Shown here piece by piece: positions 1-64,000 of a DNA stretch of 64,000 nt. The notes beneath the pieces were generated by a model that had not been told where the DNA came from, searched no databases, and saw only the letters and a list, made by a program, of their open reading frames with translations. The position numbers were made by a program, and so were the translations under genes. Positions within the stretch are counted from its first letter, which is position 1, and each line of letters starts with the position of its first letter. The stretch is from Candidatus Methanomethylophilaceae archaeon (GTDB taxonomy: Archaea > Thermoplasmatota > Thermoplasmata > Methanomassiliicoccales > Methanomethylophilaceae), in the NCBI GenBank assembly GCA_944321505.1, contig CALULN010000003.1:1-64000 (forward strand), written 5' to 3'.

Positions 1-1577
1 TGATCGGCAACAAGAAGTTCGACGTCCCCGGACTGCTCTTCATCGATACGCCGGGCCACCACTCGTTCACGACCCTCAGGGCCAGGGGAGGATCCCTGGC
101 GGACATCGCGGTCCTCGTCATCGACATACGCGAGGGGCTGATGCCCCAGACCATAGAGTCGATAAAGATACTGAGGCAGTACAAGACCCCCTTCGTCATC
201 GCCCTGAACAAGGTGGACACCATCCAGGGCTGGCAGTGCGAGGAGGGGCGCCCGTTCGTGCTCTCGGAGAGGCAGCAGCAGGCGCACACCATCAACGCCT
301 TCAACGAGAGGCTGTACGCCATCATCGGCGACCTGTCGGCGGAGGGCATCTACGCCAACAGGTACGATCAGATAGACGACTTCACCAAGACCGTGGCGCT
401 GGTGCCCATCAGTGCCAAGGAGGGGGAGGGCCTTCCGGACCTGCTCCTCATGCTCATCGGCCTGGCCCAGAGATTCCTGGAGCAGCAGCTCACCAGCGAG
501 GACGGTCCCGGCAGGGGCACCATCCTGGAGATAAAGGAGGAGAAGGGCCTGGGCAAGACCCTGGACATGATCCTCTACTCCGGCGTGCTGAAGCAGGGCG
601 ACACCGTGGCCCTCGGGACCAGAGGGGCGCCGGTCATCACCAAGGTCAAAGCCATCCTCAAGCCCAAGCCCCTGGACGAGATCATGGACCCCATGGACAG
701 GTTCGACAAGGTGAAGGAGCTCCACGCCGCGGCAGGCGTCAAGGTCGCCTGCCAGAACATGGAGGGCGTCATCGCCGGAGCGCCGCTCAGGGTTGTGAGG
801 AACGAGAAGGACCCCGCCGTGAGGGAGCTCACCGAGGAGTCCTCAGTCAAGATAGAGGTGACCGAGCAGGGAGTCACCATAAAGGCCGATGCCATCGGAT
901 CCCTGGAGGCACTGGCCTACGAGGCCAGGAACGCGGACATACCCATCCGCAAGTACGGCCTCGGGGAGATATCCCGCAGGGACATCATGGAGACCGCCGC
1001 CGCCCACGGCGACCAGTCCAACAGGGTCATCCTGGCCTTCAACGTCCCCATGTCCAAGGACGCCCAGGCGGAGCTGGAGGCCCAGAACGTCAGGGTGTTC
1101 TCCAACGCGGTGGTGTACCGCCTCATCGAGGAGTACATCGAATGGAAGGAGGAGTCCCAGCGCCAGAGCGAGGCGGACAAGAGGGCCGAGTTCCCCTTCC
1201 CCGCCAAGATCAAGATACTCCCCAATCACGTGTTCAGAGCCAGCAAGCCCGCCATCGTGGGCATAAGGGTGCTGGCCGGCAGGGTCCGTCCCGGGCTGAA
1301 GCTCATCGGCGAGGACGGGCGCCCACTGGGCAAGATCCGCAGCCTCAGGGACGGGGAGGACCCCGTCAAGGAGGCCAAGCAGGGGGATGAGGTGGCCTGC
1401 GCCATCGATGATATCACCATAGGCAGGCAGGCCGACGAGGACGATGTCATGTACGTTGACCTGCTGGCGTCCTCGGTCAAGGAGTTCCCCAAGTACGGGA
1501 TAACCGCCGACGAGCAGCAGGTACTGGACGAGGTCGTCCGCATCAAGCGCCGCGAGGAGCCCTTCTGGGGGATGTGA
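1..1577 (+). CDS. infB: Translation initiation factor aIF5B, 5' end outside window
   Basis: This is the archaeal homologue of IF2/eIF5B, the GTPase that promotes subunit joining and initiator tRNA placement. The reading frame is open from base 3 with no start codon in view, and the P-loop (G1) lies upstream of the window. The first visible residues contain the G3 motif DTPGHHSF. NKVD (G4) follows near base 205 and SAKEGEG (G5) near base 410. Beta-barrel domain II, the IF2-type domain III and the C-terminal domain come next, ending in FWGM. About 525 residues are visible, close to the usual family size minus the N-terminus. Its TGA stop abuts the ATG of the next gene, so the two are probably co-transcribed. 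I see no intein in the visible part. Confidence 0.95.
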   Translation, partial: IGNKKFDVPGLLFIDTPGHHSFTTLRARGGSLADIAVLVIDIREGLMPQTIESIKILRQYKTPFVIALNKVDTIQGWQCEEGRPFVLSERQQQAHTINAFNERLYAIIGDLSAEGIYANRYDQIDDFTKTVALVPISAKEGEGLPDLLLMLIGLAQRFLEQQLTSEDGPGRGTILEIKEEKGLGKTLDMILYSGVLKQGDTVALGTRGAPVITKVKAILKPKPLDEIMDPMDRFDKVKELHAAAGVKVACQNMEGVIAGAPLRVVRNEKDPAVRELTEESSVKIEVTEQGVTIKADAIGSLEALAYEARNADIPIRKYGLGEISRRDIMETAAAHGDQSNRVILAFNVPMSKDAQAELEAQNVRVFSNAVVYRLIEEYIEWKEESQRQSEADKRAEFPFPAKIKILPNHVFRASKPAIVGIRVLAGRVRPGLKLIGEDGRPLGKIRSLRDGEDPVKEAKQGDEVACAIDDITIGRQADEDDVMYVDLLASSVKEFPKYGITADEQQVLDEVVRIKRREEPFWGM

Positions 1578-2606
1578 ATGCAGGAGCGCGACCCCAACAA
1601 CATGATGAGGGAGACGTCCCAGATCGTCAACGACCTGGACACCGCCATCAACCAGAAGCTGGACCTGCCGGCGGTGGAGTTCGACGAGATACTGGTGTGC
1701 GGCATGGGCGGCTCCGCCATCGGCGGGGACATCGTCGCCGACTGCCTGTATCCGGTGTCCGAAGTGCCGATCAAGGTGATCCGCTTCCCCGACCTCCCGA
1801 ACTGGGCGGGGGAGAGGTCCCTGGTCATCGTCAGCAGCTACTCGGGCAACACCCGCGAGACCCTCACCGTCTACCGCCAGGCGGTGGCCGCAGGGTGCAA
1901 GGTCATCGCGGTGACGTCCGGCGGAGAGCTCATGGACCTCTGCGCCAAGGACGATGTGCCGGTGGTGACCGTCAAGACCGGCCTGCAGCCACGCAATGCC
2001 GTGGGATACACCGTCGGCTACATGTTCAACATCATCAAGACCATCGGCGGACCCGGCATCATGCAGGATATACGCCAGAGCATACCGGAGCTCAGGAAGT
2101 ACGTCAACTCCTTGAAGGGAAGGCAGAGCGAGGCCCAGAAGATCGCGGAGCACATCCACGACAGCGTGCCGGTGATCTACTCCACCTCATACCTCTACTC
2201 CGTGGCAGGCAGGTGGAGGGCGCAGTTCAACGAGAACGCCAAGCTCATAGCCTTCGACGGCCACATCCCCGACACCAACCACTCCGACATCGTCGGCCTG
2301 ACCTCCGGCAACGGTGTGGTAATCAAACCGGTGCTGCTGGTGGAGGACGGGCTCTCCCGGTTCATGAAGGACATAGTGGCGCTGACCACGGCGACCCTCA
2401 GGAACCGCGGTCTCAGCCCCTACACCATCCGCGTCAGCGGGAAGTCCACCTTCGAGAGGATCTTCCGCGCCACCCTCCTCGGTGATTTCATATCGTTGCA
2501 CCTGGCGTTCTTCGACTTCAAGGACCCCAGCGACGTGGGCCAGATCACCAGGCTGAAGAAGCTCCTGTCCACCCGCCTCTCCAGGTCCGGCAAGAAGAGG
2601 AGATGA
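1578..2606 (+). CDS. Bifunctional phosphoglucose/phosphomannose isomerase
   Basis: The protein has 342 aa and two SIS (sugar isomerase) subdomains. It carries the glycine-rich stretch GMGGSAIGGD near residue 36 and the phosphate-binding SSYSGNTRET near residue 84. This is the archaeal PGI/PMI type, which interconverts glucose-6-P or mannose-6-P with fructose-6-P. Such an enzyme links central carbon metabolism to mannose-based glycans, and the window holds many glycosyltransferases. The ATG follows the aIF5B stop directly. The family assignment is firm, but which of the two activities dominates cannot be read from sequence. Confidence 0.88.
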   Translation: MQERDPNNMMRETSQIVNDLDTAINQKLDLPAVEFDEILVCGMGGSAIGGDIVADCLYPVSEVPIKVIRFPDLPNWAGERSLVIVSSYSGNTRETLTVYRQAVAAGCKVIAVTSGGELMDLCAKDDVPVVTVKTGLQPRNAVGYTVGYMFNIIKTIGGPGIMQDIRQSIPELRKYVNSLKGRQSEAQKIAEHIHDSVPVIYSTSYLYSVAGRWRAQFNENAKLIAFDGHIPDTNHSDIVGLTSGNGVVIKPVLLVEDGLSRFMKDIVALTTATLRNRGLSPYTIRVSGKSTFERIFRATLLGDFISLHLAFFDFKDPSDVGQITRLKKLLSTRLSRSGKKRR

Positions 2607-2626
2607 CCCCTCCCCGGTCTGCAAAC

Positions 2627-2634
2627 CTTTATAA
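2627..2634 (+). promoter_or_regulatory. TATA box of rps6e
   Basis: CTTTATAA lies 36-43 nt before the S6e ATG, in the only A+T-rich part of the gap. A short leader with the Shine-Dalgarno-like AGGTG at about 2660 follows. Confidence 0.6.
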
Positions 2635-2669
2635 CCATTATTAGAATAGGCCGGGCCACAGGTGTTCAA

Positions 2670-3065
2670 ATGGTTGAGTACAAAGCAGTCATCAACGACG
2701 TGAAGACCGGCAGATCCTACAATGTCGTCGTCACTGGCCACCACGCGAACTCTCTGAACGGCAAGAGCGTCGGAGAGGTCGTGGACGGGATTTTCGTCGG
2801 CCTTCCCGGCTACAAGCTGAAGATCACCGGCGGAAGCGACGGGAACGGGACCCCCATGAGGAAGGACCTCCCCGGCAACAGGAGGCGCAAGCTCCTGCTG
2901 GCCGAGTCCCTCGGATTCCACGAGAAGTACCCCGGACAGAGGAAGAGGACCGCCATCCACGGCGCCGTCATCTCCGACAGGATCGTCCAGATAAACATGG
3001 CCGTCACCGAGTACGGCCCCAAGTCCATCGAAGAGTCTCTGGCCCCCGAGGCGCCTTCGGAGTAA
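2670..3065 (+). CDS. rps6e: Small ribosomal subunit protein S6e
   Basis: This 131-aa protein is the archaeal/eukaryotic S6e, an rRNA-binding protein of the 30S subunit. Family features are the [12 protein letters not shown] segment near residue 32, the [11 protein letters not shown] turn near residue 52 and the basic GNRRRKLLL stretch. It lies 4 nt upstream of aIF2-gamma, the S6e-aIF2-gamma order commonly seen in archaea. The start is set by the S6e N-terminus and the AGGTG ribosome binding site. Confidence 0.95.
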
Positions 3066-3069
3066 GACG

Positions 3070-4296
3070 ATGAAGGTGCCCAAACAGCCCGAGATCAACA
3101 TCGGGATGATCGGCCACGTCGACCACGGCAAGACCACGCTCACCAGGGCCCTCAGCGGCGAGTGGGCGGACCGTCACTCAGAGGAGGTCAAGAGAGGCAT
3201 CTCCATAAGGCTGGGGTACGCCGATGTCGCCTTCTACAAGTGCCCGGTCTGCGAGGGCGCGGCGGCCTACGGGACATCGCCCAAGTGCGCCAAGTGCGGG
3301 GCCGACACCGAGTTCCTCCGCGCAGTGTCCTTCGTGGACGCTCCCGGACACGAGACCCTGATGGCCACCATGCTCTCCGGAGCCGCCCTCATGGACGGCG
3401 CCATACTGCTGGTGGCCGCCAACGAGAAGTGCCCCCAGCCTCAGACCAAGGAGCATCTCATGGCGCTCTCGATCGTGGGCATCGACAAGATCATCATCGT
3501 CCAGAACAAGATCGACATCGTCACCCGCGAGCAGGCCGTGGAGAACTACAGGCAGATCAAGGAGTTCGTCAAGGGCACCATCGCCGAGGACGCACCCATC
3601 GTCCCCATCTCCGCCAACAGCGGGGTCAACATCGACAAGCTCATCGAGACCATCGAGACCCACATCGTGGCCACCACCGTCAGGGACACTGAGTCCCCGG
3701 CGCTGATGCACGTGGCCAGGTCCTTCGACATCAACTCCCCGGGCACTCGCCCCAAGGACCTCAAGGGAGGGGTCCTGGGAGGATCCCTCATCCAGGGGGT
3801 CCTGAAGGTCGGGGACGAGGTGGAGGTGGCTCCCGGCATCAGGGACCAGTCCGGCAAGATGCACAGGGTGGTCACCAAGATTACATCCCTGGTGGCCGGA
3901 GGCAAGAGCGTCAAGAAGGTGGGCCCCGGAGGCCTGATCTCCATAGGCACATCCCTGGACCCTTCCATCACCAAGTCCGATGGTCTCACCGGCAGGATGG
4001 TGGGCATCCCGGGCAGCCTGCCCGAGGTGGTCAACGACTTCGCCATGAAGACCGTCCTGCTGGACCGCGTTGTGGGCTCCTCTTCCGACCTGAGGGTCGA
4101 CGAGATCAAGTCCAACGAGCCTCTGATGCTCAGCATCGGCACCGCCACCACCATCGGCGTGGTCAAGAGCGGCAAGTCCGGGTCCATACAGGTCAACCTG
4201 AAGATCCCGGTCTGCGTCGTCAAGGGCCAGAGGGTTGCCATATCCAGGAGGATCTCCAGCAAGTGGAGGCTAATCGGATACGGCATCGTCGAGTAG
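3070..4296 (+). CDS. eif2g: Translation initiation factor aIF2 gamma subunit
   Basis: This 408-aa GTPase forms the core of aIF2, which delivers Met-tRNAi to the ribosome. It has the P-loop [10 protein letters not shown] at residues 15-24, DAPGHE at about 92-97, and NKID at about 143. A zinc knuckle with two CxxC pairs (CPVC and CAKC) sits between switch I and G3, as is typical of aIF2-gamma. EF-Tu-like domains II and III follow. It stops with TAG, an uncommon stop here. The PIN-domain gene begins 3 nt later. Confidence 0.96.
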
Positions 4297-4298
4297 AC

Positions 4299-4664
4299 AT
4301 GCAGAACGTCGTCCTGGACACAAACGCCTTACTCATGCCTTTCGAGCTCCGCATCAACCTCGATTATGCGGTCAGGGAGGTTCTGGGGGACGTCCATTTC
4401 ATGGTCCCCGGCCCTCTGATCGGGGAGCTCAAGCATCTGGAGCACAGGTACGCCCATGCCGCTCTGGACCTCGCCAGGCGCTTCGAGATCGTCAGGACGG
4501 AGAACACCGGCGACGCATCGGTCATCGAGCTGGCGATACAGAAGGACGCATACGTCCTCACCAACGACAAGGCGCTGCGTCAGAAATTAAGGAAGGCAGG
4601 CGTCCCGTTGATATACCTCAGGTCGGGAACGCATCTGGTGGTGGAGGGGAGACCCCTCCGTTAG
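4299..4664 (+). CDS. PIN-domain ribonuclease, Fcf1-like
   Basis: This 121-aa protein has a PIN fold with acidic residues in the expected places: D near residue 7 in VVLDTNALLMP, E near 43, and D near 93 in TNDKALR. Placement directly behind aIF2-gamma is a known archaeal arrangement for Fcf1/Utp24-like nucleases, thought to act in rRNA processing. I chose the ATG at 4299 rather than an upstream in-frame codon inside aIF2-gamma. The stop TAG overlaps the stop of the convergent cyclophilin gene. A VapC-type toxin is less likely, because no antitoxin gene lies upstream. Confidence 0.8.
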   Translation: MQNVVLDTNALLMPFELRINLDYAVREVLGDVHFMVPGPLIGELKHLEHRYAHAALDLARRFEIVRTENTGDASVIELAIQKDAYVLTNDKALRQKLRKAGVPLIYLRSGTHLVVEGRPLR

Positions 4665-5137
4665 TCGGACACCACGGCCTTGTTTATCACGATCTTGGAG
4701 ATCGGGCGGTCCCTCATGTCCGTCTTGGTGGAACCGATCTTGTCGACAACATCCATCCCCTGGATGACCTCTCCGAACACCGGGTGGGCGTAGGGGGTGG
4801 TCCTGTTGTCCCAGTCCAGGTAGCTGTTGTCCACCATGTTGATGAAGAACTGGCTGCCGCCGGTGTTGGGGCCCGCGTTAGCCATGGAGATGGTGCCCCT
4901 GACGTTGGAATGGCCGGGGATGAACTCGTCCTGGATGGTGTATCCCGGTCCGCCGGTGCCGTTGCCCTTGGGGCATCCGCCCTGGATCATGAAGTCCTGG
5001 ATGACCCTGTGGAAAATGAGGCCGTCGTAGAAGCCGTCATTGGCGAGTTTGACGAAGTTGCCTGCGGTTATGGGCATGTCGTCGTACATCCTGATGACGA
5101 TGTCGCCCATGCTTGTCTGCAGTGTGACTGTTGTCAT
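4661..5137 (-). CDS. Peptidyl-prolyl cis-trans isomerase, cyclophilin type
   Basis: This compact 158-aa cytosolic cyclophilin has no signal peptide. It carries the catalytic and binding signatures FHRVIQDFMIQGG (the catalytic Arg in FHR), SMANAGPNTGGSQFFI and HPVFGEV. It accelerates proline isomerisation during protein folding. The gene is monocistronic, and its stop overlaps the PIN gene's stop tail to tail by 4 nt. Confidence 0.93.
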   Translation of the reverse strand: MTTVTLQTSMGDIVIRMYDDMPITAGNFVKLANDGFYDGLIFHRVIQDFMIQGGCPKGNGTGGPGYTIQDEFIPGHSNVRGTISMANAGPNTGGSQFFINMVDNSYLDWDNRTTPYAHPVFGEVIQGMDVVDKIGSTKTDMRDRPISKIVINKAVVSD

Positions 5138-5176
5138 GGTGCGGACATACCCAGGCGGTCTAATAACGTTTGCTGG

Positions 5177-5668
5177 TCACCCGTACATGGCGTCCCTGCC
5201 GCCGCTGGGTCCGTTGCTCATCTCCCTCAGGAGGCTCATGTACTCCATGCCGTACTTCTTGATGCAGACGTAGCTGTACGCCAACGCTATCACGGACAGC
5301 ACGATGAGCACGGCCATGAGCACGAGCACCGCAGGCTCGTATCCCGGGATGAAGGCCATGATGACCATCAGCACCACGGCAACCTCCGTCTGGAAGAGCG
5401 CCGGGCGGAGACCGTTGAGCTTCTCCAGCTCCTCCGTCATGAGGGTGGCGTAGTTCACGTTGTTCTTGACGGCGTTCCACTCCTCCAGGATGTGGCTGGG
5501 TATGTCGCCGTCGTCCACGTCCCTGAGGGACCTGAGGGCCATGTACCTCCTGAGGACGTTGGATGAGTTGCGGATGGTGATGAATATGGTTGGTATGGAC
5601 ATGATCACCAGCAGAAGAGAGATGATCATCAGCGCCTGGAAGATGTACTCAGCACCGATCTGCTCCAT
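5177..5668 (-). CDS. Predicted membrane protein, three transmembrane segments
   Basis: The protein has 163 aa and I do not recognise its family. One hydrophobic helix spans about residues 10-32. A charged, probably helical cytosolic domain (about 36-90) follows, then two further helices at about 92-110 and 114-136, and a short polar tail. An A+T-rich GGATAAATAGGG just upstream overlaps the stop codon of the preceding glycosyltransferase gene and may be its TATA box. Function is unknown. Confidence 0.7.
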   Translation of the reverse strand: MEQIGAEYIFQALMIISLLLVIMSIPTIFITIRNSSNVLRRYMALRSLRDVDDGDIPSHILEEWNAVKNNVNYATLMTEELEKLNGLRPALFQTEVAVVLMVIMAFIPGYEPAVLVLMAVLIVLSVIALAYSYVCIKKYGMEYMSLLREMSNGPSGGRDAMYG

Positions 5669-5692
5669 GCCCTTCCATGTCGGAATCCCTAT

Positions 5693-6778
5693 TTATCCGT
5701 TGAGCACCGACCTGTAGACCTCTTCGGTCTTGGCAACCTGGCCCTCCCAGGTGAACGTCCTGGTGACCTTCACAGCGTTCCTCGCCAGTTCTTTCCTCAG
5801 GCCGTCGTCGGAGAGGAGCCTGTTGATGGCCTCTGCAAGTCCCGCCGAGTCCTTCGGTTTGACGTAGAGCCCAGCGTCCTTCACGTTGCCGGGGAGCCCG
5901 TCCACATCCGTGCAGATCATGGGTTTGCCATGTGCCAGCACCTCTGTGGCAGCCAGTCCGTAGGCCTCCTGTATGGACGGCATGACGAAGAACCTGCATT
6001 CGGACATGAGCCTCTCCCGCTCCTCGTCCGAGACCCATCCCCTGAGCTCGATCCTGTCCTCCAGTCCGTATCTGGCTATGAGTCTGGATATGCGCTGGGA
6101 CTCCGGACCTTTCCCGCACATGATCAGCCTGTAGTCCACATCGCGCATCGCCTCAACGAGGTACTTCAGGCCCTTCGTGGCCACCATGCGTCCCAGGCTG
6201 AGGATGAAGTTCCCTTCGGTCTCGGACACCGGAGGGAGGACCTCCAGGCAGTTGTCGATGACGGTGATGGTGTTTCCGTCCATGCCGCGCCGGATGAGGT
6301 CGTCCCTGACGGCATCGGTTATCGCTATTATGCGGTCGTACTTCAGCAGCTTGCTGCGGTAGAGCCCGTCGTTTATCTCGGACAGGACCTTCTGGAATCC
6401 GACCCCTTCGCCCCACATGTTGTGGTAGGTGAACACCTTCCTGCCTTCGAAGGAGGCTATGTCCTTGTCGAAGGAGGGCGCCCACCGGTACTGATGGTCC
6501 ACTATGTCCGGCCTGATGCGCCGGAGCGTCTCCAGGGTGTCCCTGCAGACGATGTAGGGAGGATTGTACACATCGATGGTGCGGCAGGGCACCCTCACGA
6601 TGGTGTATCCGCTCTCCGTCTCCTCCTCGGCCTCCGTGCCGGGGAGACGCGCCGTCAGCACGCTCACGTCGTGCCCCCTGTCGGCCAGCACCCTGCACAG
6701 CTTGTGCATCCTGTGCTCGATCCCCCCTTCGAAGGGGTAGAAGAACGGATTGGACACGACAATCTTCAGCGATTCCAT
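5693..6778 (-). CDS. Glycosyltransferase, GT4 (GT-B fold) family
   Basis: This 361-aa retaining glycosyltransferase carries a C-terminal EX7E motif (EAYGLAATE) and the donor-site stretch GRMVATKGLKYL. The N-terminal half begins with KIVVSNPFFYPFEGGIE, the usual acceptor-site opening of GT4 enzymes. The ATG at 6778 shares its A with the TGA of the upstream nucleotidyltransferase (TGATG), so the two are translationally coupled. Together they suggest that an activated sugar is made and then transferred to a lipid carrier or surface glycan. The sugar identity is not evident. Confidence 0.88.
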   Translation of the reverse strand: MESLKIVVSNPFFYPFEGGIEHRMHKLCRVLADRGHDVSVLTARLPGTEAEEETESGYTIVRVPCRTIDVYNPPYIVCRDTLETLRRIRPDIVDHQYRWAPSFDKDIASFEGRKVFTYHNMWGEGVGFQKVLSEINDGLYRSKLLKYDRIIAITDAVRDDLIRRGMDGNTITVIDNCLEVLPPVSETEGNFILSLGRMVATKGLKYLVEAMRDVDYRLIMCGKGPESQRISRLIARYGLEDRIELRGWVSDEERERLMSECRFFVMPSIQEAYGLAATEVLAHGKPMICTDVDGLPGNVKDAGLYVKPKDSAGLAEAINRLLSDDGLRKELARNAVKVTRTFTWEGQVAKTEEVYRSVLNG

Positions 6779-7800
6779 CAGGCCTTCCCGCCTTCGTCGG
6801 TATGTGCGGTGTTCTTCTCGATCACAGCTCCGTCGCCGATCAGGCATCTCTCAACTATGGAGCCCATGTTGACCACGGCGTTCTCCCCGATCACCGAATC
6901 GACGATCCTCGCCCCGCAGACCCTGGCGCCGGGCATCACGACGCTGTTTACGATCTCGGAGTCGGTGACGAACGCCCCCTTCATGATCGACGCTCCCTTG
7001 AGCGTGGACGACTGCACCACGGCATCCCCGCCGAGGTAGACGGGTCCGAACGTCTCGGTGTCCGAAGCGGAGCCGGTGCTCCTGACCCTCTCGGCCATCA
7101 CCATATTGGCGCCGATGAGGTCCTTGCGCCTGCCCACGTCCATCCATATGCCCTCCATGCGGTGGCCCCATATGCGGTGGCTCTCAAGTTTGGACGGCAC
7201 CAGGTCCTTGGAGAAGTCGTACATCTGCCCGCTGGGTATGTATCCTATCATCCCGCGCTTGACGATGTAGATGCCGGCGTTGATCATGTTGGAGACGACC
7301 TCCTCCTTCTTCGGCCGCTCGATGAACTTGTAAATCCTCCCGGATCCGTCGGTGCAGGCGGTGCCGAACTCCCAGGGGTTGTCAACGGGGGTCAGTGCCA
7401 GCGTTATGTCCGCATCGTTGTCGTAATGGGCGTCGATCTCCTGTCTGAGGTCGAAGTCGGCGAAGACGTCGCCGTTGGCGGCGACGAATACGTCGTCCAA
7501 TCTGTCCTCCAGCAGCTTGATGGCGCCGCCGGTCCCCATGGGCTCGTCCTCGAAGGAGTACTCTATGCTGATGCCGCGGTCGGAGCCGTCTCCGATGGCT
7601 TCCACCAGCTGCTGGGACCTGTATCCGCATGCGAGTATGATCTCCTCGATGCCCCCTCTCACGAAGGAGTCTATCAGGTATCCCAGGCAGGGCTTGTCCG
7701 CCACCGGGAGGATGGGCTTGGGGCGCGTGAGTGTCAGCGGCCGCAGCCTGGTCCCCATTCCGCCGACCATGATGACTGCCTGCCTGATGCCTCTGTACAT
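6778..7800 (-). CDS. Sugar-1-phosphate nucleotidyltransferase with left-handed beta-helix tail
   Basis: This 340-aa enzyme makes an NDP-sugar from a sugar-1-phosphate and NTP. The N-terminal catalytic domain has the signature GGMGTRLRPLT at residues 13-23 and the metal-binding NGDVFADFD near residue 109. From about residue 235 the sequence turns into hexapeptide-like repeats (PVYLGGDAVV, GAFVTDSEIVN, GARVCGARIVD) typical of a beta-helix. It resembles archaeal mannose-1-phosphate guanylyltransferase-like proteins, but the nucleotide cannot be read from sequence. It is the first gene of a two-gene operon with the GT4 enzyme. Confidence 0.88.
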   Translation of the reverse strand: MYRGIRQAVIMVGGMGTRLRPLTLTRPKPILPVADKPCLGYLIDSFVRGGIEEIILACGYRSQQLVEAIGDGSDRGISIEYSFEDEPMGTGGAIKLLEDRLDDVFVAANGDVFADFDLRQEIDAHYDNDADITLALTPVDNPWEFGTACTDGSGRIYKFIERPKKEEVVSNMINAGIYIVKRGMIGYIPSGQMYDFSKDLVPSKLESHRIWGHRMEGIWMDVGRRKDLIGANMVMAERVRSTGSASDTETFGPVYLGGDAVVQSSTLKGASIMKGAFVTDSEIVNSVVMPGARVCGARIVDSVIGENAVVNMGSIVERCLIGDGAVIEKNTAHTDEGGKA

Positions 7801-7846
7801 ACCAGCCAGGGCATGGACGGGAATCTATAATGAGTTTTGGAACGCG

Positions 7847-7858
7847 AAATATATAAAT
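7847..7858 (+). promoter_or_regulatory. TATA box for the small membrane protein
   Basis: AAATATATAAAT is a strong archaeal TATA element. It predicts a transcription start near 7880 and hence a leader of about 45 nt, unlike the mostly leaderless genes nearby. Confidence 0.6.
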
Positions 7859-7884
7859 TCTACAAACCATCGCGTGTCCACAGA

Positions 7885-7901
7885 TTCCGGCCCAGCCGGA
7901 A
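7885..7901 (+). promoter_or_regulatory. Hairpin in 5' leader
   Basis: TTCCGGC-CCA-GCCGGAA is a perfect 7-bp stem with a 3-nt loop, close to the predicted mRNA 5' end. It is followed by the tiny reading frame ATG AAG GAG TAA (7909-7920), whose GGAG also serves as the Shine-Dalgarno of the ATG at 7925. Confidence 0.5.
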
Positions 7902-7924
7902 ACGAGTCATGAAGGAGTAATAAC

Positions 7925-8227
7925 ATGGACTGGATGACATTCATTACAATCGCCGTCCTGGCCTTCGCTCTCATAATGGTCCTTGCAGGTATCTTCACTG
8001 CTTACTTCGGGACCGGCAAGAGCAGGACCGTCGGCTTTGTGCTCGCACTCATCGGCCTGATCGTCGGGGTCGTCTGGGTGTACCTGACCGGATTCAGCGA
8101 TATCGCGCCGTTCTGCGACGTCCACACTTGGGACGCAGTGCGCGAGGCAGTCATCAACCTCGTCGGCATCCTCATCGGTGCCCTGGTTGCTGTCGGCATC
8201 TTCCTGTACGCAGTGATGAAGAGCTGA
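7925..8227 (+). CDS. Small predicted membrane protein, three transmembrane segments
   Basis: This 100-aa protein is mostly hydrophobic. Helices span about residues 6-28, 38-58 and 79-98, and the longest loop (about 59-75) contains a single Cys. No known family is recognised. AAGGAG lies about 8 nt before the ATG, and a structured leader precedes it. It is a single-gene unit between the nucleotidyltransferase operon and ilvE. Function is unknown. Confidence 0.72.
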   Translation: MDWMTFITIAVLAFALIMVLAGIFTAYFGTGKSRTVGFVLALIGLIVGVVWVYLTGFSDIAPFCDVHTWDAVREAVINLVGILIGALVAVGIFLYAVMKS

Positions 8228-8314
8228 TCCAAACCCTGGGGGCCACGGCCCCTCGAAAACCAATTTCCTTCTTCCGATACGTCCGGCGGAACGACCCGTA
8301 CGTTCTTATTTTCT

Positions 8315-8349
8315 GAAAAATGGGAAATGATGTCCGGGCGGATGCCCGG
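8315..8349 (-). terminator. Intrinsic-like terminator after ilvE
   Basis: Read on the minus strand, the perfect hairpin CCGGGC-ATCC-GCCCGG (8334-8349) is followed by CATTTCCCATTTTTC, a U-rich tail. It lies just past the ilvE stop. Confidence 0.55.
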
Positions 8350-8359
8350 GCTGTGTGTT

Positions 8360-9283
8360 TCAGACGCAGTCGATCCAGTCGGCGTACTCCGGGACCTTCC
8401 CGGTGACGATGTCGTGGAACCTGGACTTCAGCGCGGAAGCCACAGGGCCGATTTCGCCGGTGCCGATGGGCCTCTCGTCGATCATGGTGACGGGGGCGAT
8501 CTCTGCCGCGGTGCCGGTCATCCAGACCTCGTCGGCGGTGAGGAGCTCGGTCCTGCTGATGTCGGTCTCGATGACCTCGTAGCCCATGTCCCTGGCAACC
8601 TGGATGATGGAGTTCCTGGTGATGCCCTCGAGGATGCTGTTGCTGGGCAGAGGGGTGTAGATTTTGCCGCGCTTGTACATGAAGATGTTCTCGCCGGTGC
8701 ATTCCGCAACGTATCCGTTGGCGTTCAGCATGACGGCCTCGTTGGCGCCCCTGAGGATCGCCTCCCTCTTGGCCAGGCACGATGTCACGTATGCGCCGTT
8801 CACCTTTGCTCCGGCGGGGGAGCAGAGATTGTCCGGGCGGTGCCAGGTGGACGTTATGAGCTTGGCTCCCGCGTCCGCTCCCTTGCCAAGGTAGTTGCCC
8901 ATGTACACGGAGGTTATCGCGAAGCTGGTGGGCACGCCGATGGGATTCAGGCCGGTCTCCTCTCCGCAGAGGAAGACGCAGGGCTTGATGTAGTCCACGT
9001 TCTTGTTGGCCCTGACGGTCTCCTTGATGGCCTCGAAGGCCTCCTCGTAGCCGTACTTCTTCCCGTTGATGGTCATGTCGAACCCCATGACCTTCACTCC
9101 GTCCATGAGCCTCTTCACATGGTCCTTCAGCCTGAAGATGGCCTTCCCTTTGGGGGTGTCGTAGACGCGGATGCCCTCGAAGACCCCGGTGCCGTAGTTC
9201 AGCCCGTGGGCGAGGACATGCACCTTGGCGTCCTCCCACCTGACGAGCCTGCCGTCCAGCCAGATGAACTCTGATTTCTCCAT
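8360..9283 (-). CDS. ilvE: Branched-chain amino acid aminotransferase
   Basis: This 307-aa fold-type IV PLP enzyme performs the last transamination in Val, Leu and Ile synthesis. The PLP lysine is expected in PAGAKVNGAY (about residue 165). The downstream GYVAECTGENIF segment carries the family Glu and Asn. The start at 9283 is backed by GAGGAG 8 nt upstream. It lies 13 nt after the ACT-domain subunit gene, so the two form a branched-chain amino acid operon. A D-amino-acid or 4-amino-4-deoxychorismate lyase is unlikely given the ilvN-type neighbour. Confidence 0.93.
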   Translation of the reverse strand: MEKSEFIWLDGRLVRWEDAKVHVLAHGLNYGTGVFEGIRVYDTPKGKAIFRLKDHVKRLMDGVKVMGFDMTINGKKYGYEEAFEAIKETVRANKNVDYIKPCVFLCGEETGLNPIGVPTSFAITSVYMGNYLGKGADAGAKLITSTWHRPDNLCSPAGAKVNGAYVTSCLAKREAILRGANEAVMLNANGYVAECTGENIFMYKRGKIYTPLPSNSILEGITRNSIIQVARDMGYEVIETDISRTELLTADEVWMTGTAAEIAPVTMIDERPIGTGEIGPVASALKSRFHDIVTGKVPEYADWIDCV

Positions 9284-9296
9284 TTCCTATCTCCTC

Positions 9297-9659
9297 TCAC
9301 AATGCGTTGAGCGCTTTCACGTAGCGGTCGGGCTTGGAGCGCTCGATTATCTCCTCCACCTGGTCGGACTCGCCGACCACTCCGACGTTCCCGCCGCTGG
9401 TGGATATGAGGGCGTATGCGGACTGGCCACTCTCCTCCACCTCCCGGACGTCCTGCACGTCCTGGAGCCTGCGGAGCTTGCCCACCGCCACTCTAGCCTG
9501 GTCCCCGTCGATCACCGACATGACGATCCGCGATTTGCCGGGGAGCTCGCACTTCCCCACAACGATCGTCTCGACGTTGATCTTGTTGCGGGTGAACTCG
9601 CCCATGACCCTTTGCATGACGCCGAATTCGTTCTTCACCACGAGGGAGATCACATGCAT
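9297..9659 (-). CDS. ilvN: Acetolactate synthase small-subunit-like ACT protein (short form)
   Basis: The protein has 120 aa. An N-terminal ACT domain (about residues 1-75) begins HVISLVVKNEFGVMQRV, as in IlvN/IlvH regulatory subunits, which bind valine and feedback-control acetolactate synthase. The full-length family has about 160 aa, so most of the C-terminal domain is shortened. No ilvB catalytic gene lies next to it. The ATG at 9659 was chosen because everything upstream in frame is non-homologous and lies in the divergent promoter. An ACT protein controlling another step of the pathway is an alternative. Confidence 0.72.
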   Translation of the reverse strand: MHVISLVVKNEFGVMQRVMGEFTRNKINVETIVVGKCELPGKSRIVMSVIDGDQARVAVGKLRRLQDVQDVREVEESGQSAYALISTSGGNVGVVGESDQVEEIIERSKPDRYVKALNAL

Positions 9660-9690
9660 CCAGGCACCCGGCGTTTTGAATCGCGAACAT

Positions 9691-9700
9691 ACTATATCTA
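9691..9700 (+). promoter_or_regulatory. TATA box of the GT2 gene
   Basis: ACTATATCTA lies 23-32 nt before the ATG at 9723, which predicts a leaderless transcript. That favours this ATG over the in-frame GTG at 9717. Confidence 0.55.
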
Positions 9701-9722
9701 TTTTCAATGATTTGGGGTGCCG

Positions 9723-10475
9723 ATGAGCGGAGACGGAGGATGCACGGTCATACTGCCTACCTACAACGAGGAGGCCAACATCGGGAGGATGGTGGATACC
9801 CTCCGCGCCATGTACCCGGACTTCAGGGTGCTGGTGATGGACGACAACTCCAAGGATTCCACCCAGAGCATCGTGTCGGAGCGGGCATCCGCCGACCCCA
9901 TGGTGAGGCTGGTGGTCAGGGACCCTGCGGACAGGGGGCTCTCCGCCAGCATCTTCGAGGGCATCGAGCTTACGGAGACGGAGTTCTTCATCAACATGGA
10001 TGCCGACTTCCAGCATCCCCCGTCAGCGCTGCAGGGGATGTACGATCAACTGAAGAGCGGCGCGGACCTCTCCATCGGCGTCAGGAAGGACCGCACCAAT
10101 CTGTCGTCCTTCACCCGCTGGGTGGGGTCCTGGGGCGCACACTACCTCGCCGCGTTCACCCTCAGGATGCACGACCGCCAGCTGTCCTCCGACATAATGA
10201 GCGGGCTGTTCGGCGGGAAGGCTGATCTGTGCAGGTCCGTGATCCGCGAGCACAGGGACGATTTCCAGATGAGGGGGTTCAAGGCCCTGTTCGATCTCAT
10301 GAAGTACATCCCAAAGGACGTCTGCATAGAGGAGACGGTGTTCGAGTTCGGGGAGCGCCAGGGCGGGGAGTCGAAGCTCAGCTCCGGGATCATCATCTCC
10401 CTGCTGAAGCAGTGCGACGGCTGGGGGATGTTCCTGGCTCATTCGGCGGAGAAGGTCCTTGGCAAGCGATCCTGA
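9723..10475 (+). CDS. Glycosyltransferase family 2, dolichyl-phosphate mannosyltransferase-like
   Basis: This 250-aa GT-A enzyme begins CTVILPTYNEEANIG. DDNSKDST follows near residue 40 and the DxD-type metal site NMDADFQHPP near residue 90, as in DPM1-like transferases that load mannose or glucose onto a polyprenyl phosphate. No membrane helices are evident at the C-terminus, so this is the short soluble type. A polyprenyl-phosphate sugar made here could be the donor for the GT-C-like membrane proteins at 27-37 kb. That link is inference. Confidence 0.87.
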   Translation: MSGDGGCTVILPTYNEEANIGRMVDTLRAMYPDFRVLVMDDNSKDSTQSIVSERASADPMVRLVVRDPADRGLSASIFEGIELTETEFFINMDADFQHPPSALQGMYDQLKSGADLSIGVRKDRTNLSSFTRWVGSWGAHYLAAFTLRMHDRQLSSDIMSGLFGGKADLCRSVIREHRDDFQMRGFKALFDLMKYIPKDVCIEETVFEFGERQGGESKLSSGIIISLLKQCDGWGMFLAHSAEKVLGKRS

Positions 10476-10482
10476 AGGACCC

Positions 10483-10507
10483 CATCATTTTTTCATGATG
10501 ATTTTTT
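10483..10507 (+). terminator. Hairpin and T-run terminator after GT2 gene
   Basis: CATCAT-TTTTTC-ATGATG is a 6-bp stem, followed by A and six Ts (10502-10507). It lies 7 nt past the GT2 stop. Confidence 0.55.
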
Positions 10508-10537
10508 ATTATGATATTCTATCAAGAAAAACTCACT

Positions 10538-10547
10538 CTTAAATATT
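10538..10547 (+). promoter_or_regulatory. TATA box of the fic gene
   Basis: CTTAAATATT lies 26-35 nt before the ATG at 10573 and predicts a leaderless mRNA. The surrounding 10480-10560 is markedly A+T rich. Confidence 0.55.
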
Positions 10548-10572
10548 GGTTCATTCAATGTGATGATTCGTC

Positions 10573-11736
10573 ATGAAGAAAGGCCGGCAGACTACGACCG
10601 AGGGAACCGTTGGTCCTCACATCATGGATTACAGCACCTTCGTGCCGTCCGGTTTTCCGGTCAGACACAGGAGGAAGGTCCCGTTCCGTCCGTACCCCAT
10701 GCTCCCCGAGGGGTACCGTGGGATAGTCGACGAGATTAAAAGCCTCGATTGGGATCTTGGGCAATGCATCCTCACCGCTGATGATTACATGGAGCTGGTG
10801 ATCGACGCATACGCCTCCAACGTCCATTGGTCCACCAGGATCGAAGGCAATCCTCTGTCAGCGGAGGAGGTCTGCAGGATCACCCGTCGCTTCTCGTCCG
10901 ATGCGGTCATGGAAAGCAATCCCGAGTATGTGCAGGAGATCGTCAACCACCTTTACCCGATGTTCGTGGACGTGAGGAGATACCGCCGTTTCTTATTGGA
11001 CGAGGTCACTGCCGTTCATCGCCGTTTGATGACCGGCACGGGGTATCATGGCGTACCGGGGGATATCAGGACGGGCGCGGCATCGGTTCAGAGTCCGGAC
11101 GGACAGGAGCTGTTCATATGCTGCCCTCCACAGCACGTGCGGGAGGAAACGGAGTCCCTGCTGGAATGGGTGAATGCGGCGCCCTTCGATCCGGTGTGCA
11201 CCGCGGCGCTGTTCTTCCACGAGTTCGAGAGCATACACCCCTTCTCCGACGGGAACGGCAGAGTGGGCAGGGTCCTGTTCCAGACCATTCTGCGGAGCAT
11301 GGGCCTGAGGTACTGCGGCCTCTGCAGATTCGAGAAGCACCTGTTGGGGGACGCAGGTCTGTACTACGACCTTCTGGCCTACACCGACGAGACCGAGGAT
11401 TATGCGCCGTTCGTCTGCTATGTGGCGGAGTCGCTGCTGAATGCATACCGCGAGGCTTTCGGCATCTATTCGGAGAGGGACCGGGTGGCCGACATGGACG
11501 AAGCCGTCCGTTCGCTGGCATATGCGGCGAAGGACATCGGCGCATTCACGCTGGCCGACGCATCGGCATGGGTCCCGTCGCTGTCGGATCAGACCCTCCG
11601 CTTGAAGCTCAATGCTCTGGCGGACATGGGCATCCTCAGGAAGGAGGGGCGCTCCAAGGGGATGAGGTACGTGTTCAACGACCCCTTCTCCGAGCTCAGG
11701 GCGAAGGCGGCAGAGGGGTTCCCGGACCTCCTCTGA
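10573..11736 (+). CDS. Fic family protein (AMP-transferase fold) with inhibitory motif
   Basis: The protein has 387 aa. The Fic catalytic motif is complete: HPFSDGNGR at residues 222-230, with His222 as base and Asn/Arg for phosphate binding. Near residue 87 the sequence STRIEGN fits the self-inhibition motif [S/T]xxxE[G/N], so this is a class II enzyme whose Glu91 should block ATP. The last about 70 residues look like a winged-helix tail. Fic proteins usually transfer AMP to a target Thr or Tyr, and the target here is unknown. The gene stands alone with its own promoter and no antitoxin gene. It uses more A/T-ending codons than its neighbours, which suggests acquisition. Confidence 0.9.
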   Translation: MKKGRQTTTEGTVGPHIMDYSTFVPSGFPVRHRRKVPFRPYPMLPEGYRGIVDEIKSLDWDLGQCILTADDYMELVIDAYASNVHWSTRIEGNPLSAEEVCRITRRFSSDAVMESNPEYVQEIVNHLYPMFVDVRRYRRFLLDEVTAVHRRLMTGTGYHGVPGDIRTGAASVQSPDGQELFICCPPQHVREETESLLEWVNAAPFDPVCTAALFFHEFESIHPFSDGNGRVGRVLFQTILRSMGLRYCGLCRFEKHLLGDAGLYYDLLAYTDETEDYAPFVCYVAESLLNAYREAFGIYSERDRVADMDEAVRSLAYAAKDIGAFTLADASAWVPSLSDQTLRLKLNALADMGILRKEGRSKGMRYVFNDPFSELRAKAAEGFPDLL

Positions 11737-11737
11737 G

Positions 11738-12022
11738 TCACTCTGCCGCCGCTCTTTTGGCATCCAGCCCTCTGTTCCTGAAGTAGAGGGCGATGGCTAT
11801 CATGACCAGGGCGAAGTCGAACACATAGAACGCCAGGACGTAGCTGATGTCGTTGTTGACGATCTTGTTCAGCATCCCGCAGACGTATCCGGTCTCGATG
11901 ATCAGCATGAAGGCCAGACTGGTGCCGAGGGCGGTGCGTGCCCTGTATGCCTTCATAATGCTGGCGGGCCAGGCGGCGGCGAAGCACAGAAGCATGATGA
12001 CCTCGAATATCCCGCCGATCAT
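11738..12022 (-). CDS. Small PQ-loop-like (SemiSWEET-type) membrane protein
   Basis: This 94-aa protein has three hydrophobic helices (about residues 3-18, 34-52 and 60-82) and a basic tail ending YFRNRGLDAKR. The N-terminal AAWPASIMKAYRARTALGTS resembles the WPxSIxKxxxSRSxKGKS pattern of small PQ-loop proteins, a half-transporter size that would dimerise. The ATG at 12022 was preferred over an upstream in-frame ATG because homologous sequence begins there. The substrate is unknown. It converges on the fic gene with 1 nt between the stops. Confidence 0.68.
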   Translation of the reverse strand: MIGGIFEVIMLLCFAAAWPASIMKAYRARTALGTSLAFMLIIETGYVCGMLNKIVNNDISYVLAFYVFDFALVMIAIALYFRNRGLDAKRAAAE

Positions 12023-12128
12023 GCGGTCGCCTCCGTTCCGCGGAGCTGTGGGTCGAAAGTGTTGCGGTGCATGTCTGTCTCCGGGTGCGGGTATGACCGA
12101 ACACATAAAAAACTAGCACTAGAGTGAA

Positions 12129-12147
12129 CAGTCGCAACATGCGACTG
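12129..12147. repeat. Perfect 8-bp inverted repeat
   Basis: CAGTCGCA-ACA-TGCGACTG is a perfect dyad. Its half-site shares GTCGCA with the tandem 9-mers at 12299. Confidence 0.7.
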
Positions 12148-12215
12148 AGATTTACGTCCGCTGTATCGGTAGCAGGTCTTGGTGATACGGGCGTTACGAT
12201 CCATGTCGCACATCA

Positions 12216-12233
12216 ATGGCATACATGGCATAC
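12216..12233. repeat. Tandem 9-mer, two copies
   Basis: ATGGCATAC occurs twice head to tail, and a third partial copy begins ATT. Confidence 0.7.
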
Positions 12234-12298
12234 ATTCACGCCTGATGTGTACATCAATGCATATGATAATACACCAAAATGGCATCATGTCGTGGTTC

Positions 12299-12325
12299 AT
12301 GTCGCATATGTCGCATATGTCGCAC
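12299..12325. repeat. Tandem 9-mer, three copies
   Basis: ATGTCGCAT, ATGTCGCAT and ATGTCGCAC are consecutive. A further CATGTCGCACAT stands alone at 12202-12213, and a degenerate ATGTCGTGG lies at about 12287. Confidence 0.75.
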
Positions 12326-12432
12326 ATACTAGCTTGATATGCACTTTGATGCACACTATAATGCATTCAAACGGCAAGATCCGACGCGGACACGTATATC
12401 AGGGAATCAAGCGGAGATGGTGTGAGAATCGA

Positions 12433-12509
12433 TGGCGGGCTTGAGGGGATTCGAACCCTTGGCCGATGGATTAAGAGTCCATCGCTCTACCTAGCTGAGC
12501 TACAAGCCC
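12433..12509 (-). tRNA. tRNA-Lys (anticodon CTT), CCA encoded
   Basis: The cloverleaf has a perfect 7-bp acceptor stem (GGGCTTG/CAAGCCC). The D-stem is GCTC/GAGC and the anticodon stem ATGGA/TCCAT with loop CTCTTAA, giving anticodon CTT. The T-arm is AAGGG/CCCCT with loop TTCGAAT and one A-C mismatch. The discriminator is G and the 3' CCA is encoded (12433-12435). No intron is present. It reads AAG lysine codons, the favoured lysine codon in this G+C-rich genome. Confidence 0.95.
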
Positions 12510-12535
12510 GTGTGGAACGTCGGATACCGTCATCG

Positions 12536-12545
12536 TTAATAAAGG
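12536..12545 (-). promoter_or_regulatory. TATA box of tRNA-Lys
   Basis: On the minus strand CCTTTATTAA lies 27-36 nt before the tRNA 5' end, the usual distance for a transcript that begins at or near the mature end. Confidence 0.6.
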
Positions 12546-12602
12546 TTGCTTTCCACGGAATCGGGAGCGGCAGGTCTGGGCACCCGCGCCCACCCCCTAT
12601 AA

Positions 12603-12610
12603 GTATATAA
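12603..12610 (+). promoter_or_regulatory. TATA box of the CBS-pair gene
   Basis: GTATATAA lies 25-32 nt before the ATG at 12635, so this ATG is likely a leaderless start rather than the in-frame TTG at 12623. Confidence 0.6.
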
Positions 12611-12634
12611 TCGGCATCCGCGTTGCGTGGGTAC

Positions 12635-13117
12635 ATGGGTCAGTTGAGAGTCAGAGACATCATGACTACGCAGGTCATCTCCCTTGCCGGCACGGACACC
12701 GTCAAGGACGCCACCATCACGCTCGCCGTCGACAACCTGTCGGGCGCACCCGTGATCGACGACGACTACCGTCTCATCGGCATCGTCAGCGAGACGGACA
12801 TCCTCGAGCTGATCATGAAGTACGAGGAGGAGCTCAACATAGAAGACCCAGTCCTGCACCTCCTCGCCTTCCCCATGGATTCGGCCATCGACGACCCCGT
12901 CCTCATGGAGGCTGCCAAGAAGATCTCCGAGACCAAGGTCGTGGACATAATGTCCAAGGACGTCCTCACCGTGACTCCGGACACCATGGTCATCGATGTG
13001 CTGAGGCTCATGCTGAGCAGGGACGTCAACCGCATACCCGTTCTCGAGAAGGGGGTGCTGGTGGGCATCGTGTCCCGCAGCGACATAATATTTTCGATTT
13101 ACAAGAGGAAGATCTGA
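12635..13117 (+). CDS. CBS-domain pair protein
   Basis: This 160-aa protein consists of two CBS motifs (about residues 4-65 and 102-158). Each has the VRDIMTTQ- or VVDIMSKD-type opening and an IGIVSETDI or VGIVSRSDI segment. Such Bateman modules bind adenosine nucleotides or SAM and act as energy sensors on a partner protein. The MBL-fold gene starts 3 nt after its stop, so they form an operon. The partner and ligand are not evident. Confidence 0.88.
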   Translation: MGQLRVRDIMTTQVISLAGTDTVKDATITLAVDNLSGAPVIDDDYRLIGIVSETDILELIMKYEEELNIEDPVLHLLAFPMDSAIDDPVLMEAAKKISETKVVDIMSKDVLTVTPDTMVIDVLRLMLSRDVNRIPVLEKGVLVGIVSRSDIIFSIYKRKI

Positions 13118-13120
13118 GCG

Positions 13121-13879
13121 ATGGAGGTCCACATCCTCGCCAGCGGAAGCGACGGCAACTGCGCGGTCATCCGCGGCCCGGAATCCTCGGTCATGGTGGA
13201 TGCGGGCATCAGCCGCAAGAGGGCCCTCCATCTGATGGACCTCAACGGCATAGACCCCTCCGAGATCTCCGGCATCCTGGTCACCCACGAGCACACGGAC
13301 CATGTCTCCGGGGTCGGCCCCACCGCCCGCAAGCTTGAGTGCCCGGTGTTCTGCACCGCCGGCACCATGGCCGGCTCCAACATGGGGAAGGTGGATTTCC
13401 GGCAGGTCTCGGCCTGCCGCCCGTTATCCTTGGGGGGCATGGAGATCATGCCGCTCCCAACATCCCACAACGCGGCGGAGCCGGTGTGCTACCGCCTGTC
13501 GTCGGAGGACGGCACCGTGCTCATAGCCACCGACACGGGGGTGCTGACCGCTCCGGTGAAGCAGGCCCTGGCGGAGGCAGACGTGGCGGTGATAGAGTCC
13601 AACTACGACCGGAGGATGCTGTCCGAAGGGCCTTATCCATACCCGTTGAAGAGGCTCATTGACAGCGACATCGGGCACATGTCGAACTACATGTGCGCCG
13701 AAGCCATCCGCGCCACGTCGAGGGAGGGGAGGAGGATATTCCTGGCCCATTTAAGCAGGACCAACAACACGCCGGACGTGGCCAAGGAGACCGTGGAGGC
13801 CGTGGCGGGGATCCGCCGCAGCCGCCTGGACTGCCTCGACCCCGGTGTCGCGGACGACACCCGCGTGATCAGAATCTGA
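13121..13879 (+). CDS. MBL-fold metal-dependent hydrolase, YycJ-like
   Basis: This 252-aa metallo-beta-lactamase-fold protein carries the zinc motif THEHTDHVSG near residue 55 and a further His in PTSHNAAEP near 113. An Asp lies in ATDTGVL near 138, and a His in FLAHLSRTNN near 210. Overall it matches the YycJ/WalJ-like group, probable nucleases or phosphodiesterases. It follows the CBS gene closely. The last 11 nt overlap the convergent GINS gene. Confidence 0.85.
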   Translation: MEVHILASGSDGNCAVIRGPESSVMVDAGISRKRALHLMDLNGIDPSEISGILVTHEHTDHVSGVGPTARKLECPVFCTAGTMAGSNMGKVDFRQVSACRPLSLGGMEIMPLPTSHNAAEPVCYRLSSEDGTVLIATDTGVLTAPVKQALAEADVAVIESNYDRRMLSEGPYPYPLKRLIDSDIGHMSNYMCAEAIRATSREGRRIFLAHLSRTNNTPDVAKETVEAVAGIRRSRLDCLDPGVADDTRVIRI

Positions 13880-14693
13880 TGCGGACGGCCAGGCTCCCGT
13901 TGACCAGTATGTCGGCCATGGGCGTCGGCATCTTCACCACGTCGCCCTTCCTGAGCACGTAATCCCTGTCGGGTCCGGCGAAGGGCGGCACCTGGCCGGT
14001 TATCCTTATTACGGACATGCTCCCGTCGGCGAAAGGGTCCGCGGGAGCCTCGACGGTCTCCGGCTCCTCCTCGGGAGGCAGCGCGGCGGGCTGGTCGAAG
14101 GGCTCGTCGAAATCCGGTTCCTCGGTCTCGGGACCGTCGTCGATGAAGGGCATCTCGCTGAGGGGCACATCGTCCTGGCTCTTCGCCCGGGGCTCGGCTT
14201 TCGGCGGTTCGGGCACCGGCTCCGTAACCGCCGGCTCCGCGGGTTTGGACGGAGGCTCGGACTCCGGGGCGATGTCTGGTATGGTGACCTTCTTCTTCCG
14301 GTCCATGACGTTCCAGATGCCCATGACCGCGGCGTAGACGCCGTCGTAGAACTCCTTCTCCTCCTGCGGCAGAGACTCGACCGGGACCTTTGCGCCCATG
14401 GAGTTGCGGATGGCTATGCTGCAGATCTTCCCCATGCGGATCTCGGCGATGCGCCTGGATTCGGATGCGGCCTTGTTCCTGCGGAGCCTGACGCCCTCCG
14501 AGATGATCGATAAGGGGTCGTCGGAGAGCGCCTTCTCGCACTCCTTGTCGTAGCGGGCGATGAGCCTGACCATCGCCTGGTACAGGTCCCTTCTGACAGG
14601 GGTCAGGGACTTGGTCCCCGATTCGCTCCTGAGGCAGGAGGAAACGTCCTCTATGCCCAGGTCCCCAGTCTCTCCCTGACCCGCTCCCGCCAT
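13869..14693 (-). CDS. Archaeal GINS complex subunit (Gins51-type)
   Basis: The protein has 274 aa. The N-terminal helical GINS A-domain spans about residues 1-125. An acidic, proline-rich linker (about 128-220, with runs of EPP and EEEPE) follows, then a small C-terminal B-domain ending GDVVKMPTPMADILVNGSLA. That order (A then B) is typical of the Sld5/Psf1-like archaeal subunit. GINS joins MCM and the Cdc45/GAN protein in the replicative helicase complex. Many Thermoplasmata have only this one subunit, as a homotetramer. I see no second GINS gene in the window. Confidence 0.82.
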   Translation of the reverse strand: MAGAGQGETGDLGIEDVSSCLRSESGTKSLTPVRRDLYQAMVRLIARYDKECEKALSDDPLSIISEGVRLRRNKAASESRRIAEIRMGKICSIAIRNSMGAKVPVESLPQEEKEFYDGVYAAVMGIWNVMDRKKKVTIPDIAPESEPPSKPAEPAVTEPVPEPPKAEPRAKSQDDVPLSEMPFIDDGPETEEPDFDEPFDQPAALPPEEEPETVEAPADPFADGSMSVIRITGQVPPFAGPDRDYVLRKGDVVKMPTPMADILVNGSLAVRIRF

Positions 14694-14715
14694 GGATTTT
14701 CGCTATCTGCCCGCC

Positions 14716-14766
14716 GTATATTATGCTTTGCCGACCGTCGCGGAGGGCCTGCGAAACCCATAAATC
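14716..14766. promoter_or_regulatory. Divergent promoters of GINS and DUF167 genes
   Basis: On the minus strand GCATAATATACG (14716-14727) lies 23-34 nt before the GINS ATG. On the plus strand CCCATAAATC (14757-14766) lies 23-32 nt before the ATG at 14789. Both imply leaderless mRNAs. Confidence 0.5.
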
Positions 14767-14788
14767 GGCACCCTCCCGTGACTCGGCG

Positions 14789-15079
14789 ATGAAGGTCTCG
14801 GAGATCGTCCGCCCCGTGGAGGGAGGGTGCGAGCTGGATGTCCAGGTGTCGCCGAGAGCCAGCCGCTCCGGCCCGGAGGCGGTGGATCCCTGGAGGAGGG
14901 CCCTGGTGGTCAGGGTCAGGGCACCGCCGCTGGACGGCAGGGCCAACCGCGAGGTGGAGGAGGTCCTGTCCGCTTCCGCCGGAGCGGAGTGCACAGTGGT
15001 CAGGGGCCATACTTCGAGGCAGAAGACCGTGTTCTTCAGAGGTGATGCGGAGGATGTCGCGCAGAGGCTTGATGGATGA
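14789..15079 (+). CDS. DUF167 (YggU) family protein
   Basis: This 96-aa protein has the DUF167 core: a strand with VQVSPRASRSG, then VRVRAPPLDGRANREVEEVL and a later VVRGHTSRQKTV segment. The function of the family is not established. The start at 14789 fits both the TATA box and the family N-terminus. The upstream in-frame ATG at 14723 would include the promoter. The next gene begins inside its last 8 nt. Confidence 0.82.
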   Translation: MKVSEIVRPVEGGCELDVQVSPRASRSGPEAVDPWRRALVVRVRAPPLDGRANREVEEVLSASAGAECTVVRGHTSRQKTVFFRGDAEDVAQRLDG

Positions 15080-15482
15080 CATCGACGACGATGCCGAGAG
15101 GCTCAGGTTCCTGGACGAGATCCTGTCGGAGCTCAGGGAGCTGGCGGAGGACCATATCATCCTGATCGAGGGCAACAAGGACCGGAAGGCGCTGGAGGCC
15201 CTGATCGGCGACGGGTTCGAGTCCATCGAGGTCCAGCGGGAGGGCGGCCCCCTGGCAGTCGCCGAGAGGGTGGCGGCATCTGGGCGCGGAGCGGTGATAC
15301 TCATGGACTGGGACGCCCGCGGGGGACGCCTGGCGGCGGATCTGGAATCGTATCTGAGGGCCAACGGCACGGAGTTCGACACCTCCGTCCGCAGGAGGCT
15401 GTCCTCGGTCTGCAGGAAGGACATCAAGGACGTGGAGGCGCTGGACTCCCTCTACGGGAGGCTGTCCTCGGCGGTCCGCTAA
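15072..15482 (+). CDS. Small Toprim-domain protein
   Basis: This 136-aa protein is essentially a Toprim domain. The conserved Glu sits in ILIEGNKDRKAL near residue 29, and the DxD pair in LMDWDARGG near residue 78. It resembles the archaeal small primase-like Toprim proteins (UPF0292), whose role is unproven and may lie in RNA or DNA cleavage or repair. I chose the ATG at 15072, which overlaps the DUF167 stop by 8 nt. An in-frame ATG lies upstream at 15045. Confidence 0.8.
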   Translation: MDDIDDDAERLRFLDEILSELRELAEDHIILIEGNKDRKALEALIGDGFESIEVQREGGPLAVAERVAASGRGAVILMDWDARGGRLAADLESYLRANGTEFDTSVRRRLSSVCRKDIKDVEALDSLYGRLSSAVR

Positions 15483-15490
15483 TCCTCCAG

Positions 15491-15499
15491 CTTATTAAC
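15491..15499 (+). promoter_or_regulatory. TATA box of tmk
   Basis: CTTATTAAC lies 25-33 nt before the ATG at 15524 and predicts a leaderless transcript for the tmk-coaBC-pantoate kinase operon. Confidence 0.55.
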
Positions 15500-15523
15500 A
15501 TGTAAGATGTTGCCTCGGCACGG

Positions 15524-16141
15524 ATGTCTAGCGAAGGTCTGTTCATAGTCCTGGAGGGAGTGGACGGCTCCGGCAAGACCACGCTCGCGCGCGGTCTCGC
15601 GGAGAGGCTCGCCTCGGAGGGCGCGGACGTCCGTCTCACCGCGGAACCCACCGACGGGAGGATCGGGACGCTCCTGAGGGAGGGCATCACCGACGACCCC
15701 AGGGCCGAGGCTCTGCTGTTCGCGGCGGACCGGGCATGCCACACCGCGGAGATCGGCCGCCTCCTGGAGGAAGGGGTCACCGTCATCTGCGACCGCTACT
15801 ACGCATCCACCCTCGCCTACCAGGCGGCCGCCGGGGCCACCGACATCGGATGGCTGAGAGCCGTGAACAGCGGCGTGATACGCCGCCCGGATGCGACGCT
15901 GCTGCTGGACGCGGACCCCGACGCATGCTCCGGGAGGATAGACTCTAGGGGGGAGCGCAGCAGGTTCGAGAGCACCGAGTACCAGAAGAGGGTGAGGGAG
16001 AACTACCTGAGAATAGCCGCCGAGGACGGCTTCAGCATCATCGACGCGGGCAGGAGCCCGGAAGAGGTGCTGGATGACGCCTGGCACATCATCAACGGAC
16101 TAAGGGATCGAAATGCATCCGTCAGAGGAGATATTCTGTGA
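15524..16141 (+). CDS. tmk: Thymidylate kinase
   Basis: This 205-aa enzyme phosphorylates dTMP to dTDP. The P-loop EGVDGSGKTT is at residues 11-20. The DRYYAST motif (DRY/H, nucleobase site) lies near residue 90, and a LID region with RGERSRFES follows. It overlaps coaBC by 29 nt, so the two are coupled despite unrelated functions. Confidence 0.94.
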   Translation: MSSEGLFIVLEGVDGSGKTTLARGLAERLASEGADVRLTAEPTDGRIGTLLREGITDDPRAEALLFAADRACHTAEIGRLLEEGVTVICDRYYASTLAYQAAAGATDIGWLRAVNSGVIRRPDATLLLDADPDACSGRIDSRGERSRFESTEYQKRVRENYLRIAAEDGFSIIDAGRSPEEVLDDAWHIINGLRDRNASVRGDIL

Positions 16142-17300
16142 GAAGAGCAACAAGCTCAGAGGGAAGACCATCGTCATCGGGATCACCGGCAGCATAGCCG
16201 CCACCGAGTGCTTCTCCACCATCAGGGAGCTGGTGCGCCACGGCGCCCGCGTCATCCCGGTGATGACGCCGGAGGCCCAGCGCATAGTCACACCCACGGC
16301 GATGGAGTTCGCCTCCGGCCAGAAGCCGATCACCGAGATCACCGGCCAGGCGGAGCACGTCAGCCTGTTCGACAACCAGACCGCCGACGCGCTCCTGATC
16401 TACCCCGCCACCGCCAACACCATCTCCAAGATCGCCATGGGCATAGACGACACCGCGGTCACGTCCATGGCGACGGTGGCCATCGGAGCCGGTGTCCCCA
16501 CGGCCATCGCTCCGGCCATGCACGACTCCATGATGCGCAACCCCGCGGTGGCGGCCAACGTGGAGAAGCTCAAGTCCATGGGGGTCTCCTTCATCGGCCC
16601 CCACGTCAGGGAGAGCAGGGCCAAGGTGGCCTCCAAGGACGAGATCGTGGCATGGGCCTTCAGGCTGACATCCAAAGACGACCTGACAGGCAAGAGGGTG
16701 CTCATCATCGGCGGCCGCTCCGAGGAGCCCATCGACTCCATGAGGACCATCACCAACCGCTCCTCCGGGCTTATGGCGGTCAAGCTGGCCGAGAAGGCCT
16801 TCGAGAGGGGAGCGGACGTGGAGCTCTGGATGGGAGGCGCCAGCGTGCAGCTGCCCGAGTACATGCCCGTCCGGAGGTACTCCTCCGTAGCCGACCTGGT
16901 GAAGCTCACCGAGGGGATCGACCACGACGTGGTCATCGTCCCCGCCGCCCTGGCGGACTTCGGCCCCGAGAAGGTGGAGAAGGGCAAGATCCCCAGCGAC
17001 GCCGAGTTCGACATCGTCCTCAAGCCCATCCCCAAGGTCCTGCCGATCCTCAAGGAGAAGTGCCCCCTGGTCATCGGGTTCAAGGCGGAGTCCGAGCTCA
17101 GCAGGGCGGAGCTGGTGAAGAAGGCCAAGAACCGCATGGAGCAGTACGACCTGAACGCCATCGTCGCCAACGACATCGACACGGCAGGCAGGTCCGCCAC
17201 CACGGTGATACTCATAACCAAGGACCGCGAGACCGACATCTCAGGGCCCAAGACCAAGGTGGCGGACGCGATACTGGACTACTGCGTCTCCATACTATGA
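16113..17300 (+). CDS. coaBC: CoaBC: phosphopantothenoylcysteine synthetase/decarboxylase
   Basis: This 395-aa bifunctional enzyme of CoA synthesis couples cysteine to 4'-phosphopantothenate and decarboxylates the product. The N-terminal flavin decarboxylase (about 1-185) has GITGSIAATE and the substrate clamp APAMHDSM. The C-terminal synthetase (about 190-395) has GGRSEEPIDSMRTITNRSSG and the AALADFGP segment. The start at 16113 lies inside tmk. The next gene overlaps by 4 nt (ATGA). Confidence 0.94.
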   Translation: MHPSEEIFCEKSNKLRGKTIVIGITGSIAATECFSTIRELVRHGARVIPVMTPEAQRIVTPTAMEFASGQKPITEITGQAEHVSLFDNQTADALLIYPATANTISKIAMGIDDTAVTSMATVAIGAGVPTAIAPAMHDSMMRNPAVAANVEKLKSMGVSFIGPHVRESRAKVASKDEIVAWAFRLTSKDDLTGKRVLIIGGRSEEPIDSMRTITNRSSGLMAVKLAEKAFERGADVELWMGGASVQLPEYMPVRRYSSVADLVKLTEGIDHDVVIVPAALADFGPEKVEKGKIPSDAEFDIVLKPIPKVLPILKEKCPLVIGFKAESELSRAELVKKAKNRMEQYDLNAIVANDIDTAGRSATTVILITKDRETDISGPKTKVADAILDYCVSIL

Positions 17301-18130
17301 GCACGTACTTCTGCCCCGGCCACGTCACCTGCTTCTTCCAGCCGGTGAGGGCCGGGGACATCCTCTCCACGGGCTCCCGCGGAGCGGGGATACGCCTGTC
17401 GCTGGGAGCGTCGGTCACTCTGGATGAGCGCACCGATTCAAGGGTGACAGTGTCCATGGACGGAGCCGAGGCCGCGGCTCCGGTGACGAGGAGGCTGCTG
17501 TCGGACGCATGCCCGGGAAGGGGATTCGACGTGACGGTGGAGAACGGTCTGCCGGTGGGGCAGGGTTTCGGCATGTCCGCGGCGGGAGCGGTGGCCCTGG
17601 CGTTCTGCCTGGCGGAGCTGCTCGGTCACGACGGGGACTGGGCGTTCAGGCAGGCCCATGCCGCCGAGGTCCTGGAGGGCGGCGGCCTCGGGGATGTGGC
17701 CGCCATACGCTGCCCCGGCCACTGCCCGGTGAGGGTCACCCCCGGCATAGACGGCGACGTGCGGTCCTTCGGATCCATGCCCGTGATGTCCCTGGCCGTC
17801 CTCGGCGGGGAGCTGGGGACGTCGTCGGTCATCAACGATCCCGCGGCTTCCTCCAGGATCGCCGCCTGCGGAGCCGAGGCAGTCGATGAGTACCTCGGCC
17901 ATCCGTCTGCGGAGGCGCTCTTCTCGCTCTCAAGACGCTTCTCCAGGTCCGCCGGCCTGGAGACAGGCGCGGTGGCATCGGTCCTCGATGCCCTGCCCGG
18001 CCATGCGGGCATGTGCATGCTGGGTCACAGCGTGTTCAGCGACCTCCCCGCATCGGAGCTGGAGGAAGCGGCGGAGGTTCCGGCTTTCACCTGCTCCTCC
18101 ACCGATATGCCGGTCACTCGTACAGGGTGA
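17297..18130 (+). CDS. Pantoate kinase (archaeal CoA pathway)
   Basis: This 277-aa GHMP-superfamily kinase has the ATP-binding loop GLPVGQGFGMSAAGAVALA near residue 85 and a Gly-rich GGGLGDVAAI segment. Archaea lack pantothenate kinase and instead phosphorylate pantoate before condensation with beta-alanine. The ATGA overlap with coaBC identifies this GHMP protein as the pantoate kinase of that route. Its last 17 nt overlap the convergent DUF357 gene. The phosphopantothenate synthetase gene is not in the window. Confidence 0.87.
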   Translation: MSTYFCPGHVTCFFQPVRAGDILSTGSRGAGIRLSLGASVTLDERTDSRVTVSMDGAEAAAPVTRRLLSDACPGRGFDVTVENGLPVGQGFGMSAAGAVALAFCLAELLGHDGDWAFRQAHAAEVLEGGGLGDVAAIRCPGHCPVRVTPGIDGDVRSFGSMPVMSLAVLGGELGTSSVINDPAASSRIAACGAEAVDEYLGHPSAEALFSLSRRFSRSAGLETGAVASVLDALPGHAGMCMLGHSVFSDLPASELEEAAEVPAFTCSSTDMPVTRTG

Positions 18131-18407
18131 ACAGCTGGTCGTCGCCGTCCACGTCCCACAGTCCCAGCCTCGCCCCGCAATCTATCCATCCGTGGGCGTA
18201 GTTGACCGCCGCGAAGGCGGTGACGAAGTCCCCCTCCTCGCGGAAGTGCTTCGCATCGCTGTAGTACGACGTGGCCATGTTCAGGAAGTCGTCGGCCAGG
18301 CGCTTCGAGAAGCTGCGCTCCGGCGTGACCACCTTCAGCTTGTCCAGGGCCCTGGCGGTTATCGCCAGGTAGCGGTCGATCCTCTCCTCGGTGACTGTGT
18401 CCTGCAT
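18114..18407 (-). CDS. DUF357 family protein
   Basis: This 97-aa all-helical archaeal protein has the DUF357 pattern: an N-terminal YLAITARALDKLKVV helix, then MATSYYSDAKHF, then FAAVNYAHGWIDCGARLG. The function of the family is unknown. Its ATG shares a base with the herA TGA (TGATG), so it is translated together with the HerA helicase. That makes a role near HerA worth testing. Confidence 0.82.
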   Translation of the reverse strand: MQDTVTEERIDRYLAITARALDKLKVVTPERSFSKRLADDFLNMATSYYSDAKHFREEGDFVTAFAAVNYAHGWIDCGARLGLWDVDGDDQLFTLYE

Positions 18408-19894
18408 CAATCCTCCTCCAGTATGCTGACGCTGGCACCTCCGTGTCTGCTCTCCCTGGGCCTGACCTCCGCCAGCATGGGGGTCTGGATCCCGGCGCCG
18501 ACGATCAGCGCGGTGCCTATGGGGAGCCCCTGTATGTCCTGCTCCATGCCGTCGGTCAGTCCCTCCATGGACTGGGCGATGGCCTTCAGGTCGTTGGGGT
18601 TGGTGACCTTGAGGATGATCTGCGTCCCGCACTGGCTGAGGACGTTCTTGTCGATCTTCGCCGGACGCTGGCTGATCACCATCAGACCCAGTCCGAACTT
18701 CCTCCCCTCGGATGCTATGGTCCCCAGGGCCTTCCTGCAGGAGGTCGCCTCCGCCTGGGGGCAGTAGTTGTGCGCCTCCTCGATCACCATCATCATAGGG
18801 GGCACGCGGTTCAGCTTCCTCATCTCGAACAGCACGGTGCACCATCTGCGGACGATCATCTGCTGGATGTCCGGGCTCACGCCCTTGAGGTTGATTATGG
18901 TGGTCTTGCCCTTCTGCACAAGCTCGTCGATGTGGTTCCCCCTCTCGGCGAACAGGCCGATGGAGTCCAGGTACTCCAGCTCGCTGACCAGCACGGGGTT
19001 CCTGCCGTTGGTCTCCTCGTTGACCTCGTCGATGAGGTCCCTGACGGAGTACAGCCCCTTCTTCTCCCTGAGGGCGTCGATCGCCTTCTTCAGTGTCGGC
19101 AGATGGGTCTTGGTGTCCGTGGAGCTCAGCAGGTCCAGGATGTCCCTGGCGTCCAGGGTCTTGAACGTGAACTTCAGAGGCCTGACGTTGGGCGCGTCGA
19201 TCATGCCGAACTCCAGTATCCTGTCGGCGAACCCCCTGGGCTTGACGCCGAACCTGGGGTCTGTGGTGGAGCCCGGGTCCCGCATGGCGCCGTACTCCCC
19301 ATGGGGGTCGATGATCATGCAGGTGACGTCGTGCTTCATCAGCTCCTCGATGATGTCGCCGGAGATGTAGCTCTTGCCGCCGCCGGTCTTGGCCAGTATG
19401 CACACGTGGCGCTGGACCAGCTCGTTGATGTCCAGCATCAGCGGCATGTCGTATCCGCGCAGCAGGCCCACGTATGCGCAGGTGCGGGGGTTGTCCTTCA
19501 GACCCAGCACCTTCTTGATGAACTTGGCGTCCGCCAGCCTCACATCGGAGCCGGCCTTGAACGTGGTCCTGGGGACCTGCAGCAGACCCTTCTCGTCCCT
19601 GTACCCTATCACGTCGGCCTGGGCGGAGAGCTTCTCCTCTATCCGGGCGTCCGGGTCCATCTCCAGGCTCTTGTCCAGCGTCAGGTTGGTCTTGCGCACG
19701 ATGCTGCCCACCTGGCACAGCACCGGCCCCACGTCCGGGTGGTCCACCACGACGTAATCAGACCTCTCCACCTTCCTGGTGACGCCGAACCTGAAACCGT
19801 TCGTGCCCACTTCTCCGTAGATCATCCCGACAGGCGCATCGCCGTCTTCGGCGAAGGCATCCAAACTCGTCTCTGCAGCATCCGTCATCCGCAT
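18407..19894 (-). CDS. herA: HerA-type DNA helicase/translocase
   Basis: The protein has 495 aa. An N-terminal HAS-barrel domain (about 20-120) precedes a RecA-like motor with Walker A LAKTGGGKSY near residue 168. Walker B is MMVIEEAHNYCP near residue 360, with sensor region VISQRP further on. HerA works as a hexamer with the NurA nuclease in DNA end resection alongside Mre11-Rad50, but no nurA, mre11 or rad50 gene is in the window. The ATG at 19894 sits about 27 nt from a TATA box. A GTG at 19903 is the alternative start. Confidence 0.9.
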   Translation of the reverse strand: MRMTDAAETSLDAFAEDGDAPVGMIYGEVGTNGFRFGVTRKVERSDYVVVDHPDVGPVLCQVGSIVRKTNLTLDKSLEMDPDARIEEKLSAQADVIGYRDEKGLLQVPRTTFKAGSDVRLADAKFIKKVLGLKDNPRTCAYVGLLRGYDMPLMLDINELVQRHVCILAKTGGGKSYISGDIIEELMKHDVTCMIIDPHGEYGAMRDPGSTTDPRFGVKPRGFADRILEFGMIDAPNVRPLKFTFKTLDARDILDLLSSTDTKTHLPTLKKAIDALREKKGLYSVRDLIDEVNEETNGRNPVLVSELEYLDSIGLFAERGNHIDELVQKGKTTIINLKGVSPDIQQMIVRRWCTVLFEMRKLNRVPPMMMVIEEAHNYCPQAEATSCRKALGTIASEGRKFGLGLMVISQRPAKIDKNVLSQCGTQIILKVTNPNDLKAIAQSMEGLTDGMEQDIQGLPIGTALIVGAGIQTPMLAEVRPRESRHGGASVSILEED

Positions 19895-19920
19895 CCCTGT
19901 CACGGTGATGACCGCCCACT

Positions 19921-19957
19921 AATTATAAGGTGCGGGCGCGCCTGCGTCACATATAAC
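19921..19957. promoter_or_regulatory. Divergent promoters of herA and prs
   Basis: On the minus strand CCTTATAATT (19921-19930) serves herA. On the plus strand ACATATAAC (19949-19957) lies 25-33 nt before the prs ATG. Both predict leaderless messages. Confidence 0.55.
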
Positions 19958-19981
19958 TACGGGGTCGGCGTACGCCGGGGC

Positions 19982-20833
19982 ATGATAATTGTCGGCGGCT
20001 CATCCTCCAAAGACCTGGCCAAGGAGCTGGCCAGGCTGCTGGACTGCCAGTACGTCCAGGCCCTGTCCACCAGGTTCCCCGACGGCGAATGCTACACCAG
20101 GATCGACGAGGAGTCCCTGGACGACGACGTGGTCATCGTCCAGAACACCTATCCGGACCCCAACCTGGTGGAGATGTTCCTGCTGCAGGACGTGGTCCGC
20201 AACCTCGGCGCCAAGACCGTCACCCTGGTCATCCCCTACTTCGGGTACGCCAGGCAGGACCGCGTATTCAAGCCCGGGGAGCCCGAGAGCGCCAAGGTCA
20301 TGTGCAAACTGCTGGACATGAACTGCGACAGGGTCTTCACCATCGACGTCCACAAGGAGGACATGCTCAGGTACTTCACCTGCGAGGCTAAGGACCTGAA
20401 GGCAGCCGCCGCCATCGCCGACTACTTCGCCGGCAGGAAGATCGATATGGTCCTGGCGCCCGACATCGGCGCCGCCGGCAGGGCGAAGGACGTGGGGACC
20501 AGGATGGGCGTCCCCTACGACCACCTGCAGAAGACCAGGATCTCCGGCACCGAGGTCAGGATACAGCCCGCGTCCTCCGACGTGAACGGCAAGAACGTCC
20601 TGATCGTGGACGACATCATCGCCACCGGGGGCACCATCGTCGCCGCCACCCAGCAGCTGAAGGAGGCCGGCGCCCTCAGCGTCACCGTGGCCTGCACCCA
20701 CGGTGTGTTCGTCAACAACGCCATCGAGAGGCTCACCGGCAGCTCCCTCGACGGGGTCCTGTGCTGCAACACCCTGGAGAACAGCGTCTCCCACATCTCG
20801 GTGGCGGGAGTCATCGCGGACGCCCTGAGGTGA
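19982..20833 (+). CDS. prs: Ribose-phosphate pyrophosphokinase (PRPP synthetase)
   Basis: This 283-aa enzyme makes PRPP from ribose-5-P and ATP for purine, pyrimidine, histidine and tRNA-related pathways. The N-terminal RFPDGECYTRI segment and YFGYARQDRVF (ATP site) are visible, followed by LAPDIGAAGRAKDVG. The PRPP loop is VLIVDDIIATGGTI near residue 203. It is the short archaeal class, about 285 aa. Its stop overlaps the ribosome binding site of proS. Confidence 0.94.
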   Translation: MIIVGGSSSKDLAKELARLLDCQYVQALSTRFPDGECYTRIDEESLDDDVVIVQNTYPDPNLVEMFLLQDVVRNLGAKTVTLVIPYFGYARQDRVFKPGEPESAKVMCKLLDMNCDRVFTIDVHKEDMLRYFTCEAKDLKAAAAIADYFAGRKIDMVLAPDIGAAGRAKDVGTRMGVPYDHLQKTRISGTEVRIQPASSDVNGKNVLIVDDIIATGGTIVAATQQLKEAGALSVTVACTHGVFVNNAIERLTGSSLDGVLCCNTLENSVSHISVAGVIADALR

Positions 20834-20840
20834 TCCACTG
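20827..20840 (+). promoter_or_regulatory. Shine-Dalgarno followed by CTG start of proS
   Basis: GAGGTGATC (20827-20835) matches nine bases of the anti-Shine-Dalgarno complement GGAGGTGATC. It sits 2 nt before CTG at 20838. The same GGTGAT with a 3-4 nt spacer precedes the ATGs of pyrE and rpoK in this window. Confidence 0.7.
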
Positions 20841-22253
20841 ACCAGGGCGGACAACTACAACGAGTGGTACCTGGACGTGGTGGAGAGGGCCGCCCTCTCC
20901 GACAAGAGGTATCCCATCAAGGGGATGAACGTCTGGACTCCCTACGGATGGAAGATCATGAGGTTCGTGGACACCTACATCCGCCGGGAGCTGGACGCCA
21001 CCGGCCACGACGAGGTGTGCTTCCCCCTGCTGATCCCGGAGACCGAGTTCAAGAAGGAGAAGGACCACATCAAAGGGTTCGACTCCGAGGTGTACTGGGT
21101 CACCCACGCCGGCCTCAACGAGCTGGACGTGAGGCTGGTGGTGCGCCCCACCTCCGAGACCGCCATGTACCCCATGTTCGCCCTGTGGGTGAGGTCCCAC
21201 CAGGACCTGCCCCTCAAGACGTACCAGATCGTCAACACCTTCAGGTACGAGACCAAGCAGACCCGCCCCTTCATCAGGGTCAGGGAGATCCACTTCTTCG
21301 AATCCCACACCTGCCACGACTCCGAGGAGGACGCGCAGCGCCAGATCGAGGAGGACCTGGAGATCCTCAGGAGGATCATGAAGGAGCTGTGCCTGCCGTA
21401 CTTCCTGCTCCGCCGCACCGAGTGGGACAAGTTCCCCGGCGCGCACTACACCGTCGGCATAGACACGGTCATGCCCAACTACCGCACCCTGCAGCTGGGG
21501 TCCGTGCATCACTACCGCACCAACTTCTCAGTCCCCTACGACATCACCTACGAGGACGAGAACGGGGAGCACAAGCACGTCCACCAGACCACCTACGGCA
21601 TGAGCGAGCGCCTCCTGGGCGCTCTGATCAGCGTCCACGGGGACGACGACGGGCTGGTGCTTCCGCCCGCGGTCGCTCCCTTCCAGGTGGTCATCGTGCC
21701 CATCCTCAGCAAGAAGAACGCCGAGGTGGTCACCGCGGCCGCGGAGAGGCTCAGGGACGAGCTCACCGCAGGCGGCATCCGCGTGAAGCTGGACGACAGG
21801 GACGACCGCCCCGGCTCCAAGTTCTACGACTGGGAGATCAAGGGCGTGCCCCTCAGGCTGGAGCTGGGCGGAAGGGACATCGAGAACAACGTCGTGACCT
21901 TCGCCAGGAGGGACACCTCCGAGAAGGGCACCATCGGCCTGGAGTCCCTGGTGCCCGGCGTGAGGCTGATCCTGGACACCATCATGCACGACATGGAGGC
22001 CAAGGCCTGGGAGTTCCAGAACTCCTCCGTGAGGCATATCGAGTCCGCCGACGAGATCCCCAAGGAGGACACCGCGGAGCAGAGGGTCTACAGCTTCGGA
22101 TGGTGCGGCTGCGACGAGTGCGGCCACGCCTTCGAGGACGCCCACGACATCAAGATCCTGGGCACCCCGTACATCCCCGAGGAGTTCGAGGGGAAGTGCA
22201 TCATCTGCGGCAAGCCCACGAAGACCAAGGCCTACGCGGCCCGCACGATGTGA
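20838..22253 (+). CDS. proS: Prolyl-tRNA synthetase, archaeal type, probable CTG start
   Basis: This 471-aa class II synthetase charges tRNA-Pro. Motif 2 lies in NTFRYETKQTRPFIRVREI, and the proline pocket in LVVRPTSETAMYPMF. A C-terminal zinc-binding domain with C..C (CGCDEC) and CIIC ends AYAARTM. The first ATG/GTG-type codon in frame is GTG at 20877, but codons 20853-20876 already encode NYNEWYLD, matching the conserved family N-terminus (EW followed by RYPVKGM). Only CTG at 20838 lies between the in-frame TGA at 20826 and that region, and a near-perfect ribosome binding site precedes it. Confidence 0.93.
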   Translation: MTRADNYNEWYLDVVERAALSDKRYPIKGMNVWTPYGWKIMRFVDTYIRRELDATGHDEVCFPLLIPETEFKKEKDHIKGFDSEVYWVTHAGLNELDVRLVVRPTSETAMYPMFALWVRSHQDLPLKTYQIVNTFRYETKQTRPFIRVREIHFFESHTCHDSEEDAQRQIEEDLEILRRIMKELCLPYFLLRRTEWDKFPGAHYTVGIDTVMPNYRTLQLGSVHHYRTNFSVPYDITYEDENGEHKHVHQTTYGMSERLLGALISVHGDDDGLVLPPAVAPFQVVIVPILSKKNAEVVTAAAERLRDELTAGGIRVKLDDRDDRPGSKFYDWEIKGVPLRLELGGRDIENNVVTFARRDTSEKGTIGLESLVPGVRLILDTIMHDMEAKAWEFQNSSVRHIESADEIPKEDTAEQRVYSFGWCGCDECGHAFEDAHDIKILGTPYIPEEFEGKCIICGKPTKTKAYAARTM

Positions 22254-23054
22254 TCATCCGAGGCTGGCCTTGGCGGCGGCGTAGGACCTGTCCGCAGCCG
22301 CCGTCGAGGTCCAGCCGTCCTCCAGCTCGACGAGCTTGAGGCCGTACTTCTCGGCGTACTTCTCGCAGTTCTCCTGGAAGTGCTCCTGGTCCCCGAGGCC
22401 GGTCTGCACCTTCATGGCCTTGGTGTACCCGGCCATGTCCATTATCATGCGGAACATGGAATCGTCCTCCGGGTCCACCCCTTTGAACAGGGACATGTGC
22501 TTGCGGAACTCGTCCCAGCCGTTGGCGAAGGCGGGGGTCAGGTACATGATCCCGGCGTACTTCCTCAGCAGCCTCAGGTAGTTGTCGGTGCCGTCCAGCG
22601 GCACGCAGATGCAGTCGTCGCAGATCCTGCCCTGGGCATCTCTGATGATGGTCACGGGATGGGTCATGCTCTCCCTCGCCCAGTCGTCGATCCCCAGCAG
22701 CCCGTTGCCGCAGAGGCCGTAGTACAGCATGACGGCGTCGACGTGGGGGTCGGCCTCCAGCAGCAGCCTGCGTATCTCCTGCTTCAGGTTCTCCGGCTCC
22801 TCGTGGAGGCCGGTGTCCATCATCCAGATGATGACGTTGTAGCCGTCGCCGAAAGGTATCGCATCGTCGAAGAAGGCGCTCTCCGGGAAGCTCTCGTATT
22901 CGATCCCCGCATGCTCCAGCTTGGGCAGCAGGGTCTCGGTGTTGCCGTTCTCCAGCAGGACGATCCTCTTGTCCTCTGGGTCGGAGGACAGGTTGTGCAC
23001 CATCTCGTCCTCGAGGATGGGGCAGGCCATCATGCAGAGCTTTCCCGACGTCAT
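22254..23054 (-). CDS. DUF1638 domain protein
   Basis: This 266-aa cytosolic protein has the DUF1638 layout. It opens LCMMACPILEDEM, continues with DTGLHEEPENLKQEI near residue 94, and has the signature MLYYGLCGNGLLGID near residue 120. Cys pairs follow (CDDCIC), possibly metal ligands. The biochemical role is not established. The family is frequent in methylotrophic methanogens and acetogens, often near corrinoid methyltransferases. Its stop directly abuts the proS stop. A TTTTTATCC box (23078-23086, minus) lies 24-32 nt upstream. Confidence 0.75.
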   Translation of the reverse strand: MTSGKLCMMACPILEDEMVHNLSSDPEDKRIVLLENGNTETLLPKLEHAGIEYESFPESAFFDDAIPFGDGYNVIIWMMDTGLHEEPENLKQEIRRLLLEADPHVDAVMLYYGLCGNGLLGIDDWARESMTHPVTIIRDAQGRICDDCICVPLDGTDNYLRLLRKYAGIMYLTPAFANGWDEFRKHMSLFKGVDPEDDSMFRMIMDMAGYTKAMKVQTGLGDQEHFQENCEKYAEKYGLKLVELEDGWTSTAAADRSYAAAKASLG

Positions 23055-23077
23055 GCACATGTCAGTGCATCCCGCGG

Positions 23078-23104
23078 ATAAAAATCCGCACACGGGTTTA
23101 TATC
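23078..23104. promoter_or_regulatory. Divergent promoters of DUF1638 and trmI genes
   Basis: On the minus strand TTTTTATCC (23078-23086) and on the plus strand TTTATATC (23097-23104) lie at leaderless spacing from the ATGs at 23054 and 23127. Confidence 0.5.
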
Positions 23105-23126
23105 GCCGCTATGCGTCGCCGTGGCC

Positions 23127-23891
23127 ATGGCGTTCGAGGAGAGCGAGCTGATCTTCCTGGAGGAAGACGGCGGCAAGCGGCATTTCCTGAAGGTGGCGTT
23201 CGGCATGCTCAAGATACAGTCCCTGGGGACCATAGACGGCTCCAGGCTGAAGGGCATGGACGACGGCTCCGTCATGACCGTGGCGGGCAGGAGGCTCACC
23301 GCATTCCGCCCCGGGACCATGGACCTTATGGGGTCCCTGGAGAGGGGCGCCCAGATCGTGACCCCCAAGGATGCCGCGTCGATCGTCATGAACACCGACA
23401 TCCGCCCAGGCTGCAGGGTGCTGGAGGTGGGGGCGGGGTCCGGAGGGCTCACCACCGCCCTGCTCATGGCCGTAGGGCCGGAGGGCAGGGTGCACACGGT
23501 GGAGTTCGTGGAGGAGAACGCCAAGCGTGCCGAGCGCAACATCCGCCGCGCCGGACTGGATGGGAACTGGGAGTGCCAGATCGGCGATGCCAGGACAGCG
23601 GCGGTGGATTTCCCCGCCGATGCCCTGGTGATGGACATGCCCGACCCCCAGAACGCTCTGGACAACCTGCTCCCCAACCTCCGTCCCGGCGGCAGGGTGT
23701 GCGCCTACGTCCCCAACATGAACCAGATGGAGGCCATAGTGCTGGCACTCAGGGAGAGGGGGTTCAGCTCCGTCATCGCACTGGAGAACATCCAGAGGGA
23801 GATGGAGGTGCATCCGGGCGGCGTCAGGCCGTCCTTCGACATGCTGGGCCACACGGCGTACCTGGTCTTCGGAAGGAAGAGGGCCCTGTGA
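23127..23891 (+). CDS. trmI: tRNA (adenine-N1)-methyltransferase TrmI
   Basis: This 254-aa SAM-dependent enzyme methylates A57/A58 in the tRNA T-loop. A small N-terminal beta domain is followed by the Rossmann domain with VLEVGAGSGGLT near residue 98. The catalytic-site strand LVMDMPDPQNAL lies near residue 170. GTG at 23121 is an alternative start, but the TATA spacing favours the ATG at 23127. Confidence 0.9.
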   Translation: MAFEESELIFLEEDGGKRHFLKVAFGMLKIQSLGTIDGSRLKGMDDGSVMTVAGRRLTAFRPGTMDLMGSLERGAQIVTPKDAASIVMNTDIRPGCRVLEVGAGSGGLTTALLMAVGPEGRVHTVEFVEENAKRAERNIRRAGLDGNWECQIGDARTAAVDFPADALVMDMPDPQNALDNLLPNLRPGGRVCAYVPNMNQMEAIVLALRERGFSSVIALENIQREMEVHPGGVRPSFDMLGHTAYLVFGRKRAL

Positions 23892-23904
23892 GCCGCCCAG
23901 AACC

Positions 23905-23913
23905 CTTATTATC
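23905..23913 (+). promoter_or_regulatory. TATA box of purSLQ operon
   Basis: CTTATTATC lies 24-32 nt before the purS ATG. Confidence 0.55.
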
Positions 23914-23936
23914 GCTTACGCGCATCCGCGCGCATC

Positions 23937-24176
23937 ATGACAGTCGTCGAAATCAGGATCGAGCTCAAGAAAGGGGTCGCGGACCCCGAGGGCAGCAACA
24001 CCAGGAAGACGCTTGAGTCCCTGGGATTCGAGGGAGTGGCCTCCGTGAAGACCGTCAAGGTCTTCGAGGTGGACATCGACGCTCCCGCGGACCGTGCGGC
24101 GGAGATGGGGGAGGAGATGTGCAGGAGGCTGCTGGCCAACCCCGTCATCCAGAACTACAAGGTCACGGTGAGATGA
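23937..24176 (+). CDS. purS: FGAM synthase subunit PurS
   Basis: This 79-aa small subunit of the three-part phosphoribosylformylglycinamidine synthase carries the family stretch LKKGVADPEGSNTRKTLESLGF near residue 10 and a VIQNYKV end. It bridges PurL and PurQ. purL starts 3 nt after its stop. Confidence 0.93.
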   Translation: MTVVEIRIELKKGVADPEGSNTRKTLESLGFEGVASVKTVKVFEVDIDAPADRAAEMGEEMCRRLLANPVIQNYKVTVR

Positions 24177-24179
24177 GCC

Positions 24180-26507
24180 ATGTCCGCTGACAGGCTCATG
24201 AGGAGGAGGGACGCCCCCTACTCCCTCTACGATATCGACATCCTCTCGGCGGACGACGACGAGCTGAAGCAGCTGTCGTCGGAGATGGGCCTCAGCCTCT
24301 CCCTGGAGGAGATGAAGGCCATCGCCGAGTACTTCTCGAAGGAGGGCAGGGTCCCCACGGATGTGGAGCTCCAGTCCCTCGGCCAGGCATGGAGCGAGCA
24401 CTGCTGCTACAAGAGCTCCAAGAACATCCTGAAGCAGTTCGTCTTCGCATTGGACCACCCGGACATCCTGTCCAGGGGGGACGCGGGCGTGATGGCCTTC
24501 GACGACGACTACGGCTACGCCCTCCGCATCGAGAGCCACAACCATCCTTCCGCCATCGAGCCCTACGGAGGCGCCGCCACCGGCATCGGCGGCATCCTGA
24601 GGGATGTCATCTGCATGGGCGCCCAGCCCATCGGGCTGGTGGACCCCCTGTGCTTCGGGCCTCCGGACACCGAGGAGGAGATCCCGGCGGGGATCAAGCA
24701 CCCCCGCTACCTGATGAACGGCGTCGTGTCCGGCATCAGGGACTACGGCAACAGGATGGGCATCCCCACGGTGTCCGGCGGATTCTTCTTCGACGACCGC
24801 TACACCGGCAACTGCCTGGTGAACGTGGGCTGCCTGGGCATCGTGAAGAGGAAGGATCTCGCACTCAACTACGCCGGCGGGCCCGGGGAGGTCATGATCC
24901 TGATCGGCGGCCGCACCGGCCGCGACGGCATACACGGTGTCACCTTCGCATCCGCCGATCTGACGTCGACATCGGACGAGGACTCCAGAGGGGCTGTGCA
25001 GCTGGGGGACCCCATCACCAAGGAGCCCACCCTGCACGCCTGCCTGGAGGTCAACGAGAAGGGCCTCATAACGGGCATGAAGGACCTGGGAGGCGGAGGC
25101 CTCAGCTGCGTGGTGGGCGAGATGGCCCTGGACGCCGGCTGCGGAGCCGACGTTGACCTGGACAGGGTCCCCCTCAAGGAGGAGGGGCTGGCGCCCTGGG
25201 AGATATGGGTTTCCGAGTCGCAGGAGCGCATGATGGTCACCTGCAAGCCCGAGAACGTGGACGCCATCCTGGAGATATTCGACATGTGGGACGTACTCGC
25301 CACGCCGATCGCCAGGACCACCGACGTCCCCCGCACCAGGCTGTTCTGGAAAGGGGAGAAGATATTCGACATGGACCTGGAGTTCCTGACCGGCGGACCG
25401 GTCTACGACCGCCCCTACGTCCTCCCGGAGGTCTCCGGCAAGGCGGGGGAGGAGTTCCCAAGGCTTCCGTCGGACCGGGAGGTCATCCTCTCGCTGCTGT
25501 CCGACCCCAACGTGGCCTCCAAGGAGTGGGCCATCCGGCAGTACGACCACGAGGTGAGAGCGGGCACCGTCATCAAGCCCATGGTGGGCCGCATGAACAT
25601 GACGGGCCCCGGCGACGCCACCGTCCTGATGCCCGTGCCGGGCAGATGGAAGGGTCTTGCCGCCGCCGTGGGGTGCAACCCCTGGTTCTGCGCCGAGGAC
25701 CCCTACCGCGGCGGGAAAGCCGGGATAGACGAGGCCTGCAGGAACATCGCCGCCACCGGCGCCAGGCCCCACGCATTCACAGACTGCCTGAACTTCGGCA
25801 ACCCGGAGAAGCCCGAGAGGCTGGGCGAGTTCCGCGAGGCCGTCCGCGGCCTCGGGGACATCTGCATGGCCCTGGGCCTCCCGATACCCTCGGGCAACGT
25901 GAGCCTGTACAACGAGGCTCCCGGGGGCAAGTTCATCCTGCCCACCCCGATGATCCTGGGGACGGGGCTGATCGACGACGTCAGGAAGGCCGTGTCCGCC
26001 GATTTCAAGGAAGACGGGAACCTCATCTACATGATCGGCGAGACGAAGGACGAGATGGGGGCGTCCCTGCTGTTCCGCAGGTACGGAGGCAAGGGGGGAG
26101 AGGTCCCCGACTCCGACCCCGAGCAGCTGAAGGAGCGCATAGACCGTCTGCTGAAGGCCATGGACGCCGGATGCGTCCGCGCCTGCCACGACTGCTCCGA
26201 CGGCGGCATGGCGGTGGCGGTGGCCGAGATGTGCATCTCCGGCGGCATCGGCGCGGAGGTGTCCCTGGAGGCAATGGGCGCCATGGACGACCGCAGGAAG
26301 ATGTATTCGGAGAGCTGCTCACGCTGGATAGCGGAGGTCCCGATGCCCAGGTCAAAGGAGTTCGAGTCGTTCCTAGGCTCACAGGCGAGGCTCATCGGCA
26401 AGGTGGGCGGGGACAGCCTGCGCATAGCCGGAGAGGACATCCCGGTGGATGAGCTGAGGAGGGCCTGGAGCGATCCCATATGGGACATCATGGGGGGTAA
26501 GGCATGA
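24180..26507 (+). CDS. purL: FGAM synthase subunit PurL
   Basis: This 775-aa catalytic subunit converts FGAR, ATP and ammonia to FGAM in purine synthesis. QAWSEHC near residue 70 and the ATP-site motif RIESHNHPSAIEPYGGA near residue 117 are diagnostic. Two AIRS-type halves follow, the second with DCLNFGNPEKP and CHDCSDGGMAVA. Length is normal for the small (Gram-positive/archaeal) PurL form. It overlaps purQ by 4 nt. Confidence 0.95.
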   Translation: MSADRLMRRRDAPYSLYDIDILSADDDELKQLSSEMGLSLSLEEMKAIAEYFSKEGRVPTDVELQSLGQAWSEHCCYKSSKNILKQFVFALDHPDILSRGDAGVMAFDDDYGYALRIESHNHPSAIEPYGGAATGIGGILRDVICMGAQPIGLVDPLCFGPPDTEEEIPAGIKHPRYLMNGVVSGIRDYGNRMGIPTVSGGFFFDDRYTGNCLVNVGCLGIVKRKDLALNYAGGPGEVMILIGGRTGRDGIHGVTFASADLTSTSDEDSRGAVQLGDPITKEPTLHACLEVNEKGLITGMKDLGGGGLSCVVGEMALDAGCGADVDLDRVPLKEEGLAPWEIWVSESQERMMVTCKPENVDAILEIFDMWDVLATPIARTTDVPRTRLFWKGEKIFDMDLEFLTGGPVYDRPYVLPEVSGKAGEEFPRLPSDREVILSLLSDPNVASKEWAIRQYDHEVRAGTVIKPMVGRMNMTGPGDATVLMPVPGRWKGLAAAVGCNPWFCAEDPYRGGKAGIDEACRNIAATGARPHAFTDCLNFGNPEKPERLGEFREAVRGLGDICMALGLPIPSGNVSLYNEAPGGKFILPTPMILGTGLIDDVRKAVSADFKEDGNLIYMIGETKDEMGASLLFRRYGGKGGEVPDSDPEQLKERIDRLLKAMDAGCVRACHDCSDGGMAVAVAEMCISGGIGAEVSLEAMGAMDDRRKMYSESCSRWIAEVPMPRSKEFESFLGSQARLIGKVGGDSLRIAGEDIPVDELRRAWSDPIWDIMGGKA

Positions 26508-27316
26508 GAGCGGAAGACGTCAGGGTCTGTGTGCTCCGCATGGAGGGCACCAACTGCGAGGACGAGATGGCCCTCGCCTTCGAGATGGTGGGCGCCAAGG
26601 CGGAGAAGGTCCACATAAAGCAGCTGTCCGGCAGCGCTCCGGCGGCCATGAGGAGGGATCTGGAGGACTACGACATCCTCGCCTTCCCCGGAGGGTTCTC
26701 CGCCGGAGACTACATCCGCGCCGGCGCCATATTCGCCGCCAGGCTGAAGTCCCAGGTCGGGCCCCAGCTGAGGGCGTTCGTGGAGGCGGAGAAGCCTGTC
26801 CTGGGCATATGCAACGGGTTCCAGATCCTGGTGGAGCTGGGCCTGCTGCCGGCGATGGACGATGCTATGTCGCCGGTGCCCACCGCCGCGCTGTACAACA
26901 ACGACTCCGGCCGTTTCGAGTGCCGCCCCTCTCTGCTGAGGTGCGACAGCCGCGGGAAATGCGTGTTCGCCAGAGACATCCCCAACGGCAAGGTGCTGAC
27001 GATACCGTCCGCCCACGCGGAGGGCAAGCTCATGAGCATGGACCCGGACTTCGTGGCGGAGCTGGAGGACAACGACCAGATCGTGTTCAGGTACGTGGCC
27101 CCGGAGGGGGACGCCGTCTATCCGTGGAACCCCAACGGGTCCCCGTCGGACATAGCCGGCATATGCAACCCCGCGGGCAACGTCATGGGCATGATGCCCC
27201 ACCCCGAGAGGGTGCTCACCCGCTTCACCCATCCGGACTGGACCAGAGGGTACGATTCCGAGGAGGGCGACGGGCTGGCGGTGTTCAGATCGGTGATGGA
27301 TCATCTGATCGGATGA
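26504..27316 (+). CDS. purQ: FGAM synthase subunit PurQ (glutaminase)
   Basis: This 270-aa class I glutamine amidotransferase supplies ammonia to PurL. The nucleophile Cys103 sits in LGICNGFQIL. FPGGFSAGDY precedes it, and the His/Glu of the triad are in MMPHPERV near the C-terminus. The end of the gene overlaps a possible ATG (27313) of the first GT-C-like gene. Confidence 0.94.
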   Translation: MRAEDVRVCVLRMEGTNCEDEMALAFEMVGAKAEKVHIKQLSGSAPAAMRRDLEDYDILAFPGGFSAGDYIRAGAIFAARLKSQVGPQLRAFVEAEKPVLGICNGFQILVELGLLPAMDDAMSPVPTAALYNNDSGRFECRPSLLRCDSRGKCVFARDIPNGKVLTIPSAHAEGKLMSMDPDFVAELEDNDQIVFRYVAPEGDAVYPWNPNGSPSDIAGICNPAGNVMGMMPHPERVLTRFTHPDWTRGYDSEEGDGLAVFRSVMDHLIG

Positions 27317-27366
27317 GACGGGGGCGTCAGCCCTCCGGTCATCCGGACGGATGGGATGATGAAGGC

Positions 27367-28946
27367 ATGGACGGAACTGCTGTATCGGAAGCTGGACACG
27401 GGTGGACCCGCAGGATGCTGGCAGCGTTCGGAGGGCCCCGCGGCTTCCTGAACGTGATCCTGCTGGGTCTGGCGATCAGGTTCGTCCTTGCACCGCTGAC
27501 CTTCAACAATTTCGACGTCACGTACTGGGTCCGCATCGCCAACATGGCTGAGAGCGGGGTCGGGCTGTACGGGATCGAAGGGTACTACTACACCTCCCCC
27601 TGGGGTACTTCGTAACCTTCGCGGCCTTGGTGTCGACGATGCTGGGAATATCCCCGTTCGCCGTGTATGACCCAGATCTATCGTATCTGTACGGGCTGAA
27701 CAATCTGGCGGGGGACATCGTCCCGACCATCGGCTTCGTGATGGTCATCAAGGTCATGCTGATCCTGGTGGACTTTGCGGTGGCGCTCCTGATCCGTCAT
27801 GCTGTGGTCGGCTTCACCGGAAGCGGGGACAAGGCCGTCTTCGCCTCTGCGCTGTGGTTCCTGTGCCCGTTGGTGATCTTCGAATCGTCCGTTCACGGGA
27901 TGTTCGACTGCATAGCGGCTCTGTTCCTGGTGATCTCCGTCGTCCTCCTCATGAGGGGGAGATACGCGCTGTCGGGCCTGTCGATGCTCCTTGCGGCCAT
28001 GACCAAGTTCTTCCCGCTGTTCATGATACCCGTGATGCTGGCCTGGATCGTCAGGAGGGAGGGGCTGGACAGGAACGGCGCCGTGTCCGCCGTAAAGTAC
28101 ATCGTCGGTCTCGTCTGCGGGTTCATCCTTCTGGTGCTGCCGGATGCTCTGGCAGGCGATTTCGCCGACACTCTGTCATTCTTAACGACGAGGGCAGGAA
28201 CGCAGGTGTTGCGGTTCATCACACCCGTGAATGCCCTCATCCTTGCGGTTCTGATCGTGGCGGCGGCAGCAGCGGCATGGATCTGGTGCTCCCGCAACAG
28301 AGGCAGGGTCTCCCGGATCATATCCGAGGCATCTGCCCCGGGTGCTGAGCGCAGAGCCGTCAAGGTGCTTGCGACGCTCTGGGCCGTGGCTGCGGTGGCG
28401 GTTCTGACCCTCTCATTCCTCATGGGCACGTCAGCCTCTGCCTTCATGATGCTGGCCTTCCTTCTGAGCGCAGCCATAGAGCTGTACCTGGCCTATGTTC
28501 TGCTGTTCAAAGGCCATCTAGACAGCGAGAGGCTGGCATCCGTCCTCGTCGTCTCTTCCCTGGCGGTGTTCATATGGTCTCCGGCCCCTCAGTACCTGAT
28601 CTTCATGATCCCGTTCCTGGCCGTGTACGCTTCCGTGTACAAGAGGGGATTCGTGAGGCCGATAATGATGTTCGCCGTTGCGTATTCGGTCCTGACTCTG
28701 GCCTATGGCCATGTCGCATACCTCATCCCGATGGAGAGCATCGGACTCATCTCCGATTCGTTCCTGGAGTCGGCGACCGCGTTCCTATCCACGGAGCTTT
28801 TCGGGACGACCGTGTATGACATCATAAGCACCGTGGCGGATGTCGCCGCAGAGGTGACGCTGGTGTATCTGGTTTACTGCTGGTACAGGGAGTCCGGCGG
28901 ATATGGTGTGGTGGCGTTCGGAAGAGAAGATGTCATTAACGGCTAA
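27367..28946 (+). pseudogene. GT-C-like membrane protein, copy A, frameshifted
   Basis: This is the first of five tandem paralogues. The N-terminal part (27367 to about 27605) encodes a first membrane helix, then NFDVTYWVRIANMAESGVGLY and YYYTSPWG, and runs into TAA at 27613. Family sequence continues in the next frame from TAC at 27606 (YFVTF...) to 28946. The other copies read TGG-GGN-TAY at this point, whereas this one reads TGGGGTAC, one base short. The downstream part keeps ESSVHGMFDCIAALF and AMTKFFPLF and the rest of the polytopic protein (about 520 residues in total). Either the gene is broken, or it is rescued by frameshifting or by correcting a sequence error. An ATG at 27313 overlapping purQ is an alternative start. 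Confidence 0.8.
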
Positions 28947-28973
28947 CGGATTCACTAAAGCGGGGAAGATGTC

Positions 28974-30560
28974 ATGACCGAGGCCGTTGATTCGATGATG
29001 GAAAGGATAAGCGGAATCCGCTGTGTGCTGTCGCCACATCGTGCATTCCTGACGGTCGTGCTTATCGGCATCATAGTGCGCATCGCTATCGCACCCATCA
29101 TCAATCAGAACAACGACGTGATCTACTGGGTCCGCATAGCCAATATGGCGGACAGCGGCCTGGGCATGTATGACATCGAAGGGTACTATTACATGCCGTC
29201 GTGGGGCTATTTCGTGTCCTTCGTAAGCTTCGTTTGCCTGATGTTCGGCATAACGACATTCGCGGTGCCGCATGATGAGCTCACGGCTGTGTTCCAATAC
29301 GGCCTTCCGAGCGAAGTCCTCGTCCCCACGGCCGGGTTCGCGGTGGTGCTCAAGATCTTCCTCATCCTGGTGGATCTGGCGGTGGCGGTGCTGCTGTATC
29401 GCGTTCTTTCTGATTTCACCGGAGACAAACGCATCGCCGCCACGGCGTCGGCGATCTGGTTCCTGGCTCCCGTTCTGGTGCTGGAGACGGCAGGTCATGC
29501 GATGTTCGACAACATCTCGGCTCTGTTCGTGCTCATATCCATGGTGCTCGTCCACAAAAGGCGCTACTTCCTCTCCGGGGCTTCGATGTTCCTCGCTGTG
29601 ATGACCAAGTTCATGCCTCTGTTCCTGATCCCGGTCATGTTGGCGTGGATCCTCCGCAGAGAAGGCATCAGCGAGGGGGGTGGGAGAAGCGTCTCAAAAT
29701 TCGTCATCGGATGTGCATTGGTGTTCGTTCTGCTTGAGTTGCCGGAGATCGTCGCAGGTAACTTCTGGGCTTCCATGTACTTCATAACCACGAGGGCGGG
29801 AGATACGGTGGGCATGCTGACCGAAGCGCTCTCTCCGGCCGTGCTTGCGGTCATCGCGGTGTTGGCGGTCATCATTGCAGCCCTTGTCATCAGGTGGATG
29901 AAGCACAATCGTGGCAGGTTGATGGGGTTCGCGGCGAAGATGTCGGAGCCCGCATCCGCACGCAAGGTTGCGGAAGTCCTTCTGGCGCTGTGGGGGATCG
30001 CATCGCTGGCGATCATCGCGATATCATCTGCAGGCGGATCGGTCTCGCTGTCGACCTTCATGATTATCGTGTTCCTGCTGTCTGCGGTCGTGGAGCTGTA
30101 TCTGGCGTATCACGTCCTCTTCAGGATGGAGGACGATTCCGAGAGGCTGATGTCGATACTGATGCTGGCGTCCCTGGCCATGTTCATTTGGTCCCCGGCT
30201 CCGCAGTACATCCTGGTGGCGATCCCGATATTCGCGGCTTATGCCGCCGTGTACAGGCCCGGGCTTATCCGTCCCCTGGTATTCTTCACAGTCGCATACG
30301 TGTTGTTGACATTTGGATACGGCAACCTGGTCTACGTCTATACGCTGGCCGCGGATTTGGGCTGGATACCCCTGGATTCTCTGTATTCTGCGGCTGAGTT
30401 CTTGGCTACCCCGGTGTTCGGAACCTATCTGGACGATCTCCTTTGTACGATAACAGATGTGACTGCCGAGATATCTCTGATATATCTGGCATATCGCTGG
30501 TATGTGGAGTCAAAGAGTCCTCTTCCCGACGGCTTGCACGGGGTTCCTATCTCCGCCTAA
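28974..30560 (+). CDS. GT-C-like polytopic membrane protein, copy B
   Basis: This 528-aa protein has about 12 hydrophobic segments. After the first helix comes an external loop with the aspartate in QNNDVIYWVRIANM (about residue 45), then GMYDIEGYYYMPSWGY. Later shared blocks are ETAGHAMFDNISALF (about 178), KRRYFLSGASMFLAVMTKF (about 200) and LAWILRREG. A loop-1 acidic residue and a multi-helix plan are typical of GT-C glycosyltransferases (GT87/PIG-M-like), which take sugars from polyprenyl phosphates. Its closest relative here is copy A. A sampled line is about 55% G+C against about 63% in purL. Confidence 0.75.
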   Translation: MTEAVDSMMERISGIRCVLSPHRAFLTVVLIGIIVRIAIAPIINQNNDVIYWVRIANMADSGLGMYDIEGYYYMPSWGYFVSFVSFVCLMFGITTFAVPHDELTAVFQYGLPSEVLVPTAGFAVVLKIFLILVDLAVAVLLYRVLSDFTGDKRIAATASAIWFLAPVLVLETAGHAMFDNISALFVLISMVLVHKRRYFLSGASMFLAVMTKFMPLFLIPVMLAWILRREGISEGGGRSVSKFVIGCALVFVLLELPEIVAGNFWASMYFITTRAGDTVGMLTEALSPAVLAVIAVLAVIIAALVIRWMKHNRGRLMGFAAKMSEPASARKVAEVLLALWGIASLAIIAISSAGGSVSLSTFMIIVFLLSAVVELYLAYHVLFRMEDDSERLMSILMLASLAMFIWSPAPQYILVAIPIFAAYAAVYRPGLIRPLVFFTVAYVLLTFGYGNLVYVYTLAADLGWIPLDSLYSAAEFLATPVFGTYLDDLLCTITDVTAEISLIYLAYRWYVESKSPLPDGLHGVPISA

Positions 30561-30566
30561 ACCATT

Positions 30567-32198
30567 ATGACACGGGAGGCGCCTTCAAGTGGCATGGGAG
30601 ACGGCGTTGAGATGCTGCGGACTGAGGAGGGGTCGACCGACGCGGTCATCTCCAAGATTCTGGTATTCGCCAGGAACCCAGTGGTGATCCTGATCGCTCT
30701 GGGACTGGGGATCCGCCTGGTCATAGCGCCGTTCCTGACTTTCGATCTTGATACCCATTACTGGGTGCAGGCCTTGGCGCTGGTGGACAACGACGAGGGC
30801 CTCTACGGCTCGCTGGGCTATTTCTACACTCCCGTATGGGGATATGTGATGTCCGTCATGGCGGGGATCGGCACGCTCCTGGGTGTCACCGACTATGCGA
30901 CCCTGATCCCGGACGTCATAGGCATGGTGACGGGTGAGTTCCCGGTGGCTCCGGAGATCACGTCCCCTGCGTTTAACGTGCTGATGAAGATTCCCATAAT
31001 CCTGGCGGACATCGCCTGCGCCCTGCTGATACGGCAGATCGTCATCGAGCTGATTGGTGACGGGAGGAAGGCGACGGTCGCCATGGCCCTGTGGCTGCTG
31101 TGCCCGTTGGCCATCGTGGAGAGCACCATGCACGTGATGTTCGACAGCATATCCGCGATGATGCTCCTGCTCGCGGTCCTGTTGGCTGTCCGCAGGCGCT
31201 ACTTCCTTGCCGGAGCATCGCTGTCGCTGGGCGTCCTGACCAAGTTCTTCCCCATGTTCTTCGTGTTCGTCCTGGCGGCTTATGTCCTCAGGAGAGAGGG
31301 CATGGGTTCCAACGGCCTTCGCCGTCTCCTCCATGCGGTGTGCGGAGCCGTCGCCGCCCTGGTGCTGCTGGAGATCCCGGCGGCCCTCAGCGGTCAGCTG
31401 TCCAGGTCGGTGTTCTTCATAGCTGAGAGGGTAGGTCTGTCGGAGGAGTTCCTGGATTCGGTGCTCACCGTGCGCAGTCTGGTCATTCTGCTGGCAGTCG
31501 TTGTTGTGGCGTATGCGGCATACCGCCTGCTTCGCTCCCGCACATCGTTCCGTCCGCTGGAGGCGTTCGTATCCATGGACCCCGCCGTAAGGGAGAGGAA
31601 GGTCCGCAGGATCCTGCTAGCAATTGCGGCCTTGGCGGCCGTGGCGGTGCTGGTGTACTCGGTCATGTCCGTGTCTCTGGCCGGCGGGACCATGGATGTG
31701 TTCACCGCCGTGGGCATGAAGCTGGTGACGATCCTCTCCATAATCTCGCTGCTGGGGGAAGTGTACGTGGCGTACCGTCTGCTGTTCTGCGGAACGTTCG
31801 ACGGCACGGCGGTCCTTTCGGCTCTCGCCGCATCGTCGGTGCTGATATTCCTCTGGCCTCCGGCGGCTTCCTATACGATCATAATGGTTCCGTTCCTGCT
31901 GATGTACTCTGTGGTGGTGGACCGCAGGTTCCTGCCGCTGTCCCTGCTGGTCATCGGACTGTTCGCTCTGGCGGAGCTCCCGTCCGCTCTGACCTCTCTG
32001 TCGTCAATCGCGGTGTACTGGGGCTTCCCCAGCGTCGGGACCGCAGTGGTCGGAGCCATCGGCTTCCTCACCGGCACCGTCGCCGGGTTCCCCGTTGGAG
32101 GCCTCATCATGGCGGTGCCTGATGTTCTCGCATATGTGCTCATGCTGTATCTGCTCCTCAGATGGTTCAGGCCGGGGCAGCTGGAGGCGGGAGCATGA
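30567..32198 (+). CDS. GT-C-like polytopic membrane protein, copy C
   Basis: This 543-aa protein lies 6 nt after copy B. It keeps the family blocks: APFLTFDLDTHYW (loop-1 Asp), GLYGSLGYFYTPVWGY, LLCPLAIVESTMHVMFDSISAM, RRRYFLAGASLSLGVLTKFFP and VLRREG. It is the most divergent of the five and has a longer soluble N-terminus (about 35 residues) before the first helix. Its stop overlaps the ATG of partner 1 (ATGA), so the membrane protein and the exported protein are made together. Confidence 0.75.
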   Translation: MTREAPSSGMGDGVEMLRTEEGSTDAVISKILVFARNPVVILIALGLGIRLVIAPFLTFDLDTHYWVQALALVDNDEGLYGSLGYFYTPVWGYVMSVMAGIGTLLGVTDYATLIPDVIGMVTGEFPVAPEITSPAFNVLMKIPIILADIACALLIRQIVIELIGDGRKATVAMALWLLCPLAIVESTMHVMFDSISAMMLLLAVLLAVRRRYFLAGASLSLGVLTKFFPMFFVFVLAAYVLRREGMGSNGLRRLLHAVCGAVAALVLLEIPAALSGQLSRSVFFIAERVGLSEEFLDSVLTVRSLVILLAVVVVAYAAYRLLRSRTSFRPLEAFVSMDPAVRERKVRRILLAIAALAAVAVLVYSVMSVSLAGGTMDVFTAVGMKLVTILSIISLLGEVYVAYRLLFCGTFDGTAVLSALAASSVLIFLWPPAASYTIIMVPFLLMYSVVVDRRFLPLSLLVIGLFALAELPSALTSLSSIAVYWGFPSVGTAVVGAIGFLTGTVAGFPVGGLIMAVPDVLAYVLMLYLLLRWFRPGQLEAGA

Positions 32199-33187
32199 AA
32201 GCGGACAAGGCGGTCGCCCTGCTGGCCGTTTTCTGCGCTGTCATGGTGGCCGGCGCTCTGTTGACGGACTGGGCAGGTCATATGGGACTCAACGCCGACG
32301 TCACCGAGAATGATGACGGCACCGTACAGGTGACCATGAACGGCACTTTCCCGGCCGGATACGGCTGGATGCTGTACACGGGCTCGGCGGGTTTCAACCA
32401 CGTATGCCTGTACCTTGATTACGAGTACGGTTCTCCCGTCGGATACTCTGATCAGGAGGACCTCATGGACTCCATGAAGAAATACCTGGATTCCAGAGGC
32501 GTATCCTGCAGCTATGTGGACGCCGGTGGATTGGCTGAGATCATGTCCGACACAGGCTCCGCATCATCCACTGCGGTGCTGATGGCATCCGGGGCCCTGC
32601 CGGACACCGTGTACGGAGAGGACATGTCTGTGTTCAAAACATGGCTGGAGGCCGGAGGCACCTTGTATTGGATGTACGGCTTCATCGGCGAGACCGTCTC
32701 GGTCCGCGGAGGAACCGCGGAAGGTGGTACGCCTCTGCTGGGTGAAGGGGCGCAGCTGGATCCAGATGAGGAGACGTTCGCATCCGACATCTCACCGTGG
32801 GCGGAGGCCCTCCGTTACCGCAACACCGATGCCACCTACGGGCTGAGCACGGACCTCCCTGGATTCACCGATCTCGGTCTCGTCACGGAATCCGGACACT
32901 CCTCCTGCGGCGCGGTGCCCTACGGCTCCGGAAGCATAGTCGTCGTTGGAGGGTCCTTGGATGGATCAGAGCTGGGGCAGACCGCTGTCGGACGCAATCT
33001 GGCTCTTGCGGATGTGATCGCTATGGGCCTGGCATCCGGCTCGGAGCTCGTCGACAGCGGGACCGGATCCAAGGGATACGGGAGCACGACCTTCACGATA
33101 TCCCGCGGAGGTGCGGAAGCGCTCTATCTGTGGTCAGGAGACTATAACTCCGAGTGGGGTCAGCGGTTCACCCTGCGTTCCGTCTGA
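32195..33187 (+). CDS. Signal-anchored extracytoplasmic protein, partner 1
   Basis: This 330-aa protein has an N-terminal hydrophobic segment (about residues 5-26) with a preceding Lys, read as a signal anchor or signal peptide. The rest is soluble. It is homologous to partner 2: both have a VTxxDDGT opening, an AGGTLYW or AGGTVHW strand-turn, and SLGL/DLGL followed by SSxxxVxYGSGxIxVxG. Both also share ADVIAxG and GxKGYG/GYW blocks. The Gly-Gly-Thr turn recalls class I amidotransferase-like folds of the DUF4350 kind, but no catalytic Cys is evident. I do not recognise a named family. Confidence 0.65.
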   Translation: MKADKAVALLAVFCAVMVAGALLTDWAGHMGLNADVTENDDGTVQVTMNGTFPAGYGWMLYTGSAGFNHVCLYLDYEYGSPVGYSDQEDLMDSMKKYLDSRGVSCSYVDAGGLAEIMSDTGSASSTAVLMASGALPDTVYGEDMSVFKTWLEAGGTLYWMYGFIGETVSVRGGTAEGGTPLLGEGAQLDPDEETFASDISPWAEALRYRNTDATYGLSTDLPGFTDLGLVTESGHSSCGAVPYGSGSIVVVGGSLDGSELGQTAVGRNLALADVIAMGLASGSELVDSGTGSKGYGSTTFTISRGGAEALYLWSGDYNSEWGQRFTLRSV

Positions 33188-33201
33188 CGTCTGCAGGTCA
33201 A

Positions 33202-33210
33202 GTTTTAAGG
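33202..33210 (+). promoter_or_regulatory. TATA box of copies D-E and partner 2
   Basis: GTTTTAAGG lies 24-32 nt before the ATG at 33234. The second half of the GT-C locus therefore probably has its own leaderless promoter. GGTTAAATCA at 34829-34838 may serve copy E in addition. Confidence 0.5.
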
Positions 33211-33233
33211 CTCCCCATCATGTCGGGTACGCG

Positions 33234-34847
33234 ATGGAGGGCTCTTGTTCGTCGGATGTGGCCCCGGGACCGTTCCGGGACAAGGTGAGCTGTTTCCTGC
33301 ACCGCCCCCTGGTCAAAGTCATCTTCATCGGACTGGTGATAAGGGCGGTTCTGGCGCCTCTGCTGACACCGAACTACGACATGACGTTCTGGATGCGCAT
33401 TATGAGCATGGTAGACGGCGGTCTGAGCCTCTATGTCGTAGACGGGTACTACTACACCCCGCCCTGGGGCTACGTCCTGTCCTTTCTGGCGCTCATAGGT
33501 TCGGTCTTCGGCATCACCTACGGTACGAGGGTGCCGGAGCTCTCCTTCGGAATGGGCGGGGACATCATGTCCTCCAGCGACGCTCCTATATTCTCGGATA
33601 TAGTCCCCACACTGGGGTTCGTCATCCTCATCAAGGCGTTCCTGGTGATCGTCGACCTGCTGGTGGCCGTCCTTCTGCACAGGTTCGTCAGTGAACGCTT
33701 CGGTGACGGGAAGGCCGTGGCTGTGGCGGCGGCATGGTTCCTATGCCCTCTGGTGATAGTCGAATCGTCCGTTCACGGCATGTTCGATTGCATCGCGGCT
33801 CTGTTCGCGGTCATCGGCATCGGATTGGTTTCAAAGAGGCGCTACGCGCTGGCCGGTGCGGCGGTCTCGCTGGCGATGCTCACCAAGCTCTTCGCGGTGT
33901 TCCTGGTGCCCCTCTTGATCGCCTGGGTGCTGAGCAGGGAAGGCATCAACAGGAAGGGCGCCGCATCCCTGGCGAAAGCCATTGTCGGATTCGCAGCCGC
34001 CTTCATTCTGGTGGAGCTCCCGTCGATCATGGCCGGGGACTTTTGGGAGACCGTGATGTTCCTGACATCGAGGGCATCCCTGACAGGCGGCATCCCGGCT
34101 TGGGCGGTCCTCATCGCGGCAGCCGTGCTCGCCGCGGCCATCGTTGCCGCATGGGTGTGGTGCACCCGGAACGCGGACAGGGTGCGTGCATCCCTGGACC
34201 GTCTGAGGACGCCGGAAGCCGAGCGCAGAGTCGTGAAGGCGCTGGGCATCATCGCAGTCATCGTGGCCGTCGCTGTGCTGGTGTTCGCCCTGGCGACTGT
34301 GGGATGGTCGGATGTCCCGGAAGCGGTGGCGTTCCTGGGGAGCAAGGCGCTGGTCATCGTGTACGTGGTGTGCGTGCTCTTCGAGGTGTACCTGGCATAC
34401 AGGTACCTGTTCCGCGGGGAGAGGACGCCCGAGCGCCTCGCCATGCTGTTCTTCCTCGGAGCTATGGCCGTCATCCTGTGGCCGCCTCTGCCGCAGTACC
34501 CGGTGTTCGTGATCCCGTTCGCGGCGGTGTACGTGATGGTGTTCATGCCGTCCCTGCGGAAGCCCCTGTTCCTCTTGGGTCTGGGATACGCGCTCTACGA
34601 CCTGTCATCCGGCGGGATCACCATGCTGTACGCATTATCCGAGGCGACGGGGCTGATCCCCATGGATGCCCTGGTCTCGATGTCCGAGGTGCTGTACAAC
34701 CGTATGGGCGATGTGCACATAGCCGGAACGATCACGGGAGTTTTCAAGGCGCTGGCATATCTGGCATTCCTGTGGCTGATGTACAGATGGTACAGGGAGG
34801 CATCGGGTTCCGGGGCGATTCCCGCAGTGGTTAAATCAGCCGATTGA
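33234..34847 (+). CDS. GT-C-like polytopic membrane protein, copy D
   Basis: This 537-aa paralogue has LAPLLTPNYDMTFWMRI (loop-1 Asp), SLYVVDGYYYTPPWGY, FLCPLVIVESSVHGMFDCIAALF and KRRYALAGAAVSLAMLTKLF. The ESSVHGMFDCIAALF block is identical to that of copy A, which points to recent duplication. The ATG at 33234 fits the TATA spacing, while the open frame further upstream lies in partner 1. It is followed by copy E after 13 nt. Confidence 0.77.
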   Translation: MEGSCSSDVAPGPFRDKVSCFLHRPLVKVIFIGLVIRAVLAPLLTPNYDMTFWMRIMSMVDGGLSLYVVDGYYYTPPWGYVLSFLALIGSVFGITYGTRVPELSFGMGGDIMSSSDAPIFSDIVPTLGFVILIKAFLVIVDLLVAVLLHRFVSERFGDGKAVAVAAAWFLCPLVIVESSVHGMFDCIAALFAVIGIGLVSKRRYALAGAAVSLAMLTKLFAVFLVPLLIAWVLSREGINRKGAASLAKAIVGFAAAFILVELPSIMAGDFWETVMFLTSRASLTGGIPAWAVLIAAAVLAAAIVAAWVWCTRNADRVRASLDRLRTPEAERRVVKALGIIAVIVAVAVLVFALATVGWSDVPEAVAFLGSKALVIVYVVCVLFEVYLAYRYLFRGERTPERLAMLFFLGAMAVILWPPLPQYPVFVIPFAAVYVMVFMPSLRKPLFLLGLGYALYDLSSGGITMLYALSEATGLIPMDALVSMSEVLYNRMGDVHIAGTITGVFKALAYLAFLWLMYRWYREASGSGAIPAVVKSAD

Positions 34848-34860
34848 GATTGGCGGGCAA

Positions 34861-36426
34861 GTGTTCCGTATGCTCACAGCATCCAGTCTGTCGTCCTTCC
34901 TGAAGTGTCCCATCGTGATGGTGATCCTCATCGGGCTGGTCATCAGGCTGGTCGTCGCTCCCCTGATAACGTTCAGCAATGATGTGGCGTTCTGGATGTT
35001 CATCGCCGGCACCGAAGAGGGGGGCACAGGGCTGTATGAGACCACTTCGTACCACTACACGCCTCCGTGGGGCTATGTGGTGGCGGTGGGCGCATCCGTA
35101 TGCAGCCTCCTCGGAATCACCGACCTGGGTACATTCGCGGATGAGCTGCTGCCGTACACCGGCGGGGAGTACGTGGTGCTGGACGCGGTCCCGAGCATCG
35201 CGTTCTCGTTCATGCTGAAGGTCCCGCTGATCGTCGTGGACCTGCTGGTCGCGCTGCTGATACACAGGTTCGTGTCCGGACGCACGGGGGATGAGCGCAA
35301 AGCCGTCGCTGCGTCCGCGATGTGGTTCCTGTCCCCGCTGGTGATAGTGGAGAGCAGTATGCACGCCATGTTCGACAACATCGCCGTCCTCGCCATAATC
35401 GTCTGCTTCCTGCTCCTGCTGGACCGCAGGTATGTGCTGGCAGGGGCGGCGTTCTCCCTGTCCGTCCTGGTCAAGTTCTTCCCGGTCTTCCTGACGTTCC
35501 TGCTGATCGCGTTGGTGCTGAAGAGGGAGGGGGTGGACAGTCACGGGGCCGCATGCGTGGGCAGAGCTTTGGCAGGCGCCATCGCGGCGTTCGTCCTCAT
35601 CGAGCTGCCTTCCCTCCTGGCAGGGGATTTCTGGCAGTCGCTGCATTTCATAATCTCCCGTCTGGGGTTCACTGCCGAGGAGGTCGGCGGCATCATCACC
35701 GTCCCGGTCGTCGCTGCGATTCTCTTGGTCGTCATAGCGGCCGTCGCGGCTGTATGGTATATGGAGAGGTCCCGCGGCACCCTCTCCCGCATCGTCTCCG
35801 AAGCCGGGACCGAAGGGTTCCACCGCCGCGTCAGGCGCGGGCTTGTGATGGTGTTCGCAGTGGCGATGATCGCTATCCTGGCGTACTCATTCGTATCCGT
35901 GGGCGGGAACACCGCCTACGAGGTGTTCAGCAGCTTCGGCATGAGGTTCGTCACCGTGATGTCGGTGCTGTCGCTGCTCATCGAGTTCTATCTGGCGTAC
36001 CGCCTGCTGTTCCTGGGCGACTCTTCGGAGAAGAGGGTTGCGACGGTGGTGATGCTGTCGGTGGCGGCCATCTTCCTGTGGCCGCCGGCTCCTCAGTACG
36101 TTCTGCTGATCGTGCCCTTCGTGGCGGTGTACGCGGCCATGCACATGCCCGCTCTGTCCAGGCCGCTGCTGATGTTCTCGGCGGCCTTCGCCGTCTATGA
36201 CATAATGATGTCCAACGCATCGGCGCTGTTCTCCCTGGCGGAGTACACCGGATGGATATCCATGGATTCGCTGATCCCGGTGGTGGAGTTCATGTGCTCC
36301 TACATAGGCCCGATACCGATGGTCGGTGTGGTCATGGCGGTCTTCGGCATCATATCATATATCTCGATGCTCTACATCCCGTACACGTGGTACAGGGCAC
36401 GGGAGGTGTTGCATGAAGAATCCTGA
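34861..36426 (+). CDS. GT-C-like polytopic membrane protein, copy E
   Basis: This 521-aa paralogue has VAPLITFSNDVAFWMF (loop-1 Asp), GLYETTSYHYTPPWGY, LSPLVIVESSMHAMFDNIAVL and DRRYVLAGAAFSLSVLVKFFP. The GTG at 34861 lies 23-32 nt after a TATA-like GGTTAAATCA. The in-frame ATG at 34870 is the other choice. It overlaps partner 2 by 14 nt. Confidence 0.76.
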   Translation: MFRMLTASSLSSFLKCPIVMVILIGLVIRLVVAPLITFSNDVAFWMFIAGTEEGGTGLYETTSYHYTPPWGYVVAVGASVCSLLGITDLGTFADELLPYTGGEYVVLDAVPSIAFSFMLKVPLIVVDLLVALLIHRFVSGRTGDERKAVAASAMWFLSPLVIVESSMHAMFDNIAVLAIIVCFLLLLDRRYVLAGAAFSLSVLVKFFPVFLTFLLIALVLKREGVDSHGAACVGRALAGAIAAFVLIELPSLLAGDFWQSLHFIISRLGFTAEEVGGIITVPVVAAILLVVIAAVAAVWYMERSRGTLSRIVSEAGTEGFHRRVRRGLVMVFAVAMIAILAYSFVSVGGNTAYEVFSSFGMRFVTVMSVLSLLIEFYLAYRLLFLGDSSEKRVATVVMLSVAAIFLWPPAPQYVLLIVPFVAVYAAMHMPALSRPLLMFSAAFAVYDIMMSNASALFSLAEYTGWISMDSLIPVVEFMCSYIGPIPMVGVVMAVFGIISYISMLYIPYTWYRAREVLHEES

Positions 36427-37405
36427 GATTGCGATATTGGCGGTCCTCGTCGCGGTCCTCGTCGCAGGCTGGGCGGTCATCCAGGTCGATATCTACGGCG
36501 GGACCTCCGTGAAGGTGACCGCCGGAGACGACGGAACAGATGTGCGCATCGACGGCCTGCTGCCCTCCGACTACCACTATTCGATTTACTCGGGAGCCGA
36601 CGTGTCCTCTGAGCTGTACTACTGGTACGACGAGTCCGTGGAGTGCAGGTCGACCCATCAGATGCAGAGCGATTTCTTCGATTCCATGGATGCCCTCCTA
36701 AAGGTCCGCAACCATGAGGCGGGGAAGCGTGCGGACACGCAGGCTCTCGTCGAGATGATGGAGCGCACCATCGCCGACGGCACGGTGTCCAAGGCCGCCG
36801 TGTACTTCTGCGGCGATGTGCTGCCCAAGGCCATCATGGAAGACGGACTCTTAGATCAATGGATCCGCGCAGGCGGGACCGTCCACTGGACCGGGAACGC
36901 CATGGGGGCGTACGTGACCTCCGAGGCAGGAATAGAGAACTGGAACCCTGCGGCGTTCTTCCCCGAGGGCACCGTTGCGGACGGGAGCGCGGACCTGGCG
37001 CACAACCACACCTACTGGTCCCAGAGGCTGATGCCCACCCTGTCCCAGTGCACCAACGGGCTGAACGTCACCGCACTCAATGAGAATGGGATCAGAGCGG
37101 TGTCCCTCGGATTGATCAACGACGACGGATTCTCCTCCTACGCGGTCTGCGACTATGGGAGCGGGAGGATCTACGTTCTCGGGATGTACACATCCGCGGT
37201 GTTCCCCGCATACTACCAGATGGTCTCTGCGGACGTGATCGCATCCGGGATAGACACAGACACCGTGGAGTCCTTCTCCGGGGACGGGAAGAAGGGGTAC
37301 TGGGGCACCGATGTGTCCATAGATTACTCCCCCTCCGCAGGCGACGTCCTCTATCTGAGGCTCGGGTCGCCCTTCGTCAACTGGGCCACGACGCACGCGT
37401 TCTAG
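36413..37405 (+). CDS. Signal-anchored extracytoplasmic protein, partner 2
   Basis: This 330-aa protein has the same length as partner 1 and is homologous to it along most of its length. An N-terminal hydrophobic helix (about residues 6-24) precedes a soluble domain. The blocks IRAGGTVHW, SLGLINDDGFSSY, YGSGRIYVLG and SADVIASGI align with partner 1. GGGAGGTG precedes the ATG, which lies inside copy E. It stops with TAG, and the last 4 nt overlap the convergent riboflavin kinase gene. Function is unknown. Its position makes it a probable partner of the GT-C-like proteins. Confidence 0.65.
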   Translation: MKNPEIAILAVLVAVLVAGWAVIQVDIYGGTSVKVTAGDDGTDVRIDGLLPSDYHYSIYSGADVSSELYYWYDESVECRSTHQMQSDFFDSMDALLKVRNHEAGKRADTQALVEMMERTIADGTVSKAAVYFCGDVLPKAIMEDGLLDQWIRAGGTVHWTGNAMGAYVTSEAGIENWNPAAFFPEGTVADGSADLAHNHTYWSQRLMPTLSQCTNGLNVTALNENGIRAVSLGLINDDGFSSYAVCDYGSGRIYVLGMYTSAVFPAYYQMVSADVIASGIDTDTVESFSGDGKKGYWGTDVSIDYSPSAGDVLYLRLGSPFVNWATTHAF

Positions 37406-38058
37406 AGGTCCACCTTGACCTCCACCCTGCTGCCGTTCTCAAGGCCCAGGGTGCGTCTCAGGTGGTAGTGGCAGATGATTTCGATGATCTCCCTGTAGTG
37501 GGACCTCTCCGGCACCACGATGGCGCAGTCCATGTTCTTGATCCTGGCCTTGTAGACGATGACGTTCCCGAAGCTGCGCTCGTCCCTGGTGAACCCCTTC
37601 ACCAGATGCCCCTTCGAGTTCCTGATGACCTCCAGCTTCCCGATGTCGTCGCTGGCGATCTTCAGGTTGAGGGTCCCCTGGAATGGGGTGAAGCCGAGGA
37701 TGTCCTCGAACTGGGCCACGTACTCGGGCTGGCAGATGTAGTACCCTCCCTCGCCCATGCCGTCGGCCACCTCTCCGTGTATGACCATCTGGTCGGTGTA
37801 CTCGAAGATCCTGCGGTACTCCAGGTACTCCTTCCTGAGCTCTTCGGCGCCCTTGTCGGTGATCCTGATGCGCTGTTTCCGTGCTCCAAGGTCCCTCTCG
37901 ATGAGGCCGAGGTCCAGCAGCTCCAGTATGCGCTTGGATGCGGACTGCTGGCTCATGCCCAGGGCATCCCCCAGCTCCCGGGAGGAGACCGCAATGTAGT
38001 CGTCCATGCCTCCCAGCAGTGCTATCCTCCTGAGGGCGAAGGTGAACTTTTCATCCAT
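37402..38058 (-). CDS. ribK: CTP-dependent riboflavin kinase with N-terminal winged helix (RbkR-type)
   Basis: The protein has 218 aa. Residues about 1-85 form a winged helix-turn-helix (SSRELGDALGMSQQSASKRI as recognition unit). Residues about 90-218 are the archaeal DUF120 riboflavin kinase, with GMGEGGYYI and FQGTLNLKI, which uses CTP to make FMN. This fusion architecture matches RbkR, an archaeal regulator of riboflavin genes. No riboflavin biosynthesis gene is in the window, so its targets lie elsewhere. Confidence 0.9.
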   Translation of the reverse strand: MDEKFTFALRRIALLGGMDDYIAVSSRELGDALGMSQQSASKRILELLDLGLIERDLGARKQRIRITDKGAEELRKEYLEYRRIFEYTDQMVIHGEVADGMGEGGYYICQPEYVAQFEDILGFTPFQGTLNLKIASDDIGKLEVIRNSKGHLVKGFTRDERSFGNVIVYKARIKNMDCAIVVPERSHYREIIEIICHYHLRRTLGLENGSRVEVKVDL

Positions 38059-38081
38059 CGGGGCGGATATCGATTGTCTCT

Positions 38082-38090
38082 TTATAAGAT
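38082..38090 (-). promoter_or_regulatory. TATA box of ribK
   Basis: On the minus strand ATCTTATAAA lies 24-33 nt before the ATG at 38058. Confidence 0.55.
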
Positions 38091-38107
38091 GAATGAAGGG
38101 TTTCCGG

Positions 38108-38128
38108 CTCCCGGGCGGTGCCCGGGAG
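38108..38128 (-). terminator. Strong GC hairpin after the 38.1-38.5 kb gene
   Basis: CTCCCGGGC-ACC-GCCCGGGAG on the minus strand is a perfect 9-bp stem, 10 nt past the stop. The downstream U-tract is weak (TTCATTCATCTT), so termination is likely but unproven. Confidence 0.45.
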
Positions 38129-38137
38129 GCCGTGGGT

Positions 38138-38509
38138 TCAGAACTTGGACTCCGAGAACCACACGTCGCTCTTGGAGGAGAGCAGCGCGCAGACCAGGGA
38201 GAACACGCCGAACACCAGGAGGATCGCGCCGTACAGCAGGCTGAAGGAGCCGATGACGGTGGATGCGATGATAACGGCGAAGAGCACGAACGCCATGATG
38301 GTGAACGCCCCCTTCTCCCACTGGCCGTTGCTCTTGAATGCCCCGGCGAATGCGAAGAACAGGACGATCGTCAGGAGGTACAGGCACATGTCGCCGAAGA
38401 AGCCCTCCTTGCTGATGTCGAAGGTGGCCGCCATCATCATGATTGCGACCACTCCGCCCACCGCGGCAGCCACTGCCCCGAGTTTGAGCGAGTTAGTAGA
38501 TGTCTTCAT
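38138..38509 (-). CDS. Predicted four-helix membrane protein
   Basis: This 123-aa, strongly hydrophobic protein has segments at about 10-29, 38-58, 68-88 and 91-112. The tail KSDVWFSESKF is polar. AAGGTG lies 6 nt before the ATG. No family is recognised. It sits directly downstream of the symporter gene, but a terminator and a promoter separate them. Confidence 0.65.
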   Translation of the reverse strand: MKTSTNSLKLGAVAAAVGGVVAIMMMAATFDISKEGFFGDMCLYLLTIVLFFAFAGAFKSNGQWEKGAFTIMAFVLFAVIIASTVIGSFSLLYGAILLVFGVFSLVCALLSSKSDVWFSESKF

Positions 38510-38552
38510 GATAGCACCTTTTGGATTGCTGTCGAATCCTTTTCTTAGTATT

Positions 38553-38584
38553 AAAAAGGTGGACGCCGGCGGGCGCCGGCGTCC
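38553..38584 (-). terminator. Intrinsic-like terminator after the symporter gene
   Basis: GGACGCCGGC-GCCC-GCCGGCGTCC is a perfect 10-bp stem on the minus strand, followed by ACCTTTTTAATAC. The T-run also looks like the TATA box of the next gene, whose ATG lies 44 nt further on. Confidence 0.6.
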
Positions 38585-38592
38585 GTATGGTT

Positions 38593-40692
38593 TCAGTACT
38601 CCTTGGCCAGCATGAGCTTCAGGCCCTGGACCAGGGCGCAGAACATCATGCCGAAGGCAGCGGCGGTGGTGAGGCATGCGGCGCCGCCGATGATCGCGAG
38701 AACGGTCACGATGCCGGCCATAATGCAGGCGCCGGCGCAGATGTACTGCTTCCTCTCCACGTTCCTGTACACCAGGCACATCAGGGCGAGGCCGCCGAAG
38801 GCCAGTGCCAGGTCCCTGACCACGAAGTGGAAGTCACTGACTCCCAGGTCGAACACGCCGGCGCAGAGCAGGCATAGGCCTGCCAGGAGGGTCAGTGCAC
38901 CCGCGCCTCCCATGAGCCTGTCGCTGCGGTTGGCGTACAGCCCGTATCCCGCAACGGCGAGGGCGACTCCCGCGACGGCGGTGCCCACGAAGGCGCAGCC
39001 GCCGGCCAGTCCGCCGGCGATGTTCATGACGCCGATGGTCTCGGTGAACTCCCAGGCCGTCAGGTGGTCGGCGAAGTCCAGCCCGATGAAGAACAGGGCG
39101 GCCGCGACCACGGCGGCGATGCCGGTGCCGGCCAGCCCGATAGGCTTCACGGCATTGCACTCGGCATCCACGGCCTCGAAGGTGCCGACGACCTCCTTGG
39201 AGGGCTTCGCGGTGATCAGGGAGACGATGATGACCGCCAGAGCGGACAGGATGAATCCGGGTAGCAGCTCGTACAGGCCGTAGAGGGGCGCGTCGGTGAT
39301 CTGCAGGCCGTCCACGATCTGGCCGCTTCCCAGGAAGGTGTTCCACAGGATGGTGACGGCGAATCCGACGATGATGCCTGCGATGGCGCCCTTGGAGTTG
39401 GTCCTCTTCCAGAACAGGGCCAGGAGGACCAGTGGGCCGAAGGCGGCGCCGAATCCCGCCCAGGCGAAGGAGACCAGGTTCATGATGGTCTTGTTCTCGC
39501 CCAGAGCTATGACCAGTGCGATGACGGAGATCACGATGACGACCGCTCTGGAGATCCAGACCAGCTTTTGGTCGGAGATCTCGCCCTTCTTGTGGTGCTT
39601 GATGATGTCGTTGCTGACCGCACCGGCGGCCACCAGCAGCTGGGAGTCGGCGGTGCTCATGATGGCGGCCATGAGCGCCGCGAAGATGACGCCGGCGAGC
39701 ACGGGAACGGCGACGGTCCACATGGCGTCGACGGCGTAGATCATGATGTGCTCGGGGTTGAATCCCTCGCCCATGATGCCCGCGCTCTCGGCCCAGGCCC
39801 TGCCCACCAGCCCGATCAGGCAGGCGCAGGTCAGGGCGATGATGACCCAGACGGTGGCGACGCGCCTGGATTTCTTGATGTCGTCGGGGTTCTTGATGGA
39901 CATGTACCTGACCATGATGTGGGGCATGCCGAAGTATCCCAGGCCCCAGGCCAGTCCGGATACTATGGTGATGGCGCCCACGGACATCATGTCGAGGCTG
40001 AATCCGGGGTCGACGCCGGCGATGGACACGATGGAGTCCCATGCGGACTCGGCACCGCCCAGCTCCCCGATGAGGGCCAGGGGCAGGATGACCACGGCCA
40101 CCAGCATCAGCATGCCCTGCAGGAAGTCGGTCCAGCAGACGGCGTTGAATCCGCCGAGGAAGGTGTAGACGATGACCACCGCCGCGCCCACGACTATGAG
40201 CAGGCTCAGGTCCACGTCGGGGAAGATGGCCTTCAGCACGCCTCCTCCCGCCACGAATCCGGATGCGACGTAGAATGTGAAGAACACGAGGATGACGATG
40301 CCGCTCACGATCCTGAGCAGGGCCTTGTTGTCCTCGAAGCGGTTGGCGAAGAACTCGGAGACGGTGATGGCGTTGTCCGCCTTCTCGGAGTACACCCTCA
40401 GCCTCTTCGCGATTATGAGCCAGGCGAAGTAGGTTCCTATAGCCAGGCCTATTCCGATCCAGACCTCGCCGACGCCTGCCATGAGTATGGCGCCGGGAAG
40501 GCCCATGAGGAGCCATCCGCTCATATCGGACGCCTGGGCAGACATCGCCACCACATAGGGGTTCATCTGCCTGTCCGCCAAGAAGTACTCGTTCATTCCG
40601 GTCTTCTTGTCGTAGAAGTAGGCGCCGACCAGGATGACTATGATGAAATAGGCGATGAAAGTAGCCAGTACGATTGCGTTCATATAGTCCAC
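38593..40692 (-). CDS. putP: Sodium:solute symporter (PutP-like) with extra C-terminal membrane domain
   Basis: This 699-aa protein has an SSS-family transporter in its first about 500 residues. It opens YFIIVILVGAYFYDKKTGMNEYFLADR and later has QASDMSGWLLMGLPG, TFLGGFNAVCWTD and STADSQLLVAAGAVSNDI (sodium-site Ser/Thr), as in Na+/proline symporters. PutP is normally about 500 aa. The remaining about 195 residues add about six hydrophobic helices, with a GVSDFHFVVRDLAL loop reminiscent of DUF998-like proteins. The substrate is likely an amino acid or similar compound but unproven. GGTGG precedes the ATG. Confidence 0.88.
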   Translation of the reverse strand: MDYMNAIVLATFIAYFIIVILVGAYFYDKKTGMNEYFLADRQMNPYVVAMSAQASDMSGWLLMGLPGAILMAGVGEVWIGIGLAIGTYFAWLIIAKRLRVYSEKADNAITVSEFFANRFEDNKALLRIVSGIVILVFFTFYVASGFVAGGGVLKAIFPDVDLSLLIVVGAAVVIVYTFLGGFNAVCWTDFLQGMLMLVAVVILPLALIGELGGAESAWDSIVSIAGVDPGFSLDMMSVGAITIVSGLAWGLGYFGMPHIMVRYMSIKNPDDIKKSRRVATVWVIIALTCACLIGLVGRAWAESAGIMGEGFNPEHIMIYAVDAMWTVAVPVLAGVIFAALMAAIMSTADSQLLVAAGAVSNDIIKHHKKGEISDQKLVWISRAVVIVISVIALVIALGENKTIMNLVSFAWAGFGAAFGPLVLLALFWKRTNSKGAIAGIIVGFAVTILWNTFLGSGQIVDGLQITDAPLYGLYELLPGFILSALAVIIVSLITAKPSKEVVGTFEAVDAECNAVKPIGLAGTGIAAVVAAALFFIGLDFADHLTAWEFTETIGVMNIAGGLAGGCAFVGTAVAGVALAVAGYGLYANRSDRLMGGAGALTLLAGLCLLCAGVFDLGVSDFHFVVRDLALAFGGLALMCLVYRNVERKQYICAGACIMAGIVTVLAIIGGAACLTTAAAFGMMFCALVQGLKLMLAKEY

Positions 40693-40788
40693 CTAATGGT
40701 ACGGTGGGTTCGAAAGGGGTTAGACCCTATAAAACATGACCGCTGCCGGCGAAGTACCAGACGGACTCCGCCAGCAGCCGTCCGGGGT

Positions 40789-41574
40789 TCACTGTGGACC
40801 CTTACGGCGGGAGAAGCGCTCCTCCTTGGGCATGTTCTCCCATTTGCCGAACTCGATGGAGGTCTCCTCGCCCCTGGCGGGCACCTTCACATCCAGGCCG
40901 CATCTGCGGTCCCATTTGGCGCCGATGACGCGCATCTGGGCGCCGAGGTTGATGGCCTCCACCACGTCCTCCATCTTGCGGGTCTTGACCATCACCAGGA
41001 TGCCCAGGTTGGTGACCAGGCTCCCCACCACGTCGGCCACCAGGTCGTCGGTGGTGTCGAAGATGGAATAGGACATCCAGGGGACCCCGGCGAGCCTGTC
41101 GACACCCCACTCCATGAGCTCCCAGGCGCAGCCGAATCCGACGGTGATGATGAAGCTCATGAACATGAGGGGGTAGACGCCCAGGTTCACGGCGCGGCTG
41201 TAGGTCTGTATGACCGCCAGGCCGGTGAACACGATCATGGACACCACCACCCCCGCGACGGCGTGGGCGACGACGCTCCAGTACCACAGGTCCTGGTAGA
41301 ATCCCAGGTACAGCGATGCGGCGTGGAGGTACAGGCAGCCGGTGACCAGGAACAGGAACCAGTAGGGCGCTCTGAACCTGCCGGTTATCCTGAGGATGGG
41401 CAGGATGGCCACGACGATCATGGACACGCCCTGGGTCCCGGCCACGTAGTCGGTGCCGAAGTTGGCGACGCTGTGGCCCATGATGGCCATGACCATCAGG
41501 ACGAACAGTATCCCGGGGAGGATTATCGCCAGGGCGATGTCGAAGTAGAGCTGGCGCTTGGTGTACTCGATCAT
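40789..41574 (-). CDS. Predicted membrane protein, YjdF-like
   Basis: This 261-aa protein has about seven hydrophobic segments in the first 200 residues. A conserved-looking FGCAWELMEWGVDRL followed by FDTTDDLVADVVGSL (residues about 147-188) resembles the EW...DT..D...G pattern of YjdF/DUF2238 inner-membrane proteins. A charged cytosolic tail of about 60 residues follows. It overlaps the upstream membrane-protein gene by 4 nt, so the two probably form a complex. Function is unknown. Confidence 0.65.
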   Translation of the reverse strand: MIEYTKRQLYFDIALAIILPGILFVLMVMAIMGHSVANFGTDYVAGTQGVSMIVVAILPILRITGRFRAPYWFLFLVTGCLYLHAASLYLGFYQDLWYWSVVAHAVAGVVVSMIVFTGLAVIQTYSRAVNLGVYPLMFMSFIITVGFGCAWELMEWGVDRLAGVPWMSYSIFDTTDDLVADVVGSLVTNLGILVMVKTRKMEDVVEAINLGAQMRVIGAKWDRRCGLDVKVPARGEETSIEFGKWENMPKEERFSRRKGPQ

Positions 41575-42251
41575 GCCTCGGCCTCCAGGACGTCCTCGCT
41601 GGTGAGCAGCAGGATGTTGCGGTTCTTCATGACCGCGTACACAAGGGCGGTGATGATCAGGGACGCCACCATGACGGTGAGGTACTCCCAGCCGATCCAG
41701 TAGTTGGCCTCCTGGGAGAACTCCTCGGAGAGGCCGCGGTTGTAGTTGTAGAGGTAGAATCCGGCGCCGATGAACCCGCCCATGGAGAGGGAGGTGAAGA
41801 AGATGTACACCCCCATCATGACCCTGTCCAGCCTGACCCCGCAGTACCCCACGAGGAGTCCTATGATGGTGAAGGAGGTGGCAACGTACACGGGCACGGT
41901 CCCCAGGATGTCCATCCACCAGCCGCCGTCATGGGTGTTGACGGCTATGCAGAGGAGCATGAGGATGCCCATGGGGGCCACGTAGATCGGTCTGACGTAC
42001 CCTGCCTTCTCGCCCATGAATATCAGCACTGCGAGGATCAGGGACGTGATTATCCCGGCGAATATGAGGTCGGATTCGTGAACGAACATGCCGATCACGA
42101 ATGCGGCGACGGTTATCGCCAGGCATATGATGTCGAGGATGCGAAGCCATCTCCTGTCGATCCCCTTCCCGACGGGGCTGCAGGCGGGTGCACCGTCCGC
42201 AGGTTCCGCAGGGGAGGCATCGTAGATGGATCCGGGCGGGTTGCTGTCCAT
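41571..42251 (-). CDS. Predicted six-helix membrane protein
   Basis: This 226-aa protein has a proline-rich cytosolic N-terminus of about 35 residues. About six hydrophobic segments follow (39-56, 62-79, 88-104, 117-138, 145-168 and 190-208). I do not recognise the family. It is the first gene of a two-gene operon with the YjdF-like protein. Confidence 0.65.
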   Translation of the reverse strand: MDSNPPGSIYDASPAEPADGAPACSPVGKGIDRRWLRILDIICLAITVAAFVIGMFVHESDLIFAGIITSLILAVLIFMGEKAGYVRPIYVAPMGILMLLCIAVNTHDGGWWMDILGTVPVYVATSFTIIGLLVGYCGVRLDRVMMGVYIFFTSLSMGGFIGAGFYLYNYNRGLSEEFSQEANYWIGWEYLTVMVASLIITALVYAVMKNRNILLLTSEDVLEAEA

Positions 42252-42296
42252 GATGTGCGCATCAGGTTCACATATAAGAAGGGGATGCGTGGCCCC

Positions 42297-43109
42297 TCAC
42301 TCGAAGCGCATGGCCGCGTATCCGACAACGGCTCTCTCGTCGTAGCGCAGGGTGTCCCAGGAGTTCCGGTGGGACAGCAGTGTCCCCCTCTCCGCCCCCG
42401 TGGCTTCGATGGCCGTGGCGATGGGGCCGTACCCGCAGACGCTCAGACGGTTGCGCTCGACCTCTCCGTACACGGCGTCCCTGTCGCAGGACTCCACCGC
42501 ATCGAGGAACGGCGAGTCGAGCCGTTTCTCATCCGCCGCGGGTATGTAGTGGCACAGGTCGCTGGAGGCCACGATGAGGGCGTCATGCCCCTTCACCGCC
42601 GCCGCGACGGCCTGCGCCAGCCCGGAGGCCGATGCCGGATCCTGACGGGACAGTATCACGGTGACCACGTGGGGGTCCGGGTCGATGTACTGGATGAAGG
42701 GGATCTCCACCTCCACCGAGTGGTCCAGCCTGTGGGCGCCCGGGGAGTCGGGAATCAGCTCCGCCAGCTTCTTCGCCACCTCCTCATGGGTCGGGCACTC
42801 CCCCAGCGGGGTGAGGTACGATTCGGAGCACATGGCCATGTCGAAGGGTATGCCGTAGTGGTCCGGCCCTATCACCACGTACAGCTCGGGCAGGCCGTCC
42901 TTCAGGATCTCCGCGAACGCATGGGCCGCGACAGGTCCAGAGGCGGCGTACCCCGCATGGGGCGCCAGGACGGCTCTGATCCTCCTGTCGTCGCCCTCCG
43001 CCGGCACGGATCCCGGGCCCAGCGGGTGCCTGAAACAGGACTCGATGGCAGCCAACAGGGATCCGCGGTCGGCGGGGTAGAACCTCCCCGCAACCGCCGG
43101 GTATCTCAT
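42297..43109 (-). CDS. MEMO family protein (AmmeMemoRadiSam system protein B)
   Basis: This 270-aa protein begins RYPAVAGRFYPADRGSL. It has LAPHAGYAASGPVAAHAF near residue 50, IGPDHYG near 81, and SSDLCHYIP near 180, supplying the His/Asp/Cys set of the MEMO fold (related to class III extradiol dioxygenases). The function in archaea is unsettled. It lies behind rpsB-rpoK, the usual archaeal order rpoK-(eno)-rpsB-MEMO, with enolase missing here. Confidence 0.92.
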   Translation of the reverse strand: MRYPAVAGRFYPADRGSLLAAIESCFRHPLGPGSVPAEGDDRRIRAVLAPHAGYAASGPVAAHAFAEILKDGLPELYVVIGPDHYGIPFDMAMCSESYLTPLGECPTHEEVAKKLAELIPDSPGAHRLDHSVEVEIPFIQYIDPDPHVVTVILSRQDPASASGLAQAVAAAVKGHDALIVASSDLCHYIPAADEKRLDSPFLDAVESCDRDAVYGEVERNRLSVCGYGPIATAIEATGAERGTLLSHRNSWDTLRYDERAVVGYAAMRFE

Positions 43110-43143
43110 GTGGAAAAGAAGGGAGATTGAGTGATAAAAGGTT

Positions 43144-43755
43144 TCAGAGCTTGGACTCGAAGTCCTCGATCTCCGCCTTGAAGTCGGCCGGGTCCTTCAG
43201 GTCGCCCCTGGCGAGCAGGACCTCCCTGGTGAGGAGCCAGTAGATGCAGGCGAGGGAGCGGCGTCCCTTGTTGTTGGTGGGGATGACCAGGTCGACGTTT
43301 CTGGTCTCGTTGTTGGCATCGCACATCGCCACGATGGGGATCTGGATGTCCAGGGCCTCCTTCAGGGCCTGCTTGTCCGCAGCGGGGTCGGTGCAGACAA
43401 GGACCTCGGGCTCCATGAATCCTGCGTTCTTGGGGTTGGTGAGGGTGCCGGGGACGAAGCGTCCGGCGGAAGTGGGTGCGCCGATGGCTCTGGAGAACTC
43501 CCTGGCGGGCCTCTGCCCGTAGGGCCTTGCGGAGACCACGAGGATCCTCCTGGGGTCGAAGCGGGCGAGGAACGCTGCGGCGGCCCTGATCCTCTCGTCG
43601 GTCTTCTTCACGTCGAGGACGTACAGACCGTCCTGCCTGACCTTGTAGATGAAATCCTTCATGTCGGCGCTCTTCTGCTGCGTACCGATGTGAACTCCGG
43701 AGGTCAGGTAGACGTCCTCCTCGATTAAAAGTCCAGTGTTCTCAGCTTCACTCAT
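43144..43755 (-). CDS. rpsB: Small ribosomal subunit protein S2p
   Basis: This 203-aa S2p opens with [21 protein letters not shown] and carries FVPGTLTNP and [20 protein letters not shown]. The ATG at 43755 is preferred to the TTG at 43761. It follows rpoK after 9 nt. Confidence 0.95.
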
Positions 43756-43764
43756 TTTCAAACC

Positions 43765-43935
43765 TCAATCTCTTTTGACTGTGATGGGGACCATGCCCTC
43801 GTCGTACTCCAGCATCGCTATGTCGACGGGGTCGAGCATGTCCTCGGGGTAGTCGATGAGGACGGGTGCGCCGAGGGAAATCTGGAGCGCTCTGGCGCCG
43901 ACGATCCTAGCCTTCTCGAATCTGGTGTCGCTCAT
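43765..43935 (-). CDS. rpoK: RNA polymerase subunit RpoK (Rpb6 homologue)
   Basis: This 56-aa protein holds the core of the omega/Rpb6 family. It begins [26 protein letters not shown] and ends [14 protein letters not shown]. It stabilises the polymerase clamp and assembly. GGTGATAACG precedes the ATG at 43935. In-frame sequence upstream belongs to the promoter. Confidence 0.93.
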
Positions 43936-43975
43936 CGTTATCACCGTGTGGAGTGAAACGGGTATTAGGGTGGGT

Positions 43976-43985
43976 GATATAAAGG
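43976..43985 (-). promoter_or_regulatory. TATA box of rpoK-rpsB-MEMO
   Basis: On the minus strand CCTTTATATC lies 41-50 nt before the rpoK ATG, giving a short leader that contains the ribosome binding site. On the plus strand CTAATATAGG (44010-44019) may serve the DUF2240 gene. Confidence 0.55.
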
Positions 43986-44083
43986 TTTTGGAAAATCCCC
44001 TCCTTCTTTCTAATATAGGAGGGTGCGGGCGCCCCGTCACAGTCGGGGCAACGGATATCTACGGCCCCGCAGATTGGGCCTCC

Positions 44084-44575
44084 ATGGACGACAGCCTCGC
44101 AGTGTGCGCAGCGGCCTTCATGAGGAACAAGGGCAAGGACGTCTTCACCGAGAGCGACGTGCTCATGGGCATGTCCATGGACCTCCGTTGGATGTCCCAC
44201 AGCGAGGCGAAGGCGGTGCTGGCGGCCATGATCCGCGCAGGGGTCATGGAGCGGAACGCCGGCCTCATACGCCCGACCCCGGGCGTGGCCGACAGGGACG
44301 TCCCGGTGGCATACCGCCCTCCGAGGGAGCTCATAGACGCGGCGGTCGCCGGAGGGTCGGCGGAGCGGCCCGCCCACGAGGACGTCATGCCGCTGATGAT
44401 GGATGCCGCGGTGGCCGCCGGCATGGAGCGCAGGGAGTTCATGTCCCGCTGCAACCAGCTGAGGAAGGACCTGGACATCCACATCGAAGCGGCCGCTCTG
44501 ATAGTCCTGAGGGACGCGGGGGCGGACATATCCGGGCTGTACGAGAAGGCCCGCCTATCCATAATGTCCCGCTGA
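44084..44575 (+). CDS. DUF2240 family archaeal protein
   Basis: This 163-aa protein begins DDSLAVCAAAFMRNKGKDVFTESDV and has SMDLRWMSHSEAKAVL, then a C-terminal helical block with MERREFMSRCNQLRKDL and IEAAALIVLRDAG. That is the DUF2240 pattern of archaeal proteins of unknown role. I chose the ATG at 44084 by homology. The frame stays open further upstream, but that part overlaps the rpoK promoter. Confidence 0.75.
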   Translation: MDDSLAVCAAAFMRNKGKDVFTESDVLMGMSMDLRWMSHSEAKAVLAAMIRAGVMERNAGLIRPTPGVADRDVPVAYRPPRELIDAAVAGGSAERPAHEDVMPLMMDAAVAAGMERREFMSRCNQLRKDLDIHIEAAALIVLRDAGADISGLYEKARLSIMSR

Positions 44576-44576
44576 C

Positions 44577-45068
44577 TCACTCCTTCTTGATGAAGTCCGC
44601 AAGGGTCATCTTGGCGTTGGATCCGCCTTTGCCGATGGATCCTCCGCCCTGGACCGTCTCGGTCAGCGTGATGTCGAGGGCCTTCTCGATCTTCTTGACC
44701 AGCTTGTCGTCGGGGGTGAGGTCCTCGGACTCCACCTTCATGATGATGCCCTTCTTCTCGCTGATGGAAGCGGCGAACTGCTCGGCGTCCATACCTTTGG
44801 CGGAGCGGGCCTTCCTGATGGCTTCGCCGTACCCGTCGATGAGGCGGACGCTGTCCCTTCCCGCATAGACGTCCTTGGTCTGCATGCGGCGGTTGCGTCT
44901 CTCGAGCCTCTGCTCGATGACCTGAGCGCTGGGTCCCTGGCTCTGTCCTGCGGAGCCCCTGTACTCGTCGCCGAACCTGGCGCAGCTGGGGCAGACGTTG
45001 AGCTTGGTCCTCTCTATGAAGACCGGACGGGTCACAGGCACTTCCTTGCCGCACATCTCGCACATCAT
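44577..45068 (-). CDS. Multiprotein bridging factor 1-like transcription factor (aMBF1)
   Basis: The protein has 163 aa. An N-terminal zinc ribbon (MCEMCGKE and CPSCARFG, two CxxC pairs) is followed by a basic linker and a Cro/C1-type helix-turn-helix (about residues 78-135). This is the archaeal MBF1 layout. MBF1 links regulators to TBP in eukaryotes, while the archaeal protein is associated with the ribosome. It is convergent with the DUF2240 gene, with 1 nt between them. Confidence 0.92.
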   Translation of the reverse strand: MMCEMCGKEVPVTRPVFIERTKLNVCPSCARFGDEYRGSAGQSQGPSAQVIEQRLERRNRRMQTKDVYAGRDSVRLIDGYGEAIRKARSAKGMDAEQFAASISEKKGIIMKVESEDLTPDDKLVKKIEKALDITLTETVQGGGSIGKGGSNAKMTLADFIKKE

Positions 45069-45092
45069 GCCCCGGCGATATCCGACGTACCA

Positions 45093-45103
45093 TTAATAAT
45101 TAA
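45093..45103 (-). promoter_or_regulatory. TATA region of aMBF1 gene
   Basis: The A+T-rich, nearly palindromic CATTAATAATTAATG (45091-45105) lies 25-35 nt before the ATG at 45068. Confidence 0.5.
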
Positions 45104-45251
45104 TGACCCAACCTGACTCAGCGCCCCATCGTCGCAGCGAGCCGCCTTCCGCGCTCCCTGCAGGCGCTGGCACAGGCCCCGGCCCTTCTCTCCGGGGGAT
45201 CGCGCGCACCCGATGCCAGGTTGTGGACAAACTAATAAGAATGCGGTGCGT

Positions 45252-46484
45252 ATGGAGGTGCGAGGAGATATCTTGGACGGGAGTGCGGAGAAGGAGACCA
45301 TTGCCGAGCTCAGGGAGAAGATCCAGTCCCTTGAGGAGCGGAACGTCAGGCTGATGGAGGATCTCCAGACTGCTGAGAGCGACAAGCGCTACTCGGACGG
45401 GGAGCTGTACAGGCTCCAGAAGGACCTCACCAGGCTGAGGAACGAGATGGAGCGCATCAAGGCGCCCCCGCTCATAGTGGCCACTCTCCGCGACGTGCTC
45501 CCCGACAACAGGGTGGTGGTCAAGAGCTCCACCGGGCCGGACTTTGTCGTCTCCGTGTCGGAGTACTGCCCCCGCGAGGACCTCATAGTCGGCTCCAGGG
45601 TCGCGCTCAACAAGCAGACCCTGGCGGTCATGAACGTCCTCCCCACACCCTTCGACCCGGCCGTCTCCGACGCAGAGATCATGGAGAAGCCCACCGTCAC
45701 CTACGACGACATCGGCGGACTGAAGAGCCAGATGCTGGAGCTCAGGGAGGCGGTGGAGGATCCGCTGCTCCGTCCAGAGCTGTACGCGAAGGTGGGCATC
45801 GAGCCCCCCAAGGGCGTGCTCCTGGTGGGTCCCCCGGGAACCGGGAAGACCCTCATGGCCAAGGCCGTGGCCAACGCCACCGACGCCACCTTCATCCGCA
45901 TGGTGGGCTCCGAGCTGGTGCAGAAGTACATCGGAGAGGGCGCCAGGCTGGTCCGCGAGCTGTTCGAGCTGGCCAAGGAGAAGGCGCCCAGCATCATATT
46001 CATCGACGAGCTGGACTCCGTCGGAGCCAAGAGGCTGGACGTGACGACCTCCGGCGACCGCGAGGTCCAGAGGACCCTCATGCAGCTCCTGTCGGAGCTG
46101 GACGGCTTCACCCCCATGAGCGACGTCAAGATCATCGGCGCCACCAACCGCCCCGACATACTGGACGACGCCCTGCTCAGGCCGGGGAGGTTCGACAGGA
46201 TCATCGACGTGGGCCTGCCGGACACCGAGGCCAGAGCCGAGATCTTCAGGATCCACGTGTCCCACATGAACGTGGCCGAGGGCATAGAGCCCAGGCGCCT
46301 GGCGGAGATCACCGACGGCGCCTCCGGTGCGGAGATCAAATCCATATGCACCGAGGCGGGCATGCTCGCCATCAGGGACAACAGGGACACCGTGTCCTAC
46401 GACGACTTCCTCCACGCCAAGTCGAAGGTTCTGGAGGCCGGCAGGAACAAGGTCAAGCAGGCACCCACCGCGATGTTCGGATGA
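45252..46484 (+). CDS. pan: Proteasome-activating nucleotidase (PAN)
   Basis: This 410-aa hexameric AAA+ unfoldase feeds the 20S proteasome. An N-terminal coiled coil (about 12-70) precedes an OB domain (about 72-135). The AAA module has Walker A GPPGTGKT at about 193-200, Walker B IIFIDELDSVG and the second region of homology TNRPDILDDALLRPGRFDR. The C-terminus is AMFG, so the classical HbYX gate-opening motif is altered (Phe where Tyr is expected). The exact start is uncertain, since the TATA-like ACTAATAAGA is closer than usual to this ATG. No proteasome subunit gene is in the window. Confidence 0.92.
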   Translation: MEVRGDILDGSAEKETIAELREKIQSLEERNVRLMEDLQTAESDKRYSDGELYRLQKDLTRLRNEMERIKAPPLIVATLRDVLPDNRVVVKSSTGPDFVVSVSEYCPREDLIVGSRVALNKQTLAVMNVLPTPFDPAVSDAEIMEKPTVTYDDIGGLKSQMLELREAVEDPLLRPELYAKVGIEPPKGVLLVGPPGTGKTLMAKAVANATDATFIRMVGSELVQKYIGEGARLVRELFELAKEKAPSIIFIDELDSVGAKRLDVTTSGDREVQRTLMQLLSELDGFTPMSDVKIIGATNRPDILDDALLRPGRFDRIIDVGLPDTEARAEIFRIHVSHMNVAEGIEPRRLAEITDGASGAEIKSICTEAGMLAIRDNRDTVSYDDFLHAKSKVLEAGRNKVKQAPTAMFG

Positions 46485-47264
46485 TCACTGGATGTCCGGG
46501 TCCTCGCCGCCGAAGAAGGTGAGCTGGGAGGCCGCGTAGATCTCCTCCATCCCCATGGATTCCTTGGCGGAGACCGCTCTCATGCTGCCGAAGGTGCCGA
46601 TGTTCTCCAGGGTCTTGAACAGCTCCATGCCGATGACGGTCTGAGGGTCCACGTCCCGGTCCAGGAGGTCCCCGTACAGGCTGTCGGAGTCCTCGAACCA
46701 GCCCAGCATCCGCTCCATCTCGTCCTCCTCCAGCAGGTCGGTCTTGGTGAGCACGTCTATGGTGGGCAGGCCCAGCCTGAACTGCACCAGGGTGGACAGC
46801 ATCTTGCCGGACACGAAGCCGTTGGGCGAGCGGTAGAGCATGGGGTCGGAGGTGTAGACGATCATGGACTTGTCCCTGCCCAGGGCCTCCACGATCCTCA
46901 GGGAGGAGTCCCTGAATGCGAACAGCTCCAGCTGTCCCGGGGTGTCCACCAGGACGTACTTGGTCTTGAAATCGTCCAGGGCGCCGGTGAGCTTGTCGGC
47001 GTTCATGGCCATGAGGTCGGATGCCACCACCTGCGCCCCGTTGGGGCCGAGGCCGTACTCCTCCATCACCTCGTCCAGGCAGATCCACTCCCGGATGTCT
47101 ATGTCCGGGGTGTAGGGCGTGGAGTCCGCGCCGGGGTCCAGGTTGACGATTATCGAATCGATCCCGTTGTAGTCCAGCCATTCCTTGTAAGCCTGCACCA
47201 GGGTGCTCTTGCCGCTTCCGGCGGTCCCGACGAAGTAGATGAACCTCATGCCGATCCCTGCCAT
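46485..47264 (-). CDS. GPN-loop GTPase
   Basis: This 259-aa SIMIBI-class GTPase has the P-loop VGTAGSGKST near residue 12 and the diagnostic insertion GPNGAQ near residue 74. DTPGQLELF (G3) lies near 106 and TKTD (G4) near 170. Eukaryotic homologues (XAB1/GPN1) help RNA polymerase II assembly, and the archaeal role is undefined. An in-frame ATG at 47249 is an alternative start. The stop abuts the PAN stop. Confidence 0.92.
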   Translation of the reverse strand: MAGIGMRFIYFVGTAGSGKSTLVQAYKEWLDYNGIDSIIVNLDPGADSTPYTPDIDIREWICLDEVMEEYGLGPNGAQVVASDLMAMNADKLTGALDDFKTKYVLVDTPGQLELFAFRDSSLRIVEALGRDKSMIVYTSDPMLYRSPNGFVSGKMLSTLVQFRLGLPTIDVLTKTDLLEEDEMERMLGWFEDSDSLYGDLLDRDVDPQTVIGMELFKTLENIGTFGSMRAVSAKESMGMEEIYAASQLTFFGGEDPDIQ

Positions 47265-47295
47265 CGCCCATGCCGTCCCGCTTTTTCTGGTTTTC

Positions 47296-47304
47296 CTTTA
47301 TCTA
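47296..47304 (+). promoter_or_regulatory. TATA box of the zinc-ribbon membrane protein
   Basis: CTTTATCTA lies 23-31 nt before the ATG at 47327. Confidence 0.5.
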
Positions 47305-47326
47305 GTGGCACTCCGTTCTCAAATGC

Positions 47327-47908
47327 ATGACCGATGACAATCACGGCTTCTGCCCTGCATGCGGGCAGATGCTCACAGAGGACTCGGCGTACTGCCCCAG
47401 TTGCGGGAAGCCCCTCGGCGGCGACCCCTCGCCGTCGTACAGAGGGGATGCGCCGATGTCCGCAGGACGCTACAGCGACGCCCCCATGGGCGGGCTGTTC
47501 CTCATCGCATTCCTGCTGACGATGCTCTTTGCGGTGATCACGCTGATCCTCGGCGCATACACCGCGTTCAGCGCAGAATCGATGGTGGGGATGATGGAGG
47601 ACTTCGCCGCCTCCCAGGGCATCTCCCTCGCCGACCTGATGGCCTCCTTCGGCACCGACATCAGCGGCATGAGCCACGCCGACATAGTGGCGGCGATCAG
47701 GAACTCCGGTCTGGCCGCCCTGGGCGTGGCCGTCCTCGCCCTCGCTGGTGGGGTGCTCTGCTACATGCGCAGGAGGCACATCGTCGCCGCCGCCCTCGTG
47801 GCCGTCGCGGCGCTGGCCAGCTACCTGCTGGGCGGCTTCATCACAGTCGTGATCGGACTGCTGGTGGCCGTCTGCGTCTACATATCGAAGGACTATTTCA
47901 AAGACTGA
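47327..47908 (+). CDS. Zinc-ribbon membrane protein
   Basis: This 193-aa protein has an N-terminal double-CxxC zinc ribbon (CPACGQ and CPSCGK, residues 9-26) and a short proline/serine linker. A first helix (about 56-80) is followed by an external loop of about 45 residues and three close helices (about 128-186). The plan is that of the zinc-ribbon proteins common in archaea. The specific function is unknown. Confidence 0.75.
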   Translation: MTDDNHGFCPACGQMLTEDSAYCPSCGKPLGGDPSPSYRGDAPMSAGRYSDAPMGGLFLIAFLLTMLFAVITLILGAYTAFSAESMVGMMEDFAASQGISLADLMASFGTDISGMSHADIVAAIRNSGLAALGVAVLALAGGVLCYMRRRHIVAAALVAVAALASYLLGGFITVVIGLLVAVCVYISKDYFKD

Positions 47909-47912
47909 AACC

Positions 47913-47940
47913 GAGCCGGCCGGGAGGCCGGCTCTTTTTG
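47913..47940 (+). terminator. Intrinsic-like terminator
   Basis: GAGCCGGCC-GGGA-GGCCGGCTC is a perfect 9-bp stem followed by TTTTTG. It lies 4 nt past the zinc-ribbon gene's stop, between convergent genes. Confidence 0.65.
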
Positions 47941-47946
47941 TTTCTC

Positions 47947-48855
47947 TCAGATTTTCCTCAGGTATCCGAGGTTGGGCTCGTAGACGAGGCCCTTGTCCAT
48001 GAGAGCGTCGGAGATCTCCTCCACCTCGGCCTCGGAGATGCCCTCCATGGCCGCGCGGCGGTCTATCTCGGACCTGGGAGCGCCCTTGCCGCGCATATCG
48101 TCCAGCTCCTCGATGAGTGCCAGTATGACGTCCTCCTTGTCGGCGGACGACATGCCGCCGTCGCCTTTCTCCTCGTCCACCTCGATCTCCTCCGGGGCGG
48201 AGGGGATCTCCTCCGGCAGGCCCAGGTCGATCTCGCGGTCGGGTAGCAGCATCCTCAGCGCCGACTGCAGCACGGACAGGTACCTGGAGGAGTCCGGGTC
48301 CCCGTAGTGGTCCAGCGCCATGGTGATGCCCTCGGCCTCCGCGGAGGTGAGCCCCATGGCTATGAGGTCGTTGACCCCCGCATCCGGGTTGGTGACGGCC
48401 TTGCGGACCTTCAGCAGCCTGTCCCACATGCTCTCCGCCGCCTCCAGGATCCACAGGTTCCTGGAGCGGTCGTCGATCTGGACGATCTTCTCCGGGCGGA
48501 GGGAGACGTACACCCTGCCCTCCTCCGGGGAGTAGGTCCTGACCTTCCCTATGACGGCGACGAACGCCGGGGTGTCCAGGTTGGCCATGGCCGCTGCAGC
48601 CTCCGGCTGGTACCTCCCCACGTTGAGGAAGAAGGATCCGGTGACGTCCTGCACCCTGGCCTTCCACATGGGCTCGTCGTCGGTGCCGATGTTCTCCTTC
48701 TCCGTCATCACCCCTGCGGCCATGACCCTGTTGACCATGGACCCCAGCGGCGTGACCACGTAGGACGGGGACGTGTCGTCGTCCCCCTTCCTCTCCAGCG
48801 ACGACGCGTTCAGCTCGCCGGCGAATATCCTCCAAGCGGTCTCCCTGGCGTTCAC
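47947..48855 (-). CDS. RPA-associated OB-fold protein (COG3390-like)
   Basis: This 302-aa protein has an OB-fold-like N-terminal half (ETAWRIFAGELNASS, VQDVTGSFFLNVGRYQPEA, FVAVIGKVRTY). An acidic linker (about 215-235) precedes a C-terminal helical winged-helix-like domain. It starts with GTG, overlapping the RPA stop as GTGA, so it is translationally coupled to RPA. This is the common archaeal RPA plus RPA-associated protein pair. A role in single-stranded DNA handling is inferred from family and context. Confidence 0.83.
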   Translation of the reverse strand: MNARETAWRIFAGELNASSLERKGDDDTSPSYVVTPLGSMVNRVMAAGVMTEKENIGTDDEPMWKARVQDVTGSFFLNVGRYQPEAAAAMANLDTPAFVAVIGKVRTYSPEEGRVYVSLRPEKIVQIDDRSRNLWILEAAESMWDRLLKVRKAVTNPDAGVNDLIAMGLTSAEAEGITMALDHYGDPDSSRYLSVLQSALRMLLPDREIDLGLPEEIPSAPEEIEVDEEKGDGGMSSADKEDVILALIEELDDMRGKGAPRSEIDRRAAMEGISEAEVEEISDALMDKGLVYEPNLGYLRKI

Positions 48856-50186
48856 ATCACCGCCTCCTCTACCTTCTTCAGGAGGTCCGCCGCCCTGCGG
48901 GGGATGTCCGTGTCCTCCTCCTCGGCGTCCCTGACGATCATCATCGGCCCGTAGTCGTCGCTCATGACGTTGCCGGTGAGCCTCACGTGCCTGAGCAGCA
49001 CCTTCCCCGCCATGGCGCGGGCGACGGCGTCCGATTCCCCTCTCGCTTTGGCCAGGTCCATGGCCATCTTCAGGGTCATGCCGGTGAGCCTCTCGGTGAC
49101 CTCCCTGCCGATGATGGCGCTCATGGCCCCGGTGCCGTCGTCGATGACGACCTTGAGCCTCACGTCGTAGACCGGCTCCACGGTGCCGTGGTTCAGGCAT
49201 TCCGTGCCGAGTATCGAGCGGTTGCACTGGGGGCACCTCTTGATGAGGCCGCTGCCGGACCTCACGTCCACGACGGTGCCGGACACGGTCATGTCGATGC
49301 CTCCGCCGTTCCTGACGATCTCCCCCACGCTCTTCCGGGACAGGGCGGTCTCGTCGATGTCGCCGATGGTGTCGTCCACCCTGCTGACCTCGGACCTGTC
49401 CCCGAAGTTCAGCTGGGGGATTCCCTTCCAGGCCCTGATGTACGCGTTCTTGATGCAGACGGTCTCGCCCTCCTGCAGCCCGAAGTCGGACCAGGCGGAG
49501 AACTGCACCTTGCCGGTGGTATCGGCGGCGATGCCGGAGAACACGACCCTGGGCTCGCCCTTGACGAGGATGTTCCTCGATTCGACGGATACGATCTTGA
49601 CGGTGACCGTCACGTTGCCGATCCCCTCCCTCAGGTCGGCCACCTTGGCCACCGAGGACGAGTAGGAGATCTGCCTCTCGGGGGTCGCCATCTCCACGTT
49701 CTCCCGCTGGATGACGGACCTGTTGCCCATGTTGATCTGGACCTTGTCGTTCCAGAGCTTGGTGTAGCAGTTCTTGAACAGGTACACGGCGCCCTTGTCC
49801 AGGTTGCAGTTCTCCCCGTCCCATACGGTGAAGGATGCGGTGGCCGTGTCGTCGCCGAGGATCCCGGACACGATGGTCCTGGGAGACCCCTTGATCTGCA
49901 CGCTCTTCTTCTCGGCGAACACAACCTTGGCGAGGATGTCCACGGTGGTCTCGCTTCCGGTCAGGTCGCCGATCTTCTTCGACACCGAGCCGCCGCCCGA
50001 GCCGATCCCGGCGCCGGGGTCGACGGCCCCGTGCTTCTTCAGTATGCCCCTCTTCGCGGACTTCACATCCACGCGGTACACGTTGAGGTAGGTGTCCAGC
50101 TCCTTCAGGATCTCCTCCTCGCTGACCTTGTCTCCAAGCACCCTTTTCAGTTCTTCCAGATGGGGTGTAAGCTCTTCTCTGTCCAT
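48852..50186 (-). CDS. rpa: Replication protein A, single-stranded DNA-binding
   Basis: This 444-aa protein has a short helical N-terminus (about 1-60) and several OB folds (about 72-165, 185-270 and 280-400). The last OB fold holds a zinc knuckle, CPQC followed by CLNHG, near residue 318. A helical C-terminus completes it. It coats single-stranded DNA in replication and repair. A minus-strand CCTTATTAA (50235-50243) upstream is its likely TATA element, with a short leader. Confidence 0.92.
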   Translation of the reverse strand: MDREELTPHLEELKRVLGDKVSEEEILKELDTYLNVYRVDVKSAKRGILKKHGAVDPGAGIGSGGGSVSKKIGDLTGSETTVDILAKVVFAEKKSVQIKGSPRTIVSGILGDDTATASFTVWDGENCNLDKGAVYLFKNCYTKLWNDKVQINMGNRSVIQRENVEMATPERQISYSSSVAKVADLREGIGNVTVTVKIVSVESRNILVKGEPRVVFSGIAADTTGKVQFSAWSDFGLQEGETVCIKNAYIRAWKGIPQLNFGDRSEVSRVDDTIGDIDETALSRKSVGEIVRNGGGIDMTVSGTVVDVRSGSGLIKRCPQCNRSILGTECLNHGTVEPVYDVRLKVVIDDGTGAMSAIIGREVTERLTGMTLKMAMDLAKARGESDAVARAMAGKVLLRHVRLTGNVMSDDYGPMMIVRDAEEEDTDIPRRAADLLKKVEEAVM

Positions 50187-50305
50187 GTCCGACTCCCCGT
50201 GCGAAGCACGTCGGCGGGTGCATCCCCGCCTGACTTAATAAGGTGTGCCGACGCGCGCGCGGATGCACACGTCGCACGCGTGCGCACATTAACGCATTGC
50301 CGAAC

Positions 50306-50314
50306 CTTTATATC
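50306..50314 (+). promoter_or_regulatory. TATA box of purP
   Basis: CTTTATATC lies 21-29 nt before the ATG at 50335. The preceding 50250-50290 is rich in alternating CG and GC/GTGC dyads with no clear motif. Confidence 0.6.
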
Positions 50315-50334
50315 GGAAAAACCAATCAGAGGGT

Positions 50335-51408
50335 ATGGTTCCCAAGAAGAGGATCGACTCCATTCTCGACGGTTACGACCTCAGCGACATAACCATAGCG
50401 ACGCTCTGCTCGCACTCCTCGCTCCAGATCTTCCACGGAGCGCGGAAGCTGGGTTTCAAGACGCTTGGGCTCACCATAACTCACGACACCAAGTACTACG
50501 ACGCGTTCCCGCTGGCCAAGCCGGACGAGATCATCCGCTACAAGGACTTCGAGGACATGGAGTCCAGGGTGGGGGAGCTCCACGACAGGAACGTCATCAT
50601 CATCCCCCACGGGTCCTTCGTCGAGTACATGGGCCCCCGCAGGTTCGAGGACTACGAGGTCCCCACCTACTGCAACCGCTCCGTCCTCCAGTGGGAGTCG
50701 GACAGGGACATGGAGCGGCAGTGGCTGACATCCGCAGGGGTGTCCATGCCCAAGATCTTCAAGGATGCCAGGGAGATCAACGAGCCTGTGATGGTGAAGT
50801 ACCACGGGGCCAAGGGCGGCCGCGGCTTCTTCATCGCCAAGGACTACCCCGACTTCAAGGCCTCCATCGACAACAGCCAGCCGTACACGATCCAGGAGTA
50901 CATCCTGGGTACCAGGTACTATCTGCACTTCTTCTACTCCCCGTTCAAGAAGGACGGCTACTCCGTCTCCAGGGGCGGGACGCTGGAGCTGCTCTCCATC
51001 GACAGGAGGGACGAGACCAACATCGACGAGATGTACAAGCTGGGCTCCATGGAGGAGGCCAGGAGGCTCGGCGTCAACCCGTCCTTCGTGGTCACCGGCA
51101 ACACGCCCGTGGTCATCCGCGAGTCCCTGCTCCCCAAGGCATTCGCCATGGCGGAGAAGGTGGTCAACCGCTCCTACGACCTGTTCGGAGGGATGTGGGG
51201 CCCGTTCTGCCTGGAGACCGTCGTCACCGACAAGCTGGAGTTCAAGGTGTTCGAGATATCCACCCGCATCGTCGCCGGCACCAACCCGTTCATATCCGGG
51301 TCCCCCTACGCCGATCTGATCTATCCGGGCCTGAGCACCGGCGGCAGGATCGCCCTGGAGATCAAGGAGGCGGTCAGGGACGGCAACCTCAAGGACCTCA
51401 TGACGTGA
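50335..51408 (+). CDS. purP: FAICAR synthetase PurP
   Basis: This 357-aa ATP-grasp enzyme is the archaeal formate-dependent step that makes FAICAR from AICAR, replacing the folate-dependent PurH. Recognisable parts are TIATLCSHSSLQIFHGARK near residue 20, KYHGAKGGRGFF near 155, QEYILGTRYYLHFF near 186, and ESLLPKAFAMAE further on. With purS/L/Q and prs, the window covers several steps of purine synthesis. Confidence 0.94.
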   Translation: MVPKKRIDSILDGYDLSDITIATLCSHSSLQIFHGARKLGFKTLGLTITHDTKYYDAFPLAKPDEIIRYKDFEDMESRVGELHDRNVIIIPHGSFVEYMGPRRFEDYEVPTYCNRSVLQWESDRDMERQWLTSAGVSMPKIFKDAREINEPVMVKYHGAKGGRGFFIAKDYPDFKASIDNSQPYTIQEYILGTRYYLHFFYSPFKKDGYSVSRGGTLELLSIDRRDETNIDEMYKLGSMEEARRLGVNPSFVVTGNTPVVIRESLLPKAFAMAEKVVNRSYDLFGGMWGPFCLETVVTDKLEFKVFEISTRIVAGTNPFISGSPYADLIYPGLSTGGRIALEIKEAVRDGNLKDLMT

Positions 51409-51468
51409 CCGCGCAAACGATTTTAACACAGCGCGCATACTCGGAGCCATCCCAGGTGGTTGCTGAGC

Positions 51469-52626
51469 ATGATCACTTCCAAGAGGCTGCAGGAGATCCC
51501 TCCGTCAGGTACGGTCGCGATATCGAATCTGGTTTCTAAGATGAAGGCCGAGGGCGCAGACATCGTGTCCTTCTCCATGGGGGAGCCCGATTTCTCCACG
51601 CCGTCCAACATCGCGGACGCGTGCGTGGAGTCCCTCAGGTCGGGGTTCACCCATTACACCCCGTCCACCGGCATTCCCGAGCTCAGGAAGGCCGTCGCCG
51701 ACTACTCCCGCAGCAAGAACGGGATCCCCTGCGACGCGTCCAACGTGCTGATAACCCCTACCAAGCAGGCGCTGTTCATGATAGCGCTGGCATACCTGGA
51801 TCCCGGGGATGAGGTGCTCCTTCCGGATCCCTCCTGGGTCTCCTACGAGGCCCACATCCGCATGACCGGCGCCGTGCCGAAGTACGTCACCACGTCCTTC
51901 GACGACGGCTTCGTGATCGACCCGGAGAAGGTGGAGGCCGCCGCCACGTCCAAGACCAAGATGGTGGTCATCAACTCCCCCTCCAACCCCACGGGGTGCG
52001 TACAGCCCGAATCCACCATCAAGGGCATCGCGGACATCTGCGTGGACAGGGACATCTACGCCCTGTCCGACGAGATCTACGAGAACGTCATCTACGGCGG
52101 GAGGCACGTGTCCATCGCCTCCATGCCCGGGATGTTCGACCGCACCATCACCGTGTCCGGCCTCTCCAAGACCTACGCCATGACCGGCTGGAGGCTCGGC
52201 TGGGCCATCGCCCCGGCGCAGGACATCGTCGCCATCAACAAGCTGCAGTCCCACTCCATCACCTGCTGCACATCATTCACCCAGCCCGCCGCCGTGGAGG
52301 CCATCACCGGCCCCCAGGAGGAGAAGGACAGGATGGTGGAGACCTTCAGGAAGCGCAGGGATCTGGCACTGGACCTCATATCGGAGATCCCCCAGCTGGA
52401 GTGCAACGTGCCCGAGGGAGCTTTCTACCTCTTCCCCCGCTGCAGCATCGACATGCCCTCCAACGAGCTGGCGGAGAGGCTGCTGAAGGAGGCCAAGGTC
52501 GCCGTGACCCCCGGCAGGGCGTTCGGTCCCGCCGGAGAGGGCTTCTTCAGGATATCCTACGCCACCGGCGAGGACCAGATCCGCGAGGGCCTGTCCAGGA
52601 TAAAGAAGGCTCTGGCTTCGATGTGA
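51469..52626 (+). CDS. Aspartate-type aminotransferase, class I/II
   Basis: This 385-aa fold-type I PLP enzyme has SPSNPTG near residue 168 and DEIYENVIY near 200. The PLP lysine is in SGLSKTYAMTGWRLGW near residue 232. It best fits archaeal AspC-like aminotransferases. Substrate range (Asp, aromatic, or Ala) cannot be fixed by sequence alone. The ATG at 51469 with GGTGGT upstream is preferred to the TTG at 51460. Confidence 0.9.
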   Translation: MITSKRLQEIPPSGTVAISNLVSKMKAEGADIVSFSMGEPDFSTPSNIADACVESLRSGFTHYTPSTGIPELRKAVADYSRSKNGIPCDASNVLITPTKQALFMIALAYLDPGDEVLLPDPSWVSYEAHIRMTGAVPKYVTTSFDDGFVIDPEKVEAAATSKTKMVVINSPSNPTGCVQPESTIKGIADICVDRDIYALSDEIYENVIYGGRHVSIASMPGMFDRTITVSGLSKTYAMTGWRLGWAIAPAQDIVAINKLQSHSITCCTSFTQPAAVEAITGPQEEKDRMVETFRKRRDLALDLISEIPQLECNVPEGAFYLFPRCSIDMPSNELAERLLKEAKVAVTPGRAFGPAGEGFFRISYATGEDQIREGLSRIKKALASM

Positions 52627-52630
52627 GCCT

Positions 52631-52650
52631 GCGGGCGCGTATGCGCCCGC
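52631..52650. terminator. GC stem-loop between aminotransferase gene and serC-like gene
   Basis: GCGGGCGC-GTAT-GCGCCCGC is a perfect 8-bp stem without a U-run. It lies between the stop at 52626 and the next promoter, so it may mark an mRNA end. Confidence 0.4.
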
Positions 52651-52655
52651 GCACA

Positions 52656-52665
52656 CTTATTATAC
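52656..52665 (+). promoter_or_regulatory. TATA box of serC-like/serA operon
   Basis: CTTATTATAC predicts a start near 52687 and a leader of about 30 nt holding the GGAGTGG ribosome binding site of the TTG start at 52716. Confidence 0.5.
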
Positions 52666-52715
52666 GGGAATCCGCATCGCATGCCTGGTCGCACAGTCGA
52701 CGCGGAGTGGTAACT

Positions 52716-53786
52716 TTGAGCAGGAAGCTTTTCACCGTCGGACCGGTGCACGTGGAGGACGACGTCCTCCGCGCCATGACCCGGCCGATGATCACCCACA
52801 GGTGCAAGGAGTACAAGGCCCTCCACGGTTCAATCGTGGAGAAGATGAGGAAGGCGCTGGACACCGACATGGACATCTTCCTGGTCGGCGGCTCCGCCAC
52901 CGTCCTCATAGAGGGCGCGGTCAGGAACGGAGTGTCGTCCGCATGCCTCGGCCTGTCCAACGGCTCCTTCGGCAACAGGTTCATCGAGTGCGGCACCGCC
53001 AACGGCAAGGACGTGGCGAGGGTCGACGTCCCCTGGGGGAAGGCCATCCGCGCCTCCGACATCGAGGGGAAGGTCACCGATGCCACCGAGGCCGTGTGCT
53101 GGGTGAGCAACGAGTCCTCCACCGGGGTGCTGAACCCCAGCACCGAGCTGGCCGAGGAGGTCAGGAGGCAGAACCCCGACGCCCTGGTGATGGTGGACGC
53201 GGTCACCTCCGCATTCGCGGCGGACTTGGATCTGCGCAGGATGCGCCCGGACGCCCTTATGTTCGGCACCCAGAAGGCCCTGGCGCTGCCCCCCGGCCTG
53301 GCGTTCGTCTGCGTCAGCGAGGAGATGATGGAGCGCTCTGCGAAGACGAAGGGCAAGGGCTTCTACACCGACTTCGTCAAGCTGAAGAAGAACGCGGACG
53401 AGAACTACGCCCTGACCACCCCACCCGTGTCGCTCATGTACGCTCTGGACTACCAGCTGGACCGCATCCTCGCCGAGGGGATGCAGGCCCGCTACGAGAG
53501 GCACGCAAAGATGGCCCGCATGGTGGAGGAGTGGGCGCAGAAGCGCTTCGACGGCCTGTTCCCCGAGGAGGGCTTCAGGTCCAGGACCATCGGCGTCGTG
53601 AAGAGGGGCGGCCTCGACTTCGATGCCTTCCACACCGCCCTCAAGGCCAAGGGGTACGAGATATCCAACGGCTACGGGGACATCAAATCATCGACCTTCA
53701 GGATCGGGCACATGGGCGACATCACCCCCGCTGCCCTGGAAGGTCTCATCAAAGCCATGGACGAAACACTGGAGGAGATGCAATGA
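52716..53786 (+). CDS. Class V aminotransferase, probable phosphoserine aminotransferase
   Basis: The protein has 356 aa. The N-terminus RKLFTVGPVHVEDDVLRAM is typical of the alanine-glyoxylate/serine-pyruvate aminotransferase group. The PLP Asp lies in MVDAVTSAF and the Lys in FGTQKALALPPG near residue 190. It begins with TTG, preceded by GGAGTGG. The ATGA overlap with serA points to the serine pathway: methanogens use a class V enzyme of this kind in place of classical SerC. Substrate assignment is therefore context-based. Confidence 0.85.
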   Translation: MSRKLFTVGPVHVEDDVLRAMTRPMITHRCKEYKALHGSIVEKMRKALDTDMDIFLVGGSATVLIEGAVRNGVSSACLGLSNGSFGNRFIECGTANGKDVARVDVPWGKAIRASDIEGKVTDATEAVCWVSNESSTGVLNPSTELAEEVRRQNPDALVMVDAVTSAFAADLDLRRMRPDALMFGTQKALALPPGLAFVCVSEEMMERSAKTKGKGFYTDFVKLKKNADENYALTTPPVSLMYALDYQLDRILAEGMQARYERHAKMARMVEEWAQKRFDGLFPEEGFRSRTIGVVKRGGLDFDAFHTALKAKGYEISNGYGDIKSSTFRIGHMGDITPAALEGLIKAMDETLEEMQ

Positions 53787-55363
53787 AGATGCTGGTTTCC
53801 GACCCCCTCTCCGAGGAGGGGCTGACCATCCTGAGGGATTCCGGGATCCCCGTGGATGTCAAGACGGGGCTCTCCGAGGACGAGCTCTGCGCTATCATTG
53901 GGGAATACGACGGTCTGGTCATCAGGAGCGGCACCAAGGTCACCAAGAAGGTGATCGAGGCCGGCTCCAGGCTCAAGGTCATCGGACGCGCCGGCGTCGG
54001 AGTCGACAACGTGGACATCCCCGCCGCCACCGAGAAGGGGATACTGGTGATGAACACACCTTCGGCCAACATAGTCTCCGCCGCGGAGCACTCCTGCGCC
54101 ATGATCCTGGCGCTGGCGAGGAACATCCCCCAGGCCCACGAGTCCATGCACAGGGGCGAGTGGAAGCGCAGCAAGTTCAGCGGCATCGAGCTCAACGGGA
54201 AGACCCTGGGCATCATAGGCGTCGGCCGCGTGGGCGGAGAGGTTGCCCGCAGGCTGAAGCACTTCAACATGACCATGATCGGATACGACCCCTACCTCCC
54301 TCCCGAGGTGGCCGACGAGATAGGCGTCAGGCTCACAGACCTGGAGGAGGTTCTGACCAAGTCCGACATAATGACGATACACACCCCTCTCCTGCCGGAC
54401 ACCAGGAACATGATCAGCATGCCCCAGTTCCGCATGATGAAGCCCAACGCCATGCTGATCAACGTGGCCCGCGGAGGCATAGTCAACGAGGACGACCTGT
54501 ACACCGCCCTCAAGGAGAAGGTCATCGCCGGAGCCGCCTTCGACGTCTGGTGCAGCGAGCCCCTGTCCGACAGCGAGAAGAGGCTGCTTGAGCTGGACAA
54601 CCTGGTCACCACGCCACATCTCGGCGCATCCACCGCGGAGGCCCAGGAGAGGGTGGCGGTGGAGATCGCCAACTCCGTGGTCAAGTACCTCAGGGACGGG
54701 GAGATAGTCAACGCCATCAACGCCCCCAAGGGCAAGCTGGATCCCATGGTGGCCAAGTTCCTGGACCTGGCTAAGAGGATGGGCAGCCTGGCATACCAGC
54801 TCAACGGCAGGAAGCCCATCGGCTCCCTGGAGATCACCATCAGCGGGGAGCTGGCGGAGAAGGACACCCGCATGCTGAACCTCTCCGTCCTGGTGGGCGT
54901 CATGGACAACATCGTCGGCAACGGCGCCGCCAACATGATCAACGTCGCCTCCCTGGCCAAGGCCAAAGGCATCGACATCAAGGAGAGCAGGAACACCGAG
55001 GCCGAGGTCTACGACAGCACCATAGGCGTCAGGATCGAGACCGACGGGGACGTGTTCGACCTGGTGGGGACGGTCATCGGCACCCCCAGGCTGGTGGGCA
55101 TCAACGGCTACCGCCTGGAGGTCCCCCTGGGAGGCCACATGCTCCTCGCCAGGTACACCGACACCCCCGGCACCATCGGCAAGGTGGGCAGGGTCCTCGG
55201 AGACGCCGGCATCAACATCGCCACCATGTCCGTCGGCAGGGACGTCCCGGCCGGCACCGCGGTCATGGCCCTCAGCATCGACGACCCGGTCCCGCCGGAG
55301 GTCCTGAAGGCGGTGGACGAGGCGTCCGGATTCATGGACTCGAAGTACGCGGAGATCCAGTGA
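53783..55363 (+). CDS. serA: D-3-phosphoglycerate dehydrogenase
   Basis: This 526-aa long-form SerA catalyses the first step of serine synthesis. The NAD site is GIIGVGRVGGEVARRL near residue 146, and catalytic Arg, Glu and His lie in NVARGG and the LVTTPHLGAST segment. An intervening allosteric-substrate-binding domain (about 325-440) and a C-terminal ACT domain (about 453-526, serine feedback) follow. Confidence 0.95.
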   Translation: MKMLVSDPLSEEGLTILRDSGIPVDVKTGLSEDELCAIIGEYDGLVIRSGTKVTKKVIEAGSRLKVIGRAGVGVDNVDIPAATEKGILVMNTPSANIVSAAEHSCAMILALARNIPQAHESMHRGEWKRSKFSGIELNGKTLGIIGVGRVGGEVARRLKHFNMTMIGYDPYLPPEVADEIGVRLTDLEEVLTKSDIMTIHTPLLPDTRNMISMPQFRMMKPNAMLINVARGGIVNEDDLYTALKEKVIAGAAFDVWCSEPLSDSEKRLLELDNLVTTPHLGASTAEAQERVAVEIANSVVKYLRDGEIVNAINAPKGKLDPMVAKFLDLAKRMGSLAYQLNGRKPIGSLEITISGELAEKDTRMLNLSVLVGVMDNIVGNGAANMINVASLAKAKGIDIKESRNTEAEVYDSTIGVRIETDGDVFDLVGTVIGTPRLVGINGYRLEVPLGGHMLLARYTDTPGTIGKVGRVLGDAGINIATMSVGRDVPAGTAVMALSIDDPVPPEVLKAVDEASGFMDSKYAEIQ

Positions 55364-55364
55364 G

Positions 55365-55754
55365 ATGAAGGGAATCATCACCGTAGAGGAGCTCACCCGC
55401 GCCATACAGAACAGCCCGGACAACCGGGGGATGCTGGAGGAGCAGGCCTACGCCCTGGCCCTCCACGTCCTCAACTTCTTCGGGTACTCCGATAGGATCA
55501 TCGACAACATCCTGGAGCCGGAGGACAGGGATGCGTTCTACATGCTGGAGGACGCAGCCATCCTGACCACGGAGCGGGAGGAGACCACCCTCTACGACGG
55601 CAGGGAGTGGAGGATCCACTACTGGCTGTTCCGCCGCGAGAAGATCGAGGAGCTGATCTCCGGCATCGACGACGGTTCCGGAGAGGAGGAGGCCGAGCAG
55701 TCCGTCTACGACGACCTCCCCGACGACGTCTGGGAGCGCGGTTCCGCCGCATGA
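55365..55754 (+). CDS. DUF6015-like protein
   Basis: This 129-aa helical, acidic protein has ALHVLNFFGYSDRIIDNILEPEDRDAFYMLED and the tail-proximal TLYDGREWRIHYW. This matches, to my recognition, the DUF6015 family of Thermoplasmata. It starts 1 nt after serA and overlaps the helicase gene by 4 nt (ATGA), so it may be tied to either. Function is unknown. Confidence 0.7.
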   Translation: MKGIITVEELTRAIQNSPDNRGMLEEQAYALALHVLNFFGYSDRIIDNILEPEDRDAFYMLEDAAILTTEREETTLYDGREWRIHYWLFRREKIEELISGIDDGSGEEEAEQSVYDDLPDDVWERGSAA

Positions 55755-57670
55755 TCCCCTTCCCCTACGAGCCCCGCAGGCATCAGGACGACATAGTCGG
55801 CAACATAGCCGCGGCGGTCTCGGCGGGGAGGCACTGCGTCATAGAGTCCGGAACAGGCACCGGCAAGACGGTGTGCTCCCTGGCCGGGGTGCTGCCTTCG
55901 GCGCTGGAGTCCGGGAGGAAGGTCATCTACCTCACCAGGACCAAGTCCCAGCAGAGGCAGGTGATCTCGGAGCTCAGGAGGATCTCCGCCGATGTCCCCG
56001 TTTTCGGCCTTGCGATACAGGGCAGGTCCGTCTCCACATGTCCGCTGATGGCGGAGAACGGAGAGCTTTCGTCAGGGACGTCCGAGGAGATGTCCCGCCT
56101 GTGCTCCAGGCTCAAGCGCAGGGAGTCGGGAGGCGTCTGCGGATGCAGGTACTACCAGGGCATCCTGGATTCCGATCCGGAGGATATCGCGTCCATGCTC
56201 TCGGAGGGGATGCCCGATCCGGAGGAGATGCAGCGCAGATGCGCCGACGCCGGCCTGTGCCCCTACGAGGCTGTCAAGGTCCTGGTGCCCAAGGCGGACG
56301 TGGTGGCCGCACCCTATGTGTTCCTGGTGAGCCCGGCGGTCCGCCGCAGGCTGCTGGACTGGATGAACGTCGACCTGGGGGACGTGTACGTCATCGTCGA
56401 CGAGGCCCACAACCTTCCCGACTACCTCAGGGAGTCCATGACCGCCGAGTACCGCCTGAGGTCCCTGGACCATGTCGCCAAGGAGGCGTCGGAGTACCAT
56501 GACCCGGAGGTTGCGCCGGGCATCTCCGTGATGGATGTGGCGGATGCTCTGAGGAAGGCCTTCGGGGAGGCGGCCGTCGAGTATCTGAGGGAGGAGGACG
56601 GGCTGATACCCTTCGGGTTCCTCCAGGAGTCCCTGATGTCCGAACTGCACATCCCCTCCACACGGCTGTCCGCCGCCTGCAAGAACCTGGTGGAGCTCGG
56701 GGAGGTCATACGGGAGGAGCGCAAGGAGCGCAGGAGGCTCCCCAGGTCCTACATCGGGAGCATGGGGTCCTTCCTCGACTTCTGGATGTCCTGCGACGAC
56801 GGATGCTACGTGCGCCTGATAAACGGAGGCGATGACCCGTCGCTGGAGGCCTACTGCATGGACCCCTTCGAGGCCGCAGAGCCCTTCAGGGAATGCCGTG
56901 CCAGCGTCCATATGTCCGGCACCCTGGAGCCGCTGGACGAGTACTGCGAGGAGCTGGGACTGGCCGGTGCGGAGGCACGGGCGTTCCCCTCCCCATTCGA
57001 TCCGGACAACCTGCTCACCCTGTACGTGGAGGACGTGACCACCAGGCACCGCGACCTGCAGATAGATCCGGACAACATAGCCAGGATAAGGGAGCACGCC
57101 CTCCGCCTGGTGAACGGCACCGGCAGGAACGCCGCCGTGTTCTTCCCGTCCTACGACATGATGGACCGCTTCATCTCCGACGGCATGGCCGAGGAGGTGG
57201 AGGGGGAGGTGTTCTTCGAGCGCAGGGGCATGAGCCAGGCGGAGCTGATGGAGTCCGTCGGGCAGTTCCGTGCATCCTCCGGAGGGGTGCTGTTCGCCGT
57301 CACCGGGGGCAGGGTCAGCGAGGGGGTGGACTTCCCCGGTCAGGACCTTGAGCTGGCGGTCATCGTAGGCCTGCCATACTCCCGTCCCAGCTTCAAGAAG
57401 GAGGCCCTCATCAGGTACTGCGACCGCAGGTTCGGCAACGGATGGGAGCATGCCGTGAAGACCCCGATGGTCAGGAAGATGCGCCAGACCAGGGGGAGGC
57501 TCATAAGGTCGGAGACGGACCGCGGAGCGGCGGTGGTGCTGGACTCCAGGGCGCCCCAGGTCACCGGGTTCGGAGCCATCCCCGCAGACGACCCGCTGAG
57601 GGACGTTCAGGGGTTCTTCGACGGCACAGGCTCAGGTGCGGCATGGCTCCGGAGGATCGCCTCTCAGTGA
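55751..57670 (+). CDS. Rad3/XPD/DinG-type superfamily 2 helicase
   Basis: This 639-aa protein has Walker A ESGTGTGKT at residues 32-40, motif Ia YLTRTKSQ, the DEAH box VIVDEAHNLP near 217 and motif VI QTRGRLIRSETDRG near 580. Cysteines near residues 97, 117, 131, 133, 163 and 169 lie where XPD-type enzymes hold a 4Fe-4S cluster. It probably unwinds DNA 5'-3' in repair. Whether it is the XPD orthologue or a DinG-like relative is not settled. Its last 39 nt overlap the convergent membrane-protein gene. Confidence 0.9.
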   Translation: MIPFPYEPRRHQDDIVGNIAAAVSAGRHCVIESGTGTGKTVCSLAGVLPSALESGRKVIYLTRTKSQQRQVISELRRISADVPVFGLAIQGRSVSTCPLMAENGELSSGTSEEMSRLCSRLKRRESGGVCGCRYYQGILDSDPEDIASMLSEGMPDPEEMQRRCADAGLCPYEAVKVLVPKADVVAAPYVFLVSPAVRRRLLDWMNVDLGDVYVIVDEAHNLPDYLRESMTAEYRLRSLDHVAKEASEYHDPEVAPGISVMDVADALRKAFGEAAVEYLREEDGLIPFGFLQESLMSELHIPSTRLSAACKNLVELGEVIREERKERRRLPRSYIGSMGSFLDFWMSCDDGCYVRLINGGDDPSLEAYCMDPFEAAEPFRECRASVHMSGTLEPLDEYCEELGLAGAEARAFPSPFDPDNLLTLYVEDVTTRHRDLQIDPDNIARIREHALRLVNGTGRNAAVFFPSYDMMDRFISDGMAEEVEGEVFFERRGMSQAELMESVGQFRASSGGVLFAVTGGRVSEGVDFPGQDLELAVIVGLPYSRPSFKKEALIRYCDRRFGNGWEHAVKTPMVRKMRQTRGRLIRSETDRGAAVVLDSRAPQVTGFGAIPADDPLRDVQGFFDGTGSGAAWLRRIASQ

Positions 57671-58900
57671 TCCGATGCCCCTCTCGATCAGCTTCCATGC
57701 GAACCAGAGCAGCACGATGTTCCTCAGGAAGATCACCATGATCCCGACGGCGGAGAAGTCGGAGCCGGTCCTGAGGGCGTAGTTCACCACCATGTTCAGC
57801 TGGGTCAGTCCCACTGCCAGTATGAACGCCCATGACGTCCTCTTCCCTCCGGAGGCAGGCAGCATGGCCCAGAGCATCACCGCGTACGGGATGATCCACA
57901 CCAGGTACTGGGAAGACAGCACCTTGTTGAGCACCATGAATGCCAGGGTGACGGCGAAGCATGCGGTTATCACGGTGCCGTGGCACTCGCCCTCTTTCTT
58001 CCCGAGTATCGCGTAGAACACGGCGTAGATGATGATGAGGGCGACGGCCAGCAGCGGGATCATCAGGTCGGCGGCGATCTCGGGCAGGTGCCCGTAGATG
58101 TTGTCGGAGCCGTATTCGAACATGAAGGTTATGTCCGTGAGCCCCAGCTCAGAAAGCACCATTATGAACCCTGCGGCCACAGACTCCACCTGCAGGCCGC
58201 GTTCCGCATGATAGCCCATGAACGAGAATGCGGTGGACGGCTCGGCGATCAGGAAGGGCAGCATGCAGACCATGCACACCGCCATGCAGATCCCCAGCCC
58301 CTTCGCCGCATCCCCGGTCCTCCCTCTGCGGATCATCCATATCATCAGGATCGGGGCGAGGATGGCCGGGTACAGCTTCGCCATCGTGCCCAATGCGATG
58401 AGCACCCATCCTACGCCGTCCCTTCCCTTCAGCAGGAAGTACAGCCCTCCCAGGGCCATGACCATGGGTGCGGCGTCGTACCTGTCCAGCACGAAGTCGA
58501 TGAGGATCAGGCAGAACAGGAGGTACAGGTCCACGCATCTGGCGGGACGGGGGGAGAACTCGGAGCAGATGCCGTGCACGAAGTATGCGCCCGCCAGCAG
58601 GAACAGGAACATCATGACCCCGAAGGCTATCTGGTAGGACAGCTCGTTGAATGAGAACAGCCTGGGGATGAGTATCAGGGCCATGCCCATCGGCGGGTAC
58701 TCCGCATCGAAGCCGCTGTAGGGCATCTGCCCGGAGACCATGGCCTCGGCGTATCCGAAGTAAAGCACGGTCTCGCTGGTTATCCCCGACAGCACGAAGA
58801 TGATGTAGTAGACGACTGCGGCGGCCAGGAACACCGCGGAGAACCTGACCATGCCGGGCCAGGCATCTCCGAACACATCCCTCACGCTCGCGGACGGCAT
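57632..58900 (-). CDS. GT-C-like polytopic membrane protein (GT87/DUF2029-like)
   Basis: This 422-aa protein has about ten hydrophobic segments. An external loop with SGQMPYSGFDAEYPPMGMALI (about residue 60) carries the acidic residue and the EYPP motif typical of GT87-type mannosyltransferases. RYDAAPMVMALGG and GTMAKLYPAILAP echo the later motifs of that group. It is related in plan, but only distantly in sequence, to the five paralogues at 27-36 kb. It follows the GtrA gene by 25 nt, which suggests polyprenyl-linked sugar transfer. Confidence 0.75.
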   Translation of the reverse strand: MPSASVRDVFGDAWPGMVRFSAVFLAAAVVYYIIFVLSGITSETVLYFGYAEAMVSGQMPYSGFDAEYPPMGMALILIPRLFSFNELSYQIAFGVMMFLFLLAGAYFVHGICSEFSPRPARCVDLYLLFCLILIDFVLDRYDAAPMVMALGGLYFLLKGRDGVGWVLIALGTMAKLYPAILAPILMIWMIRRGRTGDAAKGLGICMAVCMVCMLPFLIAEPSTAFSFMGYHAERGLQVESVAAGFIMVLSELGLTDITFMFEYGSDNIYGHLPEIAADLMIPLLAVALIIIYAVFYAILGKKEGECHGTVITACFAVTLAFMVLNKVLSSQYLVWIIPYAVMLWAMLPASGGKRTSWAFILAVGLTQLNMVVNYALRTGSDFSAVGIMVIFLRNIVLLWFAWKLIERGIGSLRGDPPEPCRT

Positions 58901-58925
58901 CGGTAGTGGACGGTAGCCCGCGGAT

Positions 58926-59369
58926 TTATTCTTTCGCTGAGCCAGGTTTGCGGAAGACGAGGTACTTGCTCAGCATGTAGTTCAAGACTATCTCCACCAC
59001 GGACACGATCAGCTTCGTCACCATGTTCTCCAGCCTGAAGAGGTCCTGGTCCACGCCTACGTGCACCAATACCGGGAACAGCACTATGGCGATGACGCCG
59101 GTGAGTATCCTGGATCCGAAGAACTGCGCGAACTCCGATGCGATCTTCTTTGCCGAGGAGTCCTTGCTCATGAAGACCCAGTACTTGTTGACAACGAATG
59201 CGAACAGCACCGCGCAGAGCCATGACGCCGCGTTGCTGATGTTGGGGTCGATGTCCAGCGCCACGAACACCGCGTAGGACCCCCAGCTCACCAGGACGGT
59301 GAGCCCGCCGAAGAAGACGTAGCGGATGAGCTCCTCGTAGCGGGTCCAGAGCTCTTTGATCGTCGCCAT
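58926..59369 (-). CDS. GtrA family membrane protein
   Basis: This 147-aa protein has four transmembrane helices and the GtrA signatures YVFFGGLTVLVSWGSY near residue 17 and AFVVNKYWVF near 57. It ends in a LNYMLSKYLVF helix. GtrA proteins are thought to help move undecaprenyl- or dolichyl-linked sugars across the membrane. GGAGGGG precedes the ATG at 59369, and an upstream ATG at 59417 is less likely. Confidence 0.88.
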   Translation of the reverse strand: MATIKELWTRYEELIRYVFFGGLTVLVSWGSYAVFVALDIDPNISNAASWLCAVLFAFVVNKYWVFMSKDSSAKKIASEFAQFFGSRILTGVIAIVLFPVLVHVGVDQDLFRLENMVTKLIVSVVEIVLNYMLSKYLVFRKPGSAKE

Positions 59370-59389
59370 CGCCCCTCCGATGCCGTGAA

Positions 59390-59400
59390 GGATATTAGGA
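59390..59400. promoter_or_regulatory. Shared A+T element between GtrA and CarS genes
   Basis: GGATATTAGGA is read as TCCTAATATCC on the other strand. It sits at TATA distance from both the GtrA ATG (about 23-31 nt) and the CarS ATG (about 27-36 nt), so one element may fire both ways. Confidence 0.4.
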
Positions 59401-59425
59401 TTTCCGTTGCCGTCCAATCGGCAAC

Positions 59426-60031
59426 ATGATTAACCCGGACCTTCATCTGTGGGCCGATATGTCCGCAGCCGAGATCGCCGTAATGCTGCTCGTCGGAGTC
59501 TGGGTGTTCGTCCCGGCGCTCCTCCCCAACTCAGCCGCTGTGGTGTTCGGGGGCGGGACGCCCGTGGATTTCGGGAGGTCCTGGCGCGGGAAGCGCATAC
59601 TGGGCGACGGCAAGACCTGGCGCGGATTCTTCGGAGGGGCGTTCTCCGGTATAGTGCTGGGTCTCATCATGATCGGCGCGGCATGGCTTGCCGGGAGCCC
59701 CGACCTGTGGGGCTATGGGACGGTGGCGGACGGCATCGGCATCGTCGCCTGCCTGGCGGTGGGATCGCTGGTGGGCGACATGCTCGGGTCCTTCCTGAAG
59801 AGGAGGCTGGGCATAGAGAGGGGCATGAAGGCGCCGATACTCGATCAGTACGATTTCGTCATAGGGGCGTTCCTGGTGGTCACGGTCTTCTACCCTCAGT
59901 GGGTCTGGTCCACGTACGTGGAGGGCTGGCACATCGCGGCCCTGGTGCTCCTGCTCGCCCTCGTCTGGTTCCTGCACCGCGGGGTCAACATAATAGGCTA
60001 CAGGCTCGGCCTGAAGAACGAGCCCTGGTGA
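59426..60031 (+). CDS. carS: CDP-archaeol synthase
   Basis: This 201-aa membrane enzyme activates the archaeal lipid core (unsaturated archaetidic acid plus CTP). It has about five helices and the cytosolic signature WRGKRILGDGKTWRGFFGG near residue 53. A second motif GDMLGSFLKRRLGIERG (about 116) and APILDQYDF (about 135) follow. Its presence independently marks the genome as archaeal. GGTGATA at the end of the gene is the ribosome binding site of pyrE. Confidence 0.94.
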   Translation: MINPDLHLWADMSAAEIAVMLLVGVWVFVPALLPNSAAVVFGGGTPVDFGRSWRGKRILGDGKTWRGFFGGAFSGIVLGLIMIGAAWLAGSPDLWGYGTVADGIGIVACLAVGSLVGDMLGSFLKRRLGIERGMKAPILDQYDFVIGAFLVVTVFYPQWVWSTYVEGWHIAALVLLLALVWFLHRGVNIIGYRLGLKNEPW

Positions 60032-60036
60032 TAAAC

Positions 60037-60558
60037 ATGTCAGAGATGTCTGAAGCATTGGTCGGATGCGGAGCGCTCCAGTTCGGGGACTTCACCTTGG
60101 CCTCCGGGGCCAAGAGCTCCTACTACATCGATATCAAGAAGGCCAGCACGGACCCGAAGGTCCTCAGGCTCATAGCGCGGAAGATGGCCGAGAGGATGCG
60201 CGAGGACGGCATACCCGCCGACCGCATCGCCGGCGTCGTCCTGGGCTCGGTGCCGCTGGCCGCCGCCCTGTCCCTGGAGACGGGGCTGCCGTACGTGATG
60301 ATCCGCAAGGAGAAGAAGGACCACGGCACCGGCAAGCTGATCGAGGGAGACCTGTCCGAAGGGGACAGGGTGCTGGTGGTGGAGGACGTCATAACCTCCG
60401 CCGGCTCGTCCATCAACGCCATAGCGACGCTGAGGGCCGCCGGCGCGGTGGTCACCGACGTCTGCTCCGTCATAGACCGCGAGGCCGGAGGGGCCACCAA
60501 CCTCAACGTCATCGGCGTGACCCTCCATCCGCTGGTCAGGGCCTCAGAGCTGCTATGA
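60037..60558 (+). CDS. pyrE: Orotate phosphoribosyltransferase
   Basis: This 173-aa enzyme joins orotate and PRPP in UMP synthesis. It has FTLASGAKSSYYIDIKKA near residue 18 and VMIRKEKKDHGTG near 88. The PRPP loop is VLVVEDVITSAGSSI near residue 112. The ATG at 60037 with GGTGAT is preferred to the GTG at 60028. It overlaps the next gene by 4 nt. Confidence 0.94.
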   Translation: MSEMSEALVGCGALQFGDFTLASGAKSSYYIDIKKASTDPKVLRLIARKMAERMREDGIPADRIAGVVLGSVPLAAALSLETGLPYVMIRKEKKDHGTGKLIEGDLSEGDRVLVVEDVITSAGSSINAIATLRAAGAVVTDVCSVIDREAGGATNLNVIGVTLHPLVRASELL

Positions 60559-61085
60559 TCCGTCCGGACGAGGGCTGCCGCCTCTGCGGGCTGTGCGCCG
60601 GGAGGTCCAGGATCGTCCTGCCGTCGGGGCCGACTGATGCTTCGGTGGTCCTCGTCGGAGAGGCGCCGGGGGAGAACGAGGACCTGTCCGGCGTGCCGTT
60701 CGTCGGAAGGTCCGGCCGCATCCTGGAGACGGCCATGGCCGAGGCGGGGTTCTCGAGGGACGACGTGATGATAACCAACACGGTGAAGTGCCGTCCTCCG
60801 GGCAACAGGGACCCCCTCCCGGAGGAGATGGCCGCCTGCCGTAGGTTCCTGGAGTCGGAGCTGGCGGGCAGGAGCCTGATAGTCGGTCTCGGCAGGTCCG
60901 CTTGCGCGGACCTCATGGGCATCAAACCTCCCATGTCGGAGATCGCCAACGTCATCACGACGGTGCGCATATGCGGCGAGGACATCGATTTCCTCCCGAC
61001 CTACCATCCGGCCGCATGCATCTACAGGAAGGAGGCCAGGGAGAGGCTGGCGGAGGCCATGTCCATAGTGAGGTCGAGGCTGTGA
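60555..61085 (+). CDS. Uracil-DNA glycosylase, family 4
   Basis: This 176-aa repair enzyme removes uracil from DNA. The N-terminal cysteines in GCRLCGLC and a later CRPPGNRDPLPEEMAAC pair are the expected 4Fe-4S ligands. Motif A is GEAPGENED near residue 35, and motif B is HPAACIYR near residue 156. Coupling to pyrE and the HAD phosphatase is by ATGA and GTGA overlaps. Confidence 0.93.
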   Translation: MIRPDEGCRLCGLCAGRSRIVLPSGPTDASVVLVGEAPGENEDLSGVPFVGRSGRILETAMAEAGFSRDDVMITNTVKCRPPGNRDPLPEEMAACRRFLESELAGRSLIVGLGRSACADLMGIKPPMSEIANVITTVRICGEDIDFLPTYHPAACIYRKEARERLAEAMSIVRSRL

Positions 61086-61855
61086 AGGCGTTCGCCATCG
61101 ACATGGACGGCACCGTGTACCACGGAGGAAGGCCGATACCCGGGGCGACCGATTTCATCGCATGGCTGCGGTCCTCCGGGGTGCCCTTCCGCTTCCTCAC
61201 CAACAACTCCTCCCACGGCAGGAGGTTCTACGCGGAGCGCCTCTGCGGCATGGGGCTGCAGGCGGAGGAGAGCGAGATCCTCACATCGGCTACGGCCACC
61301 GCCCGCTATCTGACCTCGGAGCGTGTGGGGGAGAAGGTCTTCCCGGTCTGCGTGCCCGACGTGGTGGCCGAGTTGGAGGCCGCGGGGGTCGAAATCTCCT
61401 ACGACGATCCAGACATCGTGCTGCTGGGGTTCGACACCACCGCCGATTACAGCAGGATAAACCGCGCCTACCGCTTCCTCATGGCCGGGTGCTCCTTCGT
61501 GGCCACCCATCCCGACGACCTCTGCCCGGCGGAGGACGGCTACGACATCGACATCGGCCCGTTCATACGGATGTTCACCGAGATGTGCGGCAAGGATGCC
61601 GTGGTCATCGGGAAGCCCAGCCAGCGCATGCTGGAGATGGCGGCGCTGGACATGGGGGTCCGCCCCGAGGACGTGATCATGGTGGGGGACCGCCTGTACA
61701 CGGACATCCGCATGGCATGCGACGCCGGGACGGAGTCCATAGCGGTGCTCACCGGCGAGGCCACGCCGGAGTCCATCGAGGCGTCCCCGTACCGTCCCAC
61801 CTATGTCTGCCAATCAGTGGCGGACATCCCGCATCTGGGCATCGATCTGCGGTAG
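61082..61855 (+). CDS. HAD-superfamily phosphatase, NagD-like
   Basis: This 257-aa enzyme starts with GTG overlapping the previous stop. The nucleophile motif is AIDMDGTVYHGG, followed by LTNNSS (motif II) and GKPSQRMLEMA (motif III Lys). VMVGDRLYTDIRMACDAG (motif IV) completes the set, and a class IIA (NagD) cap lies between. Substrate could be a nucleotide or sugar phosphate such as phosphoglycolate, and the sequence does not decide. The stop is TAG. Confidence 0.9.
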   Translation: MKAFAIDMDGTVYHGGRPIPGATDFIAWLRSSGVPFRFLTNNSSHGRRFYAERLCGMGLQAEESEILTSATATARYLTSERVGEKVFPVCVPDVVAELEAAGVEISYDDPDIVLLGFDTTADYSRINRAYRFLMAGCSFVATHPDDLCPAEDGYDIDIGPFIRMFTEMCGKDAVVIGKPSQRMLEMAALDMGVRPEDVIMVGDRLYTDIRMACDAGTESIAVLTGEATPESIEASPYRPTYVCQSVADIPHLGIDLR

Positions 61856-61896
61856 ACTTTCCGGTATACCGTCTTGTGCGCCCGCGCGCGTGACGT

Positions 61897-61907
61897 GTAT
61901 TAAATAT
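61897..61907 (+). promoter_or_regulatory. TATA box of smc
   Basis: GTATTAAATAT predicts a start near 61930. This leaves a leader of about 70 nt to the ATG at 62002, with the palindrome CCCCGCGGGG (61984-61993), or about 10 nt to the in-frame ATG at 61942. Confidence 0.45.
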
Positions 61908-62001
61908 GTGTCCGTGCGTTCGTTTCCTCGTCCGAAAGGATATGGGATGCACAGGATGCGCGGCAGTGCCGGGCATCACGTCCCCCCGCGGGGATTCGAA
62001 G

Positions 62002-64000
62002 ATGTACTTGAAGCAGATAGAACTGGAGAATTTCAAATCCTTCGGAGGGAAGATGACCATCCCCCTCATGGAAGGGTACATGGCCGTCACCGGTCCGAAC
62101 GGCTCGGGAAAGTCCAACATCGCCGACGCGATCCTATTCGTCCTCGGCCCCAAGAGCTCCAAGGCCATACGCGCCGGCAAGCTCACCGACCTCATATTCG
62201 ACGGCGGGAAGACCAAGAACCCCGCCGATTTCACCAAGGTGTCCCTTGTCTTCGACAACACGGACCGCATACTCCCCTGGAACGACGATATCGTCAGGCT
62301 CACCAGGCTGGTGAGGCTGGCCGCCAACAGGGAGGACTACAACTCCTACTTCTACATCAACGACCAGAAATCCACCATGTCGGAGTTCGACAGCCTGCTG
62401 TCCAGGGCCAGGATAAGCGCCGACGGGTACAACCTGGTGCAGCAGGGGGACGTCACCCGCATAGTCCAGATGGGTGCGCTGGAGAGGAGGCGCATCGTGG
62501 ACTCCATCTCCGGCATCGCCAGCTACGACGCCGACATCGGCCGCGCCAATGCGGAGAAGGCGGAGGCGGAGTCGAACCTGGAGCGCATCACGATCATAAT
62601 GAACGAGCTGGAGACGCAGATCTCCCAGCTCAAGAAGGACATGGAGGCCGCCAAGCTCTACATGGAGGCCAAGAGCCGTCTGGAGGTCGCCAACGCCCAG
62701 CTGCTCCACCGCAGGATGGAGGACGAGAAGGCCAAGATGGCCTACACCTCCGAGAGCATAGAGTCCAACCTCAGGGACCTGGAGGCCATGGGCGCCGAGA
62801 GGGACTCGCTCAGGGAGCGCATGGACGCCATACAGGAGCAGATCGACTCCCTGGATGCGGAGATCGCCAGCAAGGTCGGCCCCGAGTACGCCGAGGTCAA
62901 GAAGCGCATCGAGGACGCCAGGGTGGCCATCGCCAACTGGAGCGACCGCATGGAGCGCTACTCCGCGGAGAACGACGAGATGTCCGAGGAGCTGGAGGAG
63001 CTCCGGGCCGAGGCCGCAGAGGCCGACAAGGAGATCGCCGAGGCGGACGAGGGCCTCAGGTCGGTGGCGGACAGACGCGCCGCCAAGGAGAAGGCCCTGG
63101 AGGAGGCCAACGCCGAGGAGCGTCGCATCGCCCAGGAGATGAGCAGCAAGGGCGGGGAGCACAGGAAGCTGCAGGACCGCCTCTCCGAGCTGGAGCGCGG
63201 CATAGACACCGGCGCGGAGGAGGAGGCCTCCCTCAAGGCGTCCCATGCGGCGCTGGAGCTGAAGAAGGAGTCCCTGTCCCGCGAGGTGGCATCCGCCGAG
63301 GCGGAGATCGACGGTGCGGGATTCGAGATCAAGGATGCGGAATGGAGCCTCTCCGAGCTGAAGAAGGAGTCCGGGGCCACGGATGTGGCGGCGATACAGG
63401 CGAAGATAATGGACGCCAAGCGCCGCGAGTCCGAGCTGGAGAAGCAGGAGGACGAGCTCCGCCGCGCCATCGCCCGCATCAGCGGGGAATACAACCGGCT
63501 GATGGCGGAGAAGAAGGTCACCGACCGCATGCGCGGCAGCGACGCTGTTGCCAAGATACTCGAGCTGAGGGACAAAGGGGAGCTCAAAGGCATCCACGGC
63601 ACCATCGCGGAGCTCGCATCGGTGGATCCGAAGTACGAGCTGGCCCTGTCCACCGCCGCCGGCGCCAGGATGCAGGCCATTGTGGTGGACGACGACCAGG
63701 TGGCCGCCGATGCCATGGCCGTCCTGAAGAAGACCGGAGCCGGAAGGGCGACGTTCCTGCCTCTGAACAAAATGCAGGACGGCAAGCCCAGGGCGAAGGC
63801 CATCATGGTGGTGAAGAACACCCTCGGGTACGCCATCGACCTGATAGACTTCGACCCCAAGTACCGCGCCGCCTTCTGGTACGTGTTCGCGGACACCCTG
63901 GTCACCGGCAGCCTGGACGAGGCCAGGCGCATCATGGGCAGCGTCAGGATAGTCACCCTCACCGGGGAGGTCATAGAAGCCTCCGGAGCCATGGTGGGCG
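62002..64000 (+). CDS. smc: Chromosome segregation protein SMC, 3' end outside window
   Basis: About 666 residues of this ABC-type condensin ATPase are visible. The N-terminal head begins YLKQIELENFKSF and has Walker A GPNGSGKSN at residues 31-39 and the Q-loop QQGDVTRIV near 150. A long coiled coil (about 190-520) leads to the hinge (ELKGIHGTIAELASVDPKY from about residue 528). The window ends in or just after the hinge, so the return coil, signature motif and Walker B are missing. The ATG at 62002 fits the family N-terminus. An in-frame ATG at 61942 would add 20 residues including two Cys. Confidence 0.95.
   Translation, partial: MYLKQIELENFKSFGGKMTIPLMEGYMAVTGPNGSGKSNIADAILFVLGPKSSKAIRAGKLTDLIFDGGKTKNPADFTKVSLVFDNTDRILPWNDDIVRLTRLVRLAANREDYNSYFYINDQKSTMSEFDSLLSRARISADGYNLVQQGDVTRIVQMGALERRRIVDSISGIASYDADIGRANAEKAEAESNLERITIIMNELETQISQLKKDMEAAKLYMEAKSRLEVANAQLLHRRMEDEKAKMAYTSESIESNLRDLEAMGAERDSLRERMDAIQEQIDSLDAEIASKVGPEYAEVKKRIEDARVAIANWSDRMERYSAENDEMSEELEELRAEAAEADKEIAEADEGLRSVADRRAAKEKALEEANAEERRIAQEMSSKGGEHRKLQDRLSELERGIDTGAEEEASLKASHAALELKKESLSREVASAEAEIDGAGFEIKDAEWSLSELKKESGATDVAAIQAKIMDAKRRESELEKQEDELRRAIARISGEYNRLMAEKKVTDRMRGSDAVAKILELRDKGELKGIHGTIAELASVDPKYELALSTAAGARMQAIVVDDDQVAADAMAVLKKTGAGRATFLPLNKMQDGKPRAKAIMVVKNTLGYAIDLIDFDPKYRAAFWYVFADTLVTGSLDEARRIMGSVRIVTLTGEVIEASGAMVG

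Follow-up and report, generated by a model that had tools for sequence, protein, structure and literature searches.

The first gene of a tandem array encoding predicted GT-C-fold glycosyltransferases was found to be interrupted by a frame change of a single base, and the explanation with slightly better than even odds, favored over a base-call or assembly error, is that the lesion is real and recent and lies in a copy that is redundant. The array lies in the window, meaning the whole 64,000-base stretch analyzed (G000:C3:1-64000), and its host is, by its sequence, a gut-type archaeon of the Methanomassiliicoccales/Methanomethylophilaceae type. The first gene, copy A, was truncated as the preliminary description had claimed: by direct reading and translation, the ATG frame gave 82 amino acids ending in ...GYYYTSPWGTS, followed by TAA at 27613 to 27615. 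At the junction the zero-frame codons were TCC CCC TGG GGT ACT, and family sequence resumed one base back, at 27606. The motif expected from the other copies, TGG GGN TAY, was present in all four as described: TGG GGC TAT in copies B and E, TGG GGA TAT in copy C, and TGG GGC TAC in copy D. Relative to these intact copies, copy A was net one base short. The resumed frame, which had been put at about 445 codons, contained 446 sense codons (27606 to 28943), beginning YFVTFAALV... The features of copy A are as follows.

27367 to 27615, + strand: copy A upstream piece, 82 codons to the TAA (translation; profile positions 4 to 58)
27602 to 27606, + strand: frame-change site, approximate limits of the missing base, within the W-G-Y motif (DNA, translations, and copy E model)
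27606 to 28946, + strand: copy A downstream piece, with stop TAA at 28944 to 28946 (translation and profile match)
27627 to 27641, + strand: candidate restart codons in the resumed frame, TTG 27627, GTG 27630, and ATG 27639

Both pieces matched a single family profile, the upstream piece at positions 4 to 58 and the downstream piece at positions 57 to 503, the latter with an E value of 2.8e-161. Over the 446-codon stretch, stop codons numbered 0 in the resumed frame and 29, 4, 7, 6, and 23 in the other five; the open frame therefore exceeds chance. Copies B to E were uninterrupted in translation, and the single genes at the same site in five genus relatives (G001 to G005) were also unbroken. 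By alignment of the loop, the upstream piece carried helix 1 and, in the loop, the motif NFDVTYW with its conserved aspartate. The preliminary description had placed W-G-Y at the end of the first external loop. The copy E model refined this to residues 70 to 72, at the start of predicted helix 2 (residues 68 to 83).

The remainder of the array (27367 to 37405) and its conserved left neighbor comprised the following genes.

26504 to 27316, + strand: purQ-like gene, conserved left neighbor (Pfam GATase_5, E 7e-70; CobB/CobQ-type glutamine amidotransferase domain)
28974 to 30560, + strand: copy B, intact, 528 amino acids, closest relative of copy A (translation; tree support 100/100)
30567 to 32198, + strand: copy C, intact, 543 amino acids (translation)
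32195 to 33187, + strand: partner gene 1 (frame open from ATG 32162; purine-rich leader before ATG 32195)
33234 to 34847, + strand: copy D, intact (likely start ATG 33234, in a frame that is already open from GTG 33111; translation and profile match)
34861 to 36426, + strand: copy E, intact, 521 amino acids (syntenic with the single G003 gene and 50% identical to it)
36413 to 37405, + strand: partner gene 2, 330 amino acids (51% identical to the G003 partner)

The order after the purQ-like gene, so named on our reading of the GATase_5 match and 71 to 85% identical in DNA in G001 to G005, was A, B, C, partner 1, D, E, partner 2. Five family genes and two partners were thus present, compared with one gene and one partner after purQ in each of the five genus relatives, the G001 partner running off the end of its contig. 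The G003 region was collinear with the window, its single gene and partner corresponding to copy E and partner 2 (50 to 51% identity). Partner gene 1 was 27 to 33% identical to the partners beside the single gene in the five relatives, and neither partner gene matched Pfam at an E value up to 1. A further, more distant family member was found elsewhere in the genomes of G001, G002, G004, and G005. In the tree, A grouped with B (100/100), A and B with D (100/98), and A, B, D, and E with the G003 gene (100/99), with copy C outside. Only 42 to 55% of codons were identical at shared residues among the six sequences compared; the copies are therefore old relative to any single-base lesion. With four intact paralogues in the array and one gene in each relative, copy A appeared redundant in kind. 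A query with the family alignment brought up seven named relatives, all of them metagenome-assembled genomes labeled as Methanomassiliicoccales, Candidatus Methanomethylophilaceae, Thermoplasmata, Methanomassiliicoccaceae, and Candidatus Methanomicula archaea.

With regard to the protein family, copy E models as a GT-C-fold glycosyltransferase. The AlphaFold model was built on a 10-row alignment (A2) and had a mean pLDDT of 78.7 and a pTM of 0.81, with the loop before W-G-Y (residues 55 to 66) poorly predicted at a pLDDT under 50. Plain Foldseek searching of the model gave no match at an E value of 0.001 or better, the best being ALG6 at 1.1e-3. In a second look with VIA-align, the model matched GT-C enzymes over nearly its whole length: ALG3 (9s6r) with the best Z score of 20.8 and an rmsd of 3.7 over 333, PIG-U (7w72) with Z 20.2, GPI mannosyltransferase I (9wno) with Z 19.9, ALG6 (6snh) with Z 19.0, and PimE (9dm5) with Z 16.0. 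The 50 matches listed were all, by title, GT-C-type enzymes or complexes that include one. Sequence identity to the five enzymes named was only 11 to 14% in matched rows, and unlike them the window family is archaeal and paired with a partner gene. An acidic residue in the first loop is common to both. In GT-C enzymes this residue serves as the catalytic base, and the loop aspartate of the present family is presumed to act likewise; in 29 N-terminal pieces it was Asp in at least 90% and Glu in one. Across the same pieces, R16, W32, Y46, and Y53 were invariant, and D28, P55, W57, G58, and Y59 were nearly so.

Weak similarity to Pfam GT87 (PF09594) was observed for copy B (16.7 bits) and copy E (18.9 bits), the curated cutoff of 25 bits being reached by no copy in the window; the pieces of copy A and copies C and D gave no GT87 match at an E value up to 1. 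Among the 10 rows of A2, GT87 matched five (best 8.7e-6), PIG-U two (1.3e-7), and Alg6_Alg8 two (3.8e-5). In NCBIfam, two of the 10 rows matched a single family, AZOBR_p60025 (cell surface glycopolymer formation; best E value 1e-6), and copy E matched none. In the literature searched, no title or abstract opening was found to deal with this gene. GT87 is placed in the GT-C clan (PMC7801869).

To explain the interruption, the preliminary description had offered a recent lesion, a rescued gene, or a wrong base call. Recency or error was supported by the state of the downstream piece, which retained 30 of the 31 residues that never vary among the other nine sequences, with Thr to Ser as its sole change there. 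No second lesion was detected in it, with 0 stops in 446 codons and an unbroken profile match, and its GC content by codon position was similar to that of the other copies. The relative rates of copies A and B were compared by counting residues unique to each against eight outgroups, giving A/B counts of 37/49, 44/67, 48/57, 45/50, 47/42, 47/40, 34/37, and 45/31. Copy A was slower with five outgroups and faster with three, and no significant rate excess was found on A: the largest was 45 versus 31 (χ2 = 2.58), and the largest on B was 67 versus 44 (χ2 = 4.77). The end branches in the tree were 0.61 for copy A and 0.78 for copy B. Under neutrality, 2.7% of substitutions in 446 codons would create a stop, and for assumed indel/substitution ratios of 0.05 to 0.15 the neutral divergence since the lesion was limited at 95% to 0.031 to 0.014 per site. 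The absence of a second lesion therefore limits neutral ageing to roughly 1 to 3% divergence. Since the downstream piece lacks signs of decay, the lesion is recent, or is not real, or copy A has not been neutral.

On the favored explanation, copy A, a member of an expanded GT-C-fold array, very recently lost one base in its W-G-Y motif. The analysis shows the frame change, the modeled fold of copy E, a copy number above that of the relatives, and no further decay, whereas we infer that the base is truly missing in the organism and that activity is gone. With translation halted after 82 codons, helix 1 and the aspartate of the loop, presumed to be the catalytic base, would be cut off from the remainder of the protein. 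Copy A would then most likely yield no active enzyme, and since four intact copies remain, its loss would probably be tolerated. In support of a real lesion, a second gene that was both frame-broken and cut short was found in the same genome (contig C1, about 55.2 kb), indicating that some real decay occurs. The damage to copy A is, on the other hand, a single base, as a base-call error would leave. With one other frame-broken gene in 268 kb of comparable sequence, real decay and error both appear rare, and the odds between them therefore come largely from priors.

The base may instead be missing only from the assembly, through a base-call, polishing, or strain-mixture error by the four-G tract, with copy A intact in the organism; this explanation carries a substantial probability, somewhat short of even. 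It is consistent with the single lesion and the lack of other decay in copy A and with the draft state of the genome (1,385,193 bases in 31 contigs, 95.1% complete). The break in copy A also adjoins a run of G, and the sole other broken gene recognized breaks beside a CTGGGG hexamer as well. The hexamer occurs 298 times in 332,133 bases when both strands are counted, so that by our arithmetic one lesion would lie so close by chance in about 1% of cases; the coincidence (window 27602 to 27605; L070 about 15195) was, however, spotted post hoc. A general indel problem, however, would show more than two broken genes in the 332,133 bases surveyed. This survey compared that part of the genome (24%) with 4,293 open reading frames from stretches of G003 (at least 70 codons, stop to stop), and 268,082 bases were covered. 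With filtering, 7 places were flagged, of which 2 were judged to be broken genes, namely, a helicase-like remnant and copy A, whose detection makes it a positive control. The five flags set aside were a region upstream of what we take to be proC; L068 5.2 to 5.9 kb, conserved in several frames; L070 4.8 to 4.9 kb, lying by its frames upstream of the likely start; L070 0.3 to 0.9 kb, with an intact 223-codon frame; and L070 14.5 to 14.8 kb, an open reading frame beside the helicase-like remnant. Two broken genes indicate that the genome is not riddled with indel errors, and they leave room for one isolated error.

Sensitivity was measured for the unfiltered survey and refers to that version: 28 of 40 test deletions were recovered (12/20 placed at 15% of gene length and 16/20 at 50%). 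Unfiltered flags numbered 3 in the window, 6 in the remainder of contig C3, and 8 in contig C1; most resembled shadows of other genes or upstream DNA and were rejected, those in the window, at L060 2.1 to 3.5 kb, and at L061 14.6 to 15.9 kb being judged by coordinates and neighbors only. Copy A was missed in this version because its G003 match was assigned to copy E. The remnant (L070 14724 to 16173; contig C1 near 54.7 to 56.2 kb), presumably helicase-like by its sequence, was frame-broken and then truncated, its G003 counterpart being a 934-codon open reading frame. Beyond it, a short-period repeat array that may be CRISPR-like in appearance extended to the contig end.

Two further possibilities were considered. 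Confusion of the array copies by the assembler was rejected on the basis of match lengths, the longest exact match elsewhere in the window being 12 bases for positions 27590 to 27620 and 19 bases over the whole of copy A; similarity to 27400 to 28000 was found in the genome only within the array (6 matches, self included). Gene conversion between copies A and D, suggested by 81 bases at 86% identity, found no support, as the best 30-codon stretch had 15 of 23 identical codons compared with 88 of 170 overall, a small excess. Neither the genome contigs nor the viral contigs searched held a same-species or close copy of the copy A downstream piece.

The remaining option of the preliminary description, rescue, found no support; all forms of rescue or split function together were judged improbable. 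Ribosomal or transcriptional slippage, programmed or adventitious, would restore a full-length copy A protein. The junction does contain a G tract, and the back-one-base direction is that of the archaeal fucosidase gene fucA1 (PMC8211752). The tract, however, has only four Gs, the zero-frame codons CCC TGG GGT provide no X-XXY-YYZ slippery heptamer, and the RNA was not unusually stable either around the junction (z = 0.94) or downstream, where 106 of 200 shuffles folded at least as well (z = 0.08, pseudoknots lying outside the test). The unbroken state of copies B to E and of the genus relatives' genes also argues against slippage, which we regard as very improbable. No conserved break position was found among homologues, the other breaks lying at profile positions of about 44 to 47 (G035) and about 38 to 40 and 164 (G096). 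Phase variation by slipped-strand mispairing was rejected since no long homopolymer or tandem repeat was present, only G4 preceded by C5 and T. Phase variation by slippage usually involves longer tracts.

Equally improbable is re-initiation, by which ribosomes would restart at TTG 27627, GTG 27630, or ATG 27639, so that copy A would be made as two polypeptides: an 82-residue peptide containing helix 1 and the catalytic loop, and a body of 435 to 439 residues with its own start, the two joining in the membrane as a split GT-C glycosyltransferase. The three in-frame starts, beginning 12 to 24 bases past the stop, are compatible with this, as is a family gene of G035, a genome in one contig, that is broken slightly earlier in the loop region, with an ATG in frame just a few bases past the stop. 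On the copy E model, however, the restarts would fall at about residues 79 to 83, near the end of predicted helix 2, which lowered the already small probability a little further; a protein begun there would be missing helix 1, the aspartate of the loop, and most of helix 2. Moreover, nothing beyond a short GGTG looks like a ribosome-binding site, the break hits a motif that is among the best conserved in the N-terminal region, and the G096 member, also broken there, is broken again further along, which points to decay.

Frame breaks were then counted across the family in 79 genomes at least 80% complete. The N-terminal profile (A3) gave 117 rows, with a match in 67 of the 79 genomes, amounting to 115 genes after two split pairs were joined. 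Three of the 115 were frame-broken in the N-terminal block: copy A, a G035 gene (G035:C1 about 1046400 to 1046650; L094), and a G096 gene (G096:C48 about 27950 to 28440; L091), which with its second break downstream looks decayed. Short N-terminal frames at contig ends were seen at G117:C10 (by position only), G114:C95, and G080:C7. A mid-protein control profile (A4) on the same 79 genomes gave 134 rows; after exclusion of 19 weak rows above an E value of 1e-6, the 115 kept represented 114 genes, of which 1, in G096, was frame-broken. The difference between 3/115 and 1/114 is too small to indicate a hotspot in the loop. Among the matches listed, 10 short-looking members were opened, comprising two frame breaks (G035 and G096), seven frames cut by contig ends, and one gene in G031 (G031:C3 about 18600 to 19740; L097) that stops about 80 profile positions short of the end, at a point within its contig. 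The five breaks viewed in sequence (copy A, G035, two in G096, and the helicase-like remnant) were each net one base short, and as the breaks that happened to surface they give no rate. Were copy A a split enzyme, the loop-region breaks in G035 and G096 would be further cases of it rather than decay.

Under the favored reading of a real lesion, the locus is a glycosyltransferase array that is turning over, with five copies compared with one in genus relatives and the probable recent loss of one. For annotation, the array counts as four intact copies and one interrupted or misread copy.

Compared with known systems, copy A resembles fucA1 of S. solfataricus (PMC8211752) in that an enzyme gene of an archaeon is divided by a frame change of one base backward, and differs from it in lacking a slippery heptamer and a stable downstream stem. 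It also resembles the isolated frameshifts of the GeneTack survey of genomes up to 2013 (PMC3711429): copy A likewise has one frame change, halves that match one family, and no counterpart of the break in the relatives examined. That survey expected a frameshift that is isolated and supported by BLASTp to be a sequencing error and not a genuine indel, which speaks against a real lesion here. From the frameshifts cataloged there copy A differs in nothing notable, apart from sitting in a tandem array beside four intact copies. Copy A is an ordinary case: either a redundant copy whose frame was recently shifted by one base, or a slip in sequencing.
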